A stretch of DNA of 64,000 bases from Amniculibacterium aquaticum. Lineage in GTDB: Bacteria; Bacteroidota; Bacteroidia; Flavobacteriales; Weeksellaceae. Position 1 is the stretch's first letter; each line of letters begins with the position of its first letter. The translations under genes and the position numbers were made by a program. The notes under the pieces are model-generated. The model saw only the letters and a list, made by a program, of their open reading frames with translations, was not told the origin of the DNA and did no database searches. The stretch covers positions 1-64,000 of the forward strand of contig NZ_REFA01000004.1 in NCBI RefSeq assembly GCF_003852705.1. Reading direction: 5' to 3'. This document shows, in pieces, positions 1 to 64,000 of this stretch.

Positions 1-256
1 TATTCTTTTGCATAGAGAAATTTGTAGTTATTTTTCCTCTAATATACTGAATACCAGTCTTTTAAACAAATAATTAACGCCTTTTTTTAAAGGTGTTTAT
101 CGATTTTTTTACTTTAAACAAGTTCATTATTTTGATTTTTACAAAGGTAAAAGAAATAAAAGAATATTTTATTCTAACAAATATATTTTATTCTGTGTGA
201 TATAGTGAATTTTGAAAACAAATTACAACTTTGCAAAATTAATTAAAAGAAATACT
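1..256. other. left-edge intergenic region, no confident gene
   Basis: No gene can be supported here. A plus-strand frame is open from the window edge to a TAA at about 73 and could be the last 23 codons of an upstream gene. A minus-strand ATG at 13 could equally start a gene running off the left edge. Nothing distinguishes the two. An imperfect hairpin (about 77-100, AACGCCTTT pairing with AAAGGTGTT around a T-rich loop) followed by a T run may be a terminator for an upstream plus-strand gene. No promoter with both consensus elements was found before the small secreted protein gene. Confidence 0.4.
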
Positions 257-508
257 ATGAAAAAGAAATTATTTACTTCAATTATGGTTTTATCCCTAAT
301 TACCCCACAATTAGTTAGTGCAAACAAAGAAATTCAAACAAAAAATACTTGTGTTGAATGGGGTATATTAGGGCTTACTTTTTGGACTGGTTCTGTAACT
401 GTCGATATATTGGACGATAATGGTCAATATCTACGAACTGAAATAAGAAACTGTACTGGTAGGGTAAAAGAAACAATTACACCACCACAAGACTATAATG
501 TTAATTAA
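257..508 (+). CDS. small secreted protein, 83 aa, unknown function
   Basis: I do not recognise this protein. It begins with a clear Sec signal peptide (MKKKLFTSIM then a hydrophobic stretch ending near LVSA, residues 1-22), leaving a mature peptide of about 60 residues. The mature part has two cysteines (Cys32 and Cys66), a hydrophobic GILGLTFW segment, and a proline-containing tail. A TTG-started extension upstream to 212 exists, but the ATG at 257 directly precedes the signal peptide and is preferred. It is first in a set of four exported or lipidated proteins, separated from the second by a hairpin. The two cysteines could form a disulfide, perhaps served by the CxxC lipoprotein two genes downstream; that is inference. 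Confidence 0.7.
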   Translation: MKKKLFTSIMVLSLITPQLVSANKEIQTKNTCVEWGILGLTFWTGSVTVDILDDNGQYLRTEIRNCTGRVKETITPPQDYNVN

Positions 509-532
509 AGTTAAAGTTCTTCGTTAGAGCAT

Positions 533-560
533 AAGTTGTCCATATTTTTGGGCAACTTTT
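533..560 (+). terminator. intra-operon hairpin after the small secreted protein gene
   Basis: A nine-pair stem (533-541 with 550-558, one G-T pair) encloses an eight-base AT-rich loop and is followed by TT. It lies between the small gene and the next ORF, both plus strand. It could partly terminate or protect the mRNA, giving more of the first product than of those downstream. Confidence 0.65.
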
Positions 561-581
561 AGCATTTAAAAAAGCAAAGAA

Positions 582-1688
582 ATGATAGGAAATTTAAAAA
601 ATATTTGGTGTTTTGTATGTATTTTTTCAACTGTAATATTTAACGCTCAAGACAAAAACATTACAATAGTTGATGCGAAAAAACAAGCAATATCTCAAGT
701 TGGAATCTATACACAAAAAAAGAAAATAGGAGAAACTAATGCCTTAGGAAAAGCAGTTATTGGCAATATGAGTCCGAACGATTCTGTATATTTTATAAAA
801 AATGGTTTGGACAATCCTGTTTTCATATTCAAAAACATACCTTTAGAGCTAAAAATGGATTCCATCCGAACCTCAAAAATAGAAGAGGTCGTGATTAAAA
901 GTGATAAGTTTGATGTCCAACAAATACTTAACAAAGTTTTCATGGTGGTAAGAGATACAACTTTGAATGTGCCTGTTAGAAAATATGCATTAAAAATGTC
1001 TTTAGCCACAAAAGAAAAAACTTATTATACCATTGACAATATCTTTTTTCAAAAAGGAAAAGAATTGTTTGTGGAAAGTAAAAACAATTTCTATATCGAC
1101 CCTAATTTTGTGAGTTACACTAACACCGCTTTTAATGACACAGGTAAAGTAAAGAGAAAAATACTGTACAAAGATGAAGAATTTATACCATTACGAGGTG
1201 CTGATGATACCGTTTTTCTCATCCATTTTGCAAGAGTACAAATACAAATTCTAAATTTAATACGAGAATTCCAAAAGTATGATTTCAAAATTTGGAAAAT
1301 AGATGGAAAATACATTCTAAAATTCAGTCCAAAAAAAGAGGAAAATAGATTGTACAATGGTAGTTTAATAATTGATACCGATGATTTTGGAATTTATGAG
1401 GGGATATTTAAGCTTTCAAAATCTAAAAAAAACACACAAAATACAAGCATTGACGAAAAAAGTAAAGCCTATAAATTTTTTATTGATAGAGATGATGTGA
1501 TGATTATTAATCAAAAAAATAATGGAAAATACTATTTTCATTATTATGAAAACAACTACCAATATAGAGGGCTAAATAATGGTATTAAAAATGAAACTTT
1601 TTATGACAACACCTACATCAACCCAATAAACAATGTAAATATAGACACTGCAATCCCTTTTGATTTTAATAAAATGAGTTTTAAATGA
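582..1688 (+). CDS. secreted carboxypeptidase-regulatory-like domain protein
   Basis: Exported 368-aa protein with a signal peptide (about residues 1-22, ending FNAQ). Residues about 25-100 resemble the carboxypeptidase D regulatory-like beta-sandwich common at the start of Bacteroidetes cell-envelope proteins (a variable-item, default, GETNALGKA pattern, then IEEVVIKS). The rest, rich in Lys, Tyr and Asn, is not recognisable but is probably beta-rich. There is no TonB receptor plug or barrel, so this is not a truncated receptor of normal size. It overlaps the next gene by four bases (ATGA), implying translational coupling. The molecular role is unknown; I infer a periplasmic or surface partner of the small secreted peptide and GLPGLI protein. 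Confidence 0.6.
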   Translation: MIGNLKNIWCFVCIFSTVIFNAQDKNITIVDAKKQAISQVGIYTQKKKIGETNALGKAVIGNMSPNDSVYFIKNGLDNPVFIFKNIPLELKMDSIRTSKIEEVVIKSDKFDVQQILNKVFMVVRDTTLNVPVRKYALKMSLATKEKTYYTIDNIFFQKGKELFVESKNNFYIDPNFVSYTNTAFNDTGKVKRKILYKDEEFIPLRGADDTVFLIHFARVQIQILNLIREFQKYDFKIWKIDGKYILKFSPKKEENRLYNGSLIIDTDDFGIYEGIFKLSKSKKNTQNTSIDEKSKAYKFFIDRDDVMIINQKNNGKYYFHYYENNYQYRGLNNGIKNETFYDNTYINPINNVNIDTAIPFDFNKMSFK

Positions 1689-2080
1689 AAAAAAAAATCT
1701 TTATTGTTTCTCTATTTCTGCTATTAGGGTGTTATAAAGAAACCACGCATACAGTGTCTTTTCTAAAAACACAAAGCAAACAAAACAATAAGAAACAAAT
1801 AATCATATTGGTTTTATCTTCAGAATGTATTGCCTGTACAGAAAAACTAAAAGAACTCAATAGACAAAGTCAACATTTTACTAAAAATGAATTTTGGATT
1901 TCTACTCGCTATAGAACTGCTTTAATAAAAAAATGTAATTCGCTAAAAATACCCTTAGAAAAATATCATTTTATAGAAGATGCAACCATTAACAATCAAT
2001 TAAACTCTGGAATAATGGTAGAATATCCATCGATGTACAAATTGGTAAAAAACAATCTAATGAAAATTAACAATTTATAA
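1685..2080 (+). CDS. lipoprotein with thioredoxin-like CxxC motif
   Basis: A 131-aa protein with a lipoprotein signal (lipobox LLGC, acylated Cys16). A short beta strand (IIILVLSS) is followed by ECIAC, that is Cys48-Ile-Ala-Cys51, the position of a thioredoxin-fold active site. A helix and further segments fit a minimal thioredoxin-like fold, and the YPSM near residue 118 fits a conserved cis-proline. It is short for the family, so a truncated or lineage-specific form is possible. A thiol-disulfide role outside the cytoplasm is plausible given the two-cysteine secreted peptide at the start of the operon. Membrane anchoring is well supported; the redox role is inferred. Confidence 0.6.
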   Translation: MKKKIFIVSLFLLLGCYKETTHTVSFLKTQSKQNNKKQIIILVLSSECIACTEKLKELNRQSQHFTKNEFWISTRYRTALIKKCNSLKIPLEKYHFIEDATINNQLNSGIMVEYPSMYKLVKNNLMKINNL

Positions 2081-2085
2081 ATAAA

Positions 2086-2958
2086 ATGCGAAAAACAACA
2101 ATTTTATTAATCCTTTTTCTTTCTAATTTGGCTTTATCTCAAACCAATGCCAATCGTTTTTTTTATGAATTAAAATTCAAACAAAAGAAAAATGCAAGAG
2201 AATTAGAGAATGTATTAACAGTACTCGATGTTTTGGATAAACAATCAACTTATAAAGATTATACTTATGCCTCTCAAGATTCCATAATGAAAATAAAAAT
2301 TGAGAATGCAAAAGAGACCAATAATTTTACTGAGATATTAAAGAAAATAAAAAACCCTAAAATATCTTACAAGGTGATTAAAAAATTGCCTTCCCAAGAA
2401 ATTTCATTCATAGAAGTTTTAGAAAGTGGCACTTTACCAGTATATTTAACTTATAATGAAATTGTAAATCTAGACTGGAAAATCGAAAATTCTAAAGAAA
2501 ACATTAACAATTATGATTGTCAGAAGGCTACCCTAACCTTCGGAGGCAGAAAATGGATAGCTTGGTTTACCAATCAAATCCCAATTAGCGATGGCCCTTA
2601 CAAGTTTCATGGTTTGCCTGGATTAATCGTTAAGATAGAAGACAACTCCAAAAATTTTATTTGGCAACTTGTTGGAAACTACAAAATTACCAATTATCAA
2701 GAGTTTTCTGAAATTGAAAAATTAAAAAAAATCGATAAAGGAAATTATAAAACAGTCCCAAAAATAAAATTTGCTAAAGCTATTTCTCAATATGCGCAAA
2801 ACCCATTTGCCATGATGAAAAGCCAATTGACCAAAGAAATGTTAAACAATAAAGTTCCAGGTACAGAAACCACGCTTCAACAATTAATAAGAGATGAGGA
2901 ACTTAGGATTAAAGCCCTTCACACAAATGAAAATCCTATTGAAATCACCAATCAATAA
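2086..2958 (+). CDS. GLPGLI family protein
   Basis: Exported 290-aa protein with a signal peptide (residues 1-18, ending ALSQ). It carries the family signature GLPGLIV at residues 176-182, preceded by the usual DGPYKFH, and the upstream RKWIAWFTNQIPIS block typical of the family. GLPGLI proteins are confined to Bacteroidetes, occur in several paralogues per genome, often beside TonB-dependent or carboxypeptidase-regulatory proteins, and have no established biochemical role. It starts five bases after the CxxC lipoprotein stop, so it is clearly in the same operon. The gene converges on nadB, with a shared bidirectional terminator. Confidence 0.85.
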   Translation: MRKTTILLILFLSNLALSQTNANRFFYELKFKQKKNARELENVLTVLDVLDKQSTYKDYTYASQDSIMKIKIENAKETNNFTEILKKIKNPKISYKVIKKLPSQEISFIEVLESGTLPVYLTYNEIVNLDWKIENSKENINNYDCQKATLTFGGRKWIAWFTNQIPISDGPYKFHGLPGLIVKIEDNSKNFIWQLVGNYKITNYQEFSEIEKLKKIDKGNYKTVPKIKFAKAISQYAQNPFAMMKSQLTKEMLNNKVPGTETTLQQLIRDEELRIKALHTNENPIEITNQ

Positions 2959-3040
2959 CAACCCAATACATGAAGTGTGTCTGCTATTAAATTTGGCTTG
3001 AATTTTACAATCTGAGCCATTTTCAAATATAACCATTCCA

Positions 3041-3075
3041 AAAAAAATAGTGGACAATATTGCCACTATTTTTTT
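3041..3075. terminator. bidirectional terminator, GLPGLI gene / nadB
   Basis: Perfect 13-pair stem (3041-3053 with 3063-3075), AT-rich at the base and GTGG/CCAC at the top, nine-base loop. It has T runs on both strands and overlaps the nadB stop codon. Confidence 0.85.
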
Positions 3076-4661
3076 ATCAATGCTTGATCGGTAAGGTCTT
3101 TATTGTAAAAAGCGCCTTTATTTTCCTTCATTTGCAGAGATTGCTTAATGATCAAATAAGAAATATTAACCAAATTTCTAAGTTCTGAAAGTTGTGGCGA
3201 CATGATGGAATAGTTGTACAGCTCGTTCACGGCTTCGTATATTTCGAATTGTTTTTTCTTTGCCAATTCCAATCGGGAGTTGCTACGGACTATCCCTACC
3301 AAATCGCTCATCATTTCTTGCAATTGTTTTCTTAGATAGGAGACCATCACCATTTCGTCCATCATTTTCATGCCTTCTTCATTCCATTCGGGGATGGCTT
3401 TCAGGTCGTTGAAATTGAAGTCGTTTTCCTGTAACAATTCCACAGTTTTCACCGCTGCCTTATGTCCAAAAACCAAACCTTCCAACAAAGAATTGGATGC
3501 CAAGCGATTGGCTCCGTGCAATCCGGAATTGGTACACTCGCCCACGGCAAATAGATTTTTTATGGAACTTTGTCCGTCCATATCCACTTCTATCCCGCCC
3601 ATCAGGTAATGGCAGGCCGGGACAACGGGGATCAGTTGTTGGAAAGGATCCACCCCTTCGGACATGCATTTTTTGTAAATATTGGGAAAGTGTTCTGTGA
3701 ATTTTTCTTGATTCATTTCACGACAATCCAAACCAACATACTCGTCACCGGAAATTTTCAGTTCGTTGTCAATGGCTCGTGCTACAATATCTCTGGAAGC
3801 CAACTCTTGCCTTTCGTCGTATTTTTGCATGAAGGGTTTTCCGTCTTTTGTACGGAGTTTTGCGCCGTCGCCACGCACCGCTTCCGAGATCAAAAACAAC
3901 ATGCCATCGTGTTTAGAATACATGGCTGTTGGGTGAAATTGCAAATACTGCATGTTGCTCACCTTGCCTCTTGCTCTGTGGACAAAGGCAATACCATCGC
4001 CGGTGGCAATAATCGGGTTGGTGGTATTTTTGTACACATGACCGGCACCGCCCGTTGCTACTAATGTTATTTTGGCAGTAATTTTCTTTATTTTTTTATT
4101 TCTTTCATCCAAGATGTAAGCACCGTAGCAATTGATTTCTCTATCATCAAAAGTTTTCCCGGGAACATGGTGTTCGGTAAGTAAATCGATGACATAATGG
4201 TGGTCCAGAATTTCAATATTTTTGGATCGGTTGATGGTGGCAAGCAAAGCTCTTTCTATTTCGAAACCGGTGATGTCTTTGTGGTGAACAATTCTATTTT
4301 CTGTATGTCCACCTTCTCTGCCCAACTTATAATGGCTGTCCTGATCCATATCGAATCGGGTACCCCAATCCACCAATTCTTGGAAACGGGCAGGGCCTTC
4401 TTTGATGACCATTTCGACCACGGCACGGTTGTTTTCTCCGTCTCCGGCACGCATGGTATCTTCGATATGCTTTTCAAAATTATCGTTATCAAAATCGGTC
4501 ACTACCGCCAATCCGCCTTGTGCATATTTGGTATTGCTTTCGTCTTCATCGGATTTGGTTACGATAATGATGTGTGCTTCCGGCATTTTTTCCGCAATTT
4601 TTATGGCATACGAAAGACCTGAAATCCCAGAACCGATTACGAGTACATCTGCTTTTATCAT
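3066..4661 (-). CDS. nadB: L-aspartate oxidase
   Basis: Flavoenzyme oxidising L-aspartate to iminoaspartate, the first step of de novo NAD synthesis, using oxygen or fumarate as acceptor. The 531-aa length is normal. An N-terminal FAD-binding Rossmann motif (VIGSGISGLSYAI) is followed by TKYAQGGLAV, the GREGGHTENRIVHHKD segment, and HGANRLASNSLLEGLVFG near the end of the FAD domain, all typical of NadB rather than of succinate dehydrogenase. The quinolinate phosphoribosyltransferase gene nadC lies 40 kb away in this window; nadA is not present. It is last in a four-gene minus-strand operon beginning with the serine hydrolase, 27 bp after the haem-binding protein gene. Confidence 0.95.
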   Translation of the reverse strand: MIKADVLVIGSGISGLSYAIKIAEKMPEAHIIIVTKSDEDESNTKYAQGGLAVVTDFDNDNFEKHIEDTMRAGDGENNRAVVEMVIKEGPARFQELVDWGTRFDMDQDSHYKLGREGGHTENRIVHHKDITGFEIERALLATINRSKNIEILDHHYVIDLLTEHHVPGKTFDDREINCYGAYILDERNKKIKKITAKITLVATGGAGHVYKNTTNPIIATGDGIAFVHRARGKVSNMQYLQFHPTAMYSKHDGMLFLISEAVRGDGAKLRTKDGKPFMQKYDERQELASRDIVARAIDNELKISGDEYVGLDCREMNQEKFTEHFPNIYKKCMSEGVDPFQQLIPVVPACHYLMGGIEVDMDGQSSIKNLFAVGECTNSGLHGANRLASNSLLEGLVFGHKAAVKTVELLQENDFNFNDLKAIPEWNEEGMKMMDEMVMVSYLRKQLQEMMSDLVGIVRSNSRLELAKKKQFEIYEAVNELYNYSIMSPQLSELRNLVNISYLIIKQSLQMKENKGAFYNKDLTDQALIKK

Positions 4662-4688
4662 AAATAATTTTGATTAGAATTAATGATC

Positions 4689-5147
4689 TTAATACTTTTC
4701 CGACTTTAAAATATCGGTGAAATAGTTAATCAACACTTTTTTCTGGGCATCGTTCAATTTGGCGTCAGGATGATAAACCGTATATCCTGCAATGGGCATT
4801 CGGTTTTGTTCCAAATCGGCAATGCTGCTTTCCAACATATTTCTTTTTAGATCCTGATTGTAGGTGGTCCAAATGGAAAAATTAAGATGCTCCCTACCCT
4901 CGTTGATGTGATCTTTTATGGCCCAAGACACAGGAGCTATTTTGGCATAATCCGGATAAATGGTCTCGTTGGAATGGCAGTCGTAACAAGCCGACTTCAG
5001 AATTTCTTGAACATTTTTCGGCGTATTGAAAACCGAAACAAAATTTTCTGAAACCTTTACCGGTGGGTTTACTTTATCTACAGGTACCAATTGCATTAGA
5101 CCAAAAATAACAACAAGTATAACGAGTATTTTAACTAATTTTTTCAT
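4689..5147 (-). CDS. haem-binding domain protein (Haem_bd family)
   Basis: A 152-aa exported protein with one N-terminal membrane segment (about residues 5-21) and a single c-type haem site, CYDCH (Cys54, Cys57, His58). The pattern CYDCHSNETIYP followed by a Trp-containing segment and a late RMPIAGYTVYHPDA matches the short haem-binding domain found in many Bacteroidetes. It is probably anchored in the inner membrane facing the periplasm and carries electrons; its partner is unknown. Its start overlaps the stop of the Ig-like lipoprotein gene by one base, and nadB follows. Confidence 0.8.
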   Translation of the reverse strand: MKKLVKILVILVVIFGLMQLVPVDKVNPPVKVSENFVSVFNTPKNVQEILKSACYDCHSNETIYPDYAKIAPVSWAIKDHINEGREHLNFSIWTTYNQDLKRNMLESSIADLEQNRMPIAGYTVYHPDAKLNDAQKKVLINYFTDILKSEKY

Positions 5148-6895
5148 TAATTTTTCATTTTTAATTTTCCAGGCTCTCTTTTAGGCTGGTTGTTATGAAC
5201 GGGGCGGTTTTGTGGTTTTGCCCTATCCTTCGCCTCTGTACCCAATCCGGAATTCGCCTCTGTTGACGAAGTTTCCAAGGTGCGATTGTCGTTCAGATCC
5301 CAAGGTTCTACCATTTCCCAAAGTGCTTTTACCAAAACCGGTTTGTAATAGATTTTTACTGGTTCGGCGTGGGTTTGTGTTTCAAAATCGGCTTCGTCCC
5401 ATTGCCCATTTTTATTTTCATCAATAAAAATTTTCATGAAATAAGTTCCCGGTTTCACAATATCAAAGACCACCTCACTAGTTTCTGCTTTTTTGCTGTA
5501 TTTTACGGTATTGGCCGAGTCAAACAATTTCACCCAAAAAGGCACAGCAGGTACTGGTGATAGGTTAACGGTCAGCTTTCCGTATTGTTCTATTCCATCC
5601 GCAGAAATGTCCCAAAGATAGGATTTGGAATTTGATTTGTAAAAAGAAGAAATCGTTTCTTTAGGTACCGTGAGTTGGTATTTTTTCCCGGATTTGAAAT
5701 CGGATTTCACAAGGATTTGATAAGGATTGGTAGGTGATACCGTTGCTGTAAAAGCTTGAGTAATAAGACTATCTACTTTCAACGACCACTTTTCGGTGTT
5801 CAGTTCTTTTACAAAATAATTAGAATTTATTTTAAAATCTTCATTGGGAGCCAATTCCGTTTCTTCGCTATTCAAAGTTAAATCGTCTTTGGATTGATAA
5901 CGATAGGTAATGGAAGTTTCTTTTTGGGGTTGCGCATCGGCTTGGTAAGAAAATTTTATTCCTTCCGGACTATCCACTCCAATATTTTGAGTTTTGGCAT
6001 CAAACCAGACCATCGCGGTATCGGATTTTGGCAGGTGGCTCACACGATACTCTTTTAGTTTTTCCGTCAGCGATTCTATTTTTACATGTTCCGGATGTCC
6101 TTCGTACAGGAACAAAACACCGCCCAAAACTGCTTTTGCTTCTTTAAATTTCACCTGCTTTTTGGATGGAAAAACCGCCAGTTTCAATCCGGAAATACTT
6201 TTTTCTATGTGTAAAGCTTCTTTAATAAAACCGATTTTTTCTTTTCCCGAATCGTAGACAGAATTGGCATTCTCATCTTGAAAAGCAATCAGTTTGTAGG
6301 TTCCTGGCGAAAGGTAATTCAGTTCAAAATAGCCGTCGTCATCTGCTTTGGTGATGTAATACGGTTTTTGTTTGTAATCGATGCTGTCGCTATCGGGATA
6401 CAGCCCCACCACAATGGGCTTAGACTCCTTAGAGTCCTTTATTTTCAGTCCATCTTTGACCTCTCCACTGATGTACAAATCGTCCAAATGATCGCCTGTA
6501 GAAAATGCGTAGTTAAAATAGGAAAGTACATTGCCCTCGTTGTTATCGGCAATGGCATTACCAAAATTGAAATTGTAGGTGGTATTGGCTTTTAGGCTAT
6601 CTTCCCATTGTACCAAGATGTATTTATTGGCCAAACTGTTTGGCAAAATCTTTTTAATATTTTTTATGGGAGGCGAAATGGTCAGGTTTTTTGTAATGTC
6701 CTTCAGGGTGATGTATTTGTCAAAATACAACCTAAGCTCTTTGGTAGATGCAGGAACATTGACCTTTGAGCTGTCGATGTTAGAAAACAAAAACTTCGGA
6801 GCCAGGGAATCTTTTTTCCCACCGACCGGCGAACCCACTCGAGCACAAGAAATGAGAAATGTTGAAACGACAATTAGGAAAAGAAAATTCTTCAT
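5147..6895 (-). CDS. Ig-like domain lipoprotein (Big_5 type)
   Basis: A 582-aa lipoprotein (lipobox LISC, Cys17). The sequence after it, RVGSPVGGKKDSLAPKF then ELRLYFDKYI, is the N-terminal Ig-like (Big_5) domain found in a conserved Bacteroidetes lipoprotein family. Residues about 140-230 and 460-510 contain short beta-sandwich segments with YDSGKEKIGF and DENKNGQWDEADF, resembling SdrD-B/prealbumin-like modules. The last 50 residues are Asn, Pro and Lys rich and disordered. A structural cell-envelope role is likely; the exact function is unknown. It sits between the serine hydrolase (16 bp upstream) and the haem-binding gene. Confidence 0.75.
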   Translation of the reverse strand: MKNFLFLIVVSTFLISCARVGSPVGGKKDSLAPKFLFSNIDSSKVNVPASTKELRLYFDKYITLKDITKNLTISPPIKNIKKILPNSLANKYILVQWEDSLKANTTYNFNFGNAIADNNEGNVLSYFNYAFSTGDHLDDLYISGEVKDGLKIKDSKESKPIVVGLYPDSDSIDYKQKPYYITKADDDGYFELNYLSPGTYKLIAFQDENANSVYDSGKEKIGFIKEALHIEKSISGLKLAVFPSKKQVKFKEAKAVLGGVLFLYEGHPEHVKIESLTEKLKEYRVSHLPKSDTAMVWFDAKTQNIGVDSPEGIKFSYQADAQPQKETSITYRYQSKDDLTLNSEETELAPNEDFKINSNYFVKELNTEKWSLKVDSLITQAFTATVSPTNPYQILVKSDFKSGKKYQLTVPKETISSFYKSNSKSYLWDISADGIEQYGKLTVNLSPVPAVPFWVKLFDSANTVKYSKKAETSEVVFDIVKPGTYFMKIFIDENKNGQWDEADFETQTHAEPVKIYYKPVLVKALWEMVEPWDLNDNRTLETSSTEANSGLGTEAKDRAKPQNRPVHNNQPKREPGKLKMKN

Positions 6896-6911
6896 TTCGC
6901 AAATTTAGAAA

Positions 6912-8162
6912 TTATTCTCCGTTTGCATTGTCAGTCGCACTGTCTTTTTCCAAACCAGTATCGTTCATAATCTTACTCAGTCTCGATTTTTCCAACGGGA
7001 AATCTTCAAACAAACCTGACAGAGCCAATGCTGTGTACACACGGTTGGAATATTTGTTCCCGATGGCAATGATGGTCACATCGGATTTTAGAAGATGGGC
7101 AAAAACAGAATTGGTACCGTGCCACCATCCGTTGTGGTAGGTCAGTTTTTCACCGTTATCAAAAATTTTCATTCTAAAGCCCAAACCGTAGTTGTTTATC
7201 CCTTTTTTCTCGTTGCTGTAGGGTTGGAAGATCATTTTCTTAAGATCCGATTTAACAAAATTTTTGGAGTACAGTGCTTTTGAAAAATTCAGCAAATCTC
7301 GAGGTGTGGTGTACACATTTTTGTCGCCATAGATTAGATCCAAACGATCCAATGGATACAGTCGGTTCCCACGATTGTAGAACGATTGCGCTGCAGAAGG
7401 GATGTCCTTTTCTCTGAAAATAAAAGAATTTTTCATTTTTAGAGGTGCAAAAACCATCTCTTTCATGGCTTGTGGAAATGAGACACCGGTCACTTTTTCT
7501 ACAATAAGAGCCAACAGGGCATAGTTGGTGTTGCAATACATGAATCCCGTGTTGGTTTCTCGAGCCAAATCGGGTTTGTACTTGATCATCAGGTTGAGAA
7601 TATCCTTATTGCTTAGGTAAGGTTTGGACAATTCTTCGGGCTGAGGTGTGATGGTTTCTATAAAATTTTCATATTTTGGCAATCCCGACCTTTGACTTAA
7701 AAGATGGAAAACCGTTACTTTTTTGTATGGAAATTGTGGGAAAAATTTGGTAACGGGATCGTTGATATCAATTTTTTCTGCATCGGCAAGCTTCAAAACC
7801 GCCATTGCCGTCATGGTTTTAGAAACGGATGCCACATGAAGTGCTGTATTGGCATTGATGGCCGTTCCGTTTTCTCTGGCAAAGCCTCTGTATTTTTCAG
7901 AAATAATCCGATCGCCTTTGGCTACCAAAAAAGAACCGCTTAGGTCACCTTTCTCCCAAACTTTCTGGTAATAATTGTTGATGTATGGAATTATCGAATC
8001 GGCATTGGACAGGCGGCTTTCCTTTTCGGAAAAGACTTTATCCAAATTTACATTTCCAAAATTAGGGAGTTTTGTTTTGCTTTCTTCGATGTAGTTTTCT
8101 TCTTTTTTGCAAGAGGTGATGATGGAAAACCCGAGCAAAAACATTATGATACTTCTCTTCAT
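6912..8162 (-). CDS. beta-lactamase-fold serine hydrolase lipoprotein
   Basis: A 416-aa class C beta-lactamase/DD-peptidase-like protein. It has a lipobox (IITSC, Cys18), the catalytic SxxK motif SVSK (Ser112, Lys115), the YxN motif YCN (Tyr209-Asn211), and a late HNG (in TYHNGWWHG) in place of KTG. These are the three active-site motifs of the esterase/D-aminopeptidase branch, which mostly acts on peptides, esters or peptidoglycan fragments rather than on beta-lactam drugs. It is the promoter-proximal gene of the operon that ends with nadB. The substrate cannot be told from sequence. Confidence 0.85.
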   Translation of the reverse strand: MKRSIIMFLLGFSIITSCKKEENYIEESKTKLPNFGNVNLDKVFSEKESRLSNADSIIPYINNYYQKVWEKGDLSGSFLVAKGDRIISEKYRGFARENGTAINANTALHVASVSKTMTAMAVLKLADAEKIDINDPVTKFFPQFPYKKVTVFHLLSQRSGLPKYENFIETITPQPEELSKPYLSNKDILNLMIKYKPDLARETNTGFMYCNTNYALLALIVEKVTGVSFPQAMKEMVFAPLKMKNSFIFREKDIPSAAQSFYNRGNRLYPLDRLDLIYGDKNVYTTPRDLLNFSKALYSKNFVKSDLKKMIFQPYSNEKKGINNYGLGFRMKIFDNGEKLTYHNGWWHGTNSVFAHLLKSDVTIIAIGNKYSNRVYTALALSGLFEDFPLEKSRLSKIMNDTGLEKDSATDNANGE

Positions 8163-8249
8163 TCTTCATTCAAAATCACTGCAATTTAGGGCTTTCTACT
8201 TTGTTTTGATAAGGTAAATCTTAATATTAATATTTTTTTAACATCTTTA

Positions 8250-8287
8250 TAAAAAAAACCTTTCCAAATTATTATTTAGAAAGGTTA
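8250..8287 (-). terminator. terminator of the 8309-8800 gene
   Basis: An eight-pair stem (AACCTTTC 8257-8264 with GAAAGGTT 8279-8286) followed on the minus strand by seven or more T residues. Confidence 0.8.
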
Positions 8288-8308
8288 AATCTATTATAAG
8301 TTGAACGA

Positions 8309-8800
8309 TTAGTCCCAATATATCCCTGCCCAACTTCTTCTGAGAGGCAGTTTGAAATCGGAGAGATAGTTGACATACGAATCTTTTGAAAAATCGAAAA
8401 CTTCAATTTCAGTTGAAACTTCTTTGTTTTTAACCGCCAATCTAAAATCGTTCAGATTGAGGGTTTTCACCTCATTGTTTTCCAGATAGCACGCCTTCAT
8501 TCTATCAAAGAGTCCCAAATTGTATTCTTTATCGATGTCCTTCATCAATGCATTTAGGGCATCCACAGAACATCCGGACACTTGCACATTTTCTTCATCT
8601 ACAGTGATGATGATGAATTGTGAAAAATCAATTTTAAAAGACGAAGACAAGGGTTTTCCGTGAGCATTCCATCGGGGAAGAAAGTCGAATAATTTTTCGG
8701 TAATTTCCTTCACTTCTTTTGCTTTCATCTTACGAGATGCAGGATAGATAATCACTTTATAATCGTTGGTTTCTACAATGCTGGATTCTTCTATTTTCAT
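8309..8800 (-). CDS. conserved Bacteroidetes protein of unknown function
   Basis: A soluble 163-aa protein. The start is placed at the ATG before KIEESSIVE; an extension upstream is unlikely. It belongs to a conserved family of about 160 aa in flavobacteria, recognisable by the RWNAHGKPL block, the VSGCSVDALNALM segment with an invariant-looking Cys, and a C-terminal Trp-Ala-Gly-Ile-Tyr-Trp. Databases often label this family ABC transporter ATPase, but there is no Walker A, signature or Walker B motif here, so that name is not supported. It lies just downstream of the Fe-S/MlaD operon but is separated from it by a terminator. Function unknown. Confidence 0.7.
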   Translation of the reverse strand: MKIEESSIVETNDYKVIIYPASRKMKAKEVKEITEKLFDFLPRWNAHGKPLSSSFKIDFSQFIIITVDEENVQVSGCSVDALNALMKDIDKEYNLGLFDRMKACYLENNEVKTLNLNDFRLAVKNKEVSTEIEVFDFSKDSYVNYLSDFKLPLRRSWAGIYWD

Positions 8801-8821
8801 TTTTTCAAACTGAATATTTAT

Positions 8822-8851
8822 TAAAAAAACCAAGAAACCTAGATTTCTTGG
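8822..8851 (-). terminator. terminator of the Fe-S/MlaD operon
   Basis: Stem CCAAGAAA (8830-8837) with TTTCTTGG (8844-8851), six-base loop, followed on the minus strand by seven T residues. It separates the operon from the 8309-8800 gene. Confidence 0.8.
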
Positions 8852-8874
8852 AATGTGTCATGAGATTCGTTGGT

Positions 8875-9660
8875 TTACAAATCTTCGGCTTCGGCCAAAA
8901 GTTCTGCAATATCTTTTACTTCAACTTCGTCATTTTTATTGAAATGCTTCACGCCGTCTGTAATCATGGTGTTGCAGAAAGGACAACCTGTTGCAATGAT
9001 GTCCGGCTTCTCATTGAGAGCTTCTTCCGTTCTTTCGATGTTGATGTCTTTGTCCCCTTTTTCCGGTTCTTTAAACATTTGTGCACCACCGGCACCACAA
9101 CAAAGTCCGCTGCTTTTGCACCTTTTCATTTCGACCAATTCGGCATCCAATTTAGACAAAAGATCTCTTGGAGCTTCGTATTCGCCGTTGGCTCTTCCCA
9201 AATAACAAGGGTCGTGGAAGGTTATTTTTTTACCTTCAAATTTTCCGCCTTCAATTTTCAATCGACCTTCGTTCATTAAATTTTTAAGGAACTGTGTATG
9301 ATGAAGAACTTCGTATTTGCCACCCAATTCAGGATATTCGTTCCCGATGGTATTGAAGCAATGTGGACAAGCGGTTACGATTTTTTTCACATCGTAAGCA
9401 TTCAAAATCTCGATGTTGGTCATCGCCATCATTTGGAATACAAATTCGTTTCCTGCTCTTTTTGCGGGATCGCCGGTACAGGATTCTTCTTGTCCCAGTA
9501 CAGCGAACTCTACACCAATATGATTAAGTATTTTACAAAAAGCACGGGTTATTTTTTTTGCTCTGTCATCAAAACTTCCAGAACAACCTACCCAGAACAG
9601 TACTTCTGGCATTTTACCTTCGGCAGCATATTCTGCCATTGTTTTTATCTTGAAATCCAT
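8875..9660 (-). CDS. CCG-domain Fe-S protein (HdrB/LutA/GlcF-like)
   Basis: A 261-aa cytoplasmic protein with two cysteine-rich CCG domains of the heterodisulfide reductase B/GlcF type. The first has VGCSGSFDDR and ACPHCFNTIGNE; the second has DPCYLGRANGEY, KSSGLCCGAGGAQMF and ATGCPFCNTM. Such domains bind a noncubane or 4Fe-4S cluster and transfer electrons to or from a small substrate or quinone. It pairs with the adjacent membrane Fe-S protein (93 bp upstream); in Bacteroidetes these two are regularly neighbours and in some lineages fused. The electron donor and acceptor are not known, so no gene symbol is given. Confidence 0.85.
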   Translation of the reverse strand: MDFKIKTMAEYAAEGKMPEVLFWVGCSGSFDDRAKKITRAFCKILNHIGVEFAVLGQEESCTGDPAKRAGNEFVFQMMAMTNIEILNAYDVKKIVTACPHCFNTIGNEYPELGGKYEVLHHTQFLKNLMNEGRLKIEGGKFEGKKITFHDPCYLGRANGEYEAPRDLLSKLDAELVEMKRCKSSGLCCGAGGAQMFKEPEKGDKDINIERTEEALNEKPDIIATGCPFCNTMITDGVKHFNKNDEVEVKDIAELLAEAEDL

Positions 9661-9752
9661 TTTTTAAAATTTGTCAATTTATTCATTTGAAAATGTACCG
9701 TTGCAACTGCACCAATGGGTTTGCGTAGCGTGGTTACAAAGGTACAAACAGA

Positions 9753-11087
9753 TTAATCGTTGGCCCAATTCAATCGGTCGGCTTGGTTATATTGCCAAGG
9801 AGCCGCATTGTTTTCTATATTGGACATCATCAAGTTTAGTTCTTGTGGTGCAGCGGATTGTTCCATAACCATGAAACGACGCATTTCCAAAATAATTGAA
9901 AGAGGATCGATAAGAACGGGACATTCTTCGACACATGCGTTGCAGCTGGTACATGCCCACAACTCTTCTTTGGTGATATAATCTCCTAAAAGTTTTTTGC
10001 CATCATCCACAAATTTTCCATTCTTATTGATGTTTTTACCCACTTCTTCGATACGATCTCTGGTGGACATCATAATTTTTCGTGGTGATAGTTTTTTCCC
10101 GGTAATATTTGCTGGACAAGATGAAGTACAACGACCGCACTCTGTACAAGAATACGCATTGAGCAATTGTACCTGATTGAGGTCGAACACATCTTCGGCT
10201 CCAAATTTGGCAGGCGGTTCTGCATCTGCAGCAGGTGCAGCATACGGATCTGCATTGGGATCCATCATCAGTTTTATTTCTTTGGTTACGGATTCCAAAT
10301 TATTGAACTTTCCTTTCGGCTCCAAATTGGCATACCAAGTATTCGGGAATGCAAAAATGATGTGCAAGTGCTTGGAAAAATACAAGTAATTCATAAACAC
10401 CAAAATTCCTACAAAGTGAAACCACCAAGCTCCTTTTTCCACAAACATCAAGAAACCGTCTGAGAAGTTGAAGACGTCAAAAATAGGTACCATGAACAAT
10501 TGAGAGATTGGAAAAGAACCCACTTCGTGGAAAACGCCTCTCTGTTGCAATAAGAAATCGGCTGAATTCATTTTGAAGAATGCCATCATCAGAGCAAATT
10601 CTATGATCAAAATAATATTGGCATCGCTAATGGCCCATCCTTGCAAATCCTTTGCGGTTGAGCTCACCCTTTTTACATGAAGAATATTTCTGCGGATAAA
10701 AAATAAAACCACGGCCACCAATACCAAAAGTGCTAACACTTCTAATGTTGCGGTAAATGCACCGTAAAGGGTGTGCCCCATAAGGGTCGATAAAAAGCGG
10801 TGCGTACCAAAAGTACCGTCGATAATAATTTCGACCAGCTCGATGTTGATGATTACAAAACCAACATAAACCAAAACATGGAGAAATCCAGCAATGGGTC
10901 TTTTTCCCATTTTACTTTGCCCCAATGCAACACGGGACATGGTTTGCCATCTTTCTTTTCGTCTATCACTTCGGTTGACGGGTCTTCCCAATTGGATGTT
11001 TCGGTAAATTTCTTTTAGGCCTTTTAAAAACAATCCAAATCCTAGAACAAGGAGGATTACGAATAAAATATTATCTAGATATTGCAT
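9753..11087 (-). CDS. membrane-bound 4Fe-4S ferredoxin-type protein
   Basis: A 444-aa protein with an N-terminal membrane part (helices near residues 5-22, 65-85, 105-130, 155-175 and 215-235, NarI/HdrE-like) and a C-terminal soluble part with two 4Fe-4S motifs. The first is CTECGRCTSSCPANITGKKL and the second CTSCNACVEECPVL. The arrangement matches the membrane subunit of HdrDE/GlpC-like quinone-linked complexes, with the CCG protein encoded next. It lies 12 bp downstream of the MlaD-like gene. Probable role: quinone-coupled electron transfer at the inner membrane; the substrate is unknown. Confidence 0.85.
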   Translation of the reverse strand: MQYLDNILFVILLVLGFGLFLKGLKEIYRNIQLGRPVNRSDRRKERWQTMSRVALGQSKMGKRPIAGFLHVLVYVGFVIINIELVEIIIDGTFGTHRFLSTLMGHTLYGAFTATLEVLALLVLVAVVLFFIRRNILHVKRVSSTAKDLQGWAISDANIILIIEFALMMAFFKMNSADFLLQQRGVFHEVGSFPISQLFMVPIFDVFNFSDGFLMFVEKGAWWFHFVGILVFMNYLYFSKHLHIIFAFPNTWYANLEPKGKFNNLESVTKEIKLMMDPNADPYAAPAADAEPPAKFGAEDVFDLNQVQLLNAYSCTECGRCTSSCPANITGKKLSPRKIMMSTRDRIEEVGKNINKNGKFVDDGKKLLGDYITKEELWACTSCNACVEECPVLIDPLSIILEMRRFMVMEQSAAPQELNLMMSNIENNAAPWQYNQADRLNWAND

Positions 11088-11099
11088 ATCGTGAGGGTT

Positions 11100-12050
11100 T
11101 TAGTCTTTAGTACTTTTTCCGAAAACAGAGATGTTGATGTATCTTTTTGGGTTGGCTTTTAGATCGATCAACAAATTGTTAAGGTTGGCAGAAGCCTGGC
11201 TAATATTTTGGTAAAGTTGTTCATCTTTTGCGAGTTTTCCAAGACTTCCTTCGCCATTTTGTATGCCGGAAATAACGGTATTCAGTTTACCGATTGATGC
11301 ATCCAAGTTAGCAACGGCATCGTTCAGTTTTTTCGTGTCGATATTTTTAGCTAAATCTCCGTATTTTTCGACTGCAGAATTGGTGGTAACCATGGTTTTA
11401 TCGGCACTTTCCAAAAGTTTTTGCAACTTAGGATCGTTGCTTGCCAACATGCTGTTCACTTGTTTCGAAGTTGTCTCAAAGCCGGCAACGGTTCTGTTTA
11501 GGTTAATTAAGAGGGCACGAATTTCAGCTCTATTTTTATCATCAAGTATTTTATTGGCATTGCTGGCTAAAGAATCAACTCTTTTTAAAGCTTGTTGAAG
11601 TTGATCGGAAATAGGGCCTGCTTTTTCGCCAAGGCTGGACATCAGTGAAAGTTCGTTTCCGCCTTTCAAAGTATCGCCACTTTTTGCCATATCTCCACCG
11701 TACACCACATTGATTTTCACTTCCTTACCGGACATCATTCCCGGTTCATAAATTTCTAAAGTAGATGATTTTGAAAAAGAAAAATTGTCTTTGATCAAAA
11801 CTTTGACTACAAAGCTTATTTTTCCTTCTTTGTTGGTAATCGGTTTTATTTCATCGACCTGTCCAACCCCCAATCCGTTGATGGACACTTTGCTGGAAGT
11901 TGCCAAACCGCCCACATCATCAAACTGAGCATAGAAAGTATTATCGGTAGAAAAAAAGGATTTCCCCTTCATAAATTGAAAAAGAACGACGAAGCTTACG
12001 ATGGCTAGAACGGCTATTAATCCGGCTTTTATTTCTTTGCTAAATTTCAC
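11100..12050 (-). CDS. MCE/MlaD family protein
   Basis: A 316-aa inner-membrane-anchored protein of the mammalian-cell-entry family, which forms hexameric rings that pass lipids across the periplasm. A single N-terminal membrane helix (AGLIAVLAIVSFVVLFQF) is followed by the MCE domain (about residues 35-115) with FDDVGGLATSSKVSINGLGVGQV. The C-terminal half is a long helix-rich region with repeated Leu and Asn, as in YrbD-like proteins. I start it at a GTG (protein MKFSKEIKAGL); a TTG 24 bases upstream is possible but gives an untypical extension. No MlaE or MlaF gene is nearby, nor the amidase gene often found upstream in relatives. Confidence 0.85.
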   Translation of the reverse strand: MKFSKEIKAGLIAVLAIVSFVVLFQFMKGKSFFSTDNTFYAQFDDVGGLATSSKVSINGLGVGQVDEIKPITNKEGKISFVVKVLIKDNFSFSKSSTLEIYEPGMMSGKEVKINVVYGGDMAKSGDTLKGGNELSLMSSLGEKAGPISDQLQQALKRVDSLASNANKILDDKNRAEIRALLINLNRTVAGFETTSKQVNSMLASNDPKLQKLLESADKTMVTTNSAVEKYGDLAKNIDTKKLNDAVANLDASIGKLNTVISGIQNGEGSLGKLAKDEQLYQNISQASANLNNLLIDLKANPKRYINISVFGKSTKD

Positions 12051-12448
12051 TATTAAAAATTTTATAATCCGCAAATATACTGATTTTAGAATTTAGAAGA
12101 ATTAAAAATAAGCCAACACCCTTACAAAGCGAAGGGTAGTGCATAAAAAAAGAGACAAACAAAAAGTTGTCTCTTGGAATTTCATAACTGCAACAGATTT
12201 TTCATCATTCTGTGTTTTGTGTCGTTTTGGGTTGTTGCAATTAAAAGCTAATGGTTATTAGTTCTTGCAACAAATATATGTTCATAATCACATTTTCATG
12301 AAATTATATGAGGGACAAAAGGGGGACAGAAATTTTCACATTCATATTGTGTTGATTTTCAACATTTTAAGTCTTTGAAAAATCATACATTTGACCTAGG
12401 AAAAGTTTAAAAATATTGCTGTACTTTTACAAAACTAAACTAAATTCT
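12051..12448. other. 398-bp intergenic region with structured elements
   Basis: No credible ORF. On the minus strand there is a TAnnTTTG-type element (CAAATATA on the plus strand, 12271-12278), a nested inverted repeat and a strong terminator, described separately. Near 12311-12328 lies a short direct repeat, GGGACA then GGGGGACA. On the plus strand TACATTTG (12386-12393) could be the -7 element for the TPR regulator. Confidence 0.5.
12150..12273 (-). ncRNA. candidate small RNA (promoter-like element to terminator)
   Basis: A minus-strand TATATTTG (12278-12271) is followed about 100 bases later by a perfect nine-pair hairpin (AAGAGACAA 12150-12158 with TTGTCTCTT 12167-12175) and seven T residues. 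No gene lies between. At the 5' end a perfect 9-bp inverted repeat (TTGTTGCAA 12232-12240 with TTGCAACAA 12265-12273) encloses a second hairpin (CTAAT 12248-12252 with ATTAG 12257-12261). The predicted start falls inside the outer repeat, so the repeat could instead be an operator. No -33 element is seen at the proper distance. Confidence 0.35.
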
Positions 12449-14161
12449 GTGAAAATATTTCAAAAAATAAAAGTCTCAACCCTTATTTTATTTTCCATAT
12501 TGCTTTATGGTTGGCTTTTTTTAACGGTTCAATGTACTTCCAAAAAAGAAACTACGGTTGCCGATTACGAAACTTACCTGAACGGAAAGAAAGAAGAAAA
12601 CGACCAGAACAAAAATGTAAAACTAAATGAGGTTGAAGAGAAATGCATACATCTTATTGAACTTGGTAACAAGGAAACTAAACTTTGGGACAAAGAAACT
12701 CCGAAGGCAAACGATTATTTTGAGAAGTCAATCGTTTTGGCAAAAAAGCACAATCTTACAAGTTTAGAAATCTTTGCAAAACTGAACTATGCACAGTACT
12801 TGTATCAATTCCGAAACATGCCCAGATCCTTACCGGTTGTTATCGATCTTACTTTTTTAATTGAAAAAACTTCTGAAAACAACATCATCTATTCCGATGA
12901 GACTTATCAGTTTTTGGGGTATTATTACATGACCATCCAACAGTACAAAGAAGCACAAATCTATTTACAAAAAGCCATAAATGTCACTCATGAACATCAA
13001 AAACTAAGTTCTCTTTATGACAATGTGGGCATCATTTACTTAAAACAAAATAAAAAAGAACTTGCAGAAAAAAGCTTTAATAAAGCCCTTAAAATTGCAA
13101 CAACCTACAACGACGAGCTAAGAATAGGAAAAATATACGGCAACTTGTCCCAAATCTATATCGATGAAATGCAAGTGGACAAAGCCATAGCCTTATTAAA
13201 TGAAGATGTCGTACTGTCTAAAAAACACCAGGCCAAGCAAAACACCATGTTTGCGTTGATACAGCTATCCAAAGCCTATGAGGCAAAACAAAACATAAAA
13301 AAATCGGACAGCTTGCTCCATGAAGCCATAAAAATCGCAGAAAGCAAATCGTATTTCAAATCCTCTGAATTGGAAATCCTAATACTTCTAAAAGGCATCG
13401 CTATGAGAACAAACGATACGATAAATGAATTGAAATACCGAAGAAAAATTGAACTATTAAAAAAAGACCTTTCCCATACCGACGGTCCTGAAAGCATAAC
13501 CAACACACAGTATCACGCTCAATTATCCGCTGTAAACTTGCAAATGGAAAATGAGAAGTCCAAACTAAAAGAAATCAATACAAACAACAAAATCTTAATT
13601 CTTGTTTTGGTTTTTGTTTTGGTTTTATCCACTCTTACATTCATAAACATCAATAGAAAGTTTAAAATTGAAAAAACGGAACATCAAAACATTTTATTAA
13701 CGGCCGAAATCGATAAAATAAACTCGGAGAACAAGCTGAAAGCTGCCCACCACTCTATCGACTCCTACTTTCAGTATCTCAATGAAAAGAACCAACATAT
13801 AGAAACATTAAACAAAAAAATAAATTCTCTAGAAAAAAGCAGCACATTTCATAAAAATGAAAAAATAAACGATTTGCAAAAGTTATTGAAATCCCATTTG
13901 ATGACGGACGAAAATTGGTTTCGATTCAGAAAGACCTTCATGGAAGCCTATCCCGACTATTTTGAATACCTAACCACCCAATTTGAAGATCTGACAGAGT
14001 CGAACTTACGATTAATCATTCTATTAAAATTAGGCATCAATACTAAAGAGATACAAAACATCTTGGGCATTAGTGCCGATGCTGTAAAAAAAGCAAAACA
14101 AAGACTCAGAAAAAAACTGGGAGACAAATACGATTCTTTGTTCGAGATTTCTAATGAATAA
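12449..14161 (+). CDS. membrane TPR protein with C-terminal LuxR-like HTH
   Basis: About 570 aa. An N-terminal hydrophobic segment (about residues 8-25, ending TVQC) inserts it in the membrane; the Gln before Cys makes a true lipobox doubtful. Tetratricopeptide-like repeats span about residues 90-330 (KEAQIYLQKAINVT, KELAEKSFNKALKIA, DSLLHEAIKIAESK). A second membrane helix (ILVLVFVLVLSTLTFI) precedes a coiled coil and a C-terminal helix-turn-helix (GINTKEIQNILGISADAVKKA) of the LuxR/sigma type. This architecture recurs in Bacteroidetes as an envelope-to-DNA regulator: sensing outside, DNA binding inside. The start is uncertain: GTG at 12449 (chosen) or TTG at 12416; there is no in-frame ATG nearby. 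Targets unknown. Confidence 0.75.
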   Translation: MKIFQKIKVSTLILFSILLYGWLFLTVQCTSKKETTVADYETYLNGKKEENDQNKNVKLNEVEEKCIHLIELGNKETKLWDKETPKANDYFEKSIVLAKKHNLTSLEIFAKLNYAQYLYQFRNMPRSLPVVIDLTFLIEKTSENNIIYSDETYQFLGYYYMTIQQYKEAQIYLQKAINVTHEHQKLSSLYDNVGIIYLKQNKKELAEKSFNKALKIATTYNDELRIGKIYGNLSQIYIDEMQVDKAIALLNEDVVLSKKHQAKQNTMFALIQLSKAYEAKQNIKKSDSLLHEAIKIAESKSYFKSSELEILILLKGIAMRTNDTINELKYRRKIELLKKDLSHTDGPESITNTQYHAQLSAVNLQMENEKSKLKEINTNNKILILVLVFVLVLSTLTFININRKFKIEKTEHQNILLTAEIDKINSENKLKAAHHSIDSYFQYLNEKNQHIETLNKKINSLEKSSTFHKNEKINDLQKLLKSHLMTDENWFRFRKTFMEAYPDYFEYLTTQFEDLTESNLRLIILLKLGINTKEIQNILGISADAVKKAKQRLRKKLGDKYDSLFEISNE

Positions 14162-14182
14162 GCAATCCAAAAAATTCGTCAC

Positions 14183-14223
14183 AAAAAAAAACAGACTTCA
14201 AAAAAATTGAAGTCTGTTTTTTT
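14183..14223. terminator. bidirectional terminator, TPR regulator / ppiD
   Basis: Stem ACAGACTTCAA (14191-14201) with TTGAAGTCTGT (14207-14217), extended by A/T runs on both sides, between two convergent genes. Confidence 0.85.
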
Positions 14224-14243
14224 ATATATTTAAAAATAGAATC

Positions 14244-16391
14244 TTATTGTTGAGTTGCAGTTTTACCCCAAATTTCTATTCTATAATCTTCGATATCGGC
14301 GTTATCTTGAAGTGACTTGATAAATCCTTGTCCGAAGAACTGAGCATTTTGCTGTGTAATGGATTGTACCATTTGCTTTAGATCTCCCGGCTGCTTGTTA
14401 ACCACTTCGTTCTTTTTAAGTACTACAAATACTCCTGTATTCCCTTCGATTGGGTTAGATACTTTATTTTTCGCAACACCAAATGCCGCTCCAGCCACTC
14501 TAGGCTCAATAGAACCTGCAACTTGTGGGTTGATTAGATTAACTTGTGCATTTTGAATGCTTGTTCCAAATAATTTAGCCGCTTGATCCAAAGATGCAAT
14601 TTTAGCAGAAGCCAATTTTTCGGAAATCTTTTTTGCAGCCAATTGATTTTTTACGATAGGCTCAATTTGGTCTCTAACATTTTCAGGATTTACAGCACCT
14701 TTATTTTGGATGCCTTTCAGGATCACAACAATTCTGTCTCCTGTTCCGTCCACAGTAAAGAATTCTGTATCGCCTTCTTTTCTATTTTTATCAAAAGCCC
14801 AAGTCGTAATTTCAGCATCTTTATCGGTTCCTAATCCTGGGATAGATCCGTCAAATCTTTTCACAGATTTTGGATTGCTGAATGCATAATTGTCTTTTTT
14901 TGCCAAGTTTTCAAAATCGTTGAATGATTTTCCTTGAATTTGTTGGATAAACCTTCTGGCTTTCTTATCGATATCGCTTTCTGTGGTTGCAGACGGCTTG
15001 ATCAACTTAGCTACATTCGCCACTTTGTACCCCATGGATCCGGATTTTTTATCATCAACATGAATGATGTGATATCCAAAAGAGGTTTCTGCAAGTCCAT
15101 AATTCCCTTTAGCATTGTTTGCCAAGAAGCTCAAATAACCTGGTGCAAATGGAGATTCTGGCGTTGTCCATCCCACACTTCCTTTTCTTTCTACGGCATT
15201 TGGTTCATCGGATTGTTTCATTTCCAATTCAAATTTAGCAGGATCTGCTTTTACTTCTGCTAAAATTTTATCGGCGATGGCTTTTGCTTCTTCTTTTGTA
15301 CGAGTTGCAGTAGAACGATCTGCACCTTTATAAGCGATTAATATGTGGCTGGACAATGTAGAGTCAGATGGTTTTTTACCTACCAATTTAGACAAAACAT
15401 AATATCCGGATTCTTTGTACGGACCAAAAATTTGACCAATATTTGCTGTTGGCACTTGATCTTTGATTGCAGCCGGTAGCATATTGGCATTCATGTACGA
15501 AGGGTTGAACCTTACATCAGAGTTGGCATCAACAAATAAGGAGTCGCTGGTTGTATTTTGGAAGTTTTCCTTGCCACCACTGGCGTCAGAACCAACAGAC
15601 AACAACTTGTTCATTTCCTTCAAAATAACTTCCTCATCTTTTGCACTTGCTTGTGCTGGGAACAAAACAACTCCCATATTTCTACTCGGTTCGGATTTGA
15701 AACGAAGAGGATGTTTGTCGATATAGTTTTTTAGATCTTCAGTGGTAACTTTAATAGGATTTTTTTTCAAATACTCATCGTAGTTAACTTTCACGAAATC
15801 AATATCAGCAACTTGGTCTTTTTGCTTCATCATTTCTTCGGCCTCTTTTTTACCCGTTGTGATACCGGCAGTTAGGTTATTAAAAACCATGTTGGCCATC
15901 ATTCTATACTCCATGGATTTTCTGGTTTTCAACCAACCGTTATATACCTCTGGATTAGAATTTTTAGCTTCTTCAATTTGTTTTTTGATGTCTTGAAGTT
16001 TGAAATTTCCTTTTTCGTCAAAGTTCGAAGGATTTTGTGCAAACATAGGATCTGAAGGCAACATGGACCAGAACAATTCGTCGGTCATTTTGAAGCCCAT
16101 TTTCTCAAATTGTTGTTTGATCAATTTGCTTTGTACCATAAACTGCCACGCTTGCTCTTCCAAACCGGTCGTTGGCTGACCTTGTTGTTGAGCTTGCTGT
16201 TGCAATACGAAGAGTTGATCTTGATACTCTTCTCTGGTAATTTTTTCTCCATTTACTTTCCCAAGGACATCTGGGTTTTGCCCAAAGACTTTATCAATGC
16301 TGTCTGGGTTTACTAAAAATGCAAGAAGTGCAATAACAATAGTACCCATCAACAGCCACGGTCTGTTTCTAATCTCAGTTAAAACTGCCAT
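14244..16391 (-). CDS. ppiD: peptidylprolyl isomerase, PpiD/SurA type
   Basis: A 715-aa inner-membrane-anchored periplasmic foldase. A short cytoplasmic start and one helix (LLMGTIVIALLAFLV, about residues 14-28) are followed by a SurA-N-like chaperone region (LGKVNGEKITREEYQDQLF). Two parvulin-like isomerase segments follow: one near residues 345-455 ending with GYHIIHVDDKK, typical of the rotamase core, and a second weaker one near 480-620. It assists folding of exported and outer-membrane proteins. The gene is monocistronic, with a terminator on one side and a divergent gene on the other. The assignment to PpiD rather than SurA rests on the N-terminal anchor. Confidence 0.9.
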   Translation of the reverse strand: MAVLTEIRNRPWLLMGTIVIALLAFLVNPDSIDKVFGQNPDVLGKVNGEKITREEYQDQLFVLQQQAQQQGQPTTGLEEQAWQFMVQSKLIKQQFEKMGFKMTDELFWSMLPSDPMFAQNPSNFDEKGNFKLQDIKKQIEEAKNSNPEVYNGWLKTRKSMEYRMMANMVFNNLTAGITTGKKEAEEMMKQKDQVADIDFVKVNYDEYLKKNPIKVTTEDLKNYIDKHPLRFKSEPSRNMGVVLFPAQASAKDEEVILKEMNKLLSVGSDASGGKENFQNTTSDSLFVDANSDVRFNPSYMNANMLPAAIKDQVPTANIGQIFGPYKESGYYVLSKLVGKKPSDSTLSSHILIAYKGADRSTATRTKEEAKAIADKILAEVKADPAKFELEMKQSDEPNAVERKGSVGWTTPESPFAPGYLSFLANNAKGNYGLAETSFGYHIIHVDDKKSGSMGYKVANVAKLIKPSATTESDIDKKARRFIQQIQGKSFNDFENLAKKDNYAFSNPKSVKRFDGSIPGLGTDKDAEITTWAFDKNRKEGDTEFFTVDGTGDRIVVILKGIQNKGAVNPENVRDQIEPIVKNQLAAKKISEKLASAKIASLDQAAKLFGTSIQNAQVNLINPQVAGSIEPRVAGAAFGVAKNKVSNPIEGNTGVFVVLKKNEVVNKQPGDLKQMVQSITQQNAQFFGQGFIKSLQDNADIEDYRIEIWGKTATQQ

Positions 16392-16575
16392 TTTATATTA
16401 TCATTTTTTATATAGTGTGCGAAAATACACATTTTTAAGAGATTATAAAAATTTAATCTAATATTTCATCCAAAAGTAAAATTCAATTAATTCAACTTCA
16501 ACAATTGAATGATTTTTAAACACATTCTACAAGAAAGTTCAGTTAAAACCCTTATGGTAAAATTGAAAATAAAAG

Positions 16576-16583
16576 TACCTTTG
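16576..16583 (+). promoter_or_regulatory. candidate -7 element for the WG-repeat gene
   Basis: TACCTTTG fits the Bacteroidetes TAnnTTTG consensus and lies 22 bp before the start codon. The nearest TTG (16563-16565) is closer than the usual -33 spacing, so the -33 element is weak. Confidence 0.45.
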
Positions 16584-16605
16584 TATCAACTTAAAACCCA
16601 TTGGA

Positions 16606-17370
16606 ATGAAACAAATTAGTTTACTTGTAATGGTGGTTTTCAGTGCTTCTCTATCGGCACAAATTGCTAGTTTAGTCCCTACGAGAGGTGCAGACACACA
16701 AATGATGAATAAAAATTCAACCACCAACCGTGTGGAAACGAATCGTCAAACGATCGGTTATCCCGTTGCTTCGTTAATCCCTTTTCAACAAAAAGGGAAA
16801 TATGGCTTCAAAGATCAAAATGGATCCATTGCCATTCCGATCGTGTATAACAATGTTTGCTTTTTTGCAGAAGAATGCAGGATACTTAATTCCCCAAATG
16901 AAAGCATTCGGAAGTTTGGAAGTTCGGACTATGCATCCGTTCAGCTCGGCAACAACCAATACCGAATTGATAAAGACGGCAATAAAGTTTACACTTTCAA
17001 AGACGACGATTTAGGAAAATGCATTAGCAATTATCAAAAGCAACATTATTTGGCCTACATCGTAAACGGCAAATACGGATTGATTGAATATGACAAATAC
17101 ACAGAAGACGAACATCAGCAGGAATTCAAAATACAGCCTGAGTACGATATGATTCATGTTTTGGAAGGCAATGATTTGGAAAACCCCATGTTGATTGCAG
17201 GCAAAGGAAATAAATTTGGCATCATCGACATCAACAACAACATCATTGTTCCTTTTGACTATGCCGATATCAAAAGAAATTACAGTTGGAAATTGGCAAG
17301 TTTATTTGAAGTTTCCAAAGACGGACATCGCTTTTACTACATCGACAATCAAAACAAAGTTTACAAATAG
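16606..17370 (+). CDS. secreted WG-repeat-like protein
   Basis: A 254-aa exported protein with a signal peptide (residues 1-19, ending LSAQ). The mature part contains degenerate WG-type repeats, for example KGKYGFKDQNGSIAIPIVYN near residue 62, NGKYGLIEYDKY near 149 and GNKFGIIDINNNIIVPFDYAD near 204. WG repeats form beta-propeller-like or hairpin scaffolds in Bacteroidetes surface proteins; no enzymatic motif is seen. It is a single-gene unit with its own promoter and a strong terminator. The role is unknown. Confidence 0.75.
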   Translation: MKQISLLVMVVFSASLSAQIASLVPTRGADTQMMNKNSTTNRVETNRQTIGYPVASLIPFQQKGKYGFKDQNGSIAIPIVYNNVCFFAEECRILNSPNESIRKFGSSDYASVQLGNNQYRIDKDGNKVYTFKDDDLGKCISNYQKQHYLAYIVNGKYGLIEYDKYTEDEHQQEFKIQPEYDMIHVLEGNDLENPMLIAGKGNKFGIIDINNNIIVPFDYADIKRNYSWKLASLFEVSKDGHRFYYIDNQNKVYK

Positions 17371-17382
17371 TTTACTGTTTTC

Positions 17383-17432
17383 AAACCCAAGAAAATCCAT
17401 TTCAATTCTGAGATGGATTTTCTTGGGTTTTT
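17383..17432 (+). terminator. terminator of the WG-repeat gene
   Basis: Perfect 18-pair stem (17383-17400 with 17413-17430), twelve-base loop, followed by TT. It is unusually long for this genome. Confidence 0.85.
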
Positions 17433-17461
17433 AGCGATCTGTTTTTTTTAAAAAACATGTA

Positions 17462-17597
17462 AAATTGTCTTACCGACTCCTGTGGCATAAGAATTGAGCA
17501 TATACAGCTTAAGTCTCGACCAACACGGCTTCCCAAACAATTTGGGAGTGGGAGATTTATATTCAAAACAACAATATAGACAAATTGTCAGTTAATT
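17462..17597 (+). promoter_or_regulatory. lon leader: GC-richer block with palindrome
   Basis: The block 17470-17560 is visibly richer in G and C than neighbouring intergenic DNA. It contains a perfect 7-bp inverted repeat, TCCCAAA (17531-17537) with TTTGGGA (17541-17547). It is flanked by two copies of AAATTGTC (17462-17469 and 17582-17589), the second only eight bases before the Lon start codon. It could be a structured leader RNA or a heat-shock operator region. No full promoter consensus is evident. Confidence 0.4.
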
Positions 17598-20003
17598 ATG
17601 ATAGAATTTGATGACATCGACTTTGATGATATCCTTACCGATGGGTTCAGCATTGTGACAGAAGAAATAGATCTAAAAGATCAAACCACCGATGACAAAA
17701 ACATAAAGCAAAGCACCTTTCCGATTTTGCCGGTAAGAAATTTGGTGATGTTTCCTAAAATAGTAATCCCCATAACTGCTGGGCGCGAACAAAGTAAAAA
17801 ACTAATACAAGAAGCTCAAAAAAACAACGAGCTGATTGGGATTGTTAGTCAGAAAAACGCGAATGTAGAGCACCCCGAAGGCAGCGATCTTTATCAAACA
17901 GGAACCATCGTAAGAGTAATAAAAACCATCAAACTTCCGGATGGCAACACTACGGTGATCACCAAAGGAATACAACGATTCAAAATAAAAAAAATTGTTG
18001 AAAGCCAACCGTATTTCCGTGCAGAAATCTCTAAACTTACCGATACTGCTTCTAAAAATAAAGAAGAATACGATGCCCTGTTGGAGAACATCAAAGATCT
18101 GGCTCTGAAAATTATACAATTGGATCCTAACATCCCAAACGGTGCCAACTTTGCCATCAGCAACATGGCTAAAGGTGAAGAGATGCTGAATTTCATCTGT
18201 ACCAATGCCAATTTTGATGCCTCGGACAAGCAAATTTTGTTGGAAGAAAAACAAATCCACAAAAGAGCTGAAAAATGCTATGAAATGATGTTGGAAGACT
18301 ATAAAAAATTAGAACTCCGCAATCAAATACACCAGAAAACCAATAAAGAACTGGACAAAAACCAAAGAGAATACTTCCTGAATCAGCAAATCCGAACCAT
18401 ACAAGAAGAATTGGGAGGAGGTCCGGAATCGGATGTTGAAGACCTGAAACTGAAAGGCGAAAATAAAAATTGGTCAGTAGAAGTTGAGGAGCATTTTCAG
18501 AAAGAAATTAAACGACTGCAAAGACACAACCCCAACTCCCCCGACTACAACATCCAAAGAAATTATTTGGATTTCTTTACCGATTTGCCATGGGACACTT
18601 ATACCCAAGATGTTTTTGACATCAACAAAGCTCAAAAAACCTTGGACAAAGCCCACTTTGGATTGGAGGATATCAAAAAAAGAATTTTGGAACACATGGC
18701 CGTTTTAAAACTGAAAGCCAACATGAAATCTCCAATCTTATGTTTGGTAGGCCCTCCCGGTGTAGGAAAAACCTCTTTAGGCAAATCCATTGCCGATGCC
18801 TTAGGTAGGAAATATGTTCGTGTGTCTTTGGGAGGTCTCCACGACGAGTCCGAAATCCGTGGACATAGAAAAACATACATTGGAGCAATGTCCGGTAGAA
18901 TATTACAAAGCATAAAAAAAGCAGGCAGCTCCAATCCGGTTATCGTTTTAGATGAAATTGACAAATTGGGACAAGGCATACACGGAGACCCGAGTTCAGC
19001 ACTTTTAGAAGTTTTGGATCCGGAACAAAACCATTCGTTTTACGATAATTTTTTGGAAATGGGTTACGATCTTTCTAAAGTCATGTTTATTGCCACTGCC
19101 AATTCACTTTCTTCCATCCAAACTCCTCTTTTGGATCGTATGGAATTGATTGAGATTGCAGGATATACTTTAGAAGAAAAAATTGAGATTGCCAAGAGAC
19201 ATCTTATCAAAAAGCAACAAGAAGAAAACGGTTTGGATGCAAAATCCTTCAAACTGGGGAATGCAGAATTGAAACACATCATCGAGGCCCACACCTCTGA
19301 AAGCGGCGTGAGAACTTTAGAAAAAAGAATTGCAGCAGTAGCACGATGGGTAGCGCTACAAACCGCCATGGAAAAAGATTTTGACCCTAAAATATCCGTT
19401 GATAAAATTGATGAAATCCTAGGCGTACCACGACCTAAAAACCTTTCTGAAACCACTAATGTACCTGGAGTGGTTACCGGATTGGCATGGACATCCGTAG
19501 GTGGTGATATTTTATTTATCGAAAGTATTTTGAGCAAAGGTAAGGGCAACCTTACCATGACCGGAAACTTAGGAAATGTCATGAAAGAATCTGCAACCAT
19601 TGCTTTAGAATATATAAAAGCCAAACATCTGGACTTGGGCATTGAGGTAGAACTTATAGAAAATAAAAACATTCATGTCCATGTACCTGAAGGAGCTACA
19701 CCAAAAGACGGACCTTCTGCAGGTATTGCCATGCTGTCTTCTATGGTGTCCAGTTTTAGAAATAAAAAAATAAAATCGCATCTTGCCATGACCGGTGAGA
19801 TTACCCTAAGAGGGAAAGTGCTTCCTGTTGGTGGTATCAAAGAAAAATTACTTGCCGCAACAAGAGCCGGAATAAAAGAAGTCATTTTATGTGAAGCCAA
19901 CCGTAAAGATGTTGAAGAAATAAAACAAGATTACTTGAAAAATATAAAAATTCACTTTGTGAATTCAATGAGTGAGGTGATCGATTTGGCCATAGAAAAA
20001 TAA
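17598..20003 (+). CDS. lon: ATP-dependent protease Lon
   Basis: A cytoplasmic 801-aa AAA+ serine protease that degrades misfolded and regulatory proteins. Domains in order: N-terminal LON substrate-binding domain (about 40-240), coiled-coil linker, AAA+ module with Walker A GPPGVGKTS near residue 390 and Walker B VIVLDEIDK, then the protease domain with DGPSAG (catalytic Ser707) and GGIKEK (catalytic Lys750). The short N-terminal extension rich in Asp (FDDIDFDDIL) is common in Bacteroidetes Lon. It is preceded by an unusual leader and followed by a very strong terminator shared with the cbb3 cluster. Confidence 0.97.
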   Translation: MIEFDDIDFDDILTDGFSIVTEEIDLKDQTTDDKNIKQSTFPILPVRNLVMFPKIVIPITAGREQSKKLIQEAQKNNELIGIVSQKNANVEHPEGSDLYQTGTIVRVIKTIKLPDGNTTVITKGIQRFKIKKIVESQPYFRAEISKLTDTASKNKEEYDALLENIKDLALKIIQLDPNIPNGANFAISNMAKGEEMLNFICTNANFDASDKQILLEEKQIHKRAEKCYEMMLEDYKKLELRNQIHQKTNKELDKNQREYFLNQQIRTIQEELGGGPESDVEDLKLKGENKNWSVEVEEHFQKEIKRLQRHNPNSPDYNIQRNYLDFFTDLPWDTYTQDVFDINKAQKTLDKAHFGLEDIKKRILEHMAVLKLKANMKSPILCLVGPPGVGKTSLGKSIADALGRKYVRVSLGGLHDESEIRGHRKTYIGAMSGRILQSIKKAGSSNPVIVLDEIDKLGQGIHGDPSSALLEVLDPEQNHSFYDNFLEMGYDLSKVMFIATANSLSSIQTPLLDRMELIEIAGYTLEEKIEIAKRHLIKKQQEENGLDAKSFKLGNAELKHIIEAHTSESGVRTLEKRIAAVARWVALQTAMEKDFDPKISVDKIDEILGVPRPKNLSETTNVPGVVTGLAWTSVGGDILFIESILSKGKGNLTMTGNLGNVMKESATIALEYIKAKHLDLGIEVELIENKNIHVHVPEGATPKDGPSAGIAMLSSMVSSFRNKKIKSHLAMTGEITLRGKVLPVGGIKEKLLAATRAGIKEVILCEANRKDVEEIKQDYLKNIKIHFVNSMSEVIDLAIEK

Positions 20004-20049
20004 AAAATAAAATCCCTTTGAATTACGATTTCAAAGGGATTTTATTTTT
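20003..20049. terminator. bidirectional terminator, lon / safE
   Basis: Perfect 20-pair stem (20003-20022 with 20030-20049), seven-base loop, A and T runs at the base. It begins at the lon stop codon. Confidence 0.9.
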
Positions 20050-20052
20050 GTA

Positions 20053-20790
20053 TTAATGACAATTCTCTTGATGTTCGCCTGGATGATCATGATCTTTGTG
20101 CAAATGCAAAGCTTCGGCTTTTGGAGAGAGATAAGGGATTCCCAACTCCAAACCTCGAACGACAAACAGTCCGCCAAGAACAATCATTATAAAAGGGATT
20201 ATCTTCAAAACTTTAATTCTAAAAGCCTGTGTCATTAGATTACCGATTAATACTACGGCAAACATAAACGGAAGCGTGCCCAACCCAAAAAGAGCCATAA
20301 AAGAAGCGCTCTGCCATATTCCACCAGCTGCTAGAGAGGCCGTAAGAGCCATATAGACCATTCCACATGGAAGAAATCCGTTGAGAATACCGGTTAGAAA
20401 TCTGGATTTATAGTCTGCTTTTTGCAGCAATTGTCCCAAGTTTTTTTTCACAGAGAACAATATATGGGTAAGAAAAGGAATTTTTGATGCAAAATCTTTA
20501 CCCCCAAAGGAAAAAACAGCCATTAAAATTAAAAGAACTCCCACTAAAACAGTTAGGTACTTTTGGAATCCTGCCATTTCAAACCCTTGTCCCACAATAC
20601 CCAATACCGCTCCTAAAAAAGAATACGAAACAATTCTCCCGAACTGGTAGGTCAAATTTTGAAGGTAATAATTTATGGCTTGAGACTTTGTCAGCCCCAA
20701 GGAAAGTGCAATAGGCCCGCACATCCCAATACAGTGAAACCCTGATGCAAAACCTAGAGCTAAAGCCGATATTACAAGTGCTATTTCCAT
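20053..20790 (-). CDS. TauE/SafE-like membrane protein of the cbb3 cluster
   Basis: A 245-aa protein with six or seven membrane helices, starting MEIALVISALALGFASGFHCIGMCGPI. The FHCIGMCGP and the later NGFLPCGMVYMAL motifs, each with Cys or His in the membrane, are characteristic of the SafE/UreH-like family (DsbD-related transport fold) found at the end of cbb3 oxidase clusters, where a role in copper delivery or maturation is suspected. The C-terminal tail is histidine rich (HLHKDHDHPGEHQENCH), a likely metal-binding end. The start overlaps the fixH stop by ten bases. The helix count and copper link are inferences. Confidence 0.8.
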   Translation of the reverse strand: MEIALVISALALGFASGFHCIGMCGPIALSLGLTKSQAINYYLQNLTYQFGRIVSYSFLGAVLGIVGQGFEMAGFQKYLTVLVGVLLILMAVFSFGGKDFASKIPFLTHILFSVKKNLGQLLQKADYKSRFLTGILNGFLPCGMVYMALTASLAAGGIWQSASFMALFGLGTLPFMFAVVLIGNLMTQAFRIKVLKIIPFIMIVLGGLFVVRGLELGIPYLSPKAEALHLHKDHDHPGEHQENCH

Positions 20791-21236
20791 AAAACATCGT
20801 AATCCACTTGATATTCTTTTTTATCAACAGACCATTTCACTTTTAAAGTATAAGAACCCGAGACCAAAACTTCTTTTGGAATCACAAATGCTTGGTTGTT
20901 GTCCAAACCAACCTCTTTGTTAATGTCTAAATTTTTATCATCGGTCCTGAACAGGCTAAAATGAATTGATTGAGTATCCGGTACAATTTTACTAGGAAAT
21001 TGTATTTTTATTCCTTCAGAAAGTTCGGTATAAGAAGGTTTTTCTTCTAGAGTTTCTGCATTGTTTTTAGCATCAATTACTTTTTGATACTGCATTTCAT
21101 CTTCATAATAATTATCCGAAACCATTTCCGAATTTTGCTTCCCGTTGGGGAATATCAATACCATGAATAGGATGAACCCCATAAAGAGTAACAAGGCAAT
21201 CACAACGCCATGTCCCCAATTTAATTTTTTCAACAT
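20781..21236 (-). CDS. fixH: FixH family protein
   Basis: A 151-aa protein with one N-terminal membrane helix (VVIALLLFMGFILFMVLIF) and a periplasmic beta-domain. The region VSDNYYEDEMQYQKVIDAKNNA is the FixH signature seen in cbb3 clusters (also called CcoH). It is required for assembly or stability of the cbb3 oxidase in other bacteria. It follows ccoG by eight bases and overlaps the SafE-like gene, so all are probably co-transcribed. Confidence 0.85.
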   Translation of the reverse strand: MLKKLNWGHGVVIALLLFMGFILFMVLIFPNGKQNSEMVSDNYYEDEMQYQKVIDAKNNAETLEEKPSYTELSEGIKIQFPSKIVPDTQSIHFSLFRTDDKNLDINKEVGLDNNQAFVIPKEVLVSGSYTLKVKWSVDKKEYQVDYDVLWK

Positions 21237-21244
21237 AATTAAAA

Positions 21245-22699
21245 TTAAAAAGCTAATTTAAATGGTCCTTCGAAATAGGTTTTAAAGACATCCAATTCTT
21301 TACCTTTTTCATCGTAAACACCAATTTCTATATTTTGTTTAGACATTTTTATTTCCTTTTCTGGGAAGCTAATGTTTACCGTTCCTTTGGAAATTTGATC
21401 TCTTTTCACCAAAACTGTTTTTTCTCCACTGAGGGTTACTTCGCCGTGCTTAGGTTCCAAAACTTTTATGCTAAGTTTAATATCCTTGTTGGATTTGTTA
21501 AGCAAAGTAAAGTTGTATGAATTGGTAATTTTCCCATCTCTTAAGAAATAGGTAGAACCTGCCGGTTTGATGAATTTTGCTTCCATGGTACCACGATCTT
21601 GCATCAAAAACACCATAAAACCTATCATTGCAATAAGTACCGCTGCATACGCCTTCATTCTGGTTGTAAATTTGAAAGGCTGTTCCTTTTCTATTTCATC
21701 TTCGGTTGCATAACGAATGAGACCTTTAGGAAAACCTACTTTCTCCATGACTTCATCACAAGCATCGATACATGCTGTACAGTTCACACATTCCAGCTGC
21801 TGACCGTCTCTAATGTCGATACCGGTTGGGCAAACGACCACACATTGGTTACAATCGATACAATCTCCTTTTCCTGCAGCTTGTCGATCTTCTCCTTTTC
21901 TCCATTTTGCTCTATTTTCACCTCTTTTGAAGTCGTAATACACATTGATGGTTTGCTTGTCAATAAGTACACCTTGCAAACGACCATAAGGACAAACCAA
22001 AGTACATACCTGCTCTCGGAACCATGCAAAAACAAAATAAAAAGTTGCCGTAAACAAGACCATGACCAAAAAATTGGTTGAATTGGCAATAGGTCCCTCT
22101 TTCATTATTTTCAATACCTCTTCGTAACCTACAATGTACATGAACATAAAATGGGTGACAACAAGAGATATAAGAACATAGATGCTCCATTTCAAACCTC
22201 TTTTCCAGATTTTTTCTGAATTCCAAGATTGTTTGTCTAATTTTATTTGTTTGTTTCTATCCCCTTCTATCCAATACTCAATTTTTCTAAAAACCATTTC
22301 CATAAAGATGGTCTGAGGACATATCCACCCGCAGAAAATACGACCAAAAGCTACGGTAAATAGAATAATAAATACCAAAGCGGTAATAGAACCCAATGCT
22401 AGAATGAAAAAGTCTTGTGGGAAAAACGGTTGACCAAACAAAAAGAATTTTCGATCTAAAACATTGATTAAAAATAACGGATTACCATTAATTTTAACAA
22501 AAGGAAGTACAAAGAAAGTAATAAGAAGTAAAATAGCGACAATAGTCCTGTAATTGGTATATCGTCCACTTGGCATTTTTGGATATACCCACTTTCTTTT
22601 TCCTGTATTGTCCATGGTGCCCACAGAATCTCTGAAAGTTTCTGCGTCCACAACTTGACCTTGACCACCTCTAAAGTGGCCGTGTTCTGTATCTGACAT
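21245..22699 (-). CDS. ccoG: cytochrome c oxidase accessory protein CcoG
   Basis: A 484-aa membrane Fe-S protein (RdxA/FixG family). It has an N-terminal membrane region with several helices and a GRIFCGWICPQTIFMEM segment with conserved cysteines, then EQVCTLVCPYGRLQGVL, and two 4Fe-4S motifs (CIDCNQCVVVCPTGIDIRDG and CVNCTACIDACDEV). The C-terminal 120 residues form an Ig-like domain typical of the family. CcoG is linked to copper reduction during cbb3 assembly. A 133-bp gap separates it from ccoP, so there may be an internal promoter. Confidence 0.95.
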   Translation of the reverse strand: MSDTEHGHFRGGQGQVVDAETFRDSVGTMDNTGKRKWVYPKMPSGRYTNYRTIVAILLLITFFVLPFVKINGNPLFLINVLDRKFFLFGQPFFPQDFFILALGSITALVFIILFTVAFGRIFCGWICPQTIFMEMVFRKIEYWIEGDRNKQIKLDKQSWNSEKIWKRGLKWSIYVLISLVVTHFMFMYIVGYEEVLKIMKEGPIANSTNFLVMVLFTATFYFVFAWFREQVCTLVCPYGRLQGVLIDKQTINVYYDFKRGENRAKWRKGEDRQAAGKGDCIDCNQCVVVCPTGIDIRDGQQLECVNCTACIDACDEVMEKVGFPKGLIRYATEDEIEKEQPFKFTTRMKAYAAVLIAMIGFMVFLMQDRGTMEAKFIKPAGSTYFLRDGKITNSYNFTLLNKSNKDIKLSIKVLEPKHGEVTLSGEKTVLVKRDQISKGTVNISFPEKEIKMSKQNIEIGVYDEKGKELDVFKTYFEGPFKLAF

Positions 22700-22832
22700 T
22701 AAAACTGTTTTTTCTTTCTACAAATTTAAGGCTAAAAATATAGATAAATGGTGACTATGATTACATTTAAGTATTTCTATAATTAAAAAAAGCCAGCTTT
22801 AAAAGATGACTTTTTCTAAAATTTATAAAAAA

Positions 22833-23711
22833 TTATTTTTCCCAATTTGCAGGAGTTCCTTGAGGAGCTGCACCACCTTGAGCAGGTGTAATTGGAGATA
22901 CTTCTTGATTGATGTGGTAAACATAAGCCGCAACATTTTGGATATCGTTACCGGTTAACACACCATTTTTACCGAAGGCCTGCATGGCAGGGTTGTTTGG
23001 ACTACCGTCTTGAACCATGTGGAAAACATTTTTAAATAAAGTTTTCTCTGGTTGGTTAATCCAAGTATTGTCGGTAAGGTTAGGACCAATACCACCTTTA
23101 CCACCATCACCATGACAAGACACACAATTGGATTTGAAAATCTCTTCACCAGCGGCAATATTGTCTGCAGAGAATTTTGCATTTTCTAAAGTGGCTTGCG
23201 GAGCAGTTTTCATGTACTCGGCAATTGCAGCAGTTTGATGTTTGTATTCTTCATCGTACTCTTTTCCTTGGTGAGCAAAATCTGTAAATGAAAATGCAAT
23301 TAGGTAAACGATACAATAAGCGACACCGAACCAGAAAAGACCCAACCACCATTTTGGTAATTGGTTGTCCAATTCCATAATCCCATCGAAACCGTGGTCG
23401 ATAAGGATGTCTTTTTCTTCTTTAGCCGTTTGCTTTTGGAAAGCCGATTGGTAAAGTGACTTGAAATAAGGTTGTTTTTTGCTTTCTAGATACGCTGCTT
23501 TTTCAGCATCCGAAAGTCTTTTAAACTTTTCATTTTCGATAATATCACCAATGGAACTGTGGATATAAGTCAGAATCACAGCGATTACTGAAGTCCCCCA
23601 GAAATATGGTGAAGTTAAGAAAGAACTGTTTTGTACAAACATGTAATAAACAACAAACAGGATAACAAATACCCAAAATATGCTGATGTATATAGGAGTT
23701 CTAGGTTTCAT
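22833..23711 (-). CDS. ccoP: cbb3-type cytochrome c oxidase subunit III, mono-haem
   Basis: A 292-aa subunit with two N-terminal membrane helices (about 8-25 and 32-50), a third helix near 125-145 (WWLGLFWFGVAYCIVYL), and a C-terminal cytochrome c domain with a single haem site, CVSCH (Cys196, His200), and a likely Met ligand in NNPAMQAFG. Proteobacterial CcoP has two haems; here only one CxxCH is present, the usual Bacteroidetes form. It has the cbb3 N-terminal domain (FDGIMELDNQLPKWW). Electrons pass from this haem to CcoO and the active site. Confidence 0.93.
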   Translation of the reverse strand: MKPRTPIYISIFWVFVILFVVYYMFVQNSSFLTSPYFWGTSVIAVILTYIHSSIGDIIENEKFKRLSDAEKAAYLESKKQPYFKSLYQSAFQKQTAKEEKDILIDHGFDGIMELDNQLPKWWLGLFWFGVAYCIVYLIAFSFTDFAHQGKEYDEEYKHQTAAIAEYMKTAPQATLENAKFSADNIAAGEEIFKSNCVSCHGDGGKGGIGPNLTDNTWINQPEKTLFKNVFHMVQDGSPNNPAMQAFGKNGVLTGNDIQNVAAYVYHINQEVSPITPAQGGAAPQGTPANWEK

Positions 23712-23722
23712 AATTTAATACT

Positions 23723-23911
23723 TTAAAGATTAATATCTGAATCATCATCTAAAGGAGCATTCGCTTCTTCATCATAGTACTTCTTGGGTCTGGAAAACAC
23801 ATAGATAATCAAACCTACGAAGAATACGATAAAAATAAGTAAAGCGATAATCTGAAAAAGATTGGAGTTCTCTCCGTTGGAGAGGATGTCTCTAAAACTT
23901 TGTGGTATCAT
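23723..23911 (-). CDS. ccoQ: cbb3-type oxidase small subunit, CcoQ-like
   Basis: A 62-aa protein with one membrane helix (IIALLIFIVFFVGLIIYVF) and a short soluble tail containing SRPKKYYDEEANAPL, as in CcoQ/FixQ. It sits between ccoNO and ccoP, which supports the assignment. CcoQ stabilises the core complex in other bacteria. Confidence 0.8.
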   Translation of the reverse strand: MIPQSFRDILSNGENSNLFQIIALLIFIVFFVGLIIYVFSRPKKYYDEEANAPLDDDSDINL

Positions 23912-23932
23912 AATGCTCCTTTAGAAATTTGA

Positions 23933-26191
23933 TTATTTTATACTAGCAGTTTTTACTTCCGTCGTTTTGATGTCTGTTCCTAATCTTTGTAGGTAAGCAA
24001 TCAATGCTACGATTTCTTTTTTCTCTAACTGACCTGGTCTATCTGCGTAAGCCGTTTTTAGGTCGGCTGCTTCAGAGAAAATATCCTTAACGATTTTCTT
24101 CGCTTGGTTATCTGCCCAAGTGTTAGCACTATCGATTTCTGCTTGAGTATACGGTACATCGAAAGTATTCTTCATCAAATTCAACTTATCCACCATTTTG
24201 GTACGATCCAAATCGGTTGCGATCAACCATGGGTAACGAGGCATGATAGAACCTGCGGATGTCGATCTTGGGTTGTACATGTGTTTGTAATGCCAAGAAC
24301 TTGGGTTTTTACCACCTTGTCTGTGCAAATCCGGTCCCGTTCTCTTAGATCCCCAAAGGAATGGTCTATCGTAAACAAACTCTCCGGCTTTAGAATATTG
24401 ACCATTTTTCCCGTTAAAACGAACTACTTCATCACGGAAAGGACGAATCATTTGCGTGTGACAAGAGTTACAACCTTCACGGATGTACAAGTCTCTACCT
24501 TCTAATTCTAGTGGTGAATATGGCTTAACAGCAGAGATTGTAGGTACATTTTCTTTTACGGTCAATGTAGGAATAATCTGTACCATACCACCAATTGCAA
24601 GCGCAATTAAAGATAAAACTGTAAGATACAAAGGCATTCTCTCTAACCATAAGTGTACGCCTTCTCCTTCTTTTCTTGCTTTTCCGATGTTTGCCAATGC
24701 AGGAGCTTCTGCCGGAACATCTTTTTGGAAAGATCCACTTCTAACTGTAGCTACCACATTGATACACATCAAAATAGCACCAGCAATATAAAGCAAACCA
24801 CCAACAAATCTCATTTTATAATACGGTAGAATAGCCGTTACGGTATCCAACCAGTTTTTCCATTCAAGTGTACCGTCCGGGTTGAATTGTTTCCACATCA
24901 AACCTTGAGTAAATCCTGCGATGTACAAAGGAACGGCATAGAAAATAATCCCTAGTGTACCCAACCAGAAATGCCAGTTGGCCAATTTCACAGACCAAAG
25001 TTTGGTTCTCCACATAATTGGCAATAAGTAATATACCATACCAAAAGTGATGAAACCGTTCCATCCTAAAGCACCCAAATGCACATGCCCAATCACCCAA
25101 TCGGTAAAGTGACCGATTTTATTTAAAGTTTTTGTTGCCAAGATAGGTCCCTCGAAAGTAGCCATACCATAACACGTAATAGCAACGACGAAGAATTTCA
25201 GAATCGGATTTTCTCTCACCTTATCCCAAGCACCTCTCAGGGTAAGTAATCCGTTCAACATACCTCCCCAAGACGGAGCGATCAACATGATAGAGAAACC
25301 GGTACCTGTTGCCTGAACCCAAGCTGGTAAAGAAGTATATTGAAGGTGGTGAGGACCAGCCCAGATATATACGAAAATCAAAGACCAGAAGTGGATAATA
25401 GATAGTTTATAAGAGAACACAGGTCTTTCGGCCGCTTTTGGCACGAAGTAATACATCAAACCTAGAATAGGTGTTGTCAATACGAATGCTACAGCATTAT
25501 GACCGTACCACCATTGTACCAAAGCATCTTTCACACCAGAATAAGCGGAATACGATTTCCATCCGGTGAAAGACAAAGGAACCTCTAAGTTATTGAAAAT
25601 ATGCAACATTGCAATTGCAATCCAAGTTCCGATGAAGAACCAAACGGCAACATACAAATGTCTTACTCTTCTAACTGCTACTGTAGCGAACATGTTGTAA
25701 CCAAAAACCAACCATACAAGCGTAATCATGATATCGATTGGCCATTCGTGTTCAGCATATTCTTTAGAAGTGTTGATTCCCATAAGGAAAGTAATCACTA
25801 CAGCAACGATCATTAATTGCCAACCCCAGAAATGAATCCAAGAAAGGGTATCGCTGTACATTCTCGTTTTAAGCACTCTTTGCATAGAGTAATAAGCTCC
25901 GGCAAAGAAACCATTACATACGAATGCGAAAATAACCGCAGAAGTATGCAACATTCTAATTCTACCAAAACCGAAATAACCGTGAGAGTTGATCAAGCCC
26001 TGAATCCCTCCAGAAGATAGGGTCTTGATGGTTGTATCATCGGTTCCTAAAAAGTATTCAGGAAGCTCGGGGTAGAATAACATCAAAGCAGCAGTAAGTC
26101 CAAGCAAAAACCCTACGATACCAAATACTACGGTAGCATAGAGAAACGCACGAACAATACTGTTGTCGTAACTAAACTTTTGTGTCTCCAT
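23933..26191 (-). CDS. ccoNO: cbb3-type cytochrome c oxidase, fused subunits I and II
   Basis: A 752-aa fusion. Residues about 1-480 are CcoN: twelve or more membrane helices with the haem and CuB histidines (SHGYFGFGRIRMLHTS, WWYGHNAVAFVLT, GPHHLQYTSLP, DWVIGHVHLGALGWNG). This is the oxygen-reducing haem-copper centre and proton channel. Residues about 520-752 are CcoO: a membrane helix, then a haem c domain with EGCNSCHTQMIRPF (Cys574 to His578). Fusion of N and O is typical of Bacteroidetes. The enzyme reduces oxygen with high affinity in the inner membrane. Confidence 0.96.
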   Translation of the reverse strand: METQKFSYDNSIVRAFLYATVVFGIVGFLLGLTAALMLFYPELPEYFLGTDDTTIKTLSSGGIQGLINSHGYFGFGRIRMLHTSAVIFAFVCNGFFAGAYYSMQRVLKTRMYSDTLSWIHFWGWQLMIVAVVITFLMGINTSKEYAEHEWPIDIMITLVWLVFGYNMFATVAVRRVRHLYVAVWFFIGTWIAIAMLHIFNNLEVPLSFTGWKSYSAYSGVKDALVQWWYGHNAVAFVLTTPILGLMYYFVPKAAERPVFSYKLSIIHFWSLIFVYIWAGPHHLQYTSLPAWVQATGTGFSIMLIAPSWGGMLNGLLTLRGAWDKVRENPILKFFVVAITCYGMATFEGPILATKTLNKIGHFTDWVIGHVHLGALGWNGFITFGMVYYLLPIMWRTKLWSVKLANWHFWLGTLGIIFYAVPLYIAGFTQGLMWKQFNPDGTLEWKNWLDTVTAILPYYKMRFVGGLLYIAGAILMCINVVATVRSGSFQKDVPAEAPALANIGKARKEGEGVHLWLERMPLYLTVLSLIALAIGGMVQIIPTLTVKENVPTISAVKPYSPLELEGRDLYIREGCNSCHTQMIRPFRDEVVRFNGKNGQYSKAGEFVYDRPFLWGSKRTGPDLHRQGGKNPSSWHYKHMYNPRSTSAGSIMPRYPWLIATDLDRTKMVDKLNLMKNTFDVPYTQAEIDSANTWADNQAKKIVKDIFSEAADLKTAYADRPGQLEKKEIVALIAYLQRLGTDIKTTEVKTASIK

Positions 26192-26200
26192 TTTATATAA

Positions 26201-26404
26201 TTAACTGTTTTTTTCCTGTTTTTTTTCTTGATCTGGAAGGTCTTCTGTTTTCGGCTTTTCCTTCACCTCATCGTCAAATAAAATTCGTACCGCTGGGGAT
26301 TCGTCATCTTCAAACTGTCCTTTTTTGGCATTGATGATGAAGATGATTAAGAAAACCACCGCCAATGAGACTGAGCAAATGATCATCAAATACAAAAATT
26401 CCAT
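26201..26404 (-). CDS. ccoS: cbb3 oxidase maturation protein CcoS
   Basis: A 67-aa protein with one N-terminal membrane helix (MEFLYLMIICSVSLAVVFLI) followed by KKGQFEDDESPAVRILFDDE, the CcoS signature. It is needed for cofactor insertion in cbb3 oxidase. In many Bacteroidetes the copper P-type ATPase gene ccoI lies directly upstream; here the next upstream gene is unrelated. It starts the cluster, nine bases before ccoNO. Confidence 0.9.
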   Translation of the reverse strand: MEFLYLMIICSVSLAVVFLIIFIINAKKGQFEDDESPAVRILFDDEVKEKPKTEDLPDQEKKQEKNS

Positions 26405-26411
26405 TTCGCCG

Positions 26412-26438
26412 CAAATTTAAGGTTTATAAGCATTCAAA
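26412..26438 (-). promoter_or_regulatory. candidate promoter of the cbb3 cluster
   Basis: On the minus strand TAAATTTG (26419-26412) fits the -7 consensus, eight bases before the ccoS start codon, and TTTG (26438-26435) could be the -33 element, but the 15-bp spacing is slightly short. A near-leaderless transcript would result. Confidence 0.4.
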
Positions 26439-26634
26439 ATTAGTAATTTAATATGATTTTCGATTTCAATTGTTAAAAAATGTTAATTTATAAAAAATCT
26501 AAATAACCCCACAAGCGTTTAGTTCCTGATTATTAAACTCTTATCTAGACAAATCATTTTCTTAAAATTGATTAAAAAAATCTATATATTTTCTTTATAA
26601 TTGATCCTTTTTACAAATTTCGGATTAAAAAATC

Positions 26635-28365
26635 CTATTCATTGGACTTCGGATTGATTTTTAGGCTTTTCACATCTTCAATTTTCATCAAATAGTCCTC
26701 TTTTTTTTCAGGGAATTTTTCCATGAGAATTTCATAACCGCGAATGGCCTTGCTGTACAATCGTTGTTCTATATAAAGTCCCACCAAGGTATCCGTCATC
26801 AGATGCGAAATATCATCGCCTCGATCTTTGTATGCCACATCGACACCCTCTTTAAGTCTAGAAATTTTTGGCTCATTTTCTATAAAGGAATCGATTGCTT
26901 TGGTTTTAATCTCTTCTTTGGAATCTTCAAAGACAATTTCTTCCACAATTTCTTCTACAATTTCCTCTTCCGATTTGGAACGATCGAGCAATATACTTTC
27001 TTCAAGCTGTTCCTTATCCAACTGCAACCAATTGTGCCAAGTACTTATAAATTGAGGGATGTTGCTGTTGAGTATTTCTATTTTTTCTGCAGTCTTCTCT
27101 ACTACAACTTCTTCATGCAAATTCCCTTTCTCTTCATCCGATGAGACGATCGTATTTTCAAAAAAAGAAATGTCCACAGCCGGTCTATTCTCCAGATCTG
27201 TAACGGTTTTCTCTTCATCAACCGGTACATTCTGAGACCCAGGTAGGTTTCTAGAAAAACGACTTTGCGAAATATTTTCTTTTAAATCCATTGGCTTCCA
27301 ATCCATTGGACTTTCGTCGATGATTTCTTCTTTTGTTTTTTCCGTTAAATTTGGAATAACAATTTCTTTTCTTTCCAAAAAAACATCGTGAACTTCTGCA
27401 AAATTAATTTCGTTATTTTCAGGGATTTCTTCAACAATTGGAGTGGCTTCTACTTTTGTTTTTTTATTGGCTTTCATTTTAGCCTCAACCTCAGCAATCA
27501 ATCTTTGCATTTCATCCTGCTGTTTTTTCTCCTTCAATCGCTGCTCTTCCCTTTTCATATCGTTGGTTAATGCACTTTCGGAATGACCAATCATAGAAAC
27601 TTTCGGTAAAAACTCATCAACCCCATGGAAATCCAGTCCAGCGTCATGGTCTTGTTGAATTTCCTCTGCTTCTGCATTTGCATCCAATTCTACATTCTTC
27701 ACTTCCAATTGTTTTTCAATATTATTGTTGATGGTCGGGACTTCTTCAGTTGTTTCAACGACAATTTCTTCGTTCAATTCTTCTTCAAATACAACAGGCT
27801 CTACCACACTTTGGGTTTCGTCGACCATTCCATTTACATCCATTGCAACATGGGATTCTTCAACATCGACATCTTCGACTTTTTCATCAACGAAAACAGT
27901 TTGGGTTAATGGCGCTACAAGATCTTCCTTTGCCTCAACTTCATTCTGGAAAACGACTTTTTCCGGCTGAATATTTACCTGATTTTCAACCGATTCTTCC
28001 AATTCTTTGGCTTCAATGTTGGTGAAATTTTTAACCTCATCATTCGTAACAACCTCTGTAATTTCTGTAGCTACAGGGGTTTCCATCGACTTTTCTTCAA
28101 GTGAAGTTTCGTTTTTAACAACCGCTTGGATCGGCTCATTTTTTTTGATCAACTGATATAGAATCTTTTTATCCGTTGTATATGCCGCTGTAACAGCCAG
28201 TTGCGAGGCATAGTCTTCTTTTCTGAACTGATGCAAACCGTAGAGATACAAAGCCCTGAGACTCTGCATATACGGTTGTTTGCTTATTTCTTTCTCCAAC
28301 AAATCCAAATCGTTTTCAACGATCTGCTTGGGCATTTTTACGATTTCTAAAAGTCTTGCATTCAT
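26635..28365 (-). CDS. conserved protein with acidic low-complexity middle
   Basis: A 576-aa cytoplasmic protein. The first 70 residues (MNARLLEIVKMPKQIVENDL, then YMQSLRALYLYGLHQFRKED) and the last 50 (LYIEQRLYSKAIRGYEILMEKF) look folded and conserved; the end resembles one TPR motif. The 400 residues between are rich in Glu and Val, with repeats such as VEEIVEEIVFED, and are probably disordered. It starts one base after the lptE stop. I do not recognise a function. In relatives it commonly follows lptE and precedes secG; secG is not here. Confidence 0.6.
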   Translation of the reverse strand: MNARLLEIVKMPKQIVENDLDLLEKEISKQPYMQSLRALYLYGLHQFRKEDYASQLAVTAAYTTDKKILYQLIKKNEPIQAVVKNETSLEEKSMETPVATEITEVVTNDEVKNFTNIEAKELEESVENQVNIQPEKVVFQNEVEAKEDLVAPLTQTVFVDEKVEDVDVEESHVAMDVNGMVDETQSVVEPVVFEEELNEEIVVETTEEVPTINNNIEKQLEVKNVELDANAEAEEIQQDHDAGLDFHGVDEFLPKVSMIGHSESALTNDMKREEQRLKEKKQQDEMQRLIAEVEAKMKANKKTKVEATPIVEEIPENNEINFAEVHDVFLERKEIVIPNLTEKTKEEIIDESPMDWKPMDLKENISQSRFSRNLPGSQNVPVDEEKTVTDLENRPAVDISFFENTIVSSDEEKGNLHEEVVVEKTAEKIEILNSNIPQFISTWHNWLQLDKEQLEESILLDRSKSEEEIVEEIVEEIVFEDSKEEIKTKAIDSFIENEPKISRLKEGVDVAYKDRGDDISHLMTDTLVGLYIEQRLYSKAIRGYEILMEKFPEKKEDYLMKIEDVKSLKINPKSNE

Positions 28366-28366
28366 C

Positions 28367-28900
28367 TTACCAATTGGCTACAATATCGTTAAAAATTTTA
28401 TTGATGATTCTTTCGTTCACAATTTTTACTTGCGCCGCTTCTATGGAAGTAAAATTGAGATTGCTGCTGAAAGTACTCTCGTCGGTATAAGTTCTGTCAA
28501 AACTTTTTTCCGGTTCTTTTTTATTTTCATAATGCACCTTGACCGTCATGGACAGCTTATTTTGTGCGGCTTGCATAAAGTTTCCGTTTCCGGTATTGGT
28601 TGGGGAAGATATGGAAGTGGGTGCTATGCTGTAATCCGTAATTTCTCCTTCAATTAAAATATCCGGATTGTCTTTGGTCCCTTTCAGAGTTGTCCTTTGC
28701 AAAAATCGATTCTGAATATCGGTAGAAAACTGCTGCGAAAGATTGGGATTGACCAAGGCGGCATTGTTCGGAAAGTCTCTAACCAAAATCGTTTGAGTTT
28801 CCGGACTAAGTGATGATCCTGTAAAACTGTAACACGAAACCAAGACCAACATGAGCATCAAGCTAAAAAAAGATTTTATGACGATGTTTGTTATTTTCAT
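28367..28900 (-). CDS. lptE: LPS-assembly lipoprotein LptE
   Basis: A 177-aa outer-membrane lipoprotein (lipobox LVSC, Cys23). CYSFTGSSLSPETQTILVRDF followed by NPNLSQQFSTDIQNRF is the pattern of the Bacteroidetes LptE family. LptE plugs the LptD barrel that inserts lipopolysaccharide into the outer membrane; lptD is not in this window. It lies 22 bp downstream of the sigma-54 activator gene and is almost fused to the acidic protein gene, so all three are likely co-transcribed. Confidence 0.85.
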   Translation of the reverse strand: MKITNIVIKSFFSLMLMLVLVSCYSFTGSSLSPETQTILVRDFPNNAALVNPNLSQQFSTDIQNRFLQRTTLKGTKDNPDILIEGEITDYSIAPTSISSPTNTGNGNFMQAAQNKLSMTVKVHYENKKEPEKSFDRTYTDESTFSSNLNFTSIEAAQVKIVNERIINKIFNDIVANW

Positions 28901-28922
28901 ACTGTATGACGAGCGAAAGAAA

Positions 28923-30203
28923 TTATTCTTCTAAGTTAAATTGTTTTATTTTTCTGTACAATGTTCTTTGAGAAATTCCCAATTCATCAGCAGCCTTGTT
29001 TCGGCGACCGTTATGCTTTTCGAGCGCTTTTATAATCAGGTCTTTTTCGTTGTTTTGAAGCGAAAGGGATTCGGGTTGTGCCTCTTCCAGTTCGATATCT
29101 TCTACTTCATCAAAATCATCAGAATGATGCGAAACGATGGTCGGATGCTGCAGCTTTCCGGTATTTTCATTTTCAAAATACAACAAAGAATTTTGACCGA
29201 CCTCTTGGTTTTGAGCATAAACTCTGGAAATCAAATCCTTTTCTTGATGGGAAATATTGGCATTCCCACGGTTTTTGATCAACTCGGAAGTGAGAGACTT
29301 TAGATCGTTGATGTCGTTACGCATATCGAACAAAATCTTATACATGATTTCTCTTTCCGAATGAAATTCGGAGCTGCTAACACCTCCTCCATTTTTCTGA
29401 ACTACGGCTGGCAAATGCGCATTCATAGGGATATACTCGGACAATTTGCCGGCTGTAATTTCTCTATTCTGTTCCACAACCGTCATTTGTTCAACCAAAT
29501 TTCGGATTTGCCTAACATTTCCAGGAAACGAATAATTTTCTAAATAATGTACCGCATCGTCTGTAAGTACCAATTCTGGCATTCTGTATTTTTCGGCAAA
29601 ATCAATGGCAAATTTTCTAAACAAAAGATGGATGTCTCCATGTCGTTCTCGAAGTGCCGGCATATCGATTTGCACGGTATTCAGACGATAGTACAGATCT
29701 TCTCTGAACCTCCCGTCTTGTATGGCCTTCATCATATTGACATTGGTTGCTGCCACAATCCTCACATTGGTTTTTTGTACTTGTGATGATCCCACCTTCA
29801 TAAACTCTCCGCTTTCTAAGACGCGAAGCAAACGCACTTGGGTCTGTAAAGGCAACTCGCCCACTTCATCCAAGAAAATGGTTCCGCCATCGGCCACTTC
29901 AAAATAGCCTTTTCTAGTGGCTGTAGCTCCGGTAAAAGCTCCTTTTTCGTGACCAAAAAGTTCAGAATCTATGGTTCCTTCCGGAATGGCTCCACAGTTG
30001 ACCACCACATACGGCTGATGCTTTCTTTTGGATTCGGAATGAATAATTTTTGGGATAAATTCCTTTCCCACACCCGACTCACCAATTACCAAAACGGAGA
30101 TGTCGGTGGGGGCAACTTGTATGGCTTTTTCCAAAGCACGATTGAGGACTGGAAAATTTCCTATAATCCCAAATCGATTTTTTATATTTTGTAGGTTGGT
30201 CAT
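28923..30203 (-). CDS. sigma-54-dependent transcriptional activator
   Basis: A 426-aa AAA+ enhancer-binding protein without an N-terminal receiver domain. The central domain begins near residue 12, with Walker A GESGVGKE (residues 41-48), the sigma-54 contact loop GAFTGA (88-93), and Walker B (GTIFLDEV). The C-terminal Fis-type helix-turn-helix is KAADELGISQRTLYRKIKQF. It drives RpoN-dependent promoters. With no receiver or sensory domain, its activity may be set by expression level or by another protein. It is first in the operon with lptE, a stable neighbour in Flavobacteriia. Confidence 0.93.
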   Translation of the reverse strand: MTNLQNIKNRFGIIGNFPVLNRALEKAIQVAPTDISVLVIGESGVGKEFIPKIIHSESKRKHQPYVVVNCGAIPEGTIDSELFGHEKGAFTGATATRKGYFEVADGGTIFLDEVGELPLQTQVRLLRVLESGEFMKVGSSQVQKTNVRIVAATNVNMMKAIQDGRFREDLYYRLNTVQIDMPALRERHGDIHLLFRKFAIDFAEKYRMPELVLTDDAVHYLENYSFPGNVRQIRNLVEQMTVVEQNREITAGKLSEYIPMNAHLPAVVQKNGGGVSSSEFHSEREIMYKILFDMRNDINDLKSLTSELIKNRGNANISHQEKDLISRVYAQNQEVGQNSLLYFENENTGKLQHPTIVSHHSDDFDEVEDIELEEAQPESLSLQNNEKDLIIKALEKHNGRRNKAADELGISQRTLYRKIKQFNLEE

Positions 30204-30577
30204 TATTTATAGTTCAGGTTATTCTTTTTAAGTTTCAGGTTTCAAGTTTCAGGTTTAGGGTTTTCTGAATTTATTCCCTTAAAAATCATTTCTATTCAAA
30301 TAGGAAATAAAATTACTGATCTTTCCACTTCAATTTTCATAATCTAAAATAAGTATTTCTAGTTGTTCTTTTTCGATAAAACCATAATCGAAAACTCAAA
30401 TTTGTTCCTTGAATCTAAAATTTCTATTTAATTCGGTCTCGATAGTCAGTCTAAAAATAACTTTTGACAGCCTTCTTGCTTCTTTCCAAATTTCTAAATC
30501 CTCAAATCTCTTAACAGTTGACATCACTTTTTATCTTAAACTTGAAACTTGAAACACAAATCATGAAACAAAATCAC
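30204..30577. repeat. intergenic region bounded by inverted GTTTCA-type repeats
   Basis: A 374-bp non-coding stretch between miaB and the sigma-54 activator gene. Near its left side (30231-30256) is AGTTTCAGGTTTCAAGTTTC, a tandem of a 9-bp unit; near its right side (30539-30556) is its inverted partner, ACTTGAAACTTGAAAC. The two arms are about 280 bp apart, and the interior is AT-rich with no ORF. GTTTCAAGTTTCAGG-like units are widespread in Bacteroidetes intergenic DNA. A decayed mobile element or dispersed repeat is possible. Confidence 0.5.
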
Positions 30578-32011
30578 TTACAACATCTCGCCAATCAAAG
30601 TTCCTCTGGTGGACGAGTTCACAAAAACCTGTACCGTATCTCCAAGTTTTGTTCCTTCTTTTATATCGAAAACCACCACGGCATTTTGCGAGTTTCTGCC
30701 CTTCCATTGGTTTACATTTTTTCTAGATATTCCGTCAATTAAAACTTCGTGCACCTTTCCCACATAGGATTTCATTCTTAAAGTAGAAAGTTCTCCTTGC
30801 AAATCCACCACTTCTTGCAGCCTTCTGCTTTTTACATCATCCGGAATATTGTCAGGCATTTTTTTATGTGCCGGAGTTCCTGGTCTTTCAGAATAGGTAA
30901 ACATGTAACCGTAATCGTACTCTACCTCTTTCATTAGCGAAATGGTATCTTGGTGATCTTCCTCGGTTTCGTTGCAGAAGCCTACCATGATGTCTTGAGA
31001 AAATGCAATTTCCGGAACAATTAATTTTGCTTCACGGATCAAGTCCAAATACTCTTGTCGTGTATGCTGTCTGTTCATGGCTTTCAGCATATTGTCGCTA
31101 CCGCTTTGCACCGGGAGGTGAACATATTTGCAAATATTATGATGCTTTGCCATCATTCTGAAAACATCCAAGCTCATATCCTGAGGATTGGAAGTTGCAA
31201 ATCTGATTCGGATTTCTGGAAGTTCTGTCGCTACCATATCCAACAATTCGGCAAAATGAACGGCTGTAAGTTGTTGCATTTCTGATGCTTTGTCGAAATC
31301 TTTTTTGGCTCCACCTCCGTACCAAAGGTAAGAATCTACATTCTGCCCCAGAAGAGTGATTTCTTTGTATCCGTTGTCCCAAAGTTCTTTACATTCTCGG
31401 ATGATGGAATGCGGATCTCGGCTTCGTTCTCTACCTCTTGTGAAAGGCACGATGCAGAAAGTACACATGTTGTCGCAACCACGGGTGATGGTCACAAAAG
31501 CCGTAACGCCGTTTCCACCCAAACGAACGGGAGAAATGTCGGCATAGGTTTCGTCTTTGGAAAGGATGACATTGATGGCGTCTTTTCCGCCTTCGGTTTC
31601 TTTTAAAAGATTGGGAAGATCCCTGTAGGCATCTGGACCGACTACCAAATCTACCAACTGTTCTTCTTCCAGCAATTTATGCTTCAATCGTTCTGCCATA
31701 CAACCCAGAACTCCCACAATCAGGTTGGGTTTGGTTCTTTTCAGGCTTTTGAATTTGGACAACCTCATCCTTACGGTTTGCTCTGCCTTTTCACGAACAG
31801 AACAGGTATTCAGGAGGATAAGATCGGCTTCTTCCTCTTTCAAGGTGGTGTTATACCCCTGATCGTTGAGGATGGAGGCCACAATCTCGGAGTCGGACAT
31901 ATTCATCTGACAGCCGTAGCTTTCTAAGAATAATTTTTTGGTATTTCCTATTTTATCGGCGATGGCGTAGGCTTCGCCTTGTTTGGTTTCGTCTATGTAT
32001 TTCTCTTGCAC
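30578..32011 (-). CDS. miaB: tRNA-2-methylthio-N6-dimethylallyladenosine synthase
   Basis: A 477-aa radical SAM enzyme that adds a methylthio group to i6A37 of tRNAs reading UNN codons. The N-terminal UPF0004 domain has LESYGCQMNMSDSEI and later VLGCMAERLK cysteines binding one 4Fe-4S cluster; the radical SAM motif CDNMCTFC binds the other; the TRAM domain is at the C terminus. The start is a GTG (protein MQEKYIDETKQGEAYAI, the usual flavobacterial N terminus). It appears monocistronic, bounded by non-coding regions on both sides. Confidence 0.96.
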   Translation of the reverse strand: MQEKYIDETKQGEAYAIADKIGNTKKLFLESYGCQMNMSDSEIVASILNDQGYNTTLKEEEADLILLNTCSVREKAEQTVRMRLSKFKSLKRTKPNLIVGVLGCMAERLKHKLLEEEQLVDLVVGPDAYRDLPNLLKETEGGKDAINVILSKDETYADISPVRLGGNGVTAFVTITRGCDNMCTFCIVPFTRGRERSRDPHSIIRECKELWDNGYKEITLLGQNVDSYLWYGGGAKKDFDKASEMQQLTAVHFAELLDMVATELPEIRIRFATSNPQDMSLDVFRMMAKHHNICKYVHLPVQSGSDNMLKAMNRQHTRQEYLDLIREAKLIVPEIAFSQDIMVGFCNETEEDHQDTISLMKEVEYDYGYMFTYSERPGTPAHKKMPDNIPDDVKSRRLQEVVDLQGELSTLRMKSYVGKVHEVLIDGISRKNVNQWKGRNSQNAVVVFDIKEGTKLGDTVQVFVNSSTRGTLIGEML

Positions 32012-32361
32012 TTTGTAAAATTTTTAAGTCTTGAATTTAAAATTCAAATCGAGGTGCAAAGATAAGTGTTTTTCTGTCAAAATGGCAGAAGTTGGATGTT
32101 AAAAAAAAACAAAAAGCCAAGAACAAAAATTCTTGACTTTTCTTATTTGGAAGTAGCATTTAGAAACCACTTTTTCTGGAAAAAAGACGGTTGAACGGAA
32201 AAATAAACTAAAATCGTGTTAAACATTTGGCTATCCGTTAGAATCTGTGCTTATTTATGCTATGAAAATAGAAAAAGTCCCAGTTTTGTAGTTATCCTTT
32301 GCTGAGCCGAAACCATCGTATAGAACTGTAAACACAATCCTTTTATTTTCATTTTGTTATG
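32012..32361. other. 350-bp intergenic region, miaB upstream / lysA downstream
   Basis: It contains the lysA terminator (described separately). Between the terminator and the lysA stop there is a minus-strand reading frame of 30 codons (32260-32352) starting ten bases after lysA; I see no evidence that it is translated. The plus-strand segment ATCCTTTGCTGAGCCGAAAC (32295-32314) resembles a degenerate copy of the CCTTTGCTGAGCG-type dispersed repeats of Bacteroidetes. Confidence 0.4.
32106..32141 (-). terminator. terminator downstream of lysA
   Basis: A CAAGAA/TTCTTG hairpin with extended pairing of AAG and CTT, followed on the minus strand by TTTTTGTTTTTTTTT. It lies unusually far (more than 200 bp) after the lysA stop. 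Confidence 0.7.
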
Positions 32362-33561
32362 TTACAAAACTTCAATTTGGTTTTTCAACAAATCCTCAAA
32401 CTCGTCTCTTTTACGGATTAGGTGGGCTTTTCCATCTAAAAATAACACTTCGGCAGGTTTTAATCTGGAGTTGAAGTTAGAAGACATCTCAAAACCATAA
32501 GCACCGGCATTTCTAAAAACCAAAACATCGCCCTCGCGGATTTCGGTAATCTTTCGATCCCATGCAAAAGTATCGGTTTCGCAGATGTTCCCAACCACCG
32601 TGTAAATTCTTTCTGGACCTTTGGCATGAGAAAGGTTTTCAATCTTATGGTACGAATCATAGAACATAGGACGAATCAGGTGGTTGAATCCTGAGTTGAT
32701 GCCCGCGAAAACGGTTGCTGTTGTTTGTTTGATGACATTGGTTTTCACCAAAAAATGACCGGACTTGCTTACCAAAAATTTTCCAGGTTCAAACCAAAGT
32801 TCAAATTTTTTCCCGGATTCTTTTGAAAAATCGGTTACCGCTTTGTTCACTTTTTTACCCAAAGTCTGCACATCGGTTTCTATATCGTCTTCTTGGTACG
32901 GCACTTTGAAGCCCGAACCCATGTCCAAATATTTTAGATTTGGGAAATGCTCCGCCAATTCGAACATGATTTCCAGCCCTTGCAAAAAGACCTCCGGATC
33001 TTTGATCTCGCTTCCCGTGTGCATATGAAGCCCTTCTACATTTAGATTGGTCGATTTTACAATCCTCTCGATGTGTCTTAGCTGGTGGATGGAAATTCCA
33101 AATTTGGAATCGATGTGACCGGTAGATATTTTATAATTACCGCCTGCAAAAATATGTGGATTAATTCTCACAAAAACAGGATAAGAACCTCCGTGTTTGT
33201 TACCGAATTGCTCCAAAATAGAGATGTTATCGATGTTGATGTGCACACCAAAAGCCATGGCTTCTTCGATTTCTGCCAGATCTACACAATTGGGTGTAAA
33301 GAGAATTCTTTTCGGTTCGAAACCGGCTTTTAGTCCCAATTTCACTTCATTGATGCAAACACAATCCAAATTAGCGCCCAAAGATTGAACATATTTAAGA
33401 ATGTTGATGTTGGAAAGCGCCTTGCATGCGTAGAAAAACTTGGTGTTCTTAGCAAATGAAGAGGTTAGTTTTTCGTATTGAATCTTGATGGATTCGGCAT
33501 CATAAACATAAGTAGGCGTGCCGAAGTCTTCGGCTACTTTCAACAATTCTTTATTGTTCAT
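32362..33561 (-). CDS. lysA: diaminopimelate decarboxylase
   Basis: A 399-aa PLP enzyme of the alanine-racemase fold that decarboxylates meso-diaminopimelate to L-lysine, the last step of lysine synthesis. PLP lysine Lys47 lies in FFYACKALSN; glycine-rich phosphate-binding segment DMGSGFKVPY; GLHMHTGSEI; and C-terminal active-site GNICETDTFAWDRKI and NAGAYGFEMSSNFNSR. The aspartate-semialdehyde dehydrogenase gene (asd) of the same pathway is 15 kb away. It is followed by a long 3' region before its terminator. Confidence 0.95.
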   Translation of the reverse strand: MNNKELLKVAEDFGTPTYVYDAESIKIQYEKLTSSFAKNTKFFYACKALSNINILKYVQSLGANLDCVCINEVKLGLKAGFEPKRILFTPNCVDLAEIEEAMAFGVHINIDNISILEQFGNKHGGSYPVFVRINPHIFAGGNYKISTGHIDSKFGISIHQLRHIERIVKSTNLNVEGLHMHTGSEIKDPEVFLQGLEIMFELAEHFPNLKYLDMGSGFKVPYQEDDIETDVQTLGKKVNKAVTDFSKESGKKFELWFEPGKFLVSKSGHFLVKTNVIKQTTATVFAGINSGFNHLIRPMFYDSYHKIENLSHAKGPERIYTVVGNICETDTFAWDRKITEIREGDVLVFRNAGAYGFEMSSNFNSRLKPAEVLFLDGKAHLIRKRDEFEDLLKNQIEVL

Positions 33562-33664
33562 TGGATTAAAAATTTTAATTAAATTATGGCTTACAGTATT
33601 GAAAACCCAAACAAAAGTAGGAATTTTTCCTAAATCTGCGCTTTTATATGTGAAATATTTCTAT

Positions 33665-34888
33665 TTATTGCGGAAGTGGAAATAGTTGAAACTCATCTCT
33701 GAGCAAAGCCAACTGCAATTCGTTTTTCAATTCAGGACTTATTTTGGGCAATTCCATCTTCAGCATATCCAATCGTTTTCTGGATTGCACTTGGGTATGA
33801 TATTCATAAAAACCAAAAGAAACCAACTGTCCCGATTGAAATTCAAGAAATGCTTTTTCACCTAAAATACGACCTTCAGTAACCAAAATTCCAGATCTCT
33901 TTTTCAAATCCATTTTGCTTTTAAAAGCCTTTAAATCAGCAAATTCCAGTTGTTTATCAATATAAGAAACCACTTTAGCACCTTGTGTAAAGGATTTGAA
34001 TTTCAACAAAGGTTTTTCTTCGGTGTGAAGACTGATTTTTTCAACAACATAATTTCCTTTTTCAAAATACAATCCAAAAGGTAGGGTCTCTTTCAGCTTC
34101 ATTCCTTTTACCAATAAAATAAGCTTGGTGAGCAACGGATTTCCGGTGAGTTCAAAATTAATTTGCTCGCATTGATCCTGAATTTTTTTTCTTTTGGATG
34201 ATTTGGACTGCAAAATACTCTTTGCATAGCGATTGATGTTCTCCGAATATTCTGACAAAAGCAACTTTCCTTTTTGGTCTTGAAAATAGACAATACCTCG
34301 ATCGCTGGGCAAGTCCGCTGTAAGTTCTTTTATTTTATTGGAAAACGATTTGGCTTGTGTTTCTTCAAATTGATGTTGGATAATTTCGTGTACCGCATCT
34401 TTGGTCAACAACAGCTTGAACAAGTCCAAAGTTGCCCGGGCATCTCCTGCAGCTCGGTGATGCTCTGTAAGTGGGATCCCCAAGGATTTTGTCAGCTTGC
34501 CCAACGAGTAGCTTTCTGCATTGGGAATGAGTTTTTTCGCCATGGGAATGGTATCCAAAACATCTATTTTGTAGGGATAGCCCAAGCGTTCAAAAGACTG
34601 CTTCAGCATCCTGTAATCGAACTCGATGTTGTGTCCCACCAAAGTTGTTCCTTTGGTAATTTCGACCACTCTTTTTGCAATTTCATGAAATTTTGGTGCT
34701 GTTTTCACCATATTTGGAGAAATTTTGGTCAATCTCTGTACAAAAGGGGTAATATCCGCTTCTGGATTTACCAATGAGATGAATTGATCCACAATTTGAT
34801 GGCCATCGTATTTGTAAATGGCAATTTCGATGATGCTCTCCTTCCTAAATCCGGCACCATTGCTTTCTATATCGATTATTGAATACAC
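33665..34888 (-). CDS. DnaQ-type exonuclease with degenerate GIY-YIG domain
   Basis: A 407-aa protein starting at a GTG. The N-terminal domain (1-165) is a DEDDh 3'-5' exonuclease related to DNA polymerase III epsilon: Asp6 and Glu8 (IIDIES), Asp91 (GHNIEFD), His144 and Asp149 (HHRAAGD). Residues about 193-270 (PSDRGIVYFQDQKGKLL, then SEYSENINRYAKSIL) align in order with the UvrC-type GIY-YIG domain carried by similar flavobacterial proteins, but the YIG-K and catalytic Arg are missing. The remaining 130 residues are not recognised. It lies 14 bp after the HerA-like ATPase gene. A DNA repair role is inferred. Confidence 0.8.
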   Translation of the reverse strand: MYSIIDIESNGAGFRKESIIEIAIYKYDGHQIVDQFISLVNPEADITPFVQRLTKISPNMVKTAPKFHEIAKRVVEITKGTTLVGHNIEFDYRMLKQSFERLGYPYKIDVLDTIPMAKKLIPNAESYSLGKLTKSLGIPLTEHHRAAGDARATLDLFKLLLTKDAVHEIIQHQFEETQAKSFSNKIKELTADLPSDRGIVYFQDQKGKLLLSEYSENINRYAKSILQSKSSKRKKIQDQCEQINFELTGNPLLTKLILLVKGMKLKETLPFGLYFEKGNYVVEKISLHTEEKPLLKFKSFTQGAKVVSYIDKQLEFADLKAFKSKMDLKKRSGILVTEGRILGEKAFLEFQSGQLVSFGFYEYHTQVQSRKRLDMLKMELPKISPELKNELQLALLRDEFQLFPLPQ

Positions 34889-34902
34889 TTTTATTTTTTA
34901 AT

Positions 34903-36435
34903 TTATCTCCTTCTTCTTGTTCCCAACCCCAACATTCCTAAAACGGCTTTTGCTCCTTCTCGCATCAGTGTATTGGCGAAAGTTCTTCCCGCACTGCTTT
35001 TCATCACTTGCTCGAACATACTGGGCTCGTCTTGAATTTCTTTAGATTTTGTATTTTCCTGTGCCATCACCTCTTGATTCACCTGCATTCTTTCAGATAG
35101 GATTTCATAAGCCGATTCCTTGTTCACCAATTCGGAATATTTGGACACCAAACCAGAGGCGTTGGTCAGATCATCGATTTCATCTTGGGTTAAAACATCC
35201 ATTCTGGATTCGGGTGAAATTAGATAAGCCTGAACCAATGGTGTAGGTATTCCTTTTTCGTCCAAGGCAGTCACAAAAGCTTCTCCAATACCTAAATTTT
35301 GAATAAGCTGACCTGCATTATAATATTCGGTCATTGGATAATTTTCTACAGCTTTATCAATTTCTTTTTTATCTTTTGCTGTAAAACCTCTCAGCGCATG
35401 TTGAATTTTAAGACCCAATTGCGAAAGTACATTTTCGGGCACATCTCCTGGAATTTGGGTAATGAAATATATTCCCACTCCTTTGGATCGAATCAGCTTT
35501 ACCATCGTTTCTATCTGTGCCAATAGGGTTTTGGAGGCTTCTTTAAAAATAAGATGAGCCTCATCGATAAACAAGACCAATTTGGGTTTTCCGCTATCGC
35601 CTTCTTCAGGAAAACTCATGTATATTTCTGCAAACAAAGACAACATAAAGGTTGAAAACAAGGAGGGTTTATTTTGAATATCGCCCACCCTCAGGATATT
35701 CACCACGCCTTTATCACCTTCTTTGCCCAGCAAATCCCAAACATCAAAACTTAGTTCACCGAAAAAATCGGATGCCCCTTCTTGCTCCAACGCAACGATG
35801 GATCGAAGAATGGCTCCAAAAGATGCCGGTGAAACATTGCCATAATTTTCGGCCACTTCTTTTTTCCCTCCCTCCGGATCGGTGATGTATTGCAAAACTT
35901 TTTTCAGATCCTCCAGATCGATGAGCGGCAAACCTTTGTCATCGCAATATTTAAAAACAATAGCCAGAATACTTTGTTGCGTATCGTTCAGTTGTAAAAT
36001 TTTCCCAAGCAAAACTGGACCAAACTCAGAAACCGTAGCCCGAAGTTTCACTCCTTTTTCACCGGAGATGGACATCAATTCCACAGGAAAAGCCTGAGGC
36101 TGAAATTGGAAACCCGTTTTTGCATATCGTTCTTGAATAATGGAATTTTCTGCACCTTCGACAGCGATTCCTGAAAAATCCCCTTTGATGTCCAATACCA
36201 AAGTGGGAACTCCCGCTTTGGAAAGTTGTTCAACAAATGCTTGTACGGTTTTGGTTTTCCCGGTACCGGTAGCTCCGGCTATTAATCCGTGTCGGTTGAT
36301 GGTTTTTAGAGGAATTTTAACATCCACTTCCCGCACCACTTCTCCGTCCAACATTCCCTTTCCAAGAGTTATGCTTTCTCCTTTTGTGCTGTATTTTACA
36401 CTCAGCTCATCAACAAATTTCACTTGTTTCTCCAT
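34903..36435 (-). CDS. HerA-like ATPase (DUF853 family)
   Basis: A 510-aa protein of the FtsK/HerA superfamily. Walker A GATGTGKT (residues 54-61), Walker B LVLFIDEAHLIF, and a late HALRGFTAKDKKEIDKA with an arginine-finger-like residue. The DUF853 branch is widespread and is probably a hexameric DNA or peptide motor of unknown substrate. The C-terminal RRRR tail is basic. The neighbouring exonuclease gene is co-directional with a 14-bp gap. HerA ATPases often pair with nucleases (for example NurA), so a functional pair is possible but not shown. Confidence 0.85.
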   Translation of the reverse strand: MEKQVKFVDELSVKYSTKGESITLGKGMLDGEVVREVDVKIPLKTINRHGLIAGATGTGKTKTVQAFVEQLSKAGVPTLVLDIKGDFSGIAVEGAENSIIQERYAKTGFQFQPQAFPVELMSISGEKGVKLRATVSEFGPVLLGKILQLNDTQQSILAIVFKYCDDKGLPLIDLEDLKKVLQYITDPEGGKKEVAENYGNVSPASFGAILRSIVALEQEGASDFFGELSFDVWDLLGKEGDKGVVNILRVGDIQNKPSLFSTFMLSLFAEIYMSFPEEGDSGKPKLVLFIDEAHLIFKEASKTLLAQIETMVKLIRSKGVGIYFITQIPGDVPENVLSQLGLKIQHALRGFTAKDKKEIDKAVENYPMTEYYNAGQLIQNLGIGEAFVTALDEKGIPTPLVQAYLISPESRMDVLTQDEIDDLTNASGLVSKYSELVNKESAYEILSERMQVNQEVMAQENTKSKEIQDEPSMFEQVMKSSAGRTFANTLMREGAKAVLGMLGLGTRRRR

Positions 36436-36585
36436 TGTTTGTGTCTTTTAAATTTAAAGAATGGATAAAGGTAAATAATTTTTTAGGACGAATGAAAATT
36501 TTTGATTGATGATTCCTTGTTTTTTCATGATGAATATCAGCCAGCAATTATGAGATAAGTCAGTTCAAAATACGACAAAAGAGTT

Positions 36586-36593
36586 TAATTTTG
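36586..36593 (+). promoter_or_regulatory. candidate -7 element for the copper locus
   Basis: TAATTTTG fits TAnnTTTG and ends five bases before the start codon, which would give a leaderless or nearly leaderless mRNA. No clear -33 TTG is seen at 17-23 bp. Confidence 0.35.
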
Positions 36594-36598
36594 TTGGT

Positions 36599-36958
36599 AT
36601 GAAAACCTGGTGGACTACACTTTTAGCAATTCTTATATTCGCTTCGAGCTTTCAAAGCTCGTTGGTGTTGGTCGATTACCACATCAATCAGGATTTTTAC
36701 GAAAACCATTGCGAAAATAAAGATCGTCCCGAACTGAGCTGCCATGGTAAATGCCAACTGAACCAAGAGCAAGACCAATCTGGAATTTATTTGGTAGCAA
36801 AGTTTTGTTTCGAAATGAATGTTCTGCCCACTTCTGAAATCAAAATCACAGAAGATAACGGAATTGAGAACCCTTTGGTTAAGATTAATTTTAACCGATA
36901 TTCTTCTCGTTTATCCCACGGATATTTCCATAAAATACCGAGACCTCCTCAGATTTAA
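36599..36958 (+). CDS. small cysteine-rich membrane protein, copper locus
   Basis: A 119-aa protein with one N-terminal hydrophobic segment (WWTTLLAILIFASSFQSSLVLV) and a soluble part with HCENKDRPELSCHGKC, three cysteines and two histidines within 16 residues, then FCF. This YH-N-Q-x-Y...C-x-N-K-D-x-P-E-L-x-C-x-G-K-C pattern is known from short Bacteroidetes proteins next to TonB receptors and metal genes; their function is uncharacterised. A metal-binding (probably copper) role is inferred from the Cys/His cluster and from the two genes that follow in the same direction. Confidence 0.65.
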   Translation: MKTWWTTLLAILIFASSFQSSLVLVDYHINQDFYENHCENKDRPELSCHGKCQLNQEQDQSGIYLVAKFCFEMNVLPTSEIKITEDNGIENPLVKINFNRYSSRLSHGYFHKIPRPPQI

Positions 36959-37063
36959 TTGATTCAATCGTCAAGCTCAGATCATTTGTAGTCTTTACAA
37001 ATGCAGAAATCGAGCATCTTTTTTCGACTAAATTTTATTAAAAATCAATTAAACTCTAAAAAA

Positions 37064-37915
37064 ATGAAATCAATTATCAAAACGATATTGGCCACATTGG
37101 TAATGGCCCTATCCCTTATATCTTGTAGAAACAGCGAAGATCCAATTGTAGAATCCCCTAACGAACTGAGTGGACTGCAATTAATCAAAGAATTCTCGAA
37201 CGACAAACACATCATAGAACTTTATTCGGCCAGTGGAAAATTGAGCCAAGGGTATCACGAAATCAGTCTAAGAATAAAAAATAAAGCAACGGGACAATAC
37301 GAGAACAACGCTACAATAGATTGGACCCCAACCATGCACATGACCAGCATGAGCCACTCTTGTCCAAAATCTGCAGTATCAAAACCTCTAGGAAACAACT
37401 TGTATAAAGGATACATTGTGTTCACCATGGCTCAAAATGCTTCTGAATATTGGGATCTTAAAGTAAACTACACCATAGACGGTATAAGCCACACCGCGAC
37501 CACCGTATTGGATGTACCTGCGACAACAAAAAGAGTCGTAACCTCTTTCAAAGGCAGTGACAATACAAAATACATCTTAGCCTATATCGAACCTAAAAAC
37601 CCTAAAGTTGCAACAAACGACTTCGTTGTAGGGGTTTGGAAAATGGTGGACATGAATACTTTTGCTGTGGTGGATGGATATACTGTAAAAATTGATCCTC
37701 GAATGCCGAGCATGGGCAACCACACCTCTCCCAACAACATGCATGCAACACAAAAAAATGCGGGAGGCTTGTATTTTGGCAAACTGTCTCTTACCATGAG
37801 TGGATATTGGAAAATCAACCTGCAATTGGCCGATCAATCGGGCACCATACTAAAAGGTGAAGAAATAAACGACAGCACACCTGCCAGCAGTATTTATTTC
37901 GAACTAGAATTCTAG
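37064..37915 (+). CDS. Met/His-rich lipoprotein with two YtkA-like domains
   Basis: A 283-aa lipoprotein (lipobox LISC). The start is set at the ATG before KSIIKTILATL. Two beta-sandwich-like repeats follow: the first (about residues 50-140) contains TPTMHMTSMSHSCPKS, the second (about 175-265) contains DPRMPSMGNHTSPNNMHA. Each places Met, Met and His at similar spacing inside a YtkA/FixH-like domain, a pattern of extracytoplasmic copper-binding sites. It sits between a Cys-rich protein and a copper-type TonB receptor; a role as a surface copper-binding partner is inferred. Confidence 0.7.
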   Translation: MKSIIKTILATLVMALSLISCRNSEDPIVESPNELSGLQLIKEFSNDKHIIELYSASGKLSQGYHEISLRIKNKATGQYENNATIDWTPTMHMTSMSHSCPKSAVSKPLGNNLYKGYIVFTMAQNASEYWDLKVNYTIDGISHTATTVLDVPATTKRVVTSFKGSDNTKYILAYIEPKNPKVATNDFVVGVWKMVDMNTFAVVDGYTVKIDPRMPSMGNHTSPNNMHATQKNAGGLYFGKLSLTMSGYWKINLQLADQSGTILKGEEINDSTPASSIYFELEF

Positions 37916-37936
37916 TTTAAATTTCACTTACCAATT

Positions 37937-37970
37937 ACAGCAAGATTTTAACAAAACTCTTGCTGTGATT
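37937..37970 (+). terminator. hairpin between lipoprotein and TonB receptor genes
   Basis: Perfect nine-pair stem (ACAGCAAGA 37937-37945 with TCTTGCTGT 37958-37966) followed by GATTTT. It could be a terminator with readthrough or a stabilising 3' end. Confidence 0.7.
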
Positions 37971-38035
37971 TTGCATCTCAAAATTTCAGTTTTTAAAAAT
38001 TAATCATCCAAAATTGGTTGAAACCCTTTTGTATT

Positions 38036-40027
38036 ATGAAAAAGAATTTCATCATCATATTGTGCTTGGCATTCTCTTGTATTATGCAAGCACAAGAAGA
38101 TCAAGACAGCTTAAAAACTCGAGGCATCCAAGAAGTCATTGTTATCAAAACACAAAACATTTCCATCAAAGAAAACAAACCTCTGGGTTCTATTGATGAT
38201 TATTTGCAAAAATCGGCTCAGGTGGATATGATCCGTAGAGGCGCCTACGCTTGGGAACCTACTGTAAACAACATGAGCACAGAGAGAACCCTTGTAACCA
38301 TAGATGGCATGAGAATTTTTGGTGCATGCACCGACAAAATGGATCCCATAACCTCGTATGTAGAAGTTTCTAATCTGGCTTCAGCAAAAATTACAAGCGG
38401 ACAACAAGGTTCTTGCCACGGCGCAACCATCGGTGGAGCAATCGACTTGCAAAGAAGCAAAACTGCATTTGGTTCTGAAAATTTAAAAATAAATTTAAAC
38501 TCCGGCTTCGAGTCGGTAAATTCACAAAAAATTTTAGGAGCAGGATTTGTATTTAAAAACTCTAAACTCTACAACGATGCCAGTTTTATGTTTAGAGAAG
38601 CTGGAAATTACCACACCGGAAAATCAACAGAAATTTTATATTCACAATTCAAGAAAATTAACTTTTCCGAAACTTTGGGGTATAAAATCAACGACAAGCA
38701 CCTCGTAGAAAGCTCCCTGATCTACGACAAAGCCAGCAATATCGGATATCCGGCACTTCCTATGGATGTTTCCTTGGCCGAAGCCATCATTACTTCACTT
38801 AAACACCGTTACGAAAACCCCGAAGGAAAAATTAAAAGTTGGGAAACCAAGTTTTATTACAACAACATCACACACAGGATGGACGACAGCAAAAGACCAA
38901 TTGTGCCCATCCGTATGGACATGCCGGGATGGAGCAGCACTTACGGTTACTACAGCAAGGCACAATTCGACATCAACAAACATCAATTTTTAGTGAATCT
39001 TTCAGGATACACCAACAATTCTTTGGCAGAAATGACCATGTATCCCAACAATTCTACAGAAAAATTAATGTTTATGCTTACTTGGCCCGGTGTAAAAACT
39101 TTGAATCAAGGATTATTTATTGAAGACCATTACACCTTGAACGAAAATAATAGTTTAAAAGCATCCTTTGGTATAAATTACCACCATAACAAGATCGAAA
39201 AAGAAATGGGGCTGCAAAGTTTGCAAATTTTCTATCCCGAATTAAAAGTCGACAAAAGTAGAATTTTGAAAAATTTTGCCTTCAACTACATCGTTAAAAC
39301 AGGTGATTTTGAGGCAGGGATAGGCACAGGATACGGGGAAAGATCTGCATCCGTTTCGGAAGGTTATGGTTTTTACCTTTTCAATTCTTCGGAAAAATAC
39401 GACTACATCGGAAACCCAAATCTTAAAAATGAAAATGCTTGGGAAGGCAATTCCTACATTAGCTGGAAAAAGAATAAAAATATTACTTTAAAACTGAACG
39501 CTTCGATCTTTTACATTCAAAACTTTATGGTCGGAGAAGTTATTCCTGGATTTGCCCCAATGACCATCGGTGCTTTGGGCGTAAAAAAAATGACGGCTTT
39601 GGATCATGCAAATATTATCAATCTGGGGTTGAATACAGAAATAAAAATCACACCACAACTGCAATGGAAAACTCAGATTTCCTACAATTATGGCAAGGAT
39701 CATCGTGGCGAACTGCTTCCTTACATCAGTCCAATCCGCTACCGAAGCAGCTTGGCTTTCGATAAAAATGCGCTTCATACTGAAATTTCGTTGATCGGTA
39801 ACACCTCAAAAAAGCACTACAATACCAATTATGGAGAAAGTTCGACTCCGGATTTCGCAATATTGAATGCTACTATTGGTTATTCGATTAATTTCGGAAG
39901 AAATAAAATTATGGTAAAAACGGGAGTCGAAAATATTTTTGACACTTATTACACCACTTTTTCAGATTGGAATAAAATCCCAAGACCCGGCAGAAACTTT
40001 TTCATCAACATCAATTACGCTTTATAG
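38036..40027 (+). CDS. TonB-dependent receptor, OprC-like copper type
   Basis: A 663-aa outer-membrane TonB-dependent receptor. Signal peptide 1-20 (ending MQAQ), plug domain about 30-140 and 22-stranded barrel region to the C-terminal aromatic-rich end. It carries CTDKM (Cys98 to Met102) in the plug and HRM (His280, Met282) in the barrel. These match the CxxxM and HxM ligands reported for the copper importer OprC of Pseudomonas. The plug also has QQGSCHGATIGGAID. Substrate prediction: copper ions. It has no carboxypeptidase-like N-terminal domain and is not next to a SusD gene. The start is the ATG before KKNFIIIL. Confidence 0.85.
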   Translation: MKKNFIIILCLAFSCIMQAQEDQDSLKTRGIQEVIVIKTQNISIKENKPLGSIDDYLQKSAQVDMIRRGAYAWEPTVNNMSTERTLVTIDGMRIFGACTDKMDPITSYVEVSNLASAKITSGQQGSCHGATIGGAIDLQRSKTAFGSENLKINLNSGFESVNSQKILGAGFVFKNSKLYNDASFMFREAGNYHTGKSTEILYSQFKKINFSETLGYKINDKHLVESSLIYDKASNIGYPALPMDVSLAEAIITSLKHRYENPEGKIKSWETKFYYNNITHRMDDSKRPIVPIRMDMPGWSSTYGYYSKAQFDINKHQFLVNLSGYTNNSLAEMTMYPNNSTEKLMFMLTWPGVKTLNQGLFIEDHYTLNENNSLKASFGINYHHNKIEKEMGLQSLQIFYPELKVDKSRILKNFAFNYIVKTGDFEAGIGTGYGERSASVSEGYGFYLFNSSEKYDYIGNPNLKNENAWEGNSYISWKKNKNITLKLNASIFYIQNFMVGEVIPGFAPMTIGALGVKKMTALDHANIINLGLNTEIKITPQLQWKTQISYNYGKDHRGELLPYISPIRYRSSLAFDKNALHTEISLIGNTSKKHYNTNYGESSTPDFAILNATIGYSINFGRNKIMVKTGVENIFDTYYTTFSDWNKIPRPGRNFFININYAL

Positions 40028-40112
40028 ATTGACAAACAGCTTTAAAATCTTGTCCTATCGCGTTCCTGATTTTTCTTAGCCTTACCGATTTAAAAAGTCG
40101 ATAAAATATTCA

Positions 40113-40120
40113 TAACTTTG
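40113..40120 (+). promoter_or_regulatory. candidate -7 element before the GreA-like gene
   Basis: TAACTTTG fits the TAnnTTTG consensus and ends 22 bp before the ATG. No clear -33 TTTG. Confidence 0.45.
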
Positions 40121-40142
40121 TTTTTTCACTAAAAAATAAAAC

Positions 40143-40586
40143 ATGAAACGAGAAGATATCCTCAAAGAAATTATAAAAGAACAGCACCGAGTTATCCAAA
40201 GCTTAAAAGACAGTGTCGACGGCTACAAAACTGCCTCGGACATGGACGAAGACAGCACATCGGATCCGGATGATTATACACGACAAGCGGAAGCCAAAGA
40301 CATGCAATTGCGTTTTGAAAAAATGCTACAAAAAGAAAAAAATGATTTAGAATTCGTATTGAACGAAATGGAAAAGTCGTACACAGAAATTGAATTTGGC
40401 GCCATTGTTGAAACCGACAAAAACTACTTTTTCTTAGCCGTTCCACTTCCGAAACTTACCTTTGGAGGCAAAGAATTGTTTTGCATTTCTAAAGATGCAC
40501 CCATATTTTCTAAACTAAAAGGTCAAAAAATTGGAGCATCTATTGAAGTAGGAAACACCACACATACAATCGTTAACATACTATAA
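40143..40586 (+). CDS. GreA/GreB-like protein, small
   Basis: A 147-aa cytoplasmic protein. The N-terminal half is a predicted coiled coil (LKEIIKEQHRVIQSLKDSVDG, then RFEKMLQKEKNDLEFVL) with an acidic DMDEDSTSDPDDY insertion. The C-terminal half resembles the FKBP-like domain of transcription elongation factors (FGAIVETDKNYFFLAVPL, then APIFSKLKGQKIGASIEV). It is shorter than the family and may bind RNA polymerase as a Gre-like factor. The assignment is by overall pattern only. A lipoprotein gene follows after seven bases. Confidence 0.55.
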   Translation: MKREDILKEIIKEQHRVIQSLKDSVDGYKTASDMDEDSTSDPDDYTRQAEAKDMQLRFEKMLQKEKNDLEFVLNEMEKSYTEIEFGAIVETDKNYFFLAVPLPKLTFGGKELFCISKDAPIFSKLKGQKIGASIEVGNTTHTIVNIL

Positions 40587-40593
40587 TTTCAGA

Positions 40594-40971
40594 ATGAACA
40601 AAATTAAATCCAGCATAATCGTTGCAGCTATCGCTTCCGTATTTTTATTTTCTTGTCAGAAAACAGAAACCAACAATACAGCAACTACTGAAGCAGCAGA
40701 AACCTCACTAGAGCAAGAAGCTAAAATGTTGAAAAACGACAAAGGAGAGACCATAAAAGTAGTGTATTTTGCAGACGGCGATGAAGTTGCCGTTAAAATC
40801 ACCAAAGAAGGAAAAGAGCACAAACTAAATGCCCGAGGCAGTAACAACAAAGGCGAACCCATATTTACAGACGAGACTTTTGCATGGGAAATTATGGAAA
40901 GTGGTATGTCTGGAAGGCTGACCGACAAGTCCGGAACAATCTCCGTTTACAAACCCGCTGACGAACAATAA
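40594..40971 (+). CDS. small lipoprotein of unknown function
   Basis: A 125-aa lipoprotein (lipobox FSCQ, Cys21). After a Thr/Ala/Glu-rich linker it has one beta-rich domain (KVVYFADGDEVAVKITKEG, then AWEIMESGMSGRLTDKSG) that loosely resembles the MliC lysozyme-inhibitor fold, but key residues cannot be confirmed. It is followed by a strong terminator and is probably co-transcribed with the GreA-like gene. Confidence 0.55.
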   Translation: MNKIKSSIIVAAIASVFLFSCQKTETNNTATTEAAETSLEQEAKMLKNDKGETIKVVYFADGDEVAVKITKEGKEHKLNARGSNNKGEPIFTDETFAWEIMESGMSGRLTDKSGTISVYKPADEQ

Positions 40972-40988
40972 CATCGACACATTCTATT

Positions 40989-41017
40989 AAATCTGTAATC
41001 TTTATTACAGATTTTTT
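40989..41017 (+). terminator. terminator of the GreA-like/lipoprotein unit
   Basis: Perfect ten-pair stem (AAATCTGTAA 40989-40998 with TTACAGATTT 41005-41014), six-base loop, followed by TTT. Confidence 0.85.
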
Positions 41018-41054
41018 GTTTTAAATGTCAGATATTTGCTAAAAAAAATCAAAA

Positions 41055-41438
41055 ATGGATCTCAATCAAATTTTAATTTTACTCATCTTAGGACTCATCA
41101 GTGGGATACTGAGTGGCTTACTCGGTATTGGTGGTGCCGTATTCATCATCCCCGCACTCGCCATATTTATGGGATTTTCACAGCAAACCGCACAAGGAAC
41201 CACTTTGATGATGATGGTCTTACCGGTGGGTTTTATGGCAGCACTACAGTACTATAAAGCTGGACACGGCGATATAAAAACAGCAGGCATTTTGGCCTTA
41301 GCTTTTTTTATTGGTGGATACTTTGGTGGCAAATGGGCCAACCAAATCCCTCAAGATATTTTGAAAAAAATATTTGCCGTATTGCTCATCGTCATCGCCA
41401 TAAAAATGCTCTTTTTCGACAAAGCCATTAAAATGTAA
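41055..41438 (+). CDS. TauE/SafE family half-size permease
   Basis: A 127-aa protein with four membrane helices, about half the size of a full TauE/SafE permease; GILSGLLGIGGAVFIIPALA is the family repeat motif. Such half-size forms are probably dimeric. It is the first gene of a run of co-directional sulfur-related genes and is 23 bp upstream of the CstB-like enzyme, so it likely exports or imports a sulfur oxyanion such as sulfite or thiosulfate. The substrate is inferred from context. Confidence 0.8.
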   Translation: MDLNQILILLILGLISGILSGLLGIGGAVFIIPALAIFMGFSQQTAQGTTLMMMVLPVGFMAALQYYKAGHGDIKTAGILALAFFIGGYFGGKWANQIPQDILKKIFAVLLIVIAIKMLFFDKAIKM

Positions 41439-41461
41439 TTAAAAATTAAAAAATTTAAGAA

Positions 41462-42865
41462 ATGAAAATAGAACAAATATATACAGGATGTCTCGCACAA
41501 GGTGCTTATTATGTTGTTTCTAACAACCAAGCGTTCATCATCGATCCGTTAAGAGAAACCCAACCCTACATTGATAGATTGGAAAAAGATGGCGCACAAT
41601 TAAAATACATTTTTGAGACACATTTCCACGCTGATTTTGTGTCCGGACACTTGGATCTGAGCAAAAAAACCGGCGCACAAATCGTTTACGGACCCACTGC
41701 CAATCCCAGCTTTGAAACCACTATTGCCGAAGATGGGCAGATCTTTAAAATTGGAAACATCCAAGTAAAAGTCCTGCACACACCTGGACACACCATGGAA
41801 AGCATCAGCTTACTTTTGATAGATGAAAACGGTAAAGAAACCGCATTGTTTTCTGGTGACACTCTGTTTTTAGGCGATGTCGGAAGACCCGATCTTGCGC
41901 AAAAAGCAGCGAACATGACCCAAGAAGAACTTGCAGGTATCCTTTACGAAAGTTTACAAAATAAAATTTTACCTCTTGCCGACGACATCGTTGTGTACCC
42001 GGCACATGGAGCAGGATCTGCGTGTGGGAAAAACATGCAAAAAGAAACTGTGGACAGTTTGGGAAACCAAAAACGAACCAACTACGCGCTGAACCAGCCC
42101 AATAAAGAAGCATTTGTAAAAGAAGTATTGAATGGACTAACAGCTCCACCACAATATTTCGGAATGAATGTAGCCATGAATAAAAGTGGATATGAAAGTT
42201 TTGAAAATGTGATGGCAAAAGGAAACCATGCCTTGTCGGTAGATGAATTTGAAGCCATCGCTGAAGAACATTCCGCCCTGATCTTAGACACCAGAAACGC
42301 AGCCGATTTCCACAAAGAATTTGTACCAAAATCCATTAATATCGGTTTGAAAGGAGATTTTGCACCTTGGGTAGGCGCAATGATTGTCGATGTACAACAA
42401 CCCCTCCTTTTAGTTTGCGATCAAAATAGTGAAGAAGAAACCATTACACGATTGGCAAGAGTTGGGTTTGACCATGTATTAGGCTATCTGAACGGAGGAA
42501 TAGAAAGCTGGAAAAAAGCCGGAAAAGAAGTGGATCGCATCAACAGAATTAGTCCACAAGAAATGGAACAACAAATCCAAGATAAAGATAAAATTGTGGA
42601 TGTACGAAAAGAAACCGAATACACCGCAGAACATCTTGTAGCAGCAGAAAACCTACCTCTTTCCAACATCAATCAATGGTTCAATACATTTAACAACGAC
42701 CAACATTTTTACCTGCATTGTGCCGGTGGATACAGAAGTATGATTGCCGCCAGCATTCTAAATGCACGAGGAATCCGAAATTTCACAGAAATAGAAGGAG
42801 GATACAACAAAATAAAAGAAACCAACCTTCCTAAAACCAATTTCGTTTGTCCATCAACCAAATAA
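41462..42865 (+). CDS. persulfide dioxygenase-sulfurtransferase, CstB-like
   Basis: A 467-aa three-domain enzyme. The N-terminal metallo-beta-lactamase fold has THFHADF (His54, His56, Asp58), a VLHTPGHTMESIS loop and FSGDTLFLGDVGRPDL, the iron-binding pattern of ETHE1/CstB persulfide dioxygenases. The middle rhodanese-like domain (about 265-355) has CDQNSEEE where an active-site loop would be and is probably inactive. The C-terminal rhodanese has an intact HCAGGYRS loop (Cys420). By analogy with CstB it oxidises low-molecular-weight persulfides to sulfite or thiosulfate, detoxifying sulfide. Confidence 0.9.
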   Translation: MKIEQIYTGCLAQGAYYVVSNNQAFIIDPLRETQPYIDRLEKDGAQLKYIFETHFHADFVSGHLDLSKKTGAQIVYGPTANPSFETTIAEDGQIFKIGNIQVKVLHTPGHTMESISLLLIDENGKETALFSGDTLFLGDVGRPDLAQKAANMTQEELAGILYESLQNKILPLADDIVVYPAHGAGSACGKNMQKETVDSLGNQKRTNYALNQPNKEAFVKEVLNGLTAPPQYFGMNVAMNKSGYESFENVMAKGNHALSVDEFEAIAEEHSALILDTRNAADFHKEFVPKSINIGLKGDFAPWVGAMIVDVQQPLLLVCDQNSEEETITRLARVGFDHVLGYLNGGIESWKKAGKEVDRINRISPQEMEQQIQDKDKIVDVRKETEYTAEHLVAAENLPLSNINQWFNTFNNDQHFYLHCAGGYRSMIAASILNARGIRNFTEIEGGYNKIKETNLPKTNFVCPSTK

Positions 42866-42872
42866 TTTCATT

Positions 42873-43169
42873 ATGAATATCATCGAAAATTTACAGTTCC
42901 ACAATGATAAGCCAAGCGTTGCGATCATCAAAAAAAATGAAAACATCAAATATTTTGCCGTAGGTCTTGGCAAAAATGCAGTACTGCAGAAACACACCAC
43001 TGCTTTCCCGGCAACCCTTGTCGTTGCAAAAGGGAAAATTGATTTTAAATTTGAAGACAGAAATTATATCTTGAATACTTTGGACACTTTCGAAATCCCT
43101 GTAGATGAAATGCATGAGGTACACGGTTTGGAAGATGAAAATGTTTTTTTAGTTTGCCAAGAGCTGTAA
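42873..43169 (+). CDS. cupin-domain protein
   Basis: A 98-aa single-domain cupin. FPATLVVAKGKIDFKFED forms the first half and FEIPVDEMHEVHGLEDE the second, with His in the second motif as a possible metal ligand; the first motif lacks the usual HxH, having KHTTAFP. It sits seven bases after the CstB-like gene. Small cupins of this type accompany sulfide-oxidation genes in Bacteroidetes, but the reaction is unknown. Confidence 0.75.
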   Translation: MNIIENLQFHNDKPSVAIIKKNENIKYFAVGLGKNAVLQKHTTAFPATLVVAKGKIDFKFEDRNYILNTLDTFEIPVDEMHEVHGLEDENVFLVCQEL

Positions 43170-43181
43170 GACTCCTTGAAA

Positions 43182-43775
43182 ATGGAAGAATTGAATAAAG
43201 AATTTTGGGATGCGAGATGGAAAAACCAACAAACGGGTTGGGATATTGGTCATGCTTCTCCGGCCATCGTAAAATATTTCGAACAAGTTCTTGATAAAGA
43301 CATTAAAATTCTCATCCCGGGATGCGGCAATGCTCACGAAGCCTTTGCTCTTTCAGAAATGGGTTTTCAAAACATTACGCTTCTCGACATTGCACCAACT
43401 GCTGTTGAGCATTTGAAAGAAAAGTTCCAAAACCACCCCAACATCAATACGGTTTGCGATGATTTTTTCTTGCACGAAAACCGATACGACCTCATGGTGG
43501 AACAAACATTTTTTTGTGCCATTTCTCCAGATTTAAGAGAGCAATACATCCGTAAAGCTTCAGAAATTTTAGAACCAGAAGGGAAAATAATCGGTTTGCT
43601 GTTCAATACCGAATTTGAAAAAGCCGGACCTCCATTTGGCGGAGACAAGACCGAATACAAAATACTTTTTGACAAATATTTTGAAATCAAAACCATGGAA
43701 GACTGCTACAATAGTATTGAACCTAGAAAAGGAAGCGAGGTCTTCATCAACCTAAAAAACAAAAAAACGGTATGA
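43182..43775 (+). CDS. TPMT-family methyltransferase, thiol/halide type
   Basis: A 197-aa class I SAM-dependent methyltransferase. The SAM motif is IPGCGNAHEAFAL (residues 45-57), then LLDIAPTAVEH and MVEQTFFCAISPDLR. These features, together with GPPFGGDKTEY, match the TPMT superfamily branch that includes plant halide/thiol methyltransferases, which methylate HS- and iodide. Given the persulfide gene cluster, methylation of sulfide or another thiol or selenide is a plausible role; this is inference. The start is the ATG before EELNKEFW rather than the TTG six bases earlier. It overlaps the next gene by four bases. Confidence 0.8.
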   Translation: MEELNKEFWDARWKNQQTGWDIGHASPAIVKYFEQVLDKDIKILIPGCGNAHEAFALSEMGFQNITLLDIAPTAVEHLKEKFQNHPNINTVCDDFFLHENRYDLMVEQTFFCAISPDLREQYIRKASEILEPEGKIIGLLFNTEFEKAGPPFGGDKTEYKILFDKYFEIKTMEDCYNSIEPRKGSEVFINLKNKKTV

Positions 43776-44011
43776 CTGCATTTATAAAAAAAAATAAATT
43801 GGGACTGGCGGGTATCCTTGTTGGCGGCATCTTAGGCTATGCCTATTATCACTTTATCGGATGCAGCTCTGGGACTTGTGCCATTACTTCCAAGCCTATA
43901 AACTCTTCGGTGTACGGAATGTTGATGGGTTACCTTACTTTTAGTATTTTTGAACCGAAAAAAAAATCAGCAGACATCAATACGAGCAATGACAATCATC
44001 AACAAAATTAA
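43772..44011 (+). CDS. small membrane protein, DUF6132-like, GCSSGTC motif
   Basis: A 79-aa protein with two membrane helices (LGLAGILVGGILGYAYYHFI and SSVYGMLMGYLTFSIF). Between them is GCSSGTCAITSKPINS: Cys31 and Cys36 in GCSSGTC. The pattern matches the short family named DUF6132. The ATG overlaps the methyltransferase stop by four bases (ATGA). The cysteine pair may carry sulfane sulfur or bind metal; no function is established. Confidence 0.75.
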   Translation: MTAFIKKNKLGLAGILVGGILGYAYYHFIGCSSGTCAITSKPINSSVYGMLMGYLTFSIFEPKKKSADINTSNDNHQQN

Positions 44012-44198
44012 AAACATACTCATTATAAAAGGTTGGAATTTCAGAAGAATCCTCTACCTCATCGGAGGATTTTGGATGGTTGCATTGTCTGTAAAAGACC
44101 AAACATGGTGGATGTCTATTTTTGGGCTGTATTTTATAGCCATGTCCATCTTCAAATTCGGCTGTGCATCCGGAAATTGTGAAATTCCAAAGAAATAA
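43989..44198 (+). CDS. small membrane protein, DUF2892/YgaP-like, GCASGNC motif
   Basis: A 69-aa protein with two membrane helices (ILYLIGGFWMVALSV and MSIFGLYFIAMSIFKF) ending in GCASGNCEIPKK, with Cys59 and Cys64 at the same spacing as the preceding protein's motif. The start is the ATG before TIINKIKN; it overlaps the previous gene by 23 bases. It resembles the YgaP/DUF2892 transmembrane unit, which in other bacteria accompanies a rhodanese domain. A sulfur-related role is inferred from context. Confidence 0.7.
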   Translation: MTIINKIKNILIIKGWNFRRILYLIGGFWMVALSVKDQTWWMSIFGLYFIAMSIFKFGCASGNCEIPKK

Positions 44199-44216
44199 AA
44201 CCAAACAGAAACATCT

Positions 44217-45074
44217 ATGCGACCAACATATTTAAACGATAAAAACCTAAACACCTTTATAAAAGCGGCGTTAGAAGAAGATATTGAAAGCGGCGACTAC
44301 TCATCTCTATCCACCATCCCTGCGGATTTGCAACAAAAAGCAAAGCTTTTGGTAAAAGAAGACTGCATCCTTGCTGGAGTCGAAATGGCAGAAATCATCT
44401 TTAAAACTTTTGATAAAAATTTGCAAATCGAAAGATTCATCAACGACGGCGAAAATGCGAAAAAAGGGGATGTCGCATTTATTGTAAGTGGAAATGCAAG
44501 ATCCATACTTTCCACAGAAAGATTGGTACTAAACTGTATGCAAAGGATGAGTGGCATTGCGACTTTGACCCACGATTGGAATTCTAGGCTAATAGGTACC
44601 AAAACAAAGTTACTGGACACGAGAAAGACCACTCCCAACTTCAGAATTTGCGAAAAATGGGCTGTGGTTATCGGTGGCGGAAACAACCACAGATACGGAT
44701 TATACGACATGGTTATGTTGAAAGACAATCACATCGACTATAACGGCAACATCAGCAATGCCGTAAAGATGTGCAAGCACTATTTGGCAGAAAACAATCT
44801 GAACTTAAAGATTGAAGTAGAAACAAGAAACATCGAAGAAGTTAAAGAAGCTCTTCTCGCTAAAGTGGACAGAATTATGCTCGACAATATGGATACGTCT
44901 ACCATGAAAGAAGCCGTTGATCTCATCAACAACCAATGCGAAACAGAAGCTTCTGGGGGCATCACCAGAGATCGATTGCAAGAAATTGCAAAAACAGGGG
45001 TAACTTACATTTCCGCAGGAGCACTTACCCATTCTGCTAAAAATATAGATTTAAGTTTAAAAGCGGTAAAATAA
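44217..45074 (+). CDS. nadC: nicotinate-nucleotide pyrophosphorylase (carboxylating)
   Basis: A 285-aa quinolinate phosphoribosyltransferase, the third enzyme of de novo NAD synthesis after NadB and NadA. LNCMQRMSGIATLTHDW, LLDTRKTTPNFRICEKWAVVIGGGNNHRYGLYDMVMLKDNH and the C-terminal EASGGITRDRLQEIAKTGVTYISAGALTHS include the substrate and phosphate sites. It lies 18 bp after the sulfur cluster and probably shares its transcript, with a clean terminator after it. Confidence 0.96.
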   Translation: MRPTYLNDKNLNTFIKAALEEDIESGDYSSLSTIPADLQQKAKLLVKEDCILAGVEMAEIIFKTFDKNLQIERFINDGENAKKGDVAFIVSGNARSILSTERLVLNCMQRMSGIATLTHDWNSRLIGTKTKLLDTRKTTPNFRICEKWAVVIGGGNNHRYGLYDMVMLKDNHIDYNGNISNAVKMCKHYLAENNLNLKIEVETRNIEEVKEALLAKVDRIMLDNMDTSTMKEAVDLINNQCETEASGGITRDRLQEIAKTGVTYISAGALTHSAKNIDLSLKAVK

Positions 45075-45099
45075 TATTATCTTTTTTGAAAACCCAATA

Positions 45100-45126
45100 A
45101 AAAGCCTGATCCACCATCAGGCTTTT
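45100..45126 (+). terminator. terminator of nadC
   Basis: Perfect eleven-pair stem (AAAAGCCTGAT 45100-45110 with ATCAGGCTTTT 45116-45126), five-base loop. Confidence 0.9.
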
Positions 45127-45365
45127 AACATTTCCATCACAAATTAATATTATTGATAATATAAAAAAAAATGATTTTTCTAATTATTATGCAACATATA
45201 GTTTGTAAAAACAAAAGCGCCACACCCTTACAATCGCCTATAATACTGCATTTTAAAACAAATAAACCCGCCATTTTAAATTTTAACAATTTATTAATGA
45301 AACATTGAAATAATTTAACGATTTTTGCAACTGAAAAATAGTTTATTATTTAACACTTTAAAGTT

Positions 45366-48011
45366 ATGAGAATTAACTCTATCCAAAAACCGATTTTTGC
45401 TGTAGTGCTTACACTATCTACAGCAAGCGTTTATTTTGCACAAGAAAAAGACAACACCCGCTCCAAAGACATTGAGCAAGTTGTACTAACAGGAGTTGCA
45501 GATATCGCAAAAGATCGTAAAACTCCAGTGGCTGTTTCTACCATTAAAGAAGCACAAATTATTGAAAAACTAGGAAATCAAGAGTTTCCTGAAATCCTAA
45601 ACACTACCCCTTCCGTGTACGCCACAAAAGGAGGTGGAGGTTTCGGAGAGGGAAAACTGAACATCCGTGGTTTTGCCCAAGAAAACATCGCGATCATGGT
45701 AAACGGCATGCCGGTTAATGACATGGAAAACGGTAGAGTTTTCTGGTCCAACTGGGCAGGTCTTTCCGATGTAACCTCTGCCATGCAGGTACAAAGAGGA
45801 CTTGGATCTTCTAAATTAGCTATTGCTTCCGTTGGTGGTACTGTAAACATTATTACCCGAGCTGCTGATAAAAAAGAAGGCGGAGTGGTATCTGTAGGTA
45901 TTGGGAATAACGATTACTTAAAAACATTATTTGCCTACAATACAGGAAAATCTACTAATGGTTGGTCTTCATCTTTCTTAATGAGCAGAACTGCAGGATC
46001 TACTTATGTTGATGGGACAGAGTATGAAGGATACAACTATTACTTCGCATTGGGATATCAAAAACCAGGTGGAAACCACGACTTCCAATTTACAATTACG
46101 GGAGCACCACAATGGCACAACAACAGATCTACCTCTTCTACAATTTCAGATTATATCAAATATAATAACGGAGACGGCACCAACCCGAATAGAAAATACA
46201 ACCCGGATTGGGGGTATAGGAATGGGGAAGTTTTCTCAAACAGAAATAATTACTACCACAAACCAATTATGTCACTTAACTGGGATTGGAAAATTGATGC
46301 TAAATCCAAACTAAACACCGTGGTTTACGCTTCTTTCGGTAGAGGTGCTGGTGTAAATGGAAATGTAGGTAAAGCCGGAGGAAAATCCATTTCAGATCCT
46401 AGCTTTAAAACTGCAAGCGGTCAAATTAATTTTGATGCAATTGTAAATGCCAATGCAGCAACTACAGTAGATGCTACTTCACCGATAGGAAACACGATGG
46501 CACAAGCAGCATCTATCAACTCTCACAACTGGTTCGGAGCGATTTCTAGCTTTAATCACAAGATCAACGATAACTTGAAATTTACCGTAGGTATTGATGG
46601 AAGATACTATTATGGCTATCACTACCAAGTAGTTTCAGATTTCTTAGGAGCATCCGCTTATAAAGACGGAAGCAACAAAAACATCCCTTATAACATTGTA
46701 ACCAAAGCATTTAGCCCAAGACCATCTTGGAATCCTTTTGGAGGAAAAGTAGATAACTTGAGTGACATGATTACTTATGATAACGACGGTGAAGTATTGT
46801 GGTACGGTGGGTTTGGACAATTAGAATATTCTAATGACAACCTATCTGCATTTGTACAAGGAGCTGTGTCCAACCAAGCTTTCCAAAGAATAGACAATTT
46901 CTTAGTAGATGGTGTTTCTTTACTTAACGGAACTCTTGCAGGTACTCCAGCAACCAACCAACCAACTGCACTGAACCCCGTATTGAACACAAAAACTGGT
47001 TTCAAAGACATCTTGGGGTACAACATCAAAGGTGGTGCTAACTACAACATCAATGAGCAGCACAATGTTTTTGCAAATATTGGTTACTACTCAAAACAAC
47101 CTTTCTTGAATGCCGTATATCCAAACAATAAAAACTTCCTTAACCCGAACTTGACCAACGAAAAAATCTTTGGTGTAGAAGCAGGTTACGGTTTCCGTTC
47201 CGGAATATTCTCTGCAAATGTTAACCTGTACAGAACTTCTTGGAAAGATAGATTCCAAAGAAGATCCAACATTACAGCAACCTATACCGACAACACCGGC
47301 GCAACAGTTACCACTACTTCTGCTTATGCAAACATCGCTGGTATTACTGAAATCCACCAAGGAGCCGAGTTTGATTTCGTAGCAAACATCAATAAGTATG
47401 TATCCCTAAACGGTATGTTCTCAATCGGTGATTGGTATTACGAAGGAAACGCTGAAGGTAGCTTGTTTACAGAAACCAACGAACCCATCGTAACCGGAAC
47501 AACTCCAACTACAACGCTATATTTGGACAAAGTAAAAGTAGGTAGCTCTGCACAATTAACTGCTGCTGCAGGTCTTAACATAAAACCGGTTACAGGATTA
47601 TCTTTAGATGTTAACTACAGATATGTTGATAATTTATTCGGTAACATCAACCCGCTTAACTTCCAAACTCAAGCTGGTGGAGCAAAAGGCGCTGTAAAAT
47701 TACCAGCTTTCTGGTTAATGGATCTTGGGGTAAGCTACAAATTAAATTTGAACGCAAAGCAATATTTCACTTTAAGAGCAAATGTGTACAATTTGTTTGA
47801 CAGAACCTACATCTCTGATGCCAACACAAACATCCACAGTGGATTATCTGCACAAGAGTACACAGACATTAATGGTGGTACTTTAGCAAGCAACGCTTCT
47901 AAATACGCTTCTTATGTAGGTGCAGGAAACTGGAACGGTATTAGCCAACAAAACCAAGTTTATTTCGGATTTGGTAGAACTTGGACCACTACACTTTCCT
48001 TTAATTTCTAA
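45366..48011 (+). CDS. TonB-dependent receptor
   Basis: An 881-aa outer-membrane receptor. Signal peptide 1-25 (ending YFAQ), plug about 35-150 (IEQVVLTGVADIAKDR with a TonB-box-like start, LNIRGFAQENIAIMVNG, and RVFWSNWAGLSDVTSAMQVQRGLGS), then a long barrel ending RTWTTTLSFNF with a terminal Phe. No carboxypeptidase-like N-terminal domain and no SusD partner, so the substrate is unknown; a siderophore- or haem-type ligand is possible. It is flanked by terminators and transcribed alone. Confidence 0.9.
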   Translation: MRINSIQKPIFAVVLTLSTASVYFAQEKDNTRSKDIEQVVLTGVADIAKDRKTPVAVSTIKEAQIIEKLGNQEFPEILNTTPSVYATKGGGGFGEGKLNIRGFAQENIAIMVNGMPVNDMENGRVFWSNWAGLSDVTSAMQVQRGLGSSKLAIASVGGTVNIITRAADKKEGGVVSVGIGNNDYLKTLFAYNTGKSTNGWSSSFLMSRTAGSTYVDGTEYEGYNYYFALGYQKPGGNHDFQFTITGAPQWHNNRSTSSTISDYIKYNNGDGTNPNRKYNPDWGYRNGEVFSNRNNYYHKPIMSLNWDWKIDAKSKLNTVVYASFGRGAGVNGNVGKAGGKSISDPSFKTASGQINFDAIVNANAATTVDATSPIGNTMAQAASINSHNWFGAISSFNHKINDNLKFTVGIDGRYYYGYHYQVVSDFLGASAYKDGSNKNIPYNIVTKAFSPRPSWNPFGGKVDNLSDMITYDNDGEVLWYGGFGQLEYSNDNLSAFVQGAVSNQAFQRIDNFLVDGVSLLNGTLAGTPATNQPTALNPVLNTKTGFKDILGYNIKGGANYNINEQHNVFANIGYYSKQPFLNAVYPNNKNFLNPNLTNEKIFGVEAGYGFRSGIFSANVNLYRTSWKDRFQRRSNITATYTDNTGATVTTTSAYANIAGITEIHQGAEFDFVANINKYVSLNGMFSIGDWYYEGNAEGSLFTETNEPIVTGTTPTTTLYLDKVKVGSSAQLTAAAGLNIKPVTGLSLDVNYRYVDNLFGNINPLNFQTQAGGAKGAVKLPAFWLMDLGVSYKLNLNAKQYFTLRANVYNLFDRTYISDANTNIHSGLSAQEYTDINGGTLASNASKYASYVGAGNWNGISQQNQVYFGFGRTWTTTLSFNF

Positions 48012-48035
48012 ACCATTACCCTCGTAATAAATTCA

Positions 48036-48065
48036 AGATCCCGGCTCTAAGTCGGGATTTTTATT
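48036..48065 (+). terminator. terminator of the TonB receptor gene
   Basis: Stem ATCCCG (48038-48043) with CGGGAT (48053-48058), followed by TTTTTATTAT. Confidence 0.8.
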
Positions 48066-48098
48066 ATCTTTGTTCATCAAAAGTAAAAACAATAGATT

Positions 48099-48524
48099 AT
48101 GTACAACATTCTGCTTAACGCACACAAAGGATTCGGTTATTTGGAACTATTATTGGTTTCGTTATTCATCATCACTTTAGTCATCACCTCTTTCGGGTTC
48201 AGTGGTAAGATTAAACCACTTTTCAGAAAAATTACTTTATTCACCATGATTTTCTTTCACATCCAGTTCCTTTTGGGAATTGTCATGTTGGGAATTCATT
48301 TTTCTAGCGGAACAGACATGGGATCCATTATGAAAGACTCTGCACTTAGATTTCAGTATGTAGAACACCCATTCTCCATGCTAATTGCAGCCATCCTGAT
48401 GACCATCATCAACAAAAAGGTGAAAACCAACGATACTCTTAGTTTAAAGATTTTCTTTATGGGAGTACTTGCCGTCGCTCTTTTTGCATTTGCATTCCCT
48501 TGGGCTAAAGTTTTTGGACTTTAA
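48099..48524 (+). CDS. four-helix membrane protein, possible haem-binding family
   Basis: A 141-aa protein with four predicted membrane helices. His9, His54, His67 and His90 lie in or near the helices (NAHKGFG, FFHIQFLLGIVMLGIH, VEHPFSM), as in small cytochrome b-like folds. The family is widespread in Bacteroidetes and is often mislabelled 50S ribosomal protein L27 in databases; nothing here resembles L27. Haem binding is suggested by the histidines but untested. asd follows after 41 bp. Confidence 0.65.
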   Translation: MYNILLNAHKGFGYLELLLVSLFIITLVITSFGFSGKIKPLFRKITLFTMIFFHIQFLLGIVMLGIHFSSGTDMGSIMKDSALRFQYVEHPFSMLIAAILMTIINKKVKTNDTLSLKIFFMGVLAVALFAFAFPWAKVFGL

Positions 48525-48565
48525 TAGTAAATCAATTTTTTTTAAACAATAAACATTCAATTTTA

Positions 48566-49573
48566 ATGAAAGTAGCTGTAGTAGGCGCTACCGGAATGGT
48601 AGGCCAAATCATGTTGAAAGTTCTAGAAGAAAGAAACTTTCCATTTACTGAAATCATCCCTGTTGCATCCGAAAAATCCGTAGGAAAAAAGGTCAAATGC
48701 AAGGGTAAGGAATACAGTATTGTGAGCATGAAAGACGCTATTGCTGCACAACCAGAAATTGCACTATTTTCTGCCGGTGGAAACACTTCATTAGAATTTG
48801 CACCCCAATTTGCAGAAGCCGGGACAACGGTAATTGACAATTCTTCGGCTTGGAGAATGGATCCCACTAAAAAATTGGTAGTCCCGGAAATCAATGCATC
48901 AGAATTGACAAAAGCCGACAAAATTATTGCCAATCCCAATTGCTCTACCATACAATTGGTCATGGTTCTGAATCCGCTTCACCTAAAATACAAATTGAAA
49001 AGAGTGGTGGTCTCCACTTATCAATCGGTAACCGGAACGGGAAAAGCTGCTGTCGACCAACTGAATGCTGAAATTAGCAATGCTGTAAATGAGGAAAATA
49101 AAACTATTGAGAAGGTCTATCCTTATGACATTTTCAAAAACGCACTCCCACAGTGCGATGTTTTTGACGAGCACGATTACACCAAAGAAGAACTGAAACT
49201 CATGCGTGAACCTAAAAAAATCATGAGCGATGACAGTTTTAACCTAACCGCTACTGCCGTTAGAGTCCCTGTACAAGGTGGACATTCTGAAAGTGTAAAC
49301 ATCGAATTCGAAAACGAATTTGATTTAGAAGAAGTTAAAAACATTCTTTCCGAATCTGCCGGTGTAAAAGTATTGGACGATGTGCAAAACAAAATCTACC
49401 CAATGCCTCTCTACTCCGAAGGAAAAGACGAAGTGTTTGTAGGAAGAATCCGAAGAGATATTTCCCAACCAAGAACCCTAAACTGTTGGATCGTTGCAGA
49501 CAACCTCAGAAAAGGAGCTGCAACCAATGCAGTACAAATTGCAGAATATCTTTTAGATCATAAATTAATTTAA
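48566..49573 (+). CDS. asd: aspartate-semialdehyde dehydrogenase
   Basis: A 335-aa NADP-dependent enzyme making aspartate semialdehyde, the branch point to lysine, methionine and threonine. VVGATGMVGQIML is the nucleotide-binding motif; NPNCSTIQ holds the catalytic Cys126; later VPVQGGHSESVN has the catalytic His. lysA in the same pathway lies 15 kb upstream. A terminator directly follows. Confidence 0.96.
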   Translation: MKVAVVGATGMVGQIMLKVLEERNFPFTEIIPVASEKSVGKKVKCKGKEYSIVSMKDAIAAQPEIALFSAGGNTSLEFAPQFAEAGTTVIDNSSAWRMDPTKKLVVPEINASELTKADKIIANPNCSTIQLVMVLNPLHLKYKLKRVVVSTYQSVTGTGKAAVDQLNAEISNAVNEENKTIEKVYPYDIFKNALPQCDVFDEHDYTKEELKLMREPKKIMSDDSFNLTATAVRVPVQGGHSESVNIEFENEFDLEEVKNILSESAGVKVLDDVQNKIYPMPLYSEGKDEVFVGRIRRDISQPRTLNCWIVADNLRKGAATNAVQIAEYLLDHKLI

Positions 49574-49581
49574 AACAATAA

Positions 49582-49612
49582 AGCCATCAAAATTCGATTT
49601 TGATGGCTATTT
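49582..49612 (+). terminator. terminator of asd, abutting the next gene
   Basis: Perfect twelve-pair stem (AGCCATCAAAAT 49582-49593 with ATTTTGATGGCT 49597-49608), three-base loop TCG, followed by ATTTTAT and then the ATG of the next gene at 49617. Confidence 0.9.
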
Positions 49613-49616
49613 TATC

Positions 49617-50606
49617 ATGAGTCCATCTAAAAACAAAAATATCTCATTCCAATTAACCGTCGCATTGGCTGGGGTAGCGCTATTCATCGCCAAACTTGTG
49701 GCATGGTACATTACCAATTCGGACATGGTGTTTTCCGATGCTTTGGAAAGTATTGTGAATATTTTGGCAGCCTTCATGGGATTGTACTCGCTTTATTTAT
49801 CCGCTAAACCCAAAGACGAAGATCACCCTTACGGTCACGGAAAAGTAGAATTTGTCACATCAGGATTCGAAGGCCTGCTGATCATGTTTGCGGGAATTAT
49901 GATTGCCATACAAGCCGTCAACTCTTTAATGATCGGCCATCACCTCAACAAGATCGATTACGGAATCTACATCGTTGCCTTTACAGCCTTGGTCAACTAC
50001 GGTTTGGGGTATCTTTCCATAAAAAAAGGAGAAGAGGAAAACTCGTTGGTTCTCGTGGCTTCGGGCAAGCATTTACAATCAGACACCGTCACAACACTTG
50101 GGGTGGTTGTGGGATTGATTGTTGTTTATTTCACAAAAATATTTTGGCAGGATGCGGTTATTGCACTCTCATTCTCGATTTACATCGTCTTTGTTGGATA
50201 CAAAATAATTAGAAAATCACTCAGCGGAATCATGGACGAAGCCGATCCTGAGATACTGGAAAAAATTTCGACCATTCTCGAAAATAATAGAAAACCAGAA
50301 TGGATAGACTTCCACAACACCAAAATTCAACAATACGGTAATCGTCTGCACATGGATGCACACCTCACATTGCCTTGGTATTTCGAGCTAAGGAAGGCAC
50401 ACAACAGCATGGAGGATTTGGTAAAACAAGTTGCCAAAGATTTTGACAGAAAAATTGAATTCAACATCCACATGGACGATTGCAAGCCGTTTTCTTGTGA
50501 AATATGCACTTTAAAAGATTGTCCTGTCCGAGAAAAACCTTTTGTAAAAATCATAGAATGGACTACAGAAACCATATCTCAAGAGCAGAAACATCAGTTG
50601 CAATAA
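49617..50606 (+). CDS. cation diffusion facilitator family transporter
   Basis: A 329-aa CDF divalent-metal exporter. Six membrane helices, with metal sites in SDALESIVNILAA and YGHGKVEFV (site A, His/Asp), and a cytoplasmic domain near 210-290. The C-terminal extension has CKPFSCEICTLKDCPVR, four cysteines, an unusual extra metal-binding or regulatory tail. The substrate may be zinc, iron or manganese; it is not distinguishable here. The start codon lies five bases after the asd terminator, leaving little room for a separate promoter. Confidence 0.9.
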   Translation: MSPSKNKNISFQLTVALAGVALFIAKLVAWYITNSDMVFSDALESIVNILAAFMGLYSLYLSAKPKDEDHPYGHGKVEFVTSGFEGLLIMFAGIMIAIQAVNSLMIGHHLNKIDYGIYIVAFTALVNYGLGYLSIKKGEEENSLVLVASGKHLQSDTVTTLGVVVGLIVVYFTKIFWQDAVIALSFSIYIVFVGYKIIRKSLSGIMDEADPEILEKISTILENNRKPEWIDFHNTKIQQYGNRLHMDAHLTLPWYFELRKAHNSMEDLVKQVAKDFDRKIEFNIHMDDCKPFSCEICTLKDCPVREKPFVKIIEWTTETISQEQKHQLQ

Positions 50607-50616
50607 AACCTTTTTG

Positions 50617-51891
50617 CTAACGGTAGTACCTTTCCAAAAAATCAAAAAACTCCGCAATTCGGTAGCCGTTATTCAACATCAAATAACAAAACATCAAGAC
50701 GGTGACTGCCAAAATGGATTGATACACCATTTTTTTGTCACTATAGGACTGAAGTAGCCAACCCCAAAGCAGCGGATAGACAAATACAAAATGACCTCCA
50801 TAGATGTACGAAGTATGCAACCCAAACTTGAGAACTGCATGTATGATGATGTCCACCAAAAAAGACAACATCAGGATCTGCACCCATGAATTTTTGAAAT
50901 TTTTCAGGAAAGCCCAAAGCAGCATTGCAATCAATAAAAACACAAAAGCATAGGAAAAATAGGACGAATATACATCCATAAATAGAGCTTTGTATTGGAA
51001 ATTTTGCTTGTTATGATAGTCTCTGATCACAAAACTTGGAAATAAAACATTACCTCCTACAAACCACGAAGCTATCATATCCCAAAGCGGCGTAACTTTG
51101 GGCTGAGAAAACTTCTCATACTGCTCTCCGGTTTTGGTGAAAATTCTATGATAATCGAAATTTAAACGATTCAGAAAGAGCAAAACAAATATCCCTGCCG
51201 ACACCACTCCTTTCAATACAAGCAGTCCTAATTTTTTCCAATTCCAAAATAAATTTTTAGAAAATATAAGCGGAATGTATATTTTCAAAATATTGGTAAT
51301 GGTCAATCCGCCCACTCCAACACCTGCAATTGTGAGTGCTGCAACCGGGATTTCTTGTCCGTTTCTGATTTTTAATGCGGCATAATAATTGAAAATGCAC
51401 AACAACAAAAAAGTATAGGTATAATTCTCCGGGGTAAACGAAAGTAAAATACTGGTCGAAAAAAATGAAGTCATCAGGACCAACAAAAGTCCCACCAAAA
51501 CAGGCAGTCCAATGATGTTCTTAAGGTATTTGTAAATCTGTACCAAAGACAAAGAAATGGCAATATTGGATCCCCAAGCATACACCAAACGGAAGACCTC
51601 ATCTTTTTTCCCGTCTGAAATATAAAAAGCCAAATTTCGGTACCAATCAAAAAAATAATTGGAAAGCGGATGCCTTTCAAACCCGCCACCGGTCATTACA
51701 ATGGACCGATTATCGAAGCTGAAGTAAGCATCCCAAGGGATTCTATCGTCAAAAACGATGCGATAATCCATTGCGATGATTGTCCCAAAAATTCCGTAAG
51801 AAATTAGGAAAAACAGAAAAATTCCCCATTCAATAAAATTATGGGGAAATACAAGTTTTAAAAAATGAATGCATTTAGTTTTTAAATTCAT
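50617..51891 (-). CDS. multi-spanning membrane protein, DUF6080-like
   Basis: A 424-aa protein with about ten membrane helices. FDDRIPWDAYFSFDNRS near residue 50 is followed by a periplasmic-looking ERHPLSNYFFDWYRN loop; the topology recalls GT-C glycosyltransferases. It resembles the DUF6080 family of membrane proteins, though I am unsure. It lies nine bases downstream of sufS on the same strand. A polymer or glycan-related role is only a possibility. Confidence 0.5.
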   Translation of the reverse strand: MNLKTKCIHFLKLVFPHNFIEWGIFLFFLISYGIFGTIIAMDYRIVFDDRIPWDAYFSFDNRSIVMTGGGFERHPLSNYFFDWYRNLAFYISDGKKDEVFRLVYAWGSNIAISLSLVQIYKYLKNIIGLPVLVGLLLVLMTSFFSTSILLSFTPENYTYTFLLLCIFNYYAALKIRNGQEIPVAALTIAGVGVGGLTITNILKIYIPLIFSKNLFWNWKKLGLLVLKGVVSAGIFVLLFLNRLNFDYHRIFTKTGEQYEKFSQPKVTPLWDMIASWFVGGNVLFPSFVIRDYHNKQNFQYKALFMDVYSSYFSYAFVFLLIAMLLWAFLKNFKNSWVQILMLSFLVDIIIHAVLKFGLHTSYIYGGHFVFVYPLLWGWLLQSYSDKKMVYQSILAVTVLMFCYLMLNNGYRIAEFFDFLERYYR

Positions 51892-51900
51892 AAAAGGGTT

Positions 51901-53127
51901 TTAAGAAAGCATTTTTTGGGCTTTTTTAACCCCTTCTACCAAGGCATCAATCTCATCGAATGTGTTGTAAACGGCAAAGCTTGCACGCACAGTTCCGGCA
52001 ATATTAAAAAACTTCATGATGGGTTGTGTACAGTGGTGCCCGGTTCTGACGGCAATTCCCATTCGGTCCAAAATCATTCCTACATCCGAGGCTATCCCAA
52101 TCCCTTCCAAGTTAAAGGATACCACTCCCGTACGATGGGCTTTCTCTCCATAAACTTTCAGTCCGTCGATTTCCAAAAGTTGTTTTTGGGCATAATTCAG
52201 CAAATCCATTTCATGTTGATGTAAGGCATTGTGTCCCAACTGTTCTATAAAATCTACAGCATAGCCCAAAGCAATATTTCCAGCGATATTGGGGGTTCCG
52301 GCTTCAAATTTAAAAGGAAGATCGGCATAGGTTGTTCCGTCAAAATCGCAAGTCGCAATCATCTCTCCACCACCGTGGAAAGGCTGCATTTTTCTAAGGA
52401 TTTCTTCTTTTCCGTACAACACGCCAACACCGGTTGGGGCATACATTTTATGTCCGGAAAAAACAAAAAAATCACAATCCATTTTTTGTACATCTACTTT
52501 CAGATGTGGGATGGACTGTGCTCCATCGACCAAAATAAGAGCCTGAGAATTTTTTCTAACCGTGGCAATTATTTCGTCCACCGGATTGATGATTCCCAAA
52601 GCATTTGAAACCTGATTGAAGGCGACAATTTTTGTTTTCTCAGACAAATTATCCTGTAAAAAATCCAATTGCAAAATACCGTTTTCATCCATTGGGATGA
52701 CTTTCAGTTTTGCACCGGTTCTTTCGCAAAGCATTTGCCAAGGCACAATGTTGGAATGGTGCTCCAAGTATGAAATGATGATTTCGTCACCGGAATTTAC
52801 CCAATTGGAATTTCCAATGGCATAGGCAACTTCATTAATACTTTCTGTAGTACCGCGGGTAAAATTAATTTCGTAATCGTGTTTGGCATTAATGAATTTT
52901 TGGATTTTCACTCGTGCATTTTCCATTTCCACTGTTGCCAATTGCGAAAGGGTATGTATCCCTCTGTGCACATTGGCATTCAGATCGGTGTAATAGTTTT
53001 GCAATGCATCCAAGACCATCTTTGGTTTTTGCGATGTTGCAGCATTATCGAGGTATATCAATGGTTTTCCGTTTATTTCTCTTTCCAAAATCGGGAACTG
53101 AGCACGGATATTTTGTAAATCAAGCAT
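51901..53127 (-). CDS. sufS: cysteine desulfurase, SufS type
   Basis: A 408-aa PLP enzyme taking sulfur from cysteine for iron-sulfur cluster assembly. NIRAQFPIL start, YLDNAATSQKP, the PLP lysine in SGHKMYAPTGVGVLYG near residue 226, and the catalytic cysteine in RTGHHCTQP near 365. The other suf genes are not in this window, so it is separated from the usual sufBCD cluster. It is followed by a membrane protein gene. Confidence 0.93.
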   Translation of the reverse strand: MLDLQNIRAQFPILEREINGKPLIYLDNAATSQKPKMVLDALQNYYTDLNANVHRGIHTLSQLATVEMENARVKIQKFINAKHDYEINFTRGTTESINEVAYAIGNSNWVNSGDEIIISYLEHHSNIVPWQMLCERTGAKLKVIPMDENGILQLDFLQDNLSEKTKIVAFNQVSNALGIINPVDEIIATVRKNSQALILVDGAQSIPHLKVDVQKMDCDFFVFSGHKMYAPTGVGVLYGKEEILRKMQPFHGGGEMIATCDFDGTTYADLPFKFEAGTPNIAGNIALGYAVDFIEQLGHNALHQHEMDLLNYAQKQLLEIDGLKVYGEKAHRTGVVSFNLEGIGIASDVGMILDRMGIAVRTGHHCTQPIMKFFNIAGTVRASFAVYNTFDEIDALVEGVKKAQKMLS

Positions 53128-53201
53128 AGGTCTTATTTAGAACGGTTCAAATTTACGAAATTTAAAATTAGTACTTTGATTGTAAAACTGCATTTTCGAG
53201 A

Positions 53202-53231
53202 CAAAAAATCCCGACTTTTTCAAGTCGGGAT
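53202..53231 (-). terminator. terminator of rplY
   Basis: Perfect ten-pair stem (ATCCCGACTT 53208-53217 with AAGTCGGGAT 53222-53231), four-base loop, with six T residues on the minus strand. Confidence 0.9.
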
Positions 53232-53253
53232 CCGTATGATTGTGGAGAATAAA

Positions 53254-53898
53254 TTATTCTGCGCTATCTGTAGTTGGAGTTTCAACTGCTCCTTCTACTT
53301 CTACGATTTCTTCATCCTCATCGTCTTCTACGATAGAACCTGCATTTTTCATTGCATTTCTAGACATCTTCACAGCAACAATTACTGCGTTATCAGGATG
53401 CATGAACGAGTACTGATCGTTTTTCAATTTTTCTACATAGAATTTGTTACCAATTCTTAATGGAGTAACATCAACAACGATTTCGTCTGGCAAGTTAGCA
53501 GGGATTGCTTTAACTTTTAGTTTTCTGTAAGTTTGTCTAAGAGCACCACCAGAAACAACACCTTTTGCACGACCAACGATTCTTACAGGAACTTCCATAA
53601 TTACCGGCTTATCAGCAGACAATTGATAGAAATCCGCATGAAGGATCTTATCTGTAATTGGGTGGAATTGGATGTCTTGAAGAACAGCCTCAACCGTTTC
53701 CCCATCGATTACTAAAGTAGCCGTGTGTGCGTCTGGAGTGTAAACCAAGTTTTTGAATGATTTCTCTTCAGTAGAGAAGTTCAAAGGTTCTTTTCCTCCA
53801 TAAACAACACAAGGAACTAATTCAGCATCGCGTAGAGCTTTAGTAGACTTTTTGCCCACGCTTTCTCTTTTTGTACCTTGAATTGTAATAGATTTCAT
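53254..53898 (-). CDS. rplY: 50S ribosomal protein L25 (general stress Ctc type)
   Basis: A 214-aa protein of the long L25/TL5/Ctc form. The N-terminal domain, starting [20 protein letters not shown], binds 5S rRNA; the C-terminal beta domain follows, with a final acidic tail [17 protein letters not shown]. It sits next to prs, as in many Bacteroidetes. A TAnnTTTG-type element precedes it. Confidence 0.95.
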
Positions 53899-53936
53899 AA
53901 TAAATTATTTATTAAAATGTTTTATTTTTCAGTCTG

Positions 53937-53944
53937 CAAATATA
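53937..53944 (-). promoter_or_regulatory. candidate -7 element for rplY
   Basis: Minus-strand TATATTTG fits the consensus, about 38 bp before the start codon. The nearest TTTG upstream is only 13 bp away, so the -33 element is uncertain. Confidence 0.4.
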
Positions 53945-53960
53945 TAACTTTTTTTCACAA

Positions 53961-53987
53961 AAAAATCCTCTCACGGGAAAGGATTTA
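53961..53987 (-). terminator. terminator of prs
   Basis: Stem AAATCCT (53963-53969) with AGGATTT (53980-53986), ten-base loop, followed on the minus strand by TTTTTTTGTG. Confidence 0.7.
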
Positions 53988-54007
53988 TTATTCTTTAAAT
54001 TTTTATC

Positions 54008-54946
54008 TTAAATGATAAATTTATTGCTGATGGATTGGTGCTCGTGTACGGACTTCATGACATCGGCAAAGAGTTCTGCACAAGACAAGACTTTAATTTT
54101 TGAAGAAAGTTCTGTATTCACCGGGATGGTATCCGTTACGATAACTTCTGTCATCTTAGAATTTTCGATATTTTCATACGCTTTTCCGGAAAGTACACCG
54201 TGGGTTGCCATGGCTCTTACCGACTTGGCTCCGTTGGCCATCAGGATATCTGCAGCTTTGCACAATGTACCGGCGGTATCGATCATATCGTCGATCAAAA
54301 TCACATTTCTATCCTTCACATCACCAATTAGGAACATTTCTTCTACCACATTGGCTTTTTTTCTTTCTTTGTATGCAATTACCACTTCGGCACCGATATG
54401 AGATGCATAATTTTTTGCTCTCTTGGCACCACCCATATCAGGGGAAGCAATGGTTAAGTTATCCAAATTTAAAGATTTAATATAATCTACAAAAATGGTT
54501 GAAGCGTACAAATGATCCACAGGAATTTCGAAGAAACCTTGGATTTGATCTGCGTGCAAGTCCATAGTCATCACACGAGTTGCACCGGCCGCTGTCAATA
54601 GATTGGCTACTAATTTTGCACCGATTGGAGCTCTTGGCTTGTCTTTTCTATCTTGTCTTGCCAAACCATAATACGGGATAACTACGGTAATGCTTTTTGC
54701 AGAAGCTCTTTTTGCAGCGTCTATCATTAATAGTAATTCCAAAAGATTATCGGCTGGTGGAAATGTAGATCCGATTAAGAATACTCTTCCCCCACGAACG
54801 GACTCGTCCAAAACCGGTTCAAATTCGCCATCGCTGAATAACTGAACATTAATTTTTCCTAAATCTTTTCCGTAGTGTTTTGCAATTTTTTCTGCCAACA
54901 CCTTGCTGGTTCTGGTTGTAAATAAATATACAGCTTGTTCTGCCAT
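54008..54946 (-). CDS. prs: ribose-phosphate pyrophosphokinase
   Basis: A 312-aa cytoplasmic enzyme making PRPP for nucleotide, NAD, histidine and tryptophan synthesis. YYGLARQDRKDKPRAPI, MDLHADQIQGFF, the PRPP-binding loop VILIDDMIDTAGTL and the C-terminal LSCAELFADVM define it. The L25 gene follows after a terminator. Confidence 0.97.
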   Translation of the reverse strand: MAEQAVYLFTTRTSKVLAEKIAKHYGKDLGKINVQLFSDGEFEPVLDESVRGGRVFLIGSTFPPADNLLELLLMIDAAKRASAKSITVVIPYYGLARQDRKDKPRAPIGAKLVANLLTAAGATRVMTMDLHADQIQGFFEIPVDHLYASTIFVDYIKSLNLDNLTIASPDMGGAKRAKNYASHIGAEVVIAYKERKKANVVEEMFLIGDVKDRNVILIDDMIDTAGTLCKAADILMANGAKSVRAMATHGVLSGKAYENIENSKMTEVIVTDTIPVNTELSSKIKVLSCAELFADVMKSVHEHQSISNKFII

Positions 54947-54978
54947 TTTTATAAGTTTTTACTTTAAATTAGATTTTG

Positions 54979-54986
54979 CAAAGTTA
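54979..54986 (-). promoter_or_regulatory. candidate -7 element for prs
   Basis: Minus-strand TAACTTTG fits the consensus, 32 bp before the prs start codon. No clear -33 element. Confidence 0.4.
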
Positions 54987-55024
54987 AAAAAAATAAAACC
55001 ATACAGAAGTCCTGCATGGCTTTA
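54985..55024 (-). terminator. terminator of the OmpP1-SGNH operon
   Basis: Imperfect hairpin (AAAGCCATGCAG/CTGTATGGTTTT on the minus strand, with one bulge and one mismatch) followed by ATTTTTTTT. Confidence 0.6.
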
Positions 55025-55044
55025 TACTTTATTTATTTTTATCC

Positions 55045-56562
55045 TTATGGAAATGTCACTCCAGAATAATTATAAATATTTACTTGTGGAAGTGTCGATT
55101 GATATTTTTGATTGATCGATTTAATAAATTCATTTGCAATAATCGCATATCCTTTACCTGTTAGATGAACACCATCCAATGAAAATGAACCTCCTGTTAC
55201 AAATTCTGTTGTAAATTTCACTCCATTAAAAGTTAATCCAGATGAAGAAGACAACTCTGTCATTTTAGCATTTGCATTTACAAAAGCCAAACCTTTAGAC
55301 GAAGCTAAACTTTGAAGTCCTGCATTGTAGGCAGCAGTAGCTGTAAGCACTTTATTGGTTTCTATTTGTGAAAGTACATGTTGATTTTCTAAAGGATAAG
55401 AAATCCCGTATTTATTAATACTTGCAGGTGCACCCAATGGAGCTGTTCCGATCACCGGTTTAGTGGTTAATAAAACAAAATCATTCGATGTAGCCTGTCT
55501 CGCCTGACCAAAAATCTGACCAAATGCTGCAGCCGTTGCGGCACCAAGGCTTGGTGTAAGTGCAGTTGTAAGTTGAGCCGACAAGTCTGGCAAATCGACA
55601 TCCTTAATCAATAGCGGATTGGGTGAGGTTGATGAAAGTAAATTAATTCTATTTCCAGCACCAAAAGCAGTTAGAGCTTGTTTTAATGGACCGTACAACT
55701 GAGCATTTAAGGCTGTAATATTTGCTTGTCCCACTGCTTCATCGCCACTACCTAAAACCAATTTAGTCAATGGATTGTACGGAACAGTTGTAAAAAATGG
55801 AATAGAGGAAACATTCGGAATATTTGCGATAACCCCTTTTGCACCTCCTGCTGTTAAGGCATTAACATATTGAGTAATAGAGCCTACCAAGACTGCAGGA
55901 TCCGTAATATCGTTTGATCCGTAAGTTGCCGGATTGGCATTTCCTGTTTGGTCAACTCCTGTACCGCCGCTTGTTGCATAAGACAAAACATCGTTGTTAC
56001 CAATCCAAATCGAGAAGAATGTTGGCTGCTGAGCAACCGCTGCAGCAATAGGACTAACCCCCGTAGAGAATCTTGCATAATACGGATTCAGCATTCCATA
56101 ATTAGACAAACCAAGGTGAAAAGATTTGGCCCCCGGAATTCCTAAATTTTGATATGGACCTGCGGAAGAAATATTGTCCAATGGTGCTGCTGGAGCAGAA
56201 TCTTTTGGTAATAAACTTCCACCTACAACCTGCAAGGTAAGTTTCCCCGGAAAACCTGGAAGTCCTTGGAAGCCACCAACATTATTGGGCATCATCGGTT
56301 GTTTAAAGGTTAAAGCTCCTCCCGCTTTGTTCATCACACTTGCAAGCATAGCCGGATAAGACTCGAGCTGTCCATCGCTGTACAAAGCACCATCTCGGTA
56401 TCCGGATGTTAAAGAGTTACCCAAGGCAACATACTTTGAAAAATTAGCCTTTCCTTGAGATACGGACATATTTTCTACATCGGTATCAAAATCATAATGG
56501 CTACATCCTGTTAAAAACACACTTGCAACCAAGGCAAGAGCTGGATAAATATATTTTTTCAT
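55045..56562 (-). CDS. SGNH/GDSL hydrolase lipoprotein
   Basis: A 505-aa exported lipoprotein (lipobox LTGC, Cys20). It has the SGNH motifs: block I VALGNSLTSGY with nucleophile Ser50, block III IWIGNNDVLSY with Asn, and block V LDGVHLTGKGY with catalytic Asp and His. The family hydrolyses esters, often lipids or acylated glycans. A long insertion rich in Ala and Pro lies between blocks. It lies 15 bp downstream of the OmpP1/FadL gene and is probably co-expressed; release of fatty acids for that porin is plausible but inferred. Confidence 0.85.
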   Translation of the reverse strand: MKKYIYPALALVASVFLTGCSHYDFDTDVENMSVSQGKANFSKYVALGNSLTSGYRDGALYSDGQLESYPAMLASVMNKAGGALTFKQPMMPNNVGGFQGLPGFPGKLTLQVVGGSLLPKDSAPAAPLDNISSAGPYQNLGIPGAKSFHLGLSNYGMLNPYYARFSTGVSPIAAAVAQQPTFFSIWIGNNDVLSYATSGGTGVDQTGNANPATYGSNDITDPAVLVGSITQYVNALTAGGAKGVIANIPNVSSIPFFTTVPYNPLTKLVLGSGDEAVGQANITALNAQLYGPLKQALTAFGAGNRINLLSSTSPNPLLIKDVDLPDLSAQLTTALTPSLGAATAAAFGQIFGQARQATSNDFVLLTTKPVIGTAPLGAPASINKYGISYPLENQHVLSQIETNKVLTATAAYNAGLQSLASSKGLAFVNANAKMTELSSSSGLTFNGVKFTTEFVTGGSFSLDGVHLTGKGYAIIANEFIKSINQKYQSTLPQVNIYNYSGVTFP

Positions 56563-56577
56563 AATATTTCTAATGTA

Positions 56578-57816
56578 TTAAAATGCGTTATACGAAAGTC
56601 CAAGTCCAAAAGTTAATACTTTAGCTCTAGCCTGTCCAATTAAGTTATAATATGAGTTTTCAACTTTTCTAGCATCTCCAAAAGTGTAAGAAGCCGCAGC
56701 GTCTATCCCTAATCTACCGAATTTATACCCGAATCCTCCGGTTATCACATGAGCGTTGAACGATGGTGTATCTGGAATCCAGTTTTGATCGGAATACGGT
56801 GACTCGTCCCAATAATAACCCACTCTACCGGCAAACTTATCCGTGATCATATATTGAGATCCAACACGGAAAACTTTGGAGTTTTGGAATTTTTTCGGAA
56901 TCGATTTAATGGTAGGATCTGATGTGTTGCCAACCGTAGCATGTTCAAAATCCAAGACCAATTTGCTGTATTTAGACCAACCTTGATAGTTGAAATCTGC
57001 AGACAACATCCATTTTGGTGTCACTTTGTAAGAAACTCCTAACATAAATTCTTCCGCCAAAGGAAGCACAGCACTGAAGTTATCTTTTCCAGATGCGGGA
57101 ATGTTCAGTTTAGGGTTGGAATAAAGAGCCGGTGAAATATTAAAGGTTGCAGTTCCAGGATCGGCTTTCATATCAATCGGCGAACGATAAGAGATGGACA
57201 CATCCCAATCGCTATCCGGCTGCATATAGAACCCAAAAGAATAACCACTTCCGGAAGCTTTGTCGTTGTACAGATTCAGACTTCCATTTAACGAACTTAT
57301 CGCCTGCGTCCAATCTACTTTTCCTTTTACATAAATGTAGCTACCTCCTAAAGAGATCCAAGGTGCTAATTTTACAGAAAGCATAGGTTGGAAAAAGTAG
57401 GATTTCAGTTCTAGTTTTTCGATAATTTCCGATCCTTGCCAATTGTTTGGCCATTGCACAGTATTTCCGTACGGTGTTGTAAAGCTAAACCCAGCAGAAA
57501 CCGTAGGACTAATTTTATACGCTACAGCTGCATAAATCGGAGTCCCTATCGGATTGTCCGTTTTGGTAGTCGTCATGGTGCTCACATTCTGGAATTCAAC
57601 TTCGGATTTAGCACCAAAACCACCCGCTACAATACTCAATTTAGAAGGGATGAACGAGATCCCTGCAGGATTGAAAAAGCCCACACTTGCATCTTCTGCG
57701 TGTGCACTGGTATGAGCCATAGCCAGTTGTTTCACCCCTTGCAAAGAAACCTTGAAGCCTCCGGCATACGATAAAACACCAGCCAATAATGCTGAGGAAA
57801 TAAGTATTTTTTTCAT
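56578..57816 (-). CDS. OmpP1/FadL family outer-membrane protein
   Basis: A 412-aa outer-membrane barrel with a signal peptide (start MKKILISSALLAGVLSYAGG). The N-terminal plug region GGFKVSLQGVKQLAMAHTSAHAEDASVGFFNPAGISFIP is the FadL signature (only short parts shown here count: HTSAHAEDASVGFFNPAGIS). It transports hydrophobic compounds such as long-chain fatty acids. The start was moved to the ATG eight codons inside the longest frame because it begins a proper signal peptide. The SGNH hydrolase gene follows. Confidence 0.9.
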   Translation of the reverse strand: MKKILISSALLAGVLSYAGGFKVSLQGVKQLAMAHTSAHAEDASVGFFNPAGISFIPSKLSIVAGGFGAKSEVEFQNVSTMTTTKTDNPIGTPIYAAVAYKISPTVSAGFSFTTPYGNTVQWPNNWQGSEIIEKLELKSYFFQPMLSVKLAPWISLGGSYIYVKGKVDWTQAISSLNGSLNLYNDKASGSGYSFGFYMQPDSDWDVSISYRSPIDMKADPGTATFNISPALYSNPKLNIPASGKDNFSAVLPLAEEFMLGVSYKVTPKWMLSADFNYQGWSKYSKLVLDFEHATVGNTSDPTIKSIPKKFQNSKVFRVGSQYMITDKFAGRVGYYWDESPYSDQNWIPDTPSFNAHVITGGFGYKFGRLGIDAAASYTFGDARKVENSYYNLIGQARAKVLTFGLGLSYNAF

Positions 57817-57837
57817 AAAGATTAGATATTTATAATT

Positions 57838-57845
57838 CAAATATA
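57838..57845 (-). promoter_or_regulatory. candidate -7 element for the OmpP1-SGNH operon
   Basis: Minus-strand TATATTTG fits the consensus, 21 bp before the start codon. No -33 TTG is seen at the proper distance. Confidence 0.4.
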
Positions 57846-58098
57846 AGATTTATAAATAGAATGTGTTAAATTTTCTTAATTTTTTTAAACATCAAGCATA
57901 AAATTTACTATGTTTAAAATAATACATATCAACGGTTTAACTTATAATCAGAATGTTAAATCGAATAAACACAAGAAAAAAGAACACGCATTTAATACCA
58001 TAAAAACCAAACACTAGTCCCACAGCAAAGAAAATACTAGACAAAAAGCGATCAAAAACAACAAAGATTGACTTACATTTCTTTTTAACTTACGCCCT

Positions 58099-58132
58099 TT
58101 TGATTATAGATTTAAAAAATATTCTAAATTTG
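58099..58132 (+). promoter_or_regulatory. promoter of the ricT-gldH-pbp1A unit
   Basis: TTTG (58099-58102) and TAAATTTG (58125-58132) with a 22-bp spacer fit both elements of the Bacteroidetes housekeeping promoter. The ATG lies 19 bp after the -7 element. This is the best promoter match in the window. Confidence 0.6.
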
Positions 58133-58151
58133 CAGATAAAATAAAAATTAT

Positions 58152-59432
58152 ATGAGTTGTGGATGCAAAACATCCGGCGATTCTACCCATTCTTGTGGCA
58201 CAAAATCCGAGAATGGCTGCGACAAAGTAGACACCTGTGGTAATAGCTATAAATTAAGCGTTTTCGATTGGCTTTCAAACATCAACAATCCTACCTCTAC
58301 GGCCAGTAATTTGGTCGAAGTTCGATTTAAAAATGAACGAAAAAGCTTTTATAAGAATGTCAACAAGCTACCCCTAAATATTGGGAACATAGTCACTGTA
58401 GAATCCAGTCCGGGTCATGATATCGGTGTGGTAAGCCTCACCGGAGAATTGGTAAAAATTCAAATGAAAAAAAAGAAATTTTCAGAAGATGCTGCCCTGA
58501 AAATTTATCGCCATGCCAATCAAAAAGATATTGATGTTTGGCAAAACATTAGAAGCAAAGAAGAAGGTATAAAAATAGAAGCCAGAAAAATCGCTACTTC
58601 CCTAGGTTTGGAAATGAAAATCACCGATGTAGAGTTTCAAGGCGATGGATCCAAAGCTATTTTCTATTATACCGCTGAAAACAGAGTCGATTTCCGCCAA
58701 TTAATAAAAGAGTATGCCGCGACTTTCAGAATAAAAATCGACATGAGACAAATCGGCTTCAGACAAGAAGCTGCAAAAGTCGGTGGCATCGGTTCTTGTG
58801 GAAGAGAATTGTGCTGCTCTTCTTGGCTTACCGACTTTAGATCGGTAAACACCAATGCTGCACGATACCAACAACTGTCCATCAACCCACAAAAATTGGC
58901 TGGCCAATGTGGTAAATTAAAATGTTGTTTGAATTACGAATTGGACAGCTACATGGATGCATTGTCCCATTTTCCGTCTTCATCAACAACTTTGGATACA
59001 GAAAAAGGAAAGGCTTTTTGTATAAAAATCGATGTCTTCAAAAAGAAAATGTGGTTCGCCTATGCCGACAGTCCTGTCGCGTGGTACGATATGGACATTT
59101 CTGATGTTAAAAAATACATTTCTCTGAATAAAAAAGGAGAAAAATGTCCTCCGCTAGAAGACACCAAACCGGTGGATACCCTTAGCAAACCGGTAGATTT
59201 GATTCAGGAAAACAATGTCAATCGTTTTGAAAAGCCCAAAAGATCCAAAAATAAAAAGCCTCAAAACAGAAACAACAAACCCGAAAACCCTGAAAGAAAG
59301 ACCGCTACAACAGAACAAAAACCTCAGCAGAAACCTCAGCAGAAATCCAACTCTTCTGAAAATCAGAGACCTGCAAAAAGAAAACCTTTCAAGAAGAAGC
59401 CCAACAACAACAAAAAAGATCCAGATGCTTAA
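58152..59432 (+). CDS. ricT: PSP1 domain protein, RicT-like
   Basis: A 426-aa cytoplasmic protein of the YaaT/RicT family (PSP1 domain). It starts with a Cys-rich segment (MSCGCKTSGDSTHSCGTK), then the PSP1 core (about 60-230) with GSCGRELCCSSWL and CGKLKCCLNYE, cysteine pairs that in RicT bind an Fe-S cluster. The C-terminal 80 residues are Lys, Asn and Gln rich with a duplicated 12-bp unit (59321-59344). In Bacillus, RicT acts with RicA and RicF in RNA processing; here no ricA or ricF gene is adjacent. Its end overlaps gldH by eight bases. Confidence 0.85.
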   Translation: MSCGCKTSGDSTHSCGTKSENGCDKVDTCGNSYKLSVFDWLSNINNPTSTASNLVEVRFKNERKSFYKNVNKLPLNIGNIVTVESSPGHDIGVVSLTGELVKIQMKKKKFSEDAALKIYRHANQKDIDVWQNIRSKEEGIKIEARKIATSLGLEMKITDVEFQGDGSKAIFYYTAENRVDFRQLIKEYAATFRIKIDMRQIGFRQEAAKVGGIGSCGRELCCSSWLTDFRSVNTNAARYQQLSINPQKLAGQCGKLKCCLNYELDSYMDALSHFPSSSTTLDTEKGKAFCIKIDVFKKKMWFAYADSPVAWYDMDISDVKKYISLNKKGEKCPPLEDTKPVDTLSKPVDLIQENNVNRFEKPKRSKNKKPQNRNNKPENPERKTATTEQKPQQKPQQKSNSSENQRPAKRKPFKKKPNNNKKDPDA

Positions 59433-59889
59433 AAAAGCTTTCATTTTAACTTTATTCGGACTTTTGACCGGTTGCCAATCCGCATCGGAACAAGTAATCG
59501 TTCATGCTGTTGATGGCACTTGGGATGTAAAAAAAACTCAAAATTTTGATTTTGAAATCAACGATTCGCAAAATCCAAAAAATATTATATTTGTTGTACG
59601 AAACAACAACGATTACCCGTACAGCAACATCCGATTTATTGTAGATCTATCGGATGAGAAAGGGAAAAACAAGAAAATTGACACCGTCAATTATGTCTTG
59701 GCACAGCCCAACGGCGAATGGTTAGGTAGTGGTTTCGGAGATACAAAAGAAATCTTATTTCAGTATAAATTAAATTATGCATTTCCAAAAAATGGAAAAT
59801 ATAAAATGGGAATAAAACAAGCCATGAGAATGGATAAATTACCCGGAATTGAAGATATTGGAATAAAAATTGAACCTGCAAAGCATTAA
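59425..59889 (+). CDS. gldH: gliding motility lipoprotein GldH
   Basis: A 154-aa lipoprotein (lipobox LTGC, Cys15). The start is placed at the ATG before LKKAFILTL; a longer upstream frame overlaps ricT and lacks coding character. The core VVRNNNDYPYSNIRFIVDL and WLGSGFGDTKEILF is typical of GldH, one of the Bacteroidetes gliding/envelope proteins. It overlaps ricT by eight bases, giving translational coupling. PBP1A follows after eight bases. No other gld gene is in the window. Confidence 0.9.
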   Translation: MLKKAFILTLFGLLTGCQSASEQVIVHAVDGTWDVKKTQNFDFEINDSQNPKNIIFVVRNNNDYPYSNIRFIVDLSDEKGKNKKIDTVNYVLAQPNGEWLGSGFGDTKEILFQYKLNYAFPKNGKYKMGIKQAMRMDKLPGIEDIGIKIEPAKH

Positions 59890-59897
59890 CTGCACCT

Positions 59898-62267
59898 ATG
59901 GAAAAAAAAGCAAATACAACAAATAGATCGTTCCCATTGCCTCCTAAAAAAAAGAATACCGGTTGGAAAAAATGGGTGAAAATGGTGTGGATGGCATTTT
60001 TCGCATCCATTGCGGGTATTGTTGTATTATTTTTCGCCGTTTCTCAAGGATTTCTTGGAGAAATGCCGGAAGTAAAACAACTGGAAAACCCGGACATCTA
60101 TGTTGCATCCGAAATCATTTCAGCCGATGGAGTAAAATTAGGATCTTTTGAAAAAGAAAAAACCCTACCCATTACCTACAAGGATTTGCCTCCTTATCTC
60201 ATCTACGCATTGCAGGCCAAAGAAGACGAGCGATTCAAAGAACACTCCGGCATCGATCTGCAATCGGTAGCCAGAGCAGTCGTTTACGGTGGTGGTCGTG
60301 GTGGTGGTTCTACCATTACCCAACAGTTGGCAAAATTACTTTTCACGCCGGATCCTGCATCCAACAAAATTAAAAGAGCTTTCCAAAAGCTTAAAGAATG
60401 GGTCGTTGCAGTAAGTCTTGAAAAACGATACACCAAGGAAGAAATCATCTCGATGTACTTCAACAAGTTTGATTTCCTGAACAATGCCAACGGAGTAGAA
60501 ATGGCCTCCAGAATTTATTTTAACAAAACCACCAAAGAGCTGACTTTACCCGAAGCAGCCACTTTTGTGGCCATGTTGGAAAATCCGGTGAAAAACAACC
60601 CAAAGAGATTCCCAGAAAGAGCTAAAGAAAGAAGAGATGTCGTTTTGGATCAGATGCTGAAAACCGGCTACATCGACCAAGCAACATGGGAACAAGCTAA
60701 AGCTACACCGGTAAAAATTGATTATCAACCGGTAAAAACCGTTGACGAAGGATATTCTGCGTATTACAAATTCTATCTCAGAAAAGAAATCAACGAATAC
60801 CTGAAAGATTACGAAAAAGAAAAAGGAAAATCCCTAAACCTTTATCGTGACGGATTAAAAATTTATGTCACCTTGGATTCCAAAATGCAAAAATATGCCG
60901 AGGAAGCCATGAAGGAACACTTAAGCCAATTGCAAGCAAGCTTTGACCGAGAACAAAGAGGTCGAAAAGCCGCTCCTTTTTATTACATCAACGACGGTCA
61001 GGTCAATAGAATCATGATGGCCGCTGTAAAAAGAACTGGAAGGTACAAATTGCAAAAAGCCAACGGAGTGCCTGAAGATTCCATCATGATGGATTTTCAT
61101 ACACCTACAAAAATGACAAAATTTGCTTGGAGTGGAGAGGAAGAAGTGGAAATGACTCCTTGGGATTCTATCCGTTATCACAAACAAATTGCACAAGCTG
61201 GACTCATGTCTATGGTGCCAGCAACTGGAGAAATAAAATCTTGGGTGGGAGGCATCAACTGGGAATATTTCCAATACGACCACATCAAACAAGGGAAAAG
61301 ACAGGTAGGATCTACCTTCAAACCTTTTGTTTACGCCGCTGCCATTATGAATTTGGGTAAAACCCCATGTACGGTTATCTCCAATGCCGACTTTGTACAA
61401 GGCAAATGGAGGGTTTCCGAAAGAGGCGGTGCTTATACCATGAAAGATGCATTGGCCAAATCCCTGAACCCCGTTGCGGTACGATTGATGGACGAAGTAG
61501 GTCCTAAAAATGTGATCCGTTTGGCAAGAGATTTAGGAGTTACGGAAGACATCCCCGACAACCTATCAACCGCTTTGGGATCTTCTGAAATTACCATCTA
61601 CGAAATGTTGGGTGCCTACAGTACTTTTGCCAATTATGGAAATTATATAAAACCGGAAATGGTTTGGAGAATTGAAGACGCCAACGGCCGATTGATCAAA
61701 GAAGTGAAGCCGGTAGAAAAAGAAGTGATGGATGAAAAATACGCCTATGCCATGATTGAAATGATGCGCGGTGTAGCCGAATTTGGTACCGCCTCCGGCG
61801 AACTTTCTAGAAGAGGCATCAGCAAAGGTGTAGAGATTGCTTGTAAAACCGGAACCACACAGGAAAACTCCGACGGTTGGTTTGTAGGCATCACTCCAAA
61901 TCTTGCCACCGGCGTTTGGGTAGGTTGGGAAGATCGAGCCACACACTTTAGAAGTACCGGTGAAGGACAAGGTGCTAAAATGGCTTTGCCAATTTGGGCC
62001 ATCTATATGAAGAAAGTTTGGGCCGATAAAAAATTAGGAATTTCACCAGAAGACAAATTCATCAAGCCTTCCGATTGGCAAGGCGGATGTGGCGAATTGC
62101 AAGGCATCAATGGAGGCTATGGCGACGATGGAGGCTTGCAAACCCTAGATGAAATAAAAAATCCTAAAGAACCCAACACTAACGATAAGCCTAAAAACAA
62201 CGGCGATCAAAAAAACAATGTTAACGACAACTTACAAAAATCGGACGAAATAGATTTCAACCAATAA
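59898..62267 (+). CDS. bifunctional penicillin-binding protein 1A
   Basis: A 789-aa peptidoglycan synthase. One N-terminal membrane helix (MAFFASIAGIVVLFFAV); glycosyltransferase family 51 domain (about 65-250) with ALQAKEDERFKEHSGID (catalytic Glu), GGSTITQQLAKLL and KRYTKEEIISMYFNK; transpeptidase domain with STFK (Ser472-Lys475), SLNP and KTGTTQENSDGW. A low-complexity Asn/Asp/Lys-rich tail follows. Its place after ricT and gldH is conserved in flavobacteria. Confidence 0.95.
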   Translation: MEKKANTTNRSFPLPPKKKNTGWKKWVKMVWMAFFASIAGIVVLFFAVSQGFLGEMPEVKQLENPDIYVASEIISADGVKLGSFEKEKTLPITYKDLPPYLIYALQAKEDERFKEHSGIDLQSVARAVVYGGGRGGGSTITQQLAKLLFTPDPASNKIKRAFQKLKEWVVAVSLEKRYTKEEIISMYFNKFDFLNNANGVEMASRIYFNKTTKELTLPEAATFVAMLENPVKNNPKRFPERAKERRDVVLDQMLKTGYIDQATWEQAKATPVKIDYQPVKTVDEGYSAYYKFYLRKEINEYLKDYEKEKGKSLNLYRDGLKIYVTLDSKMQKYAEEAMKEHLSQLQASFDREQRGRKAAPFYYINDGQVNRIMMAAVKRTGRYKLQKANGVPEDSIMMDFHTPTKMTKFAWSGEEEVEMTPWDSIRYHKQIAQAGLMSMVPATGEIKSWVGGINWEYFQYDHIKQGKRQVGSTFKPFVYAAAIMNLGKTPCTVISNADFVQGKWRVSERGGAYTMKDALAKSLNPVAVRLMDEVGPKNVIRLARDLGVTEDIPDNLSTALGSSEITIYEMLGAYSTFANYGNYIKPEMVWRIEDANGRLIKEVKPVEKEVMDEKYAYAMIEMMRGVAEFGTASGELSRRGISKGVEIACKTGTTQENSDGWFVGITPNLATGVWVGWEDRATHFRSTGEGQGAKMALPIWAIYMKKVWADKKLGISPEDKFIKPSDWQGGCGELQGINGGYGDDGGLQTLDEIKNPKEPNTNDKPKNNGDQKNNVNDNLQKSDEIDFNQ

Positions 62268-62272
62268 ATTTT

Positions 62273-62307
62273 AAAAAATCCTTTCTATTTTTGAAAGGAT
62301 TTTTTTA
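62273..62307 (+). terminator. terminator of the ricT-gldH-PBP1A unit
   Basis: Stem AATCCTTTC (62277-62285) with GAAAGGATT (62293-62301), seven-base loop, followed by TTTTTATT, 14 bp before the next start codon. Confidence 0.85.
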
Positions 62308-62321
62308 TTCAACCTCATCCT

Positions 62322-63866
62322 ATGCATTTAGAAAAAATTACACAAAGATATTTAGACCTTTTTCCAACCGACAGATCTAAGAATACCATGCAAAGAACCG
62401 TCCCAAACATTCTTTCTTGCTTGGTTGATCCCGTAAAATTCGACCTTCCCAAACTTCTCTATTTTAATGAACAACTTTCGGAAGAATTGGGTTTAGGAAA
62501 AATTGAAAATCATAAAGACGAAGATTTCTTAGCTGCCCAAAATCTCCCCAAAAACATCCGTCCTTTTGCAACGGCCTATGCCGGACATCAGTTTGGACAA
62601 TGGGCAGGACAATTGGGCGATGGCAGAGCAATCTATGCCGGAGAAATCCTACAGAAAAATGGAAAATTTCAAGAATTACAATGGAAAGGAGCAGGTGCAA
62701 CCCCATTTTCTAGAGCTGGAGACGGTAGAGCGGTATTGCGATCGACCATTCGTGAGTTTTTGATGTCCGAAGCCCTGCATCATTTAAAAATCCCAACCAC
62801 AAGAGGTCTAAGCATTTCCCTGACTGGCGAACAAGTCATCCGAGATGTTTTATACAACGGCAATCCCAAACCGGAACCAGGAGCCGTTATGCTAAGAACC
62901 GCTGAATCTTTTCTAAGATTTGGACATTTCGAGTGGTTTTCGGCTCAAAGGGATTATGAAACTCTAGAGAAACTAGGTCTATTTTGTATTGAAAATTATT
63001 ATCCCGAAATCGATTTGAATGACGATAATAAATACAAAAAATTCTTTGAACAAATCCTTGAAAGAACTGCCAATTTGATGGTAGATTGGCTTAGAGTCGG
63101 TTTTGTACACGGTGTGATGAACACCGACAATCTTTCGATAATCGGACTAACCATAGACTATGGGCCTTTTTCGATGTTGGACGAGTACGACACCTCTTTC
63201 ACCCCAAATACGACCGACCTTCCGGGAAGAAGATATGCTTTTGGCGAGCAAGGAAAAATCGCACAATGGAACCTCTGGAAATTGGCAAATGCCCTTTTCC
63301 CTTTGATTGAAGACGCTGATTATTTAACCGAAAAACTGGAATACTTCAACGATTATTTCAACCAAAAGAACGATGAAATGCTCTGTAAAAAATTTGGATT
63401 TGAAAACATGAAAGAGGACTATGCTGCGTTTTTTGAAGAATGGCAATTGTTGATGGAAGATTTGGTCTTGGACTACACCTTATTTTTCACAGCATTGGAA
63501 AAATGGAAACCGGAATTTGAGCTCAAAAGCCATTTTCAAACTTGTTTTTACAAAAACAACAGCCCGGAAGAATTTCAAAAGCTAAGTGCGTTTTTAAAAA
63601 AATATGATGAATTCATTTCAAATCAAAATTTCGAAGAAGAAAAACGAATGCAATTGATGCAAGAAAACAACCCAAAATTTGTGCTTAGAAACTATTTACT
63701 GTACGAATGCATAGAAGAAGTTAGTCAGGGAAAAATGGAGCTTTTTAACACCTTATTTCTCGCTTTACAAACCCCTTACGATTGCGACAATGCTTCATTA
63801 ACCCAAAAAAGACCCAACAAATACGACAACCAATCCGGATGCAGTATGCTGTCGTGTAGTTCGTAA
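62322..63866 (+). CDS. selO: protein adenylyltransferase SelO
   Basis: A 514-aa pseudokinase-fold AMP-transferase (YdiU/UPF0061). AYAGHQFGQWAGQLGDGRAI is the hallmark; KGAGATPFSRAGDGRAVLRS binds nucleotide; VHGVMNTDNLSIIGLTIDYG includes the metal-binding Asn and Asp. The C terminus ends NQSGCSMLSCSS, with two Cys near the position of the selenocysteine in eukaryotic SelO. SelO AMPylates redox proteins under oxidative stress in E. coli. It follows a strong terminator and is single. Confidence 0.95.
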   Translation: MHLEKITQRYLDLFPTDRSKNTMQRTVPNILSCLVDPVKFDLPKLLYFNEQLSEELGLGKIENHKDEDFLAAQNLPKNIRPFATAYAGHQFGQWAGQLGDGRAIYAGEILQKNGKFQELQWKGAGATPFSRAGDGRAVLRSTIREFLMSEALHHLKIPTTRGLSISLTGEQVIRDVLYNGNPKPEPGAVMLRTAESFLRFGHFEWFSAQRDYETLEKLGLFCIENYYPEIDLNDDNKYKKFFEQILERTANLMVDWLRVGFVHGVMNTDNLSIIGLTIDYGPFSMLDEYDTSFTPNTTDLPGRRYAFGEQGKIAQWNLWKLANALFPLIEDADYLTEKLEYFNDYFNQKNDEMLCKKFGFENMKEDYAAFFEEWQLLMEDLVLDYTLFFTALEKWKPEFELKSHFQTCFYKNNSPEEFQKLSAFLKKYDEFISNQNFEEEKRMQLMQENNPKFVLRNYLLYECIEEVSQGKMELFNTLFLALQTPYDCDNASLTQKRPNKYDNQSGCSMLSCSS

Positions 63867-63872
63867 AAAGTT

Positions 63873-64000
63873 TTATGGATTTTTTAGAATTTTCATAACT
63901 TCATTTATCGTTTTTTTATCTGATACCAACATAATCATAACACTGTTGTTGAATGTATTATCTTTGAAATCTTGAATAATATTAACTTTTTCTTCATTTT
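63873..64000 (-). CDS. C-terminal end of an unidentified protein (partial)
   Basis: A minus-strand frame of 41 sense codons is open from the right edge to a TAA six bases after the selO stop, giving a tail with FKDNTFNNSVMIMLVSDKKT. The codon use and convergent arrangement fit a real gene cut by the window, but the family cannot be recognised from this fragment. Confidence 0.55.
   Translation of the reverse strand, partial: NEEKVNIIQDFKDNTFNNSVMIMLVSDKKTINEVMKILKNP

Follow-up and report, generated by a model that had tools for sequence, protein, structure and literature searches.

The window analysed here is a stretch of 64,000 nucleotides from Amniculibacterium aquaticum (contig NZ_REFA01000004.1). 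It carries, all on one strand, the three genes already recognized by the initial annotation, together with a promoter box:

36586–36593, plus strand: -7 promoter box TAATTTTG (TAnnTTTG), of the Bacteroidota type, called from sequence
36599–36958, plus strand: gene 1, leader or upstream ORF, 119 aa, predicted copper-sensing arrest peptide
37064–37915, plus strand: gene 2, lipoprotein, 283 aa, with two Ig-like domains, the C-terminal one being YtkA (PF13115)
38036–40027, plus strand: OprC-type TonB-dependent receptor, 663 aa

Two start codons were corrected: the lipoprotein begins at the ATG at 37064 and not at 37001, and the receptor at the ATG at 38036 and not at the TTG at 38018, which yields the residue numbering of the initial annotation. 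The promoter box ends 5 nt upstream of the leader ORF, and the transcript starting from it is predicted to be nearly leaderless, beginning with the leader ORF. A TAnnTTTG box is found at most 60 nt upstream in 82 of 137 leader relatives, in 43 of which it starts 11–15 nt before the start codon; the chance expectation is about 0.1 per 120 nt.

The receptor contains two motifs corresponding to the copper site of OprC, whose ligands are Cys143, Met147, His323 and Met325 (PMC8610252):

38327–38341, plus strand: CTDKM, with the predicted copper ligands Cys98 and Met102 (OprC Cys143 and Met147)
38873–38881, plus strand: HRM, with the predicted copper ligands His280 and Met282 (OprC His323 and Met325)

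These four residues had been pointed out before, and the question of homology or convergence raised. In the phmmer alignment to the OprC structure 6fok (E 3.8e-11), C98, M102, H280 and M282 fall on positions 143, 147, 323 and 325, which places the motif match above chance. OprC is the top solved structure for the receptor by sequence and by fold, and the 28 best Foldseek matches in the PDB are all OprC (TM 0.8). Of the checks proposed by the initial annotation, structure prediction and orthologue alignment were carried out: the receptor model superposes on OprC with Z 35.5 and an rmsd of 2.7 over 592 aligned positions, its pLDDT being <50 at residues 102–107, and the four ligands (C-M-H-M) are conserved together, being invariant in one set of 17 orthologues and in another of 38. 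Convergence of the CxxxM-HxM site was rejected on the basis of the phmmer alignment, the invariance in 38 orthologues and the Foldseek matches. Its sequence makes the receptor a homologue of OprC, though not an equivalog-grade member of TIGR01778 (106 bits against a cut-off of 472), and its overall identity to OprC is 17–19%. Receptors merely 22–27% identical that stand behind the same leader family also keep all four ligands, and of 65 receptor-sized ORFs checked among the first three genes after a leader, 52 have C-M-H-M.

Gene 2 proved to be, as first described, a lipoprotein with two Met/His clusters, one in each Ig-like domain (M91, M93, M96 and H98; M214, M217 and H220); the corresponding motifs MHMTSMSH and RMPSMGNH are conserved in 36 orthologues. 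The protein matches YtkA (Pfam E 1.2e-10, 42.3 bits against a cut-off of 25.9), its model has a pLDDT of 92, and a fold search returned weak matches to tandem Ig-like folds. Overall, the sequence data support the original proposal that the locus may serve copper acquisition.

Gene 1 encodes a small protein with a single N-terminal hydrophobic segment, cysteines at positions 38, 48 and 52 and the C-terminus ...PRPPQI, the Cys motif and the end being joined by a variable linker. Two of its elements are central to the interpretation given below:

36710–36754, plus strand: motif C38-x9-C48-H-G-K-C52, predicted to bind copper
36944–36949, plus strand: codons of Pro116-Pro117, predicted site of arrest, with the stop codon 6 nt further on

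Relatives of this leader, collected in sets of 83, 44 and 75 members with some loci in more than one set, were found in 150 of 395 Bacteroidota genomes. In 19 divergent members (17–39% identical to the first), only C38, C48, G50, K51, C52, P116 and P117 never vary. All 127 members examined have PP at most 8 residues from the end, in the context [F/P/L][H/R/K]PP, while PP occurs within the last 10 residues in 2 of 441 neighbouring ORFs used as a control. The first 83 members were gathered without using PP as a criterion, and members of the phylum sample matched by profile in the N-terminal part alone also end in PP. Both Pro codons vary synonymously. The linker of 60–70 residues from the Cys motif to PP shows hardly any sequence conservation but keeps its length (spacing 60–73 residues; 65.7 ± 2.5). 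Pfam and NCBIfam searches assigned the leader to no family, giving stray single matches only; membership in DUF2946 was rejected because the leader has no Pfam match even at E 10. Among 198 Bacteroidota genomes, 5 carry DUF2946 itself (PF11162), which is absent from the own genome.

The leader lies 0.9–1.8 kb before the receptor in each of the 75 named OprC-type loci whose upstream DNA extends far enough. Over 85 loci, the first gene downstream of the leader encodes a TonB receptor in 32 cases, MbnP in 23, YtkA in 12 and SCO1 in 10. The cbb3 oxidase gene reported some 10 kb away is indeed present (CcoNO-type fusion, 23933–26191, minus strand, about 10.4 kb away), and a possible supply of copper to this oxidase, for which position is no guide, becomes somewhat more plausible because the leader family also heads SCO1/SenC genes.

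The mRNA around the leader stop codon can pair with the region of the next start:

36951–36964, plus strand: RNA arm A, AGATTTAATTGATT, across the leader stop codon, pairing with 37043–37057
37043–37057, plus strand: RNA arm B, AATCAATTAAACTCT, ending 7 nt before the gene 2 start codon, whose surroundings it is predicted to sequester on pairing with arm A

In the window this pairing has p = 0.01 by shuffling. Across 145 leader loci the complementarity is confined to the leader stop and next-gene start region, the excess falling within 15 nt of the stop in both directions and within the last 30 nt ahead of the next start. Stop-to-start pairing reaches -10.3 kcal/mol compared with -6.7 when partners are swapped between loci, and each of the groups favours the own partner over the swapped one (0 of 2000 permutations), the signal being weaker in Flavobacteriaceae (-8.0 versus -6.4). 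Ordinary gene pairs show a small excess too (own partner -8.6, swapped -7.4); since swapped partners alone are for this reason an unclean control, the analysis was extended to shuffled own partners and to a position scan. The former gave differences of -1.55 and -1.98 kcal/mol (se 0.22 and 0.27), and the latter revealed no stop-codon pairing peak in 85 ordinary gene pairs. Taken individually, 69 of the 145 leader loci beat 95% of their shuffles, against 16 of 85 controls, and it is statistically, over the 145 loci, that an RNA structure shielding the next start is found. An ungapped column-by-column covariation test of the stem with slid partners gave no signal and is uninformative, probably owing to shifts in the stem register. 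Nine intergenic regions were also aligned with MAFFT, but the alignment was unusable for pair counts.

We consider it likely that the locus is a copper-import operon, composed of promoter, leader ORF, copper-binding lipoprotein and OprC-type TonB receptor, and that its leader is a copper-sensing arrest peptide which gates translation of copper import, with an action like that of CutF and CruR. Gene 1 is read as a regulatory upstream ORF because conservation is restricted to the Cys/Gly-Lys residues and PP, because it constantly stands at the head of copper operons, and because paired RNA arms lie at its stop codon. According to this model, the leader would be exported by Sec during its synthesis. 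At low copper, the ribosome would stall at the C-terminal Pro-Pro and cover arm A, leaving the gene 2 start free so that lipoprotein and receptor could be made. Copper binding to the Cys motif outside the membrane would release the arrest, by pulling or folding; the leader would then be completed, arms A and B would pair and translation of the operon would stop. That copper turns the operon off is suggested by the import function and by the CruR precedent; alternatively, the sign could be the opposite, as in CutF, with copper switching the operon on. Some observations speak against arrest. The leader context [F/P/L][H/R/K]PP differs from the RAPP and RGPP motifs shown to arrest. Stalls at plain PP can be relieved by EF-P, and EF-P is encoded in the own genome. 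Furthermore, the Pro-rich end of CutF alone gave no stall in a LepB fusion (PMC9973294).

The same leader and copper signal might act on transcription, as for CruR, which works via Rho (PMC9426467): the arrest would block Rho-dependent or intrinsic termination before gene 2, with A/B pairing being secondary. Rho is present in the own genome, and the intergenic region contains a suitable element:

36975–37024, plus strand: hairpin followed by a U-run, intrinsic-terminator-like, -12.6 kcal/mol

Of 102 leader intergenic regions, 22 have a hairpin with a U-run at -8 or better, versus about 1 in shuffles. However, about four in five of these regions are without a strong one, and the complementarity located exactly at the next gene's start region is unneeded for termination. 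We hold control at transcription to be possible but rather unlikely as the main mode; the two mechanisms are compatible and can coexist.

Gene 1 had been described as a Cys/His-rich small membrane protein and counted among the components of a three-gene copper scavenging system. The N-terminal hydrophobic segment and C38, C48 and C52 stand, but a role as structural membrane component is not supported, as the conservation pattern, the operon-head position and the RNA arms point to a regulatory upstream ORF. A working protein of this kind, for instance a small anchored Cys copper chaperone or a receptor partner with PP in its fold or binding surface, would explain the conserved Cys motif and the constant copper-gene neighbourhood. 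We find it improbable, considering that the Cys-to-PP stretch keeps its length and hardly its sequence, and that the gene end carries the RNA pairing with the next start. In addition, CutF, which is built along the same lines, undergoes rapid degradation once exported (PMC9973294), and CruR is thought to be degraded too (PMC9426467). Least probable of all, the receptor would import other cargo (a copper chelate, silver or another metal) with an inherited but repurposed ligand match, which would suit its low identity to OprC, its low TIGR01778 score and the import of chelated copper by CrtA (PMC12914433), but not the invariance of the four ligands in orthologues, their retention in the divergent receptors or the copper-type neighbour genes.

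Returning to the copper-sensing arrest leader, we are inclined to believe, with somewhat less confidence than for the locus itself, that Bacteroidota possess a phylum-wide class of such peptides of their own (C-x9-CxxxC...[HRK]PP-end), with no profile relationship to CruR/DUF2946, and that these peptides control the translation of genes for copper import and cuproprotein assembly via a recurrently rebuilt long-range stop-to-start RNA stem. To our knowledge, hardly anything is known about copper sensing in Bacteroidota or about the way in which copper import is induced. If the model is correct, one simple device would operate in over a third of the sampled Bacteroidota genomes, with a clear prediction for each residue and base involved; CutF/CruR-type control would be extended to a further phylum, where it would rely on a different arrest motif, and the family would constitute a naturally repeated experiment on the joint evolution of RNA switches and arrest peptides. 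The leader would also serve as a marker for copper-uptake genes, most TonB receptors behind it carrying the OprC ligands.

Among known systems, OprC/NosA of Pseudomonas (TIGR01778) has the same TonB receptor fold and CxxxM-HxM ligands at aligned positions, at about 18% identity and with the window receptor below the family cut-off; unlike OprC/NosA, the window receptor is preceded by a YtkA lipoprotein gene and by a leader from another family. P. aeruginosa oprC itself has a cruR homologue upstream (PMC9426467). An OprC-like receptor in a flavobacterium is already known from Bizionia argentinensis (G2EC70, a TonB receptor with CxxxM-HxM, 2024); the passages of that paper covered here mention neither a leader ORF nor a YtkA protein nor an RNA element (PMC11213822). 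A related locus was found here in Bizionia echini.

The RAPP/RGPP arrest peptides, which are secretory, resemble the leader in being small proteins with a C-terminal di-proline upstream of TonB and copper genes (PMC12992588, PMC10987492). These surveys searched mainly for RAPP-like motifs, and the 2025 one reports copper-linked RAPP/RGPP leaders to be lacking in Bacteroidota, where the present family uses [HRK]PP instead. The main texts of the literature yielded no individually described copper-linked leader from Bacteroidota beyond the CutF-like list discussed below.

CruR (DUF2946) of Bordetella pertussis is likewise a small Cys protein with a C-terminal di-proline, is exported, and heads a TonB copper-receptor operon (PMC9426467); the spacing between its motifs matters (PMC9426467), and its arrest has been shown (PMC12992588). 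The leader differs in having no DUF2946 match, C-x9-CxxxC in place of CXXC and [HRK]PP in place of RAPP, and it has RNA arms at the next start where CruR has a mapped Rho terminator.

Finally, CutF shares with the leader CxxxC, a C-terminal Pro-Pro and a stem-loop shielding the next start; it has a signal sequence, and the leader shows by eye an N-terminal hydrophobic segment. CutF-like proteins are defined (PMC9973294) by <150 aa, PP in the last 15 residues and a same-strand gene within 1000 nt; the leader has 119 aa, PP at 116–117 and 105 nt to gene 2. The computed list of 5,334 such proteins includes many from Bacteroidota, frequently with TonB proteins as neighbours, and the available text accompanying it does not individually describe the present family. 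CutF switches on a copper oxidase in the presence of copper, whereas the genes of the window are predicted to import copper (PMC9973294).

The three genes of the copper locus proposed in the initial annotation, together with their Cys, Met and His residues, were found in the window as described; the starts of two of them were corrected, to 37064 for the lipoprotein gene and to 38036 for the receptor gene. The relevant features are:

36599-36958, forward strand: gene 1, the leader, a 119-aa ORF with a C38/C48/C52 motif and Pro116-Pro117 near its end
36951-36964: arm A, spanning the leader stop codon
37043-37057: arm B, before the gene 2 start
37064-37915, forward strand: gene 2, lipoprotein
38036-40027, forward strand: OprC-type TonB-dependent receptor

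The receptor is homologous to OprC: sequence, fold and ligand alignment all point to this origin of the CTDKM and HRM motifs, which had first suggested the resemblance. OprC is its best PDB match (phmmer, E 3.8e-11), and in this alignment C98, M102, H280 and M282 fall on positions 143, 147, 323 and 325, the OprC copper ligands (PMC8610252). The top NCBIfam match is TIGR01778 (E 2.2e-30, with a score far below the family cut-off). Searched with the predicted structure (AlphaFold2, alignment of 38 orthologues, pLDDT 81), OprC outranks every other solved structure with both aligners. None of the four ligands varies among 17 family relatives, the most distant at 40% identity, or among 38 orthologues taken from named genomes. 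Since the latter were fetched by a scan with two seeds, one of which (ACTDKMD) is part of the ligand motif, the 17 relatives, collected by whole-protein similarity, constitute the unbiased test. A flavobacterial OprC-like receptor with a CxxxM-HxM motif, from Bizionia argentinensis, was reported in a 2024 publication (PMC11213822); therefore, the receptor by itself is not new.

The gene 2 product is a lipoprotein carrying a YtkA domain. Its two Met/His clusters (M91, M93, H98 and M214, M217, H220), already singled out in the initial annotation, are invariant or nearly so in 36 orthologues, as are P215, N219 and S222-N225 flanking the second cluster. The model (pLDDT 92) is mostly beta; because the fold search returned weak tandem-Ig matches, two Ig-like domains are proposed tentatively. 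The lipoprotein may bind periplasmic or surface copper. The intergenic region downstream of gene 2 (37916-38035), ahead of the receptor gene, contains a hairpin (ACAGCAAGA...TCTTGCTGT). The receptor is followed by a gene for a 147-aa protein that has no Pfam match (40143-40586), and many relatives have a 147-aa ORF in the equivalent position. A sulfur-handling group (41055-42865 and 43772-44198), comprising a TauE-like half-transporter, a metallo-beta-lactamase/rhodanese fusion and small Cys membrane proteins, adjoins the copper operon.

Gene 1, which ends in FHKIPRPPQI, has relatives in 124 of 148 genomes of the same family. Among 83 members picked from the fetched loci by the Cys motif, the C-terminus playing no part in the choice, all have C-x9-C-x-G-K-C and Pro-Pro at most 7 residues from the end, usually as [F/P/L][H/R/K]PP; the PP ending also occurs in 9 further members with altered Cys motifs. 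As a control, PP is found in the last ten residues of 2/441 other ORFs of the same loci. A profile built from 19 members gave family matches in 150 of 395 genomes (70 of 171 genera) sampled across the phylum Bacteroidota; 40 matched loci were fetched, and the 20 in which the match was mostly confined to the N-terminal part each hold a PP-ending member. Over 127 members, PP sits 1-8 residues from the end and 60-73 residues after the last Cys (mean 65.7, sd 2.5), with all four Pro codons used at both positions. In a comparison of 19 divergent leaders, no residues other than the three Cys, Gly50, Lys51 and the two Pro proved invariant. Such a pattern, with ends and spacing kept and a variable middle, would be expected of an arrest peptide that also carries a sensing site. 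One leader, located upstream of the receptor, has a long extra tail beyond FHPP, likely a frameshift in one Flavobacterium genome.

The region from the last leader codons to gene 2 folds more stably than shuffled sequences (z -2.84), and a helix joins arm A with arm B (p = 0.01 in the window). Across 183 loci, the mean pairing of the two regions is -10.3 kcal/mol, compared with -6.7 for swapped partners, and when four groups were analysed separately, own pairing was reached by 0/2000 permutations in every group. For 145 non-redundant loci, an excess is seen only in windows lying at most 15 nt from the stop codon and in the 30 nt before the next start; over a shuffled own partner it amounts to -1.55 and -1.98 kcal/mol at the stop codon (se 0.22 and 0.27) and is small elsewhere. 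The 85 ordinary gene pairs of the same loci show no stop-codon peak, only the usual hairpins further downstream.

With layout, conservation and RNA pairing of the leader operon established at the sequence level, we infer a translational switch involving arrest, copper binding by the leader and the following sign of regulation. At low copper, leader translation would arrest, leaving the gene 2 start free and the operon on; copper on the exported Cys motif would release the arrest, allowing the stem to close and switching the operon off. A ribosome held at Pro116-Pro117 would presumably extend to about 36960 by the usual footprint, so that most of arm A would be covered. The roughly 65 residues from Cys to PP would place the Cys site past the ribosome tunnel, at or beyond the translocon, which would fit a periplasmic sensor. 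Since an intrinsic-terminator-like hairpin also lies between leader and gene 2, transcriptional attenuation may act alongside the translational switch or in its place.

A leader is present in 75/75 named OprC-type loci for which sufficient upstream sequence was available; the distance from its end to the receptor is 0.9-1.8 kb. In 85 wider-family loci, the first gene of at least 150 aa after it encodes a TonB receptor (32), MbnP (23), YtkA (12) or SCO1/SenC (10). Among the first three genes after leaders, 65 receptor-sized ORFs were checked, and 52 of them have the four ligands at aligned positions, many of these receptors being only 22-27% identical to that of the window. The Bacteroidota -7 box TAnnTTTG lies at most 60 nt upstream of the leader in 82 of 137 members, beginning at -15 to -11 in 43; therefore, the leader probably opens the transcript, almost without a 5′ untranslated region. 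In six loci, the leader is followed by a second receptor class without the four ligands; its members carry RP[MV]G[VI]FNHN[AS]L or a closely similar sequence and may represent a further importer of copper or a copper chelate. In ten loci, two leaders share a gene row, separated by a few genes; the C-terminal motif is FHPP in the first and FRPP or FKPP in the second. Two other loci have a pair of leader ORFs separated by about 3.5 kb: one precedes an OprC-type receptor operon, and the other directly follows the receptor, ahead of another lipoprotein-size gene.

Copper-linked leaders are known elsewhere. CruR of Bordetella, a leader that belongs to DUF2946 and carries CXXC and RAPP, governs a copper-linked TonB receptor via Rho (PMC9426467), and its arrest was demonstrated in vitro in 2025 (PMC12992588); profile searches rejected the present leader as DUF2946. 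CutF of Rhodobacter, which combines CxxxC with a Pro-rich C-terminus, acts by opening a stem that covers the next start (PMC9973294); Bacteroidota are well represented in the published CutF-like list. By its size, its C-terminal PP and the same-strand gene that follows, our leader falls within the operational CutF-like definition, so this kind of system is already known. In the accessible papers, we found no earlier description of the motif particular to this family, of the link between the family and OprC-type import in Bacteroidota, or of the recurring stop-to-start pairing. Finally, a 2025 survey reports Bacteroidota to be without copper-linked RAPP/RGPP leaders (PMC12992588), which is consistent with the use of another motif in this phylum.
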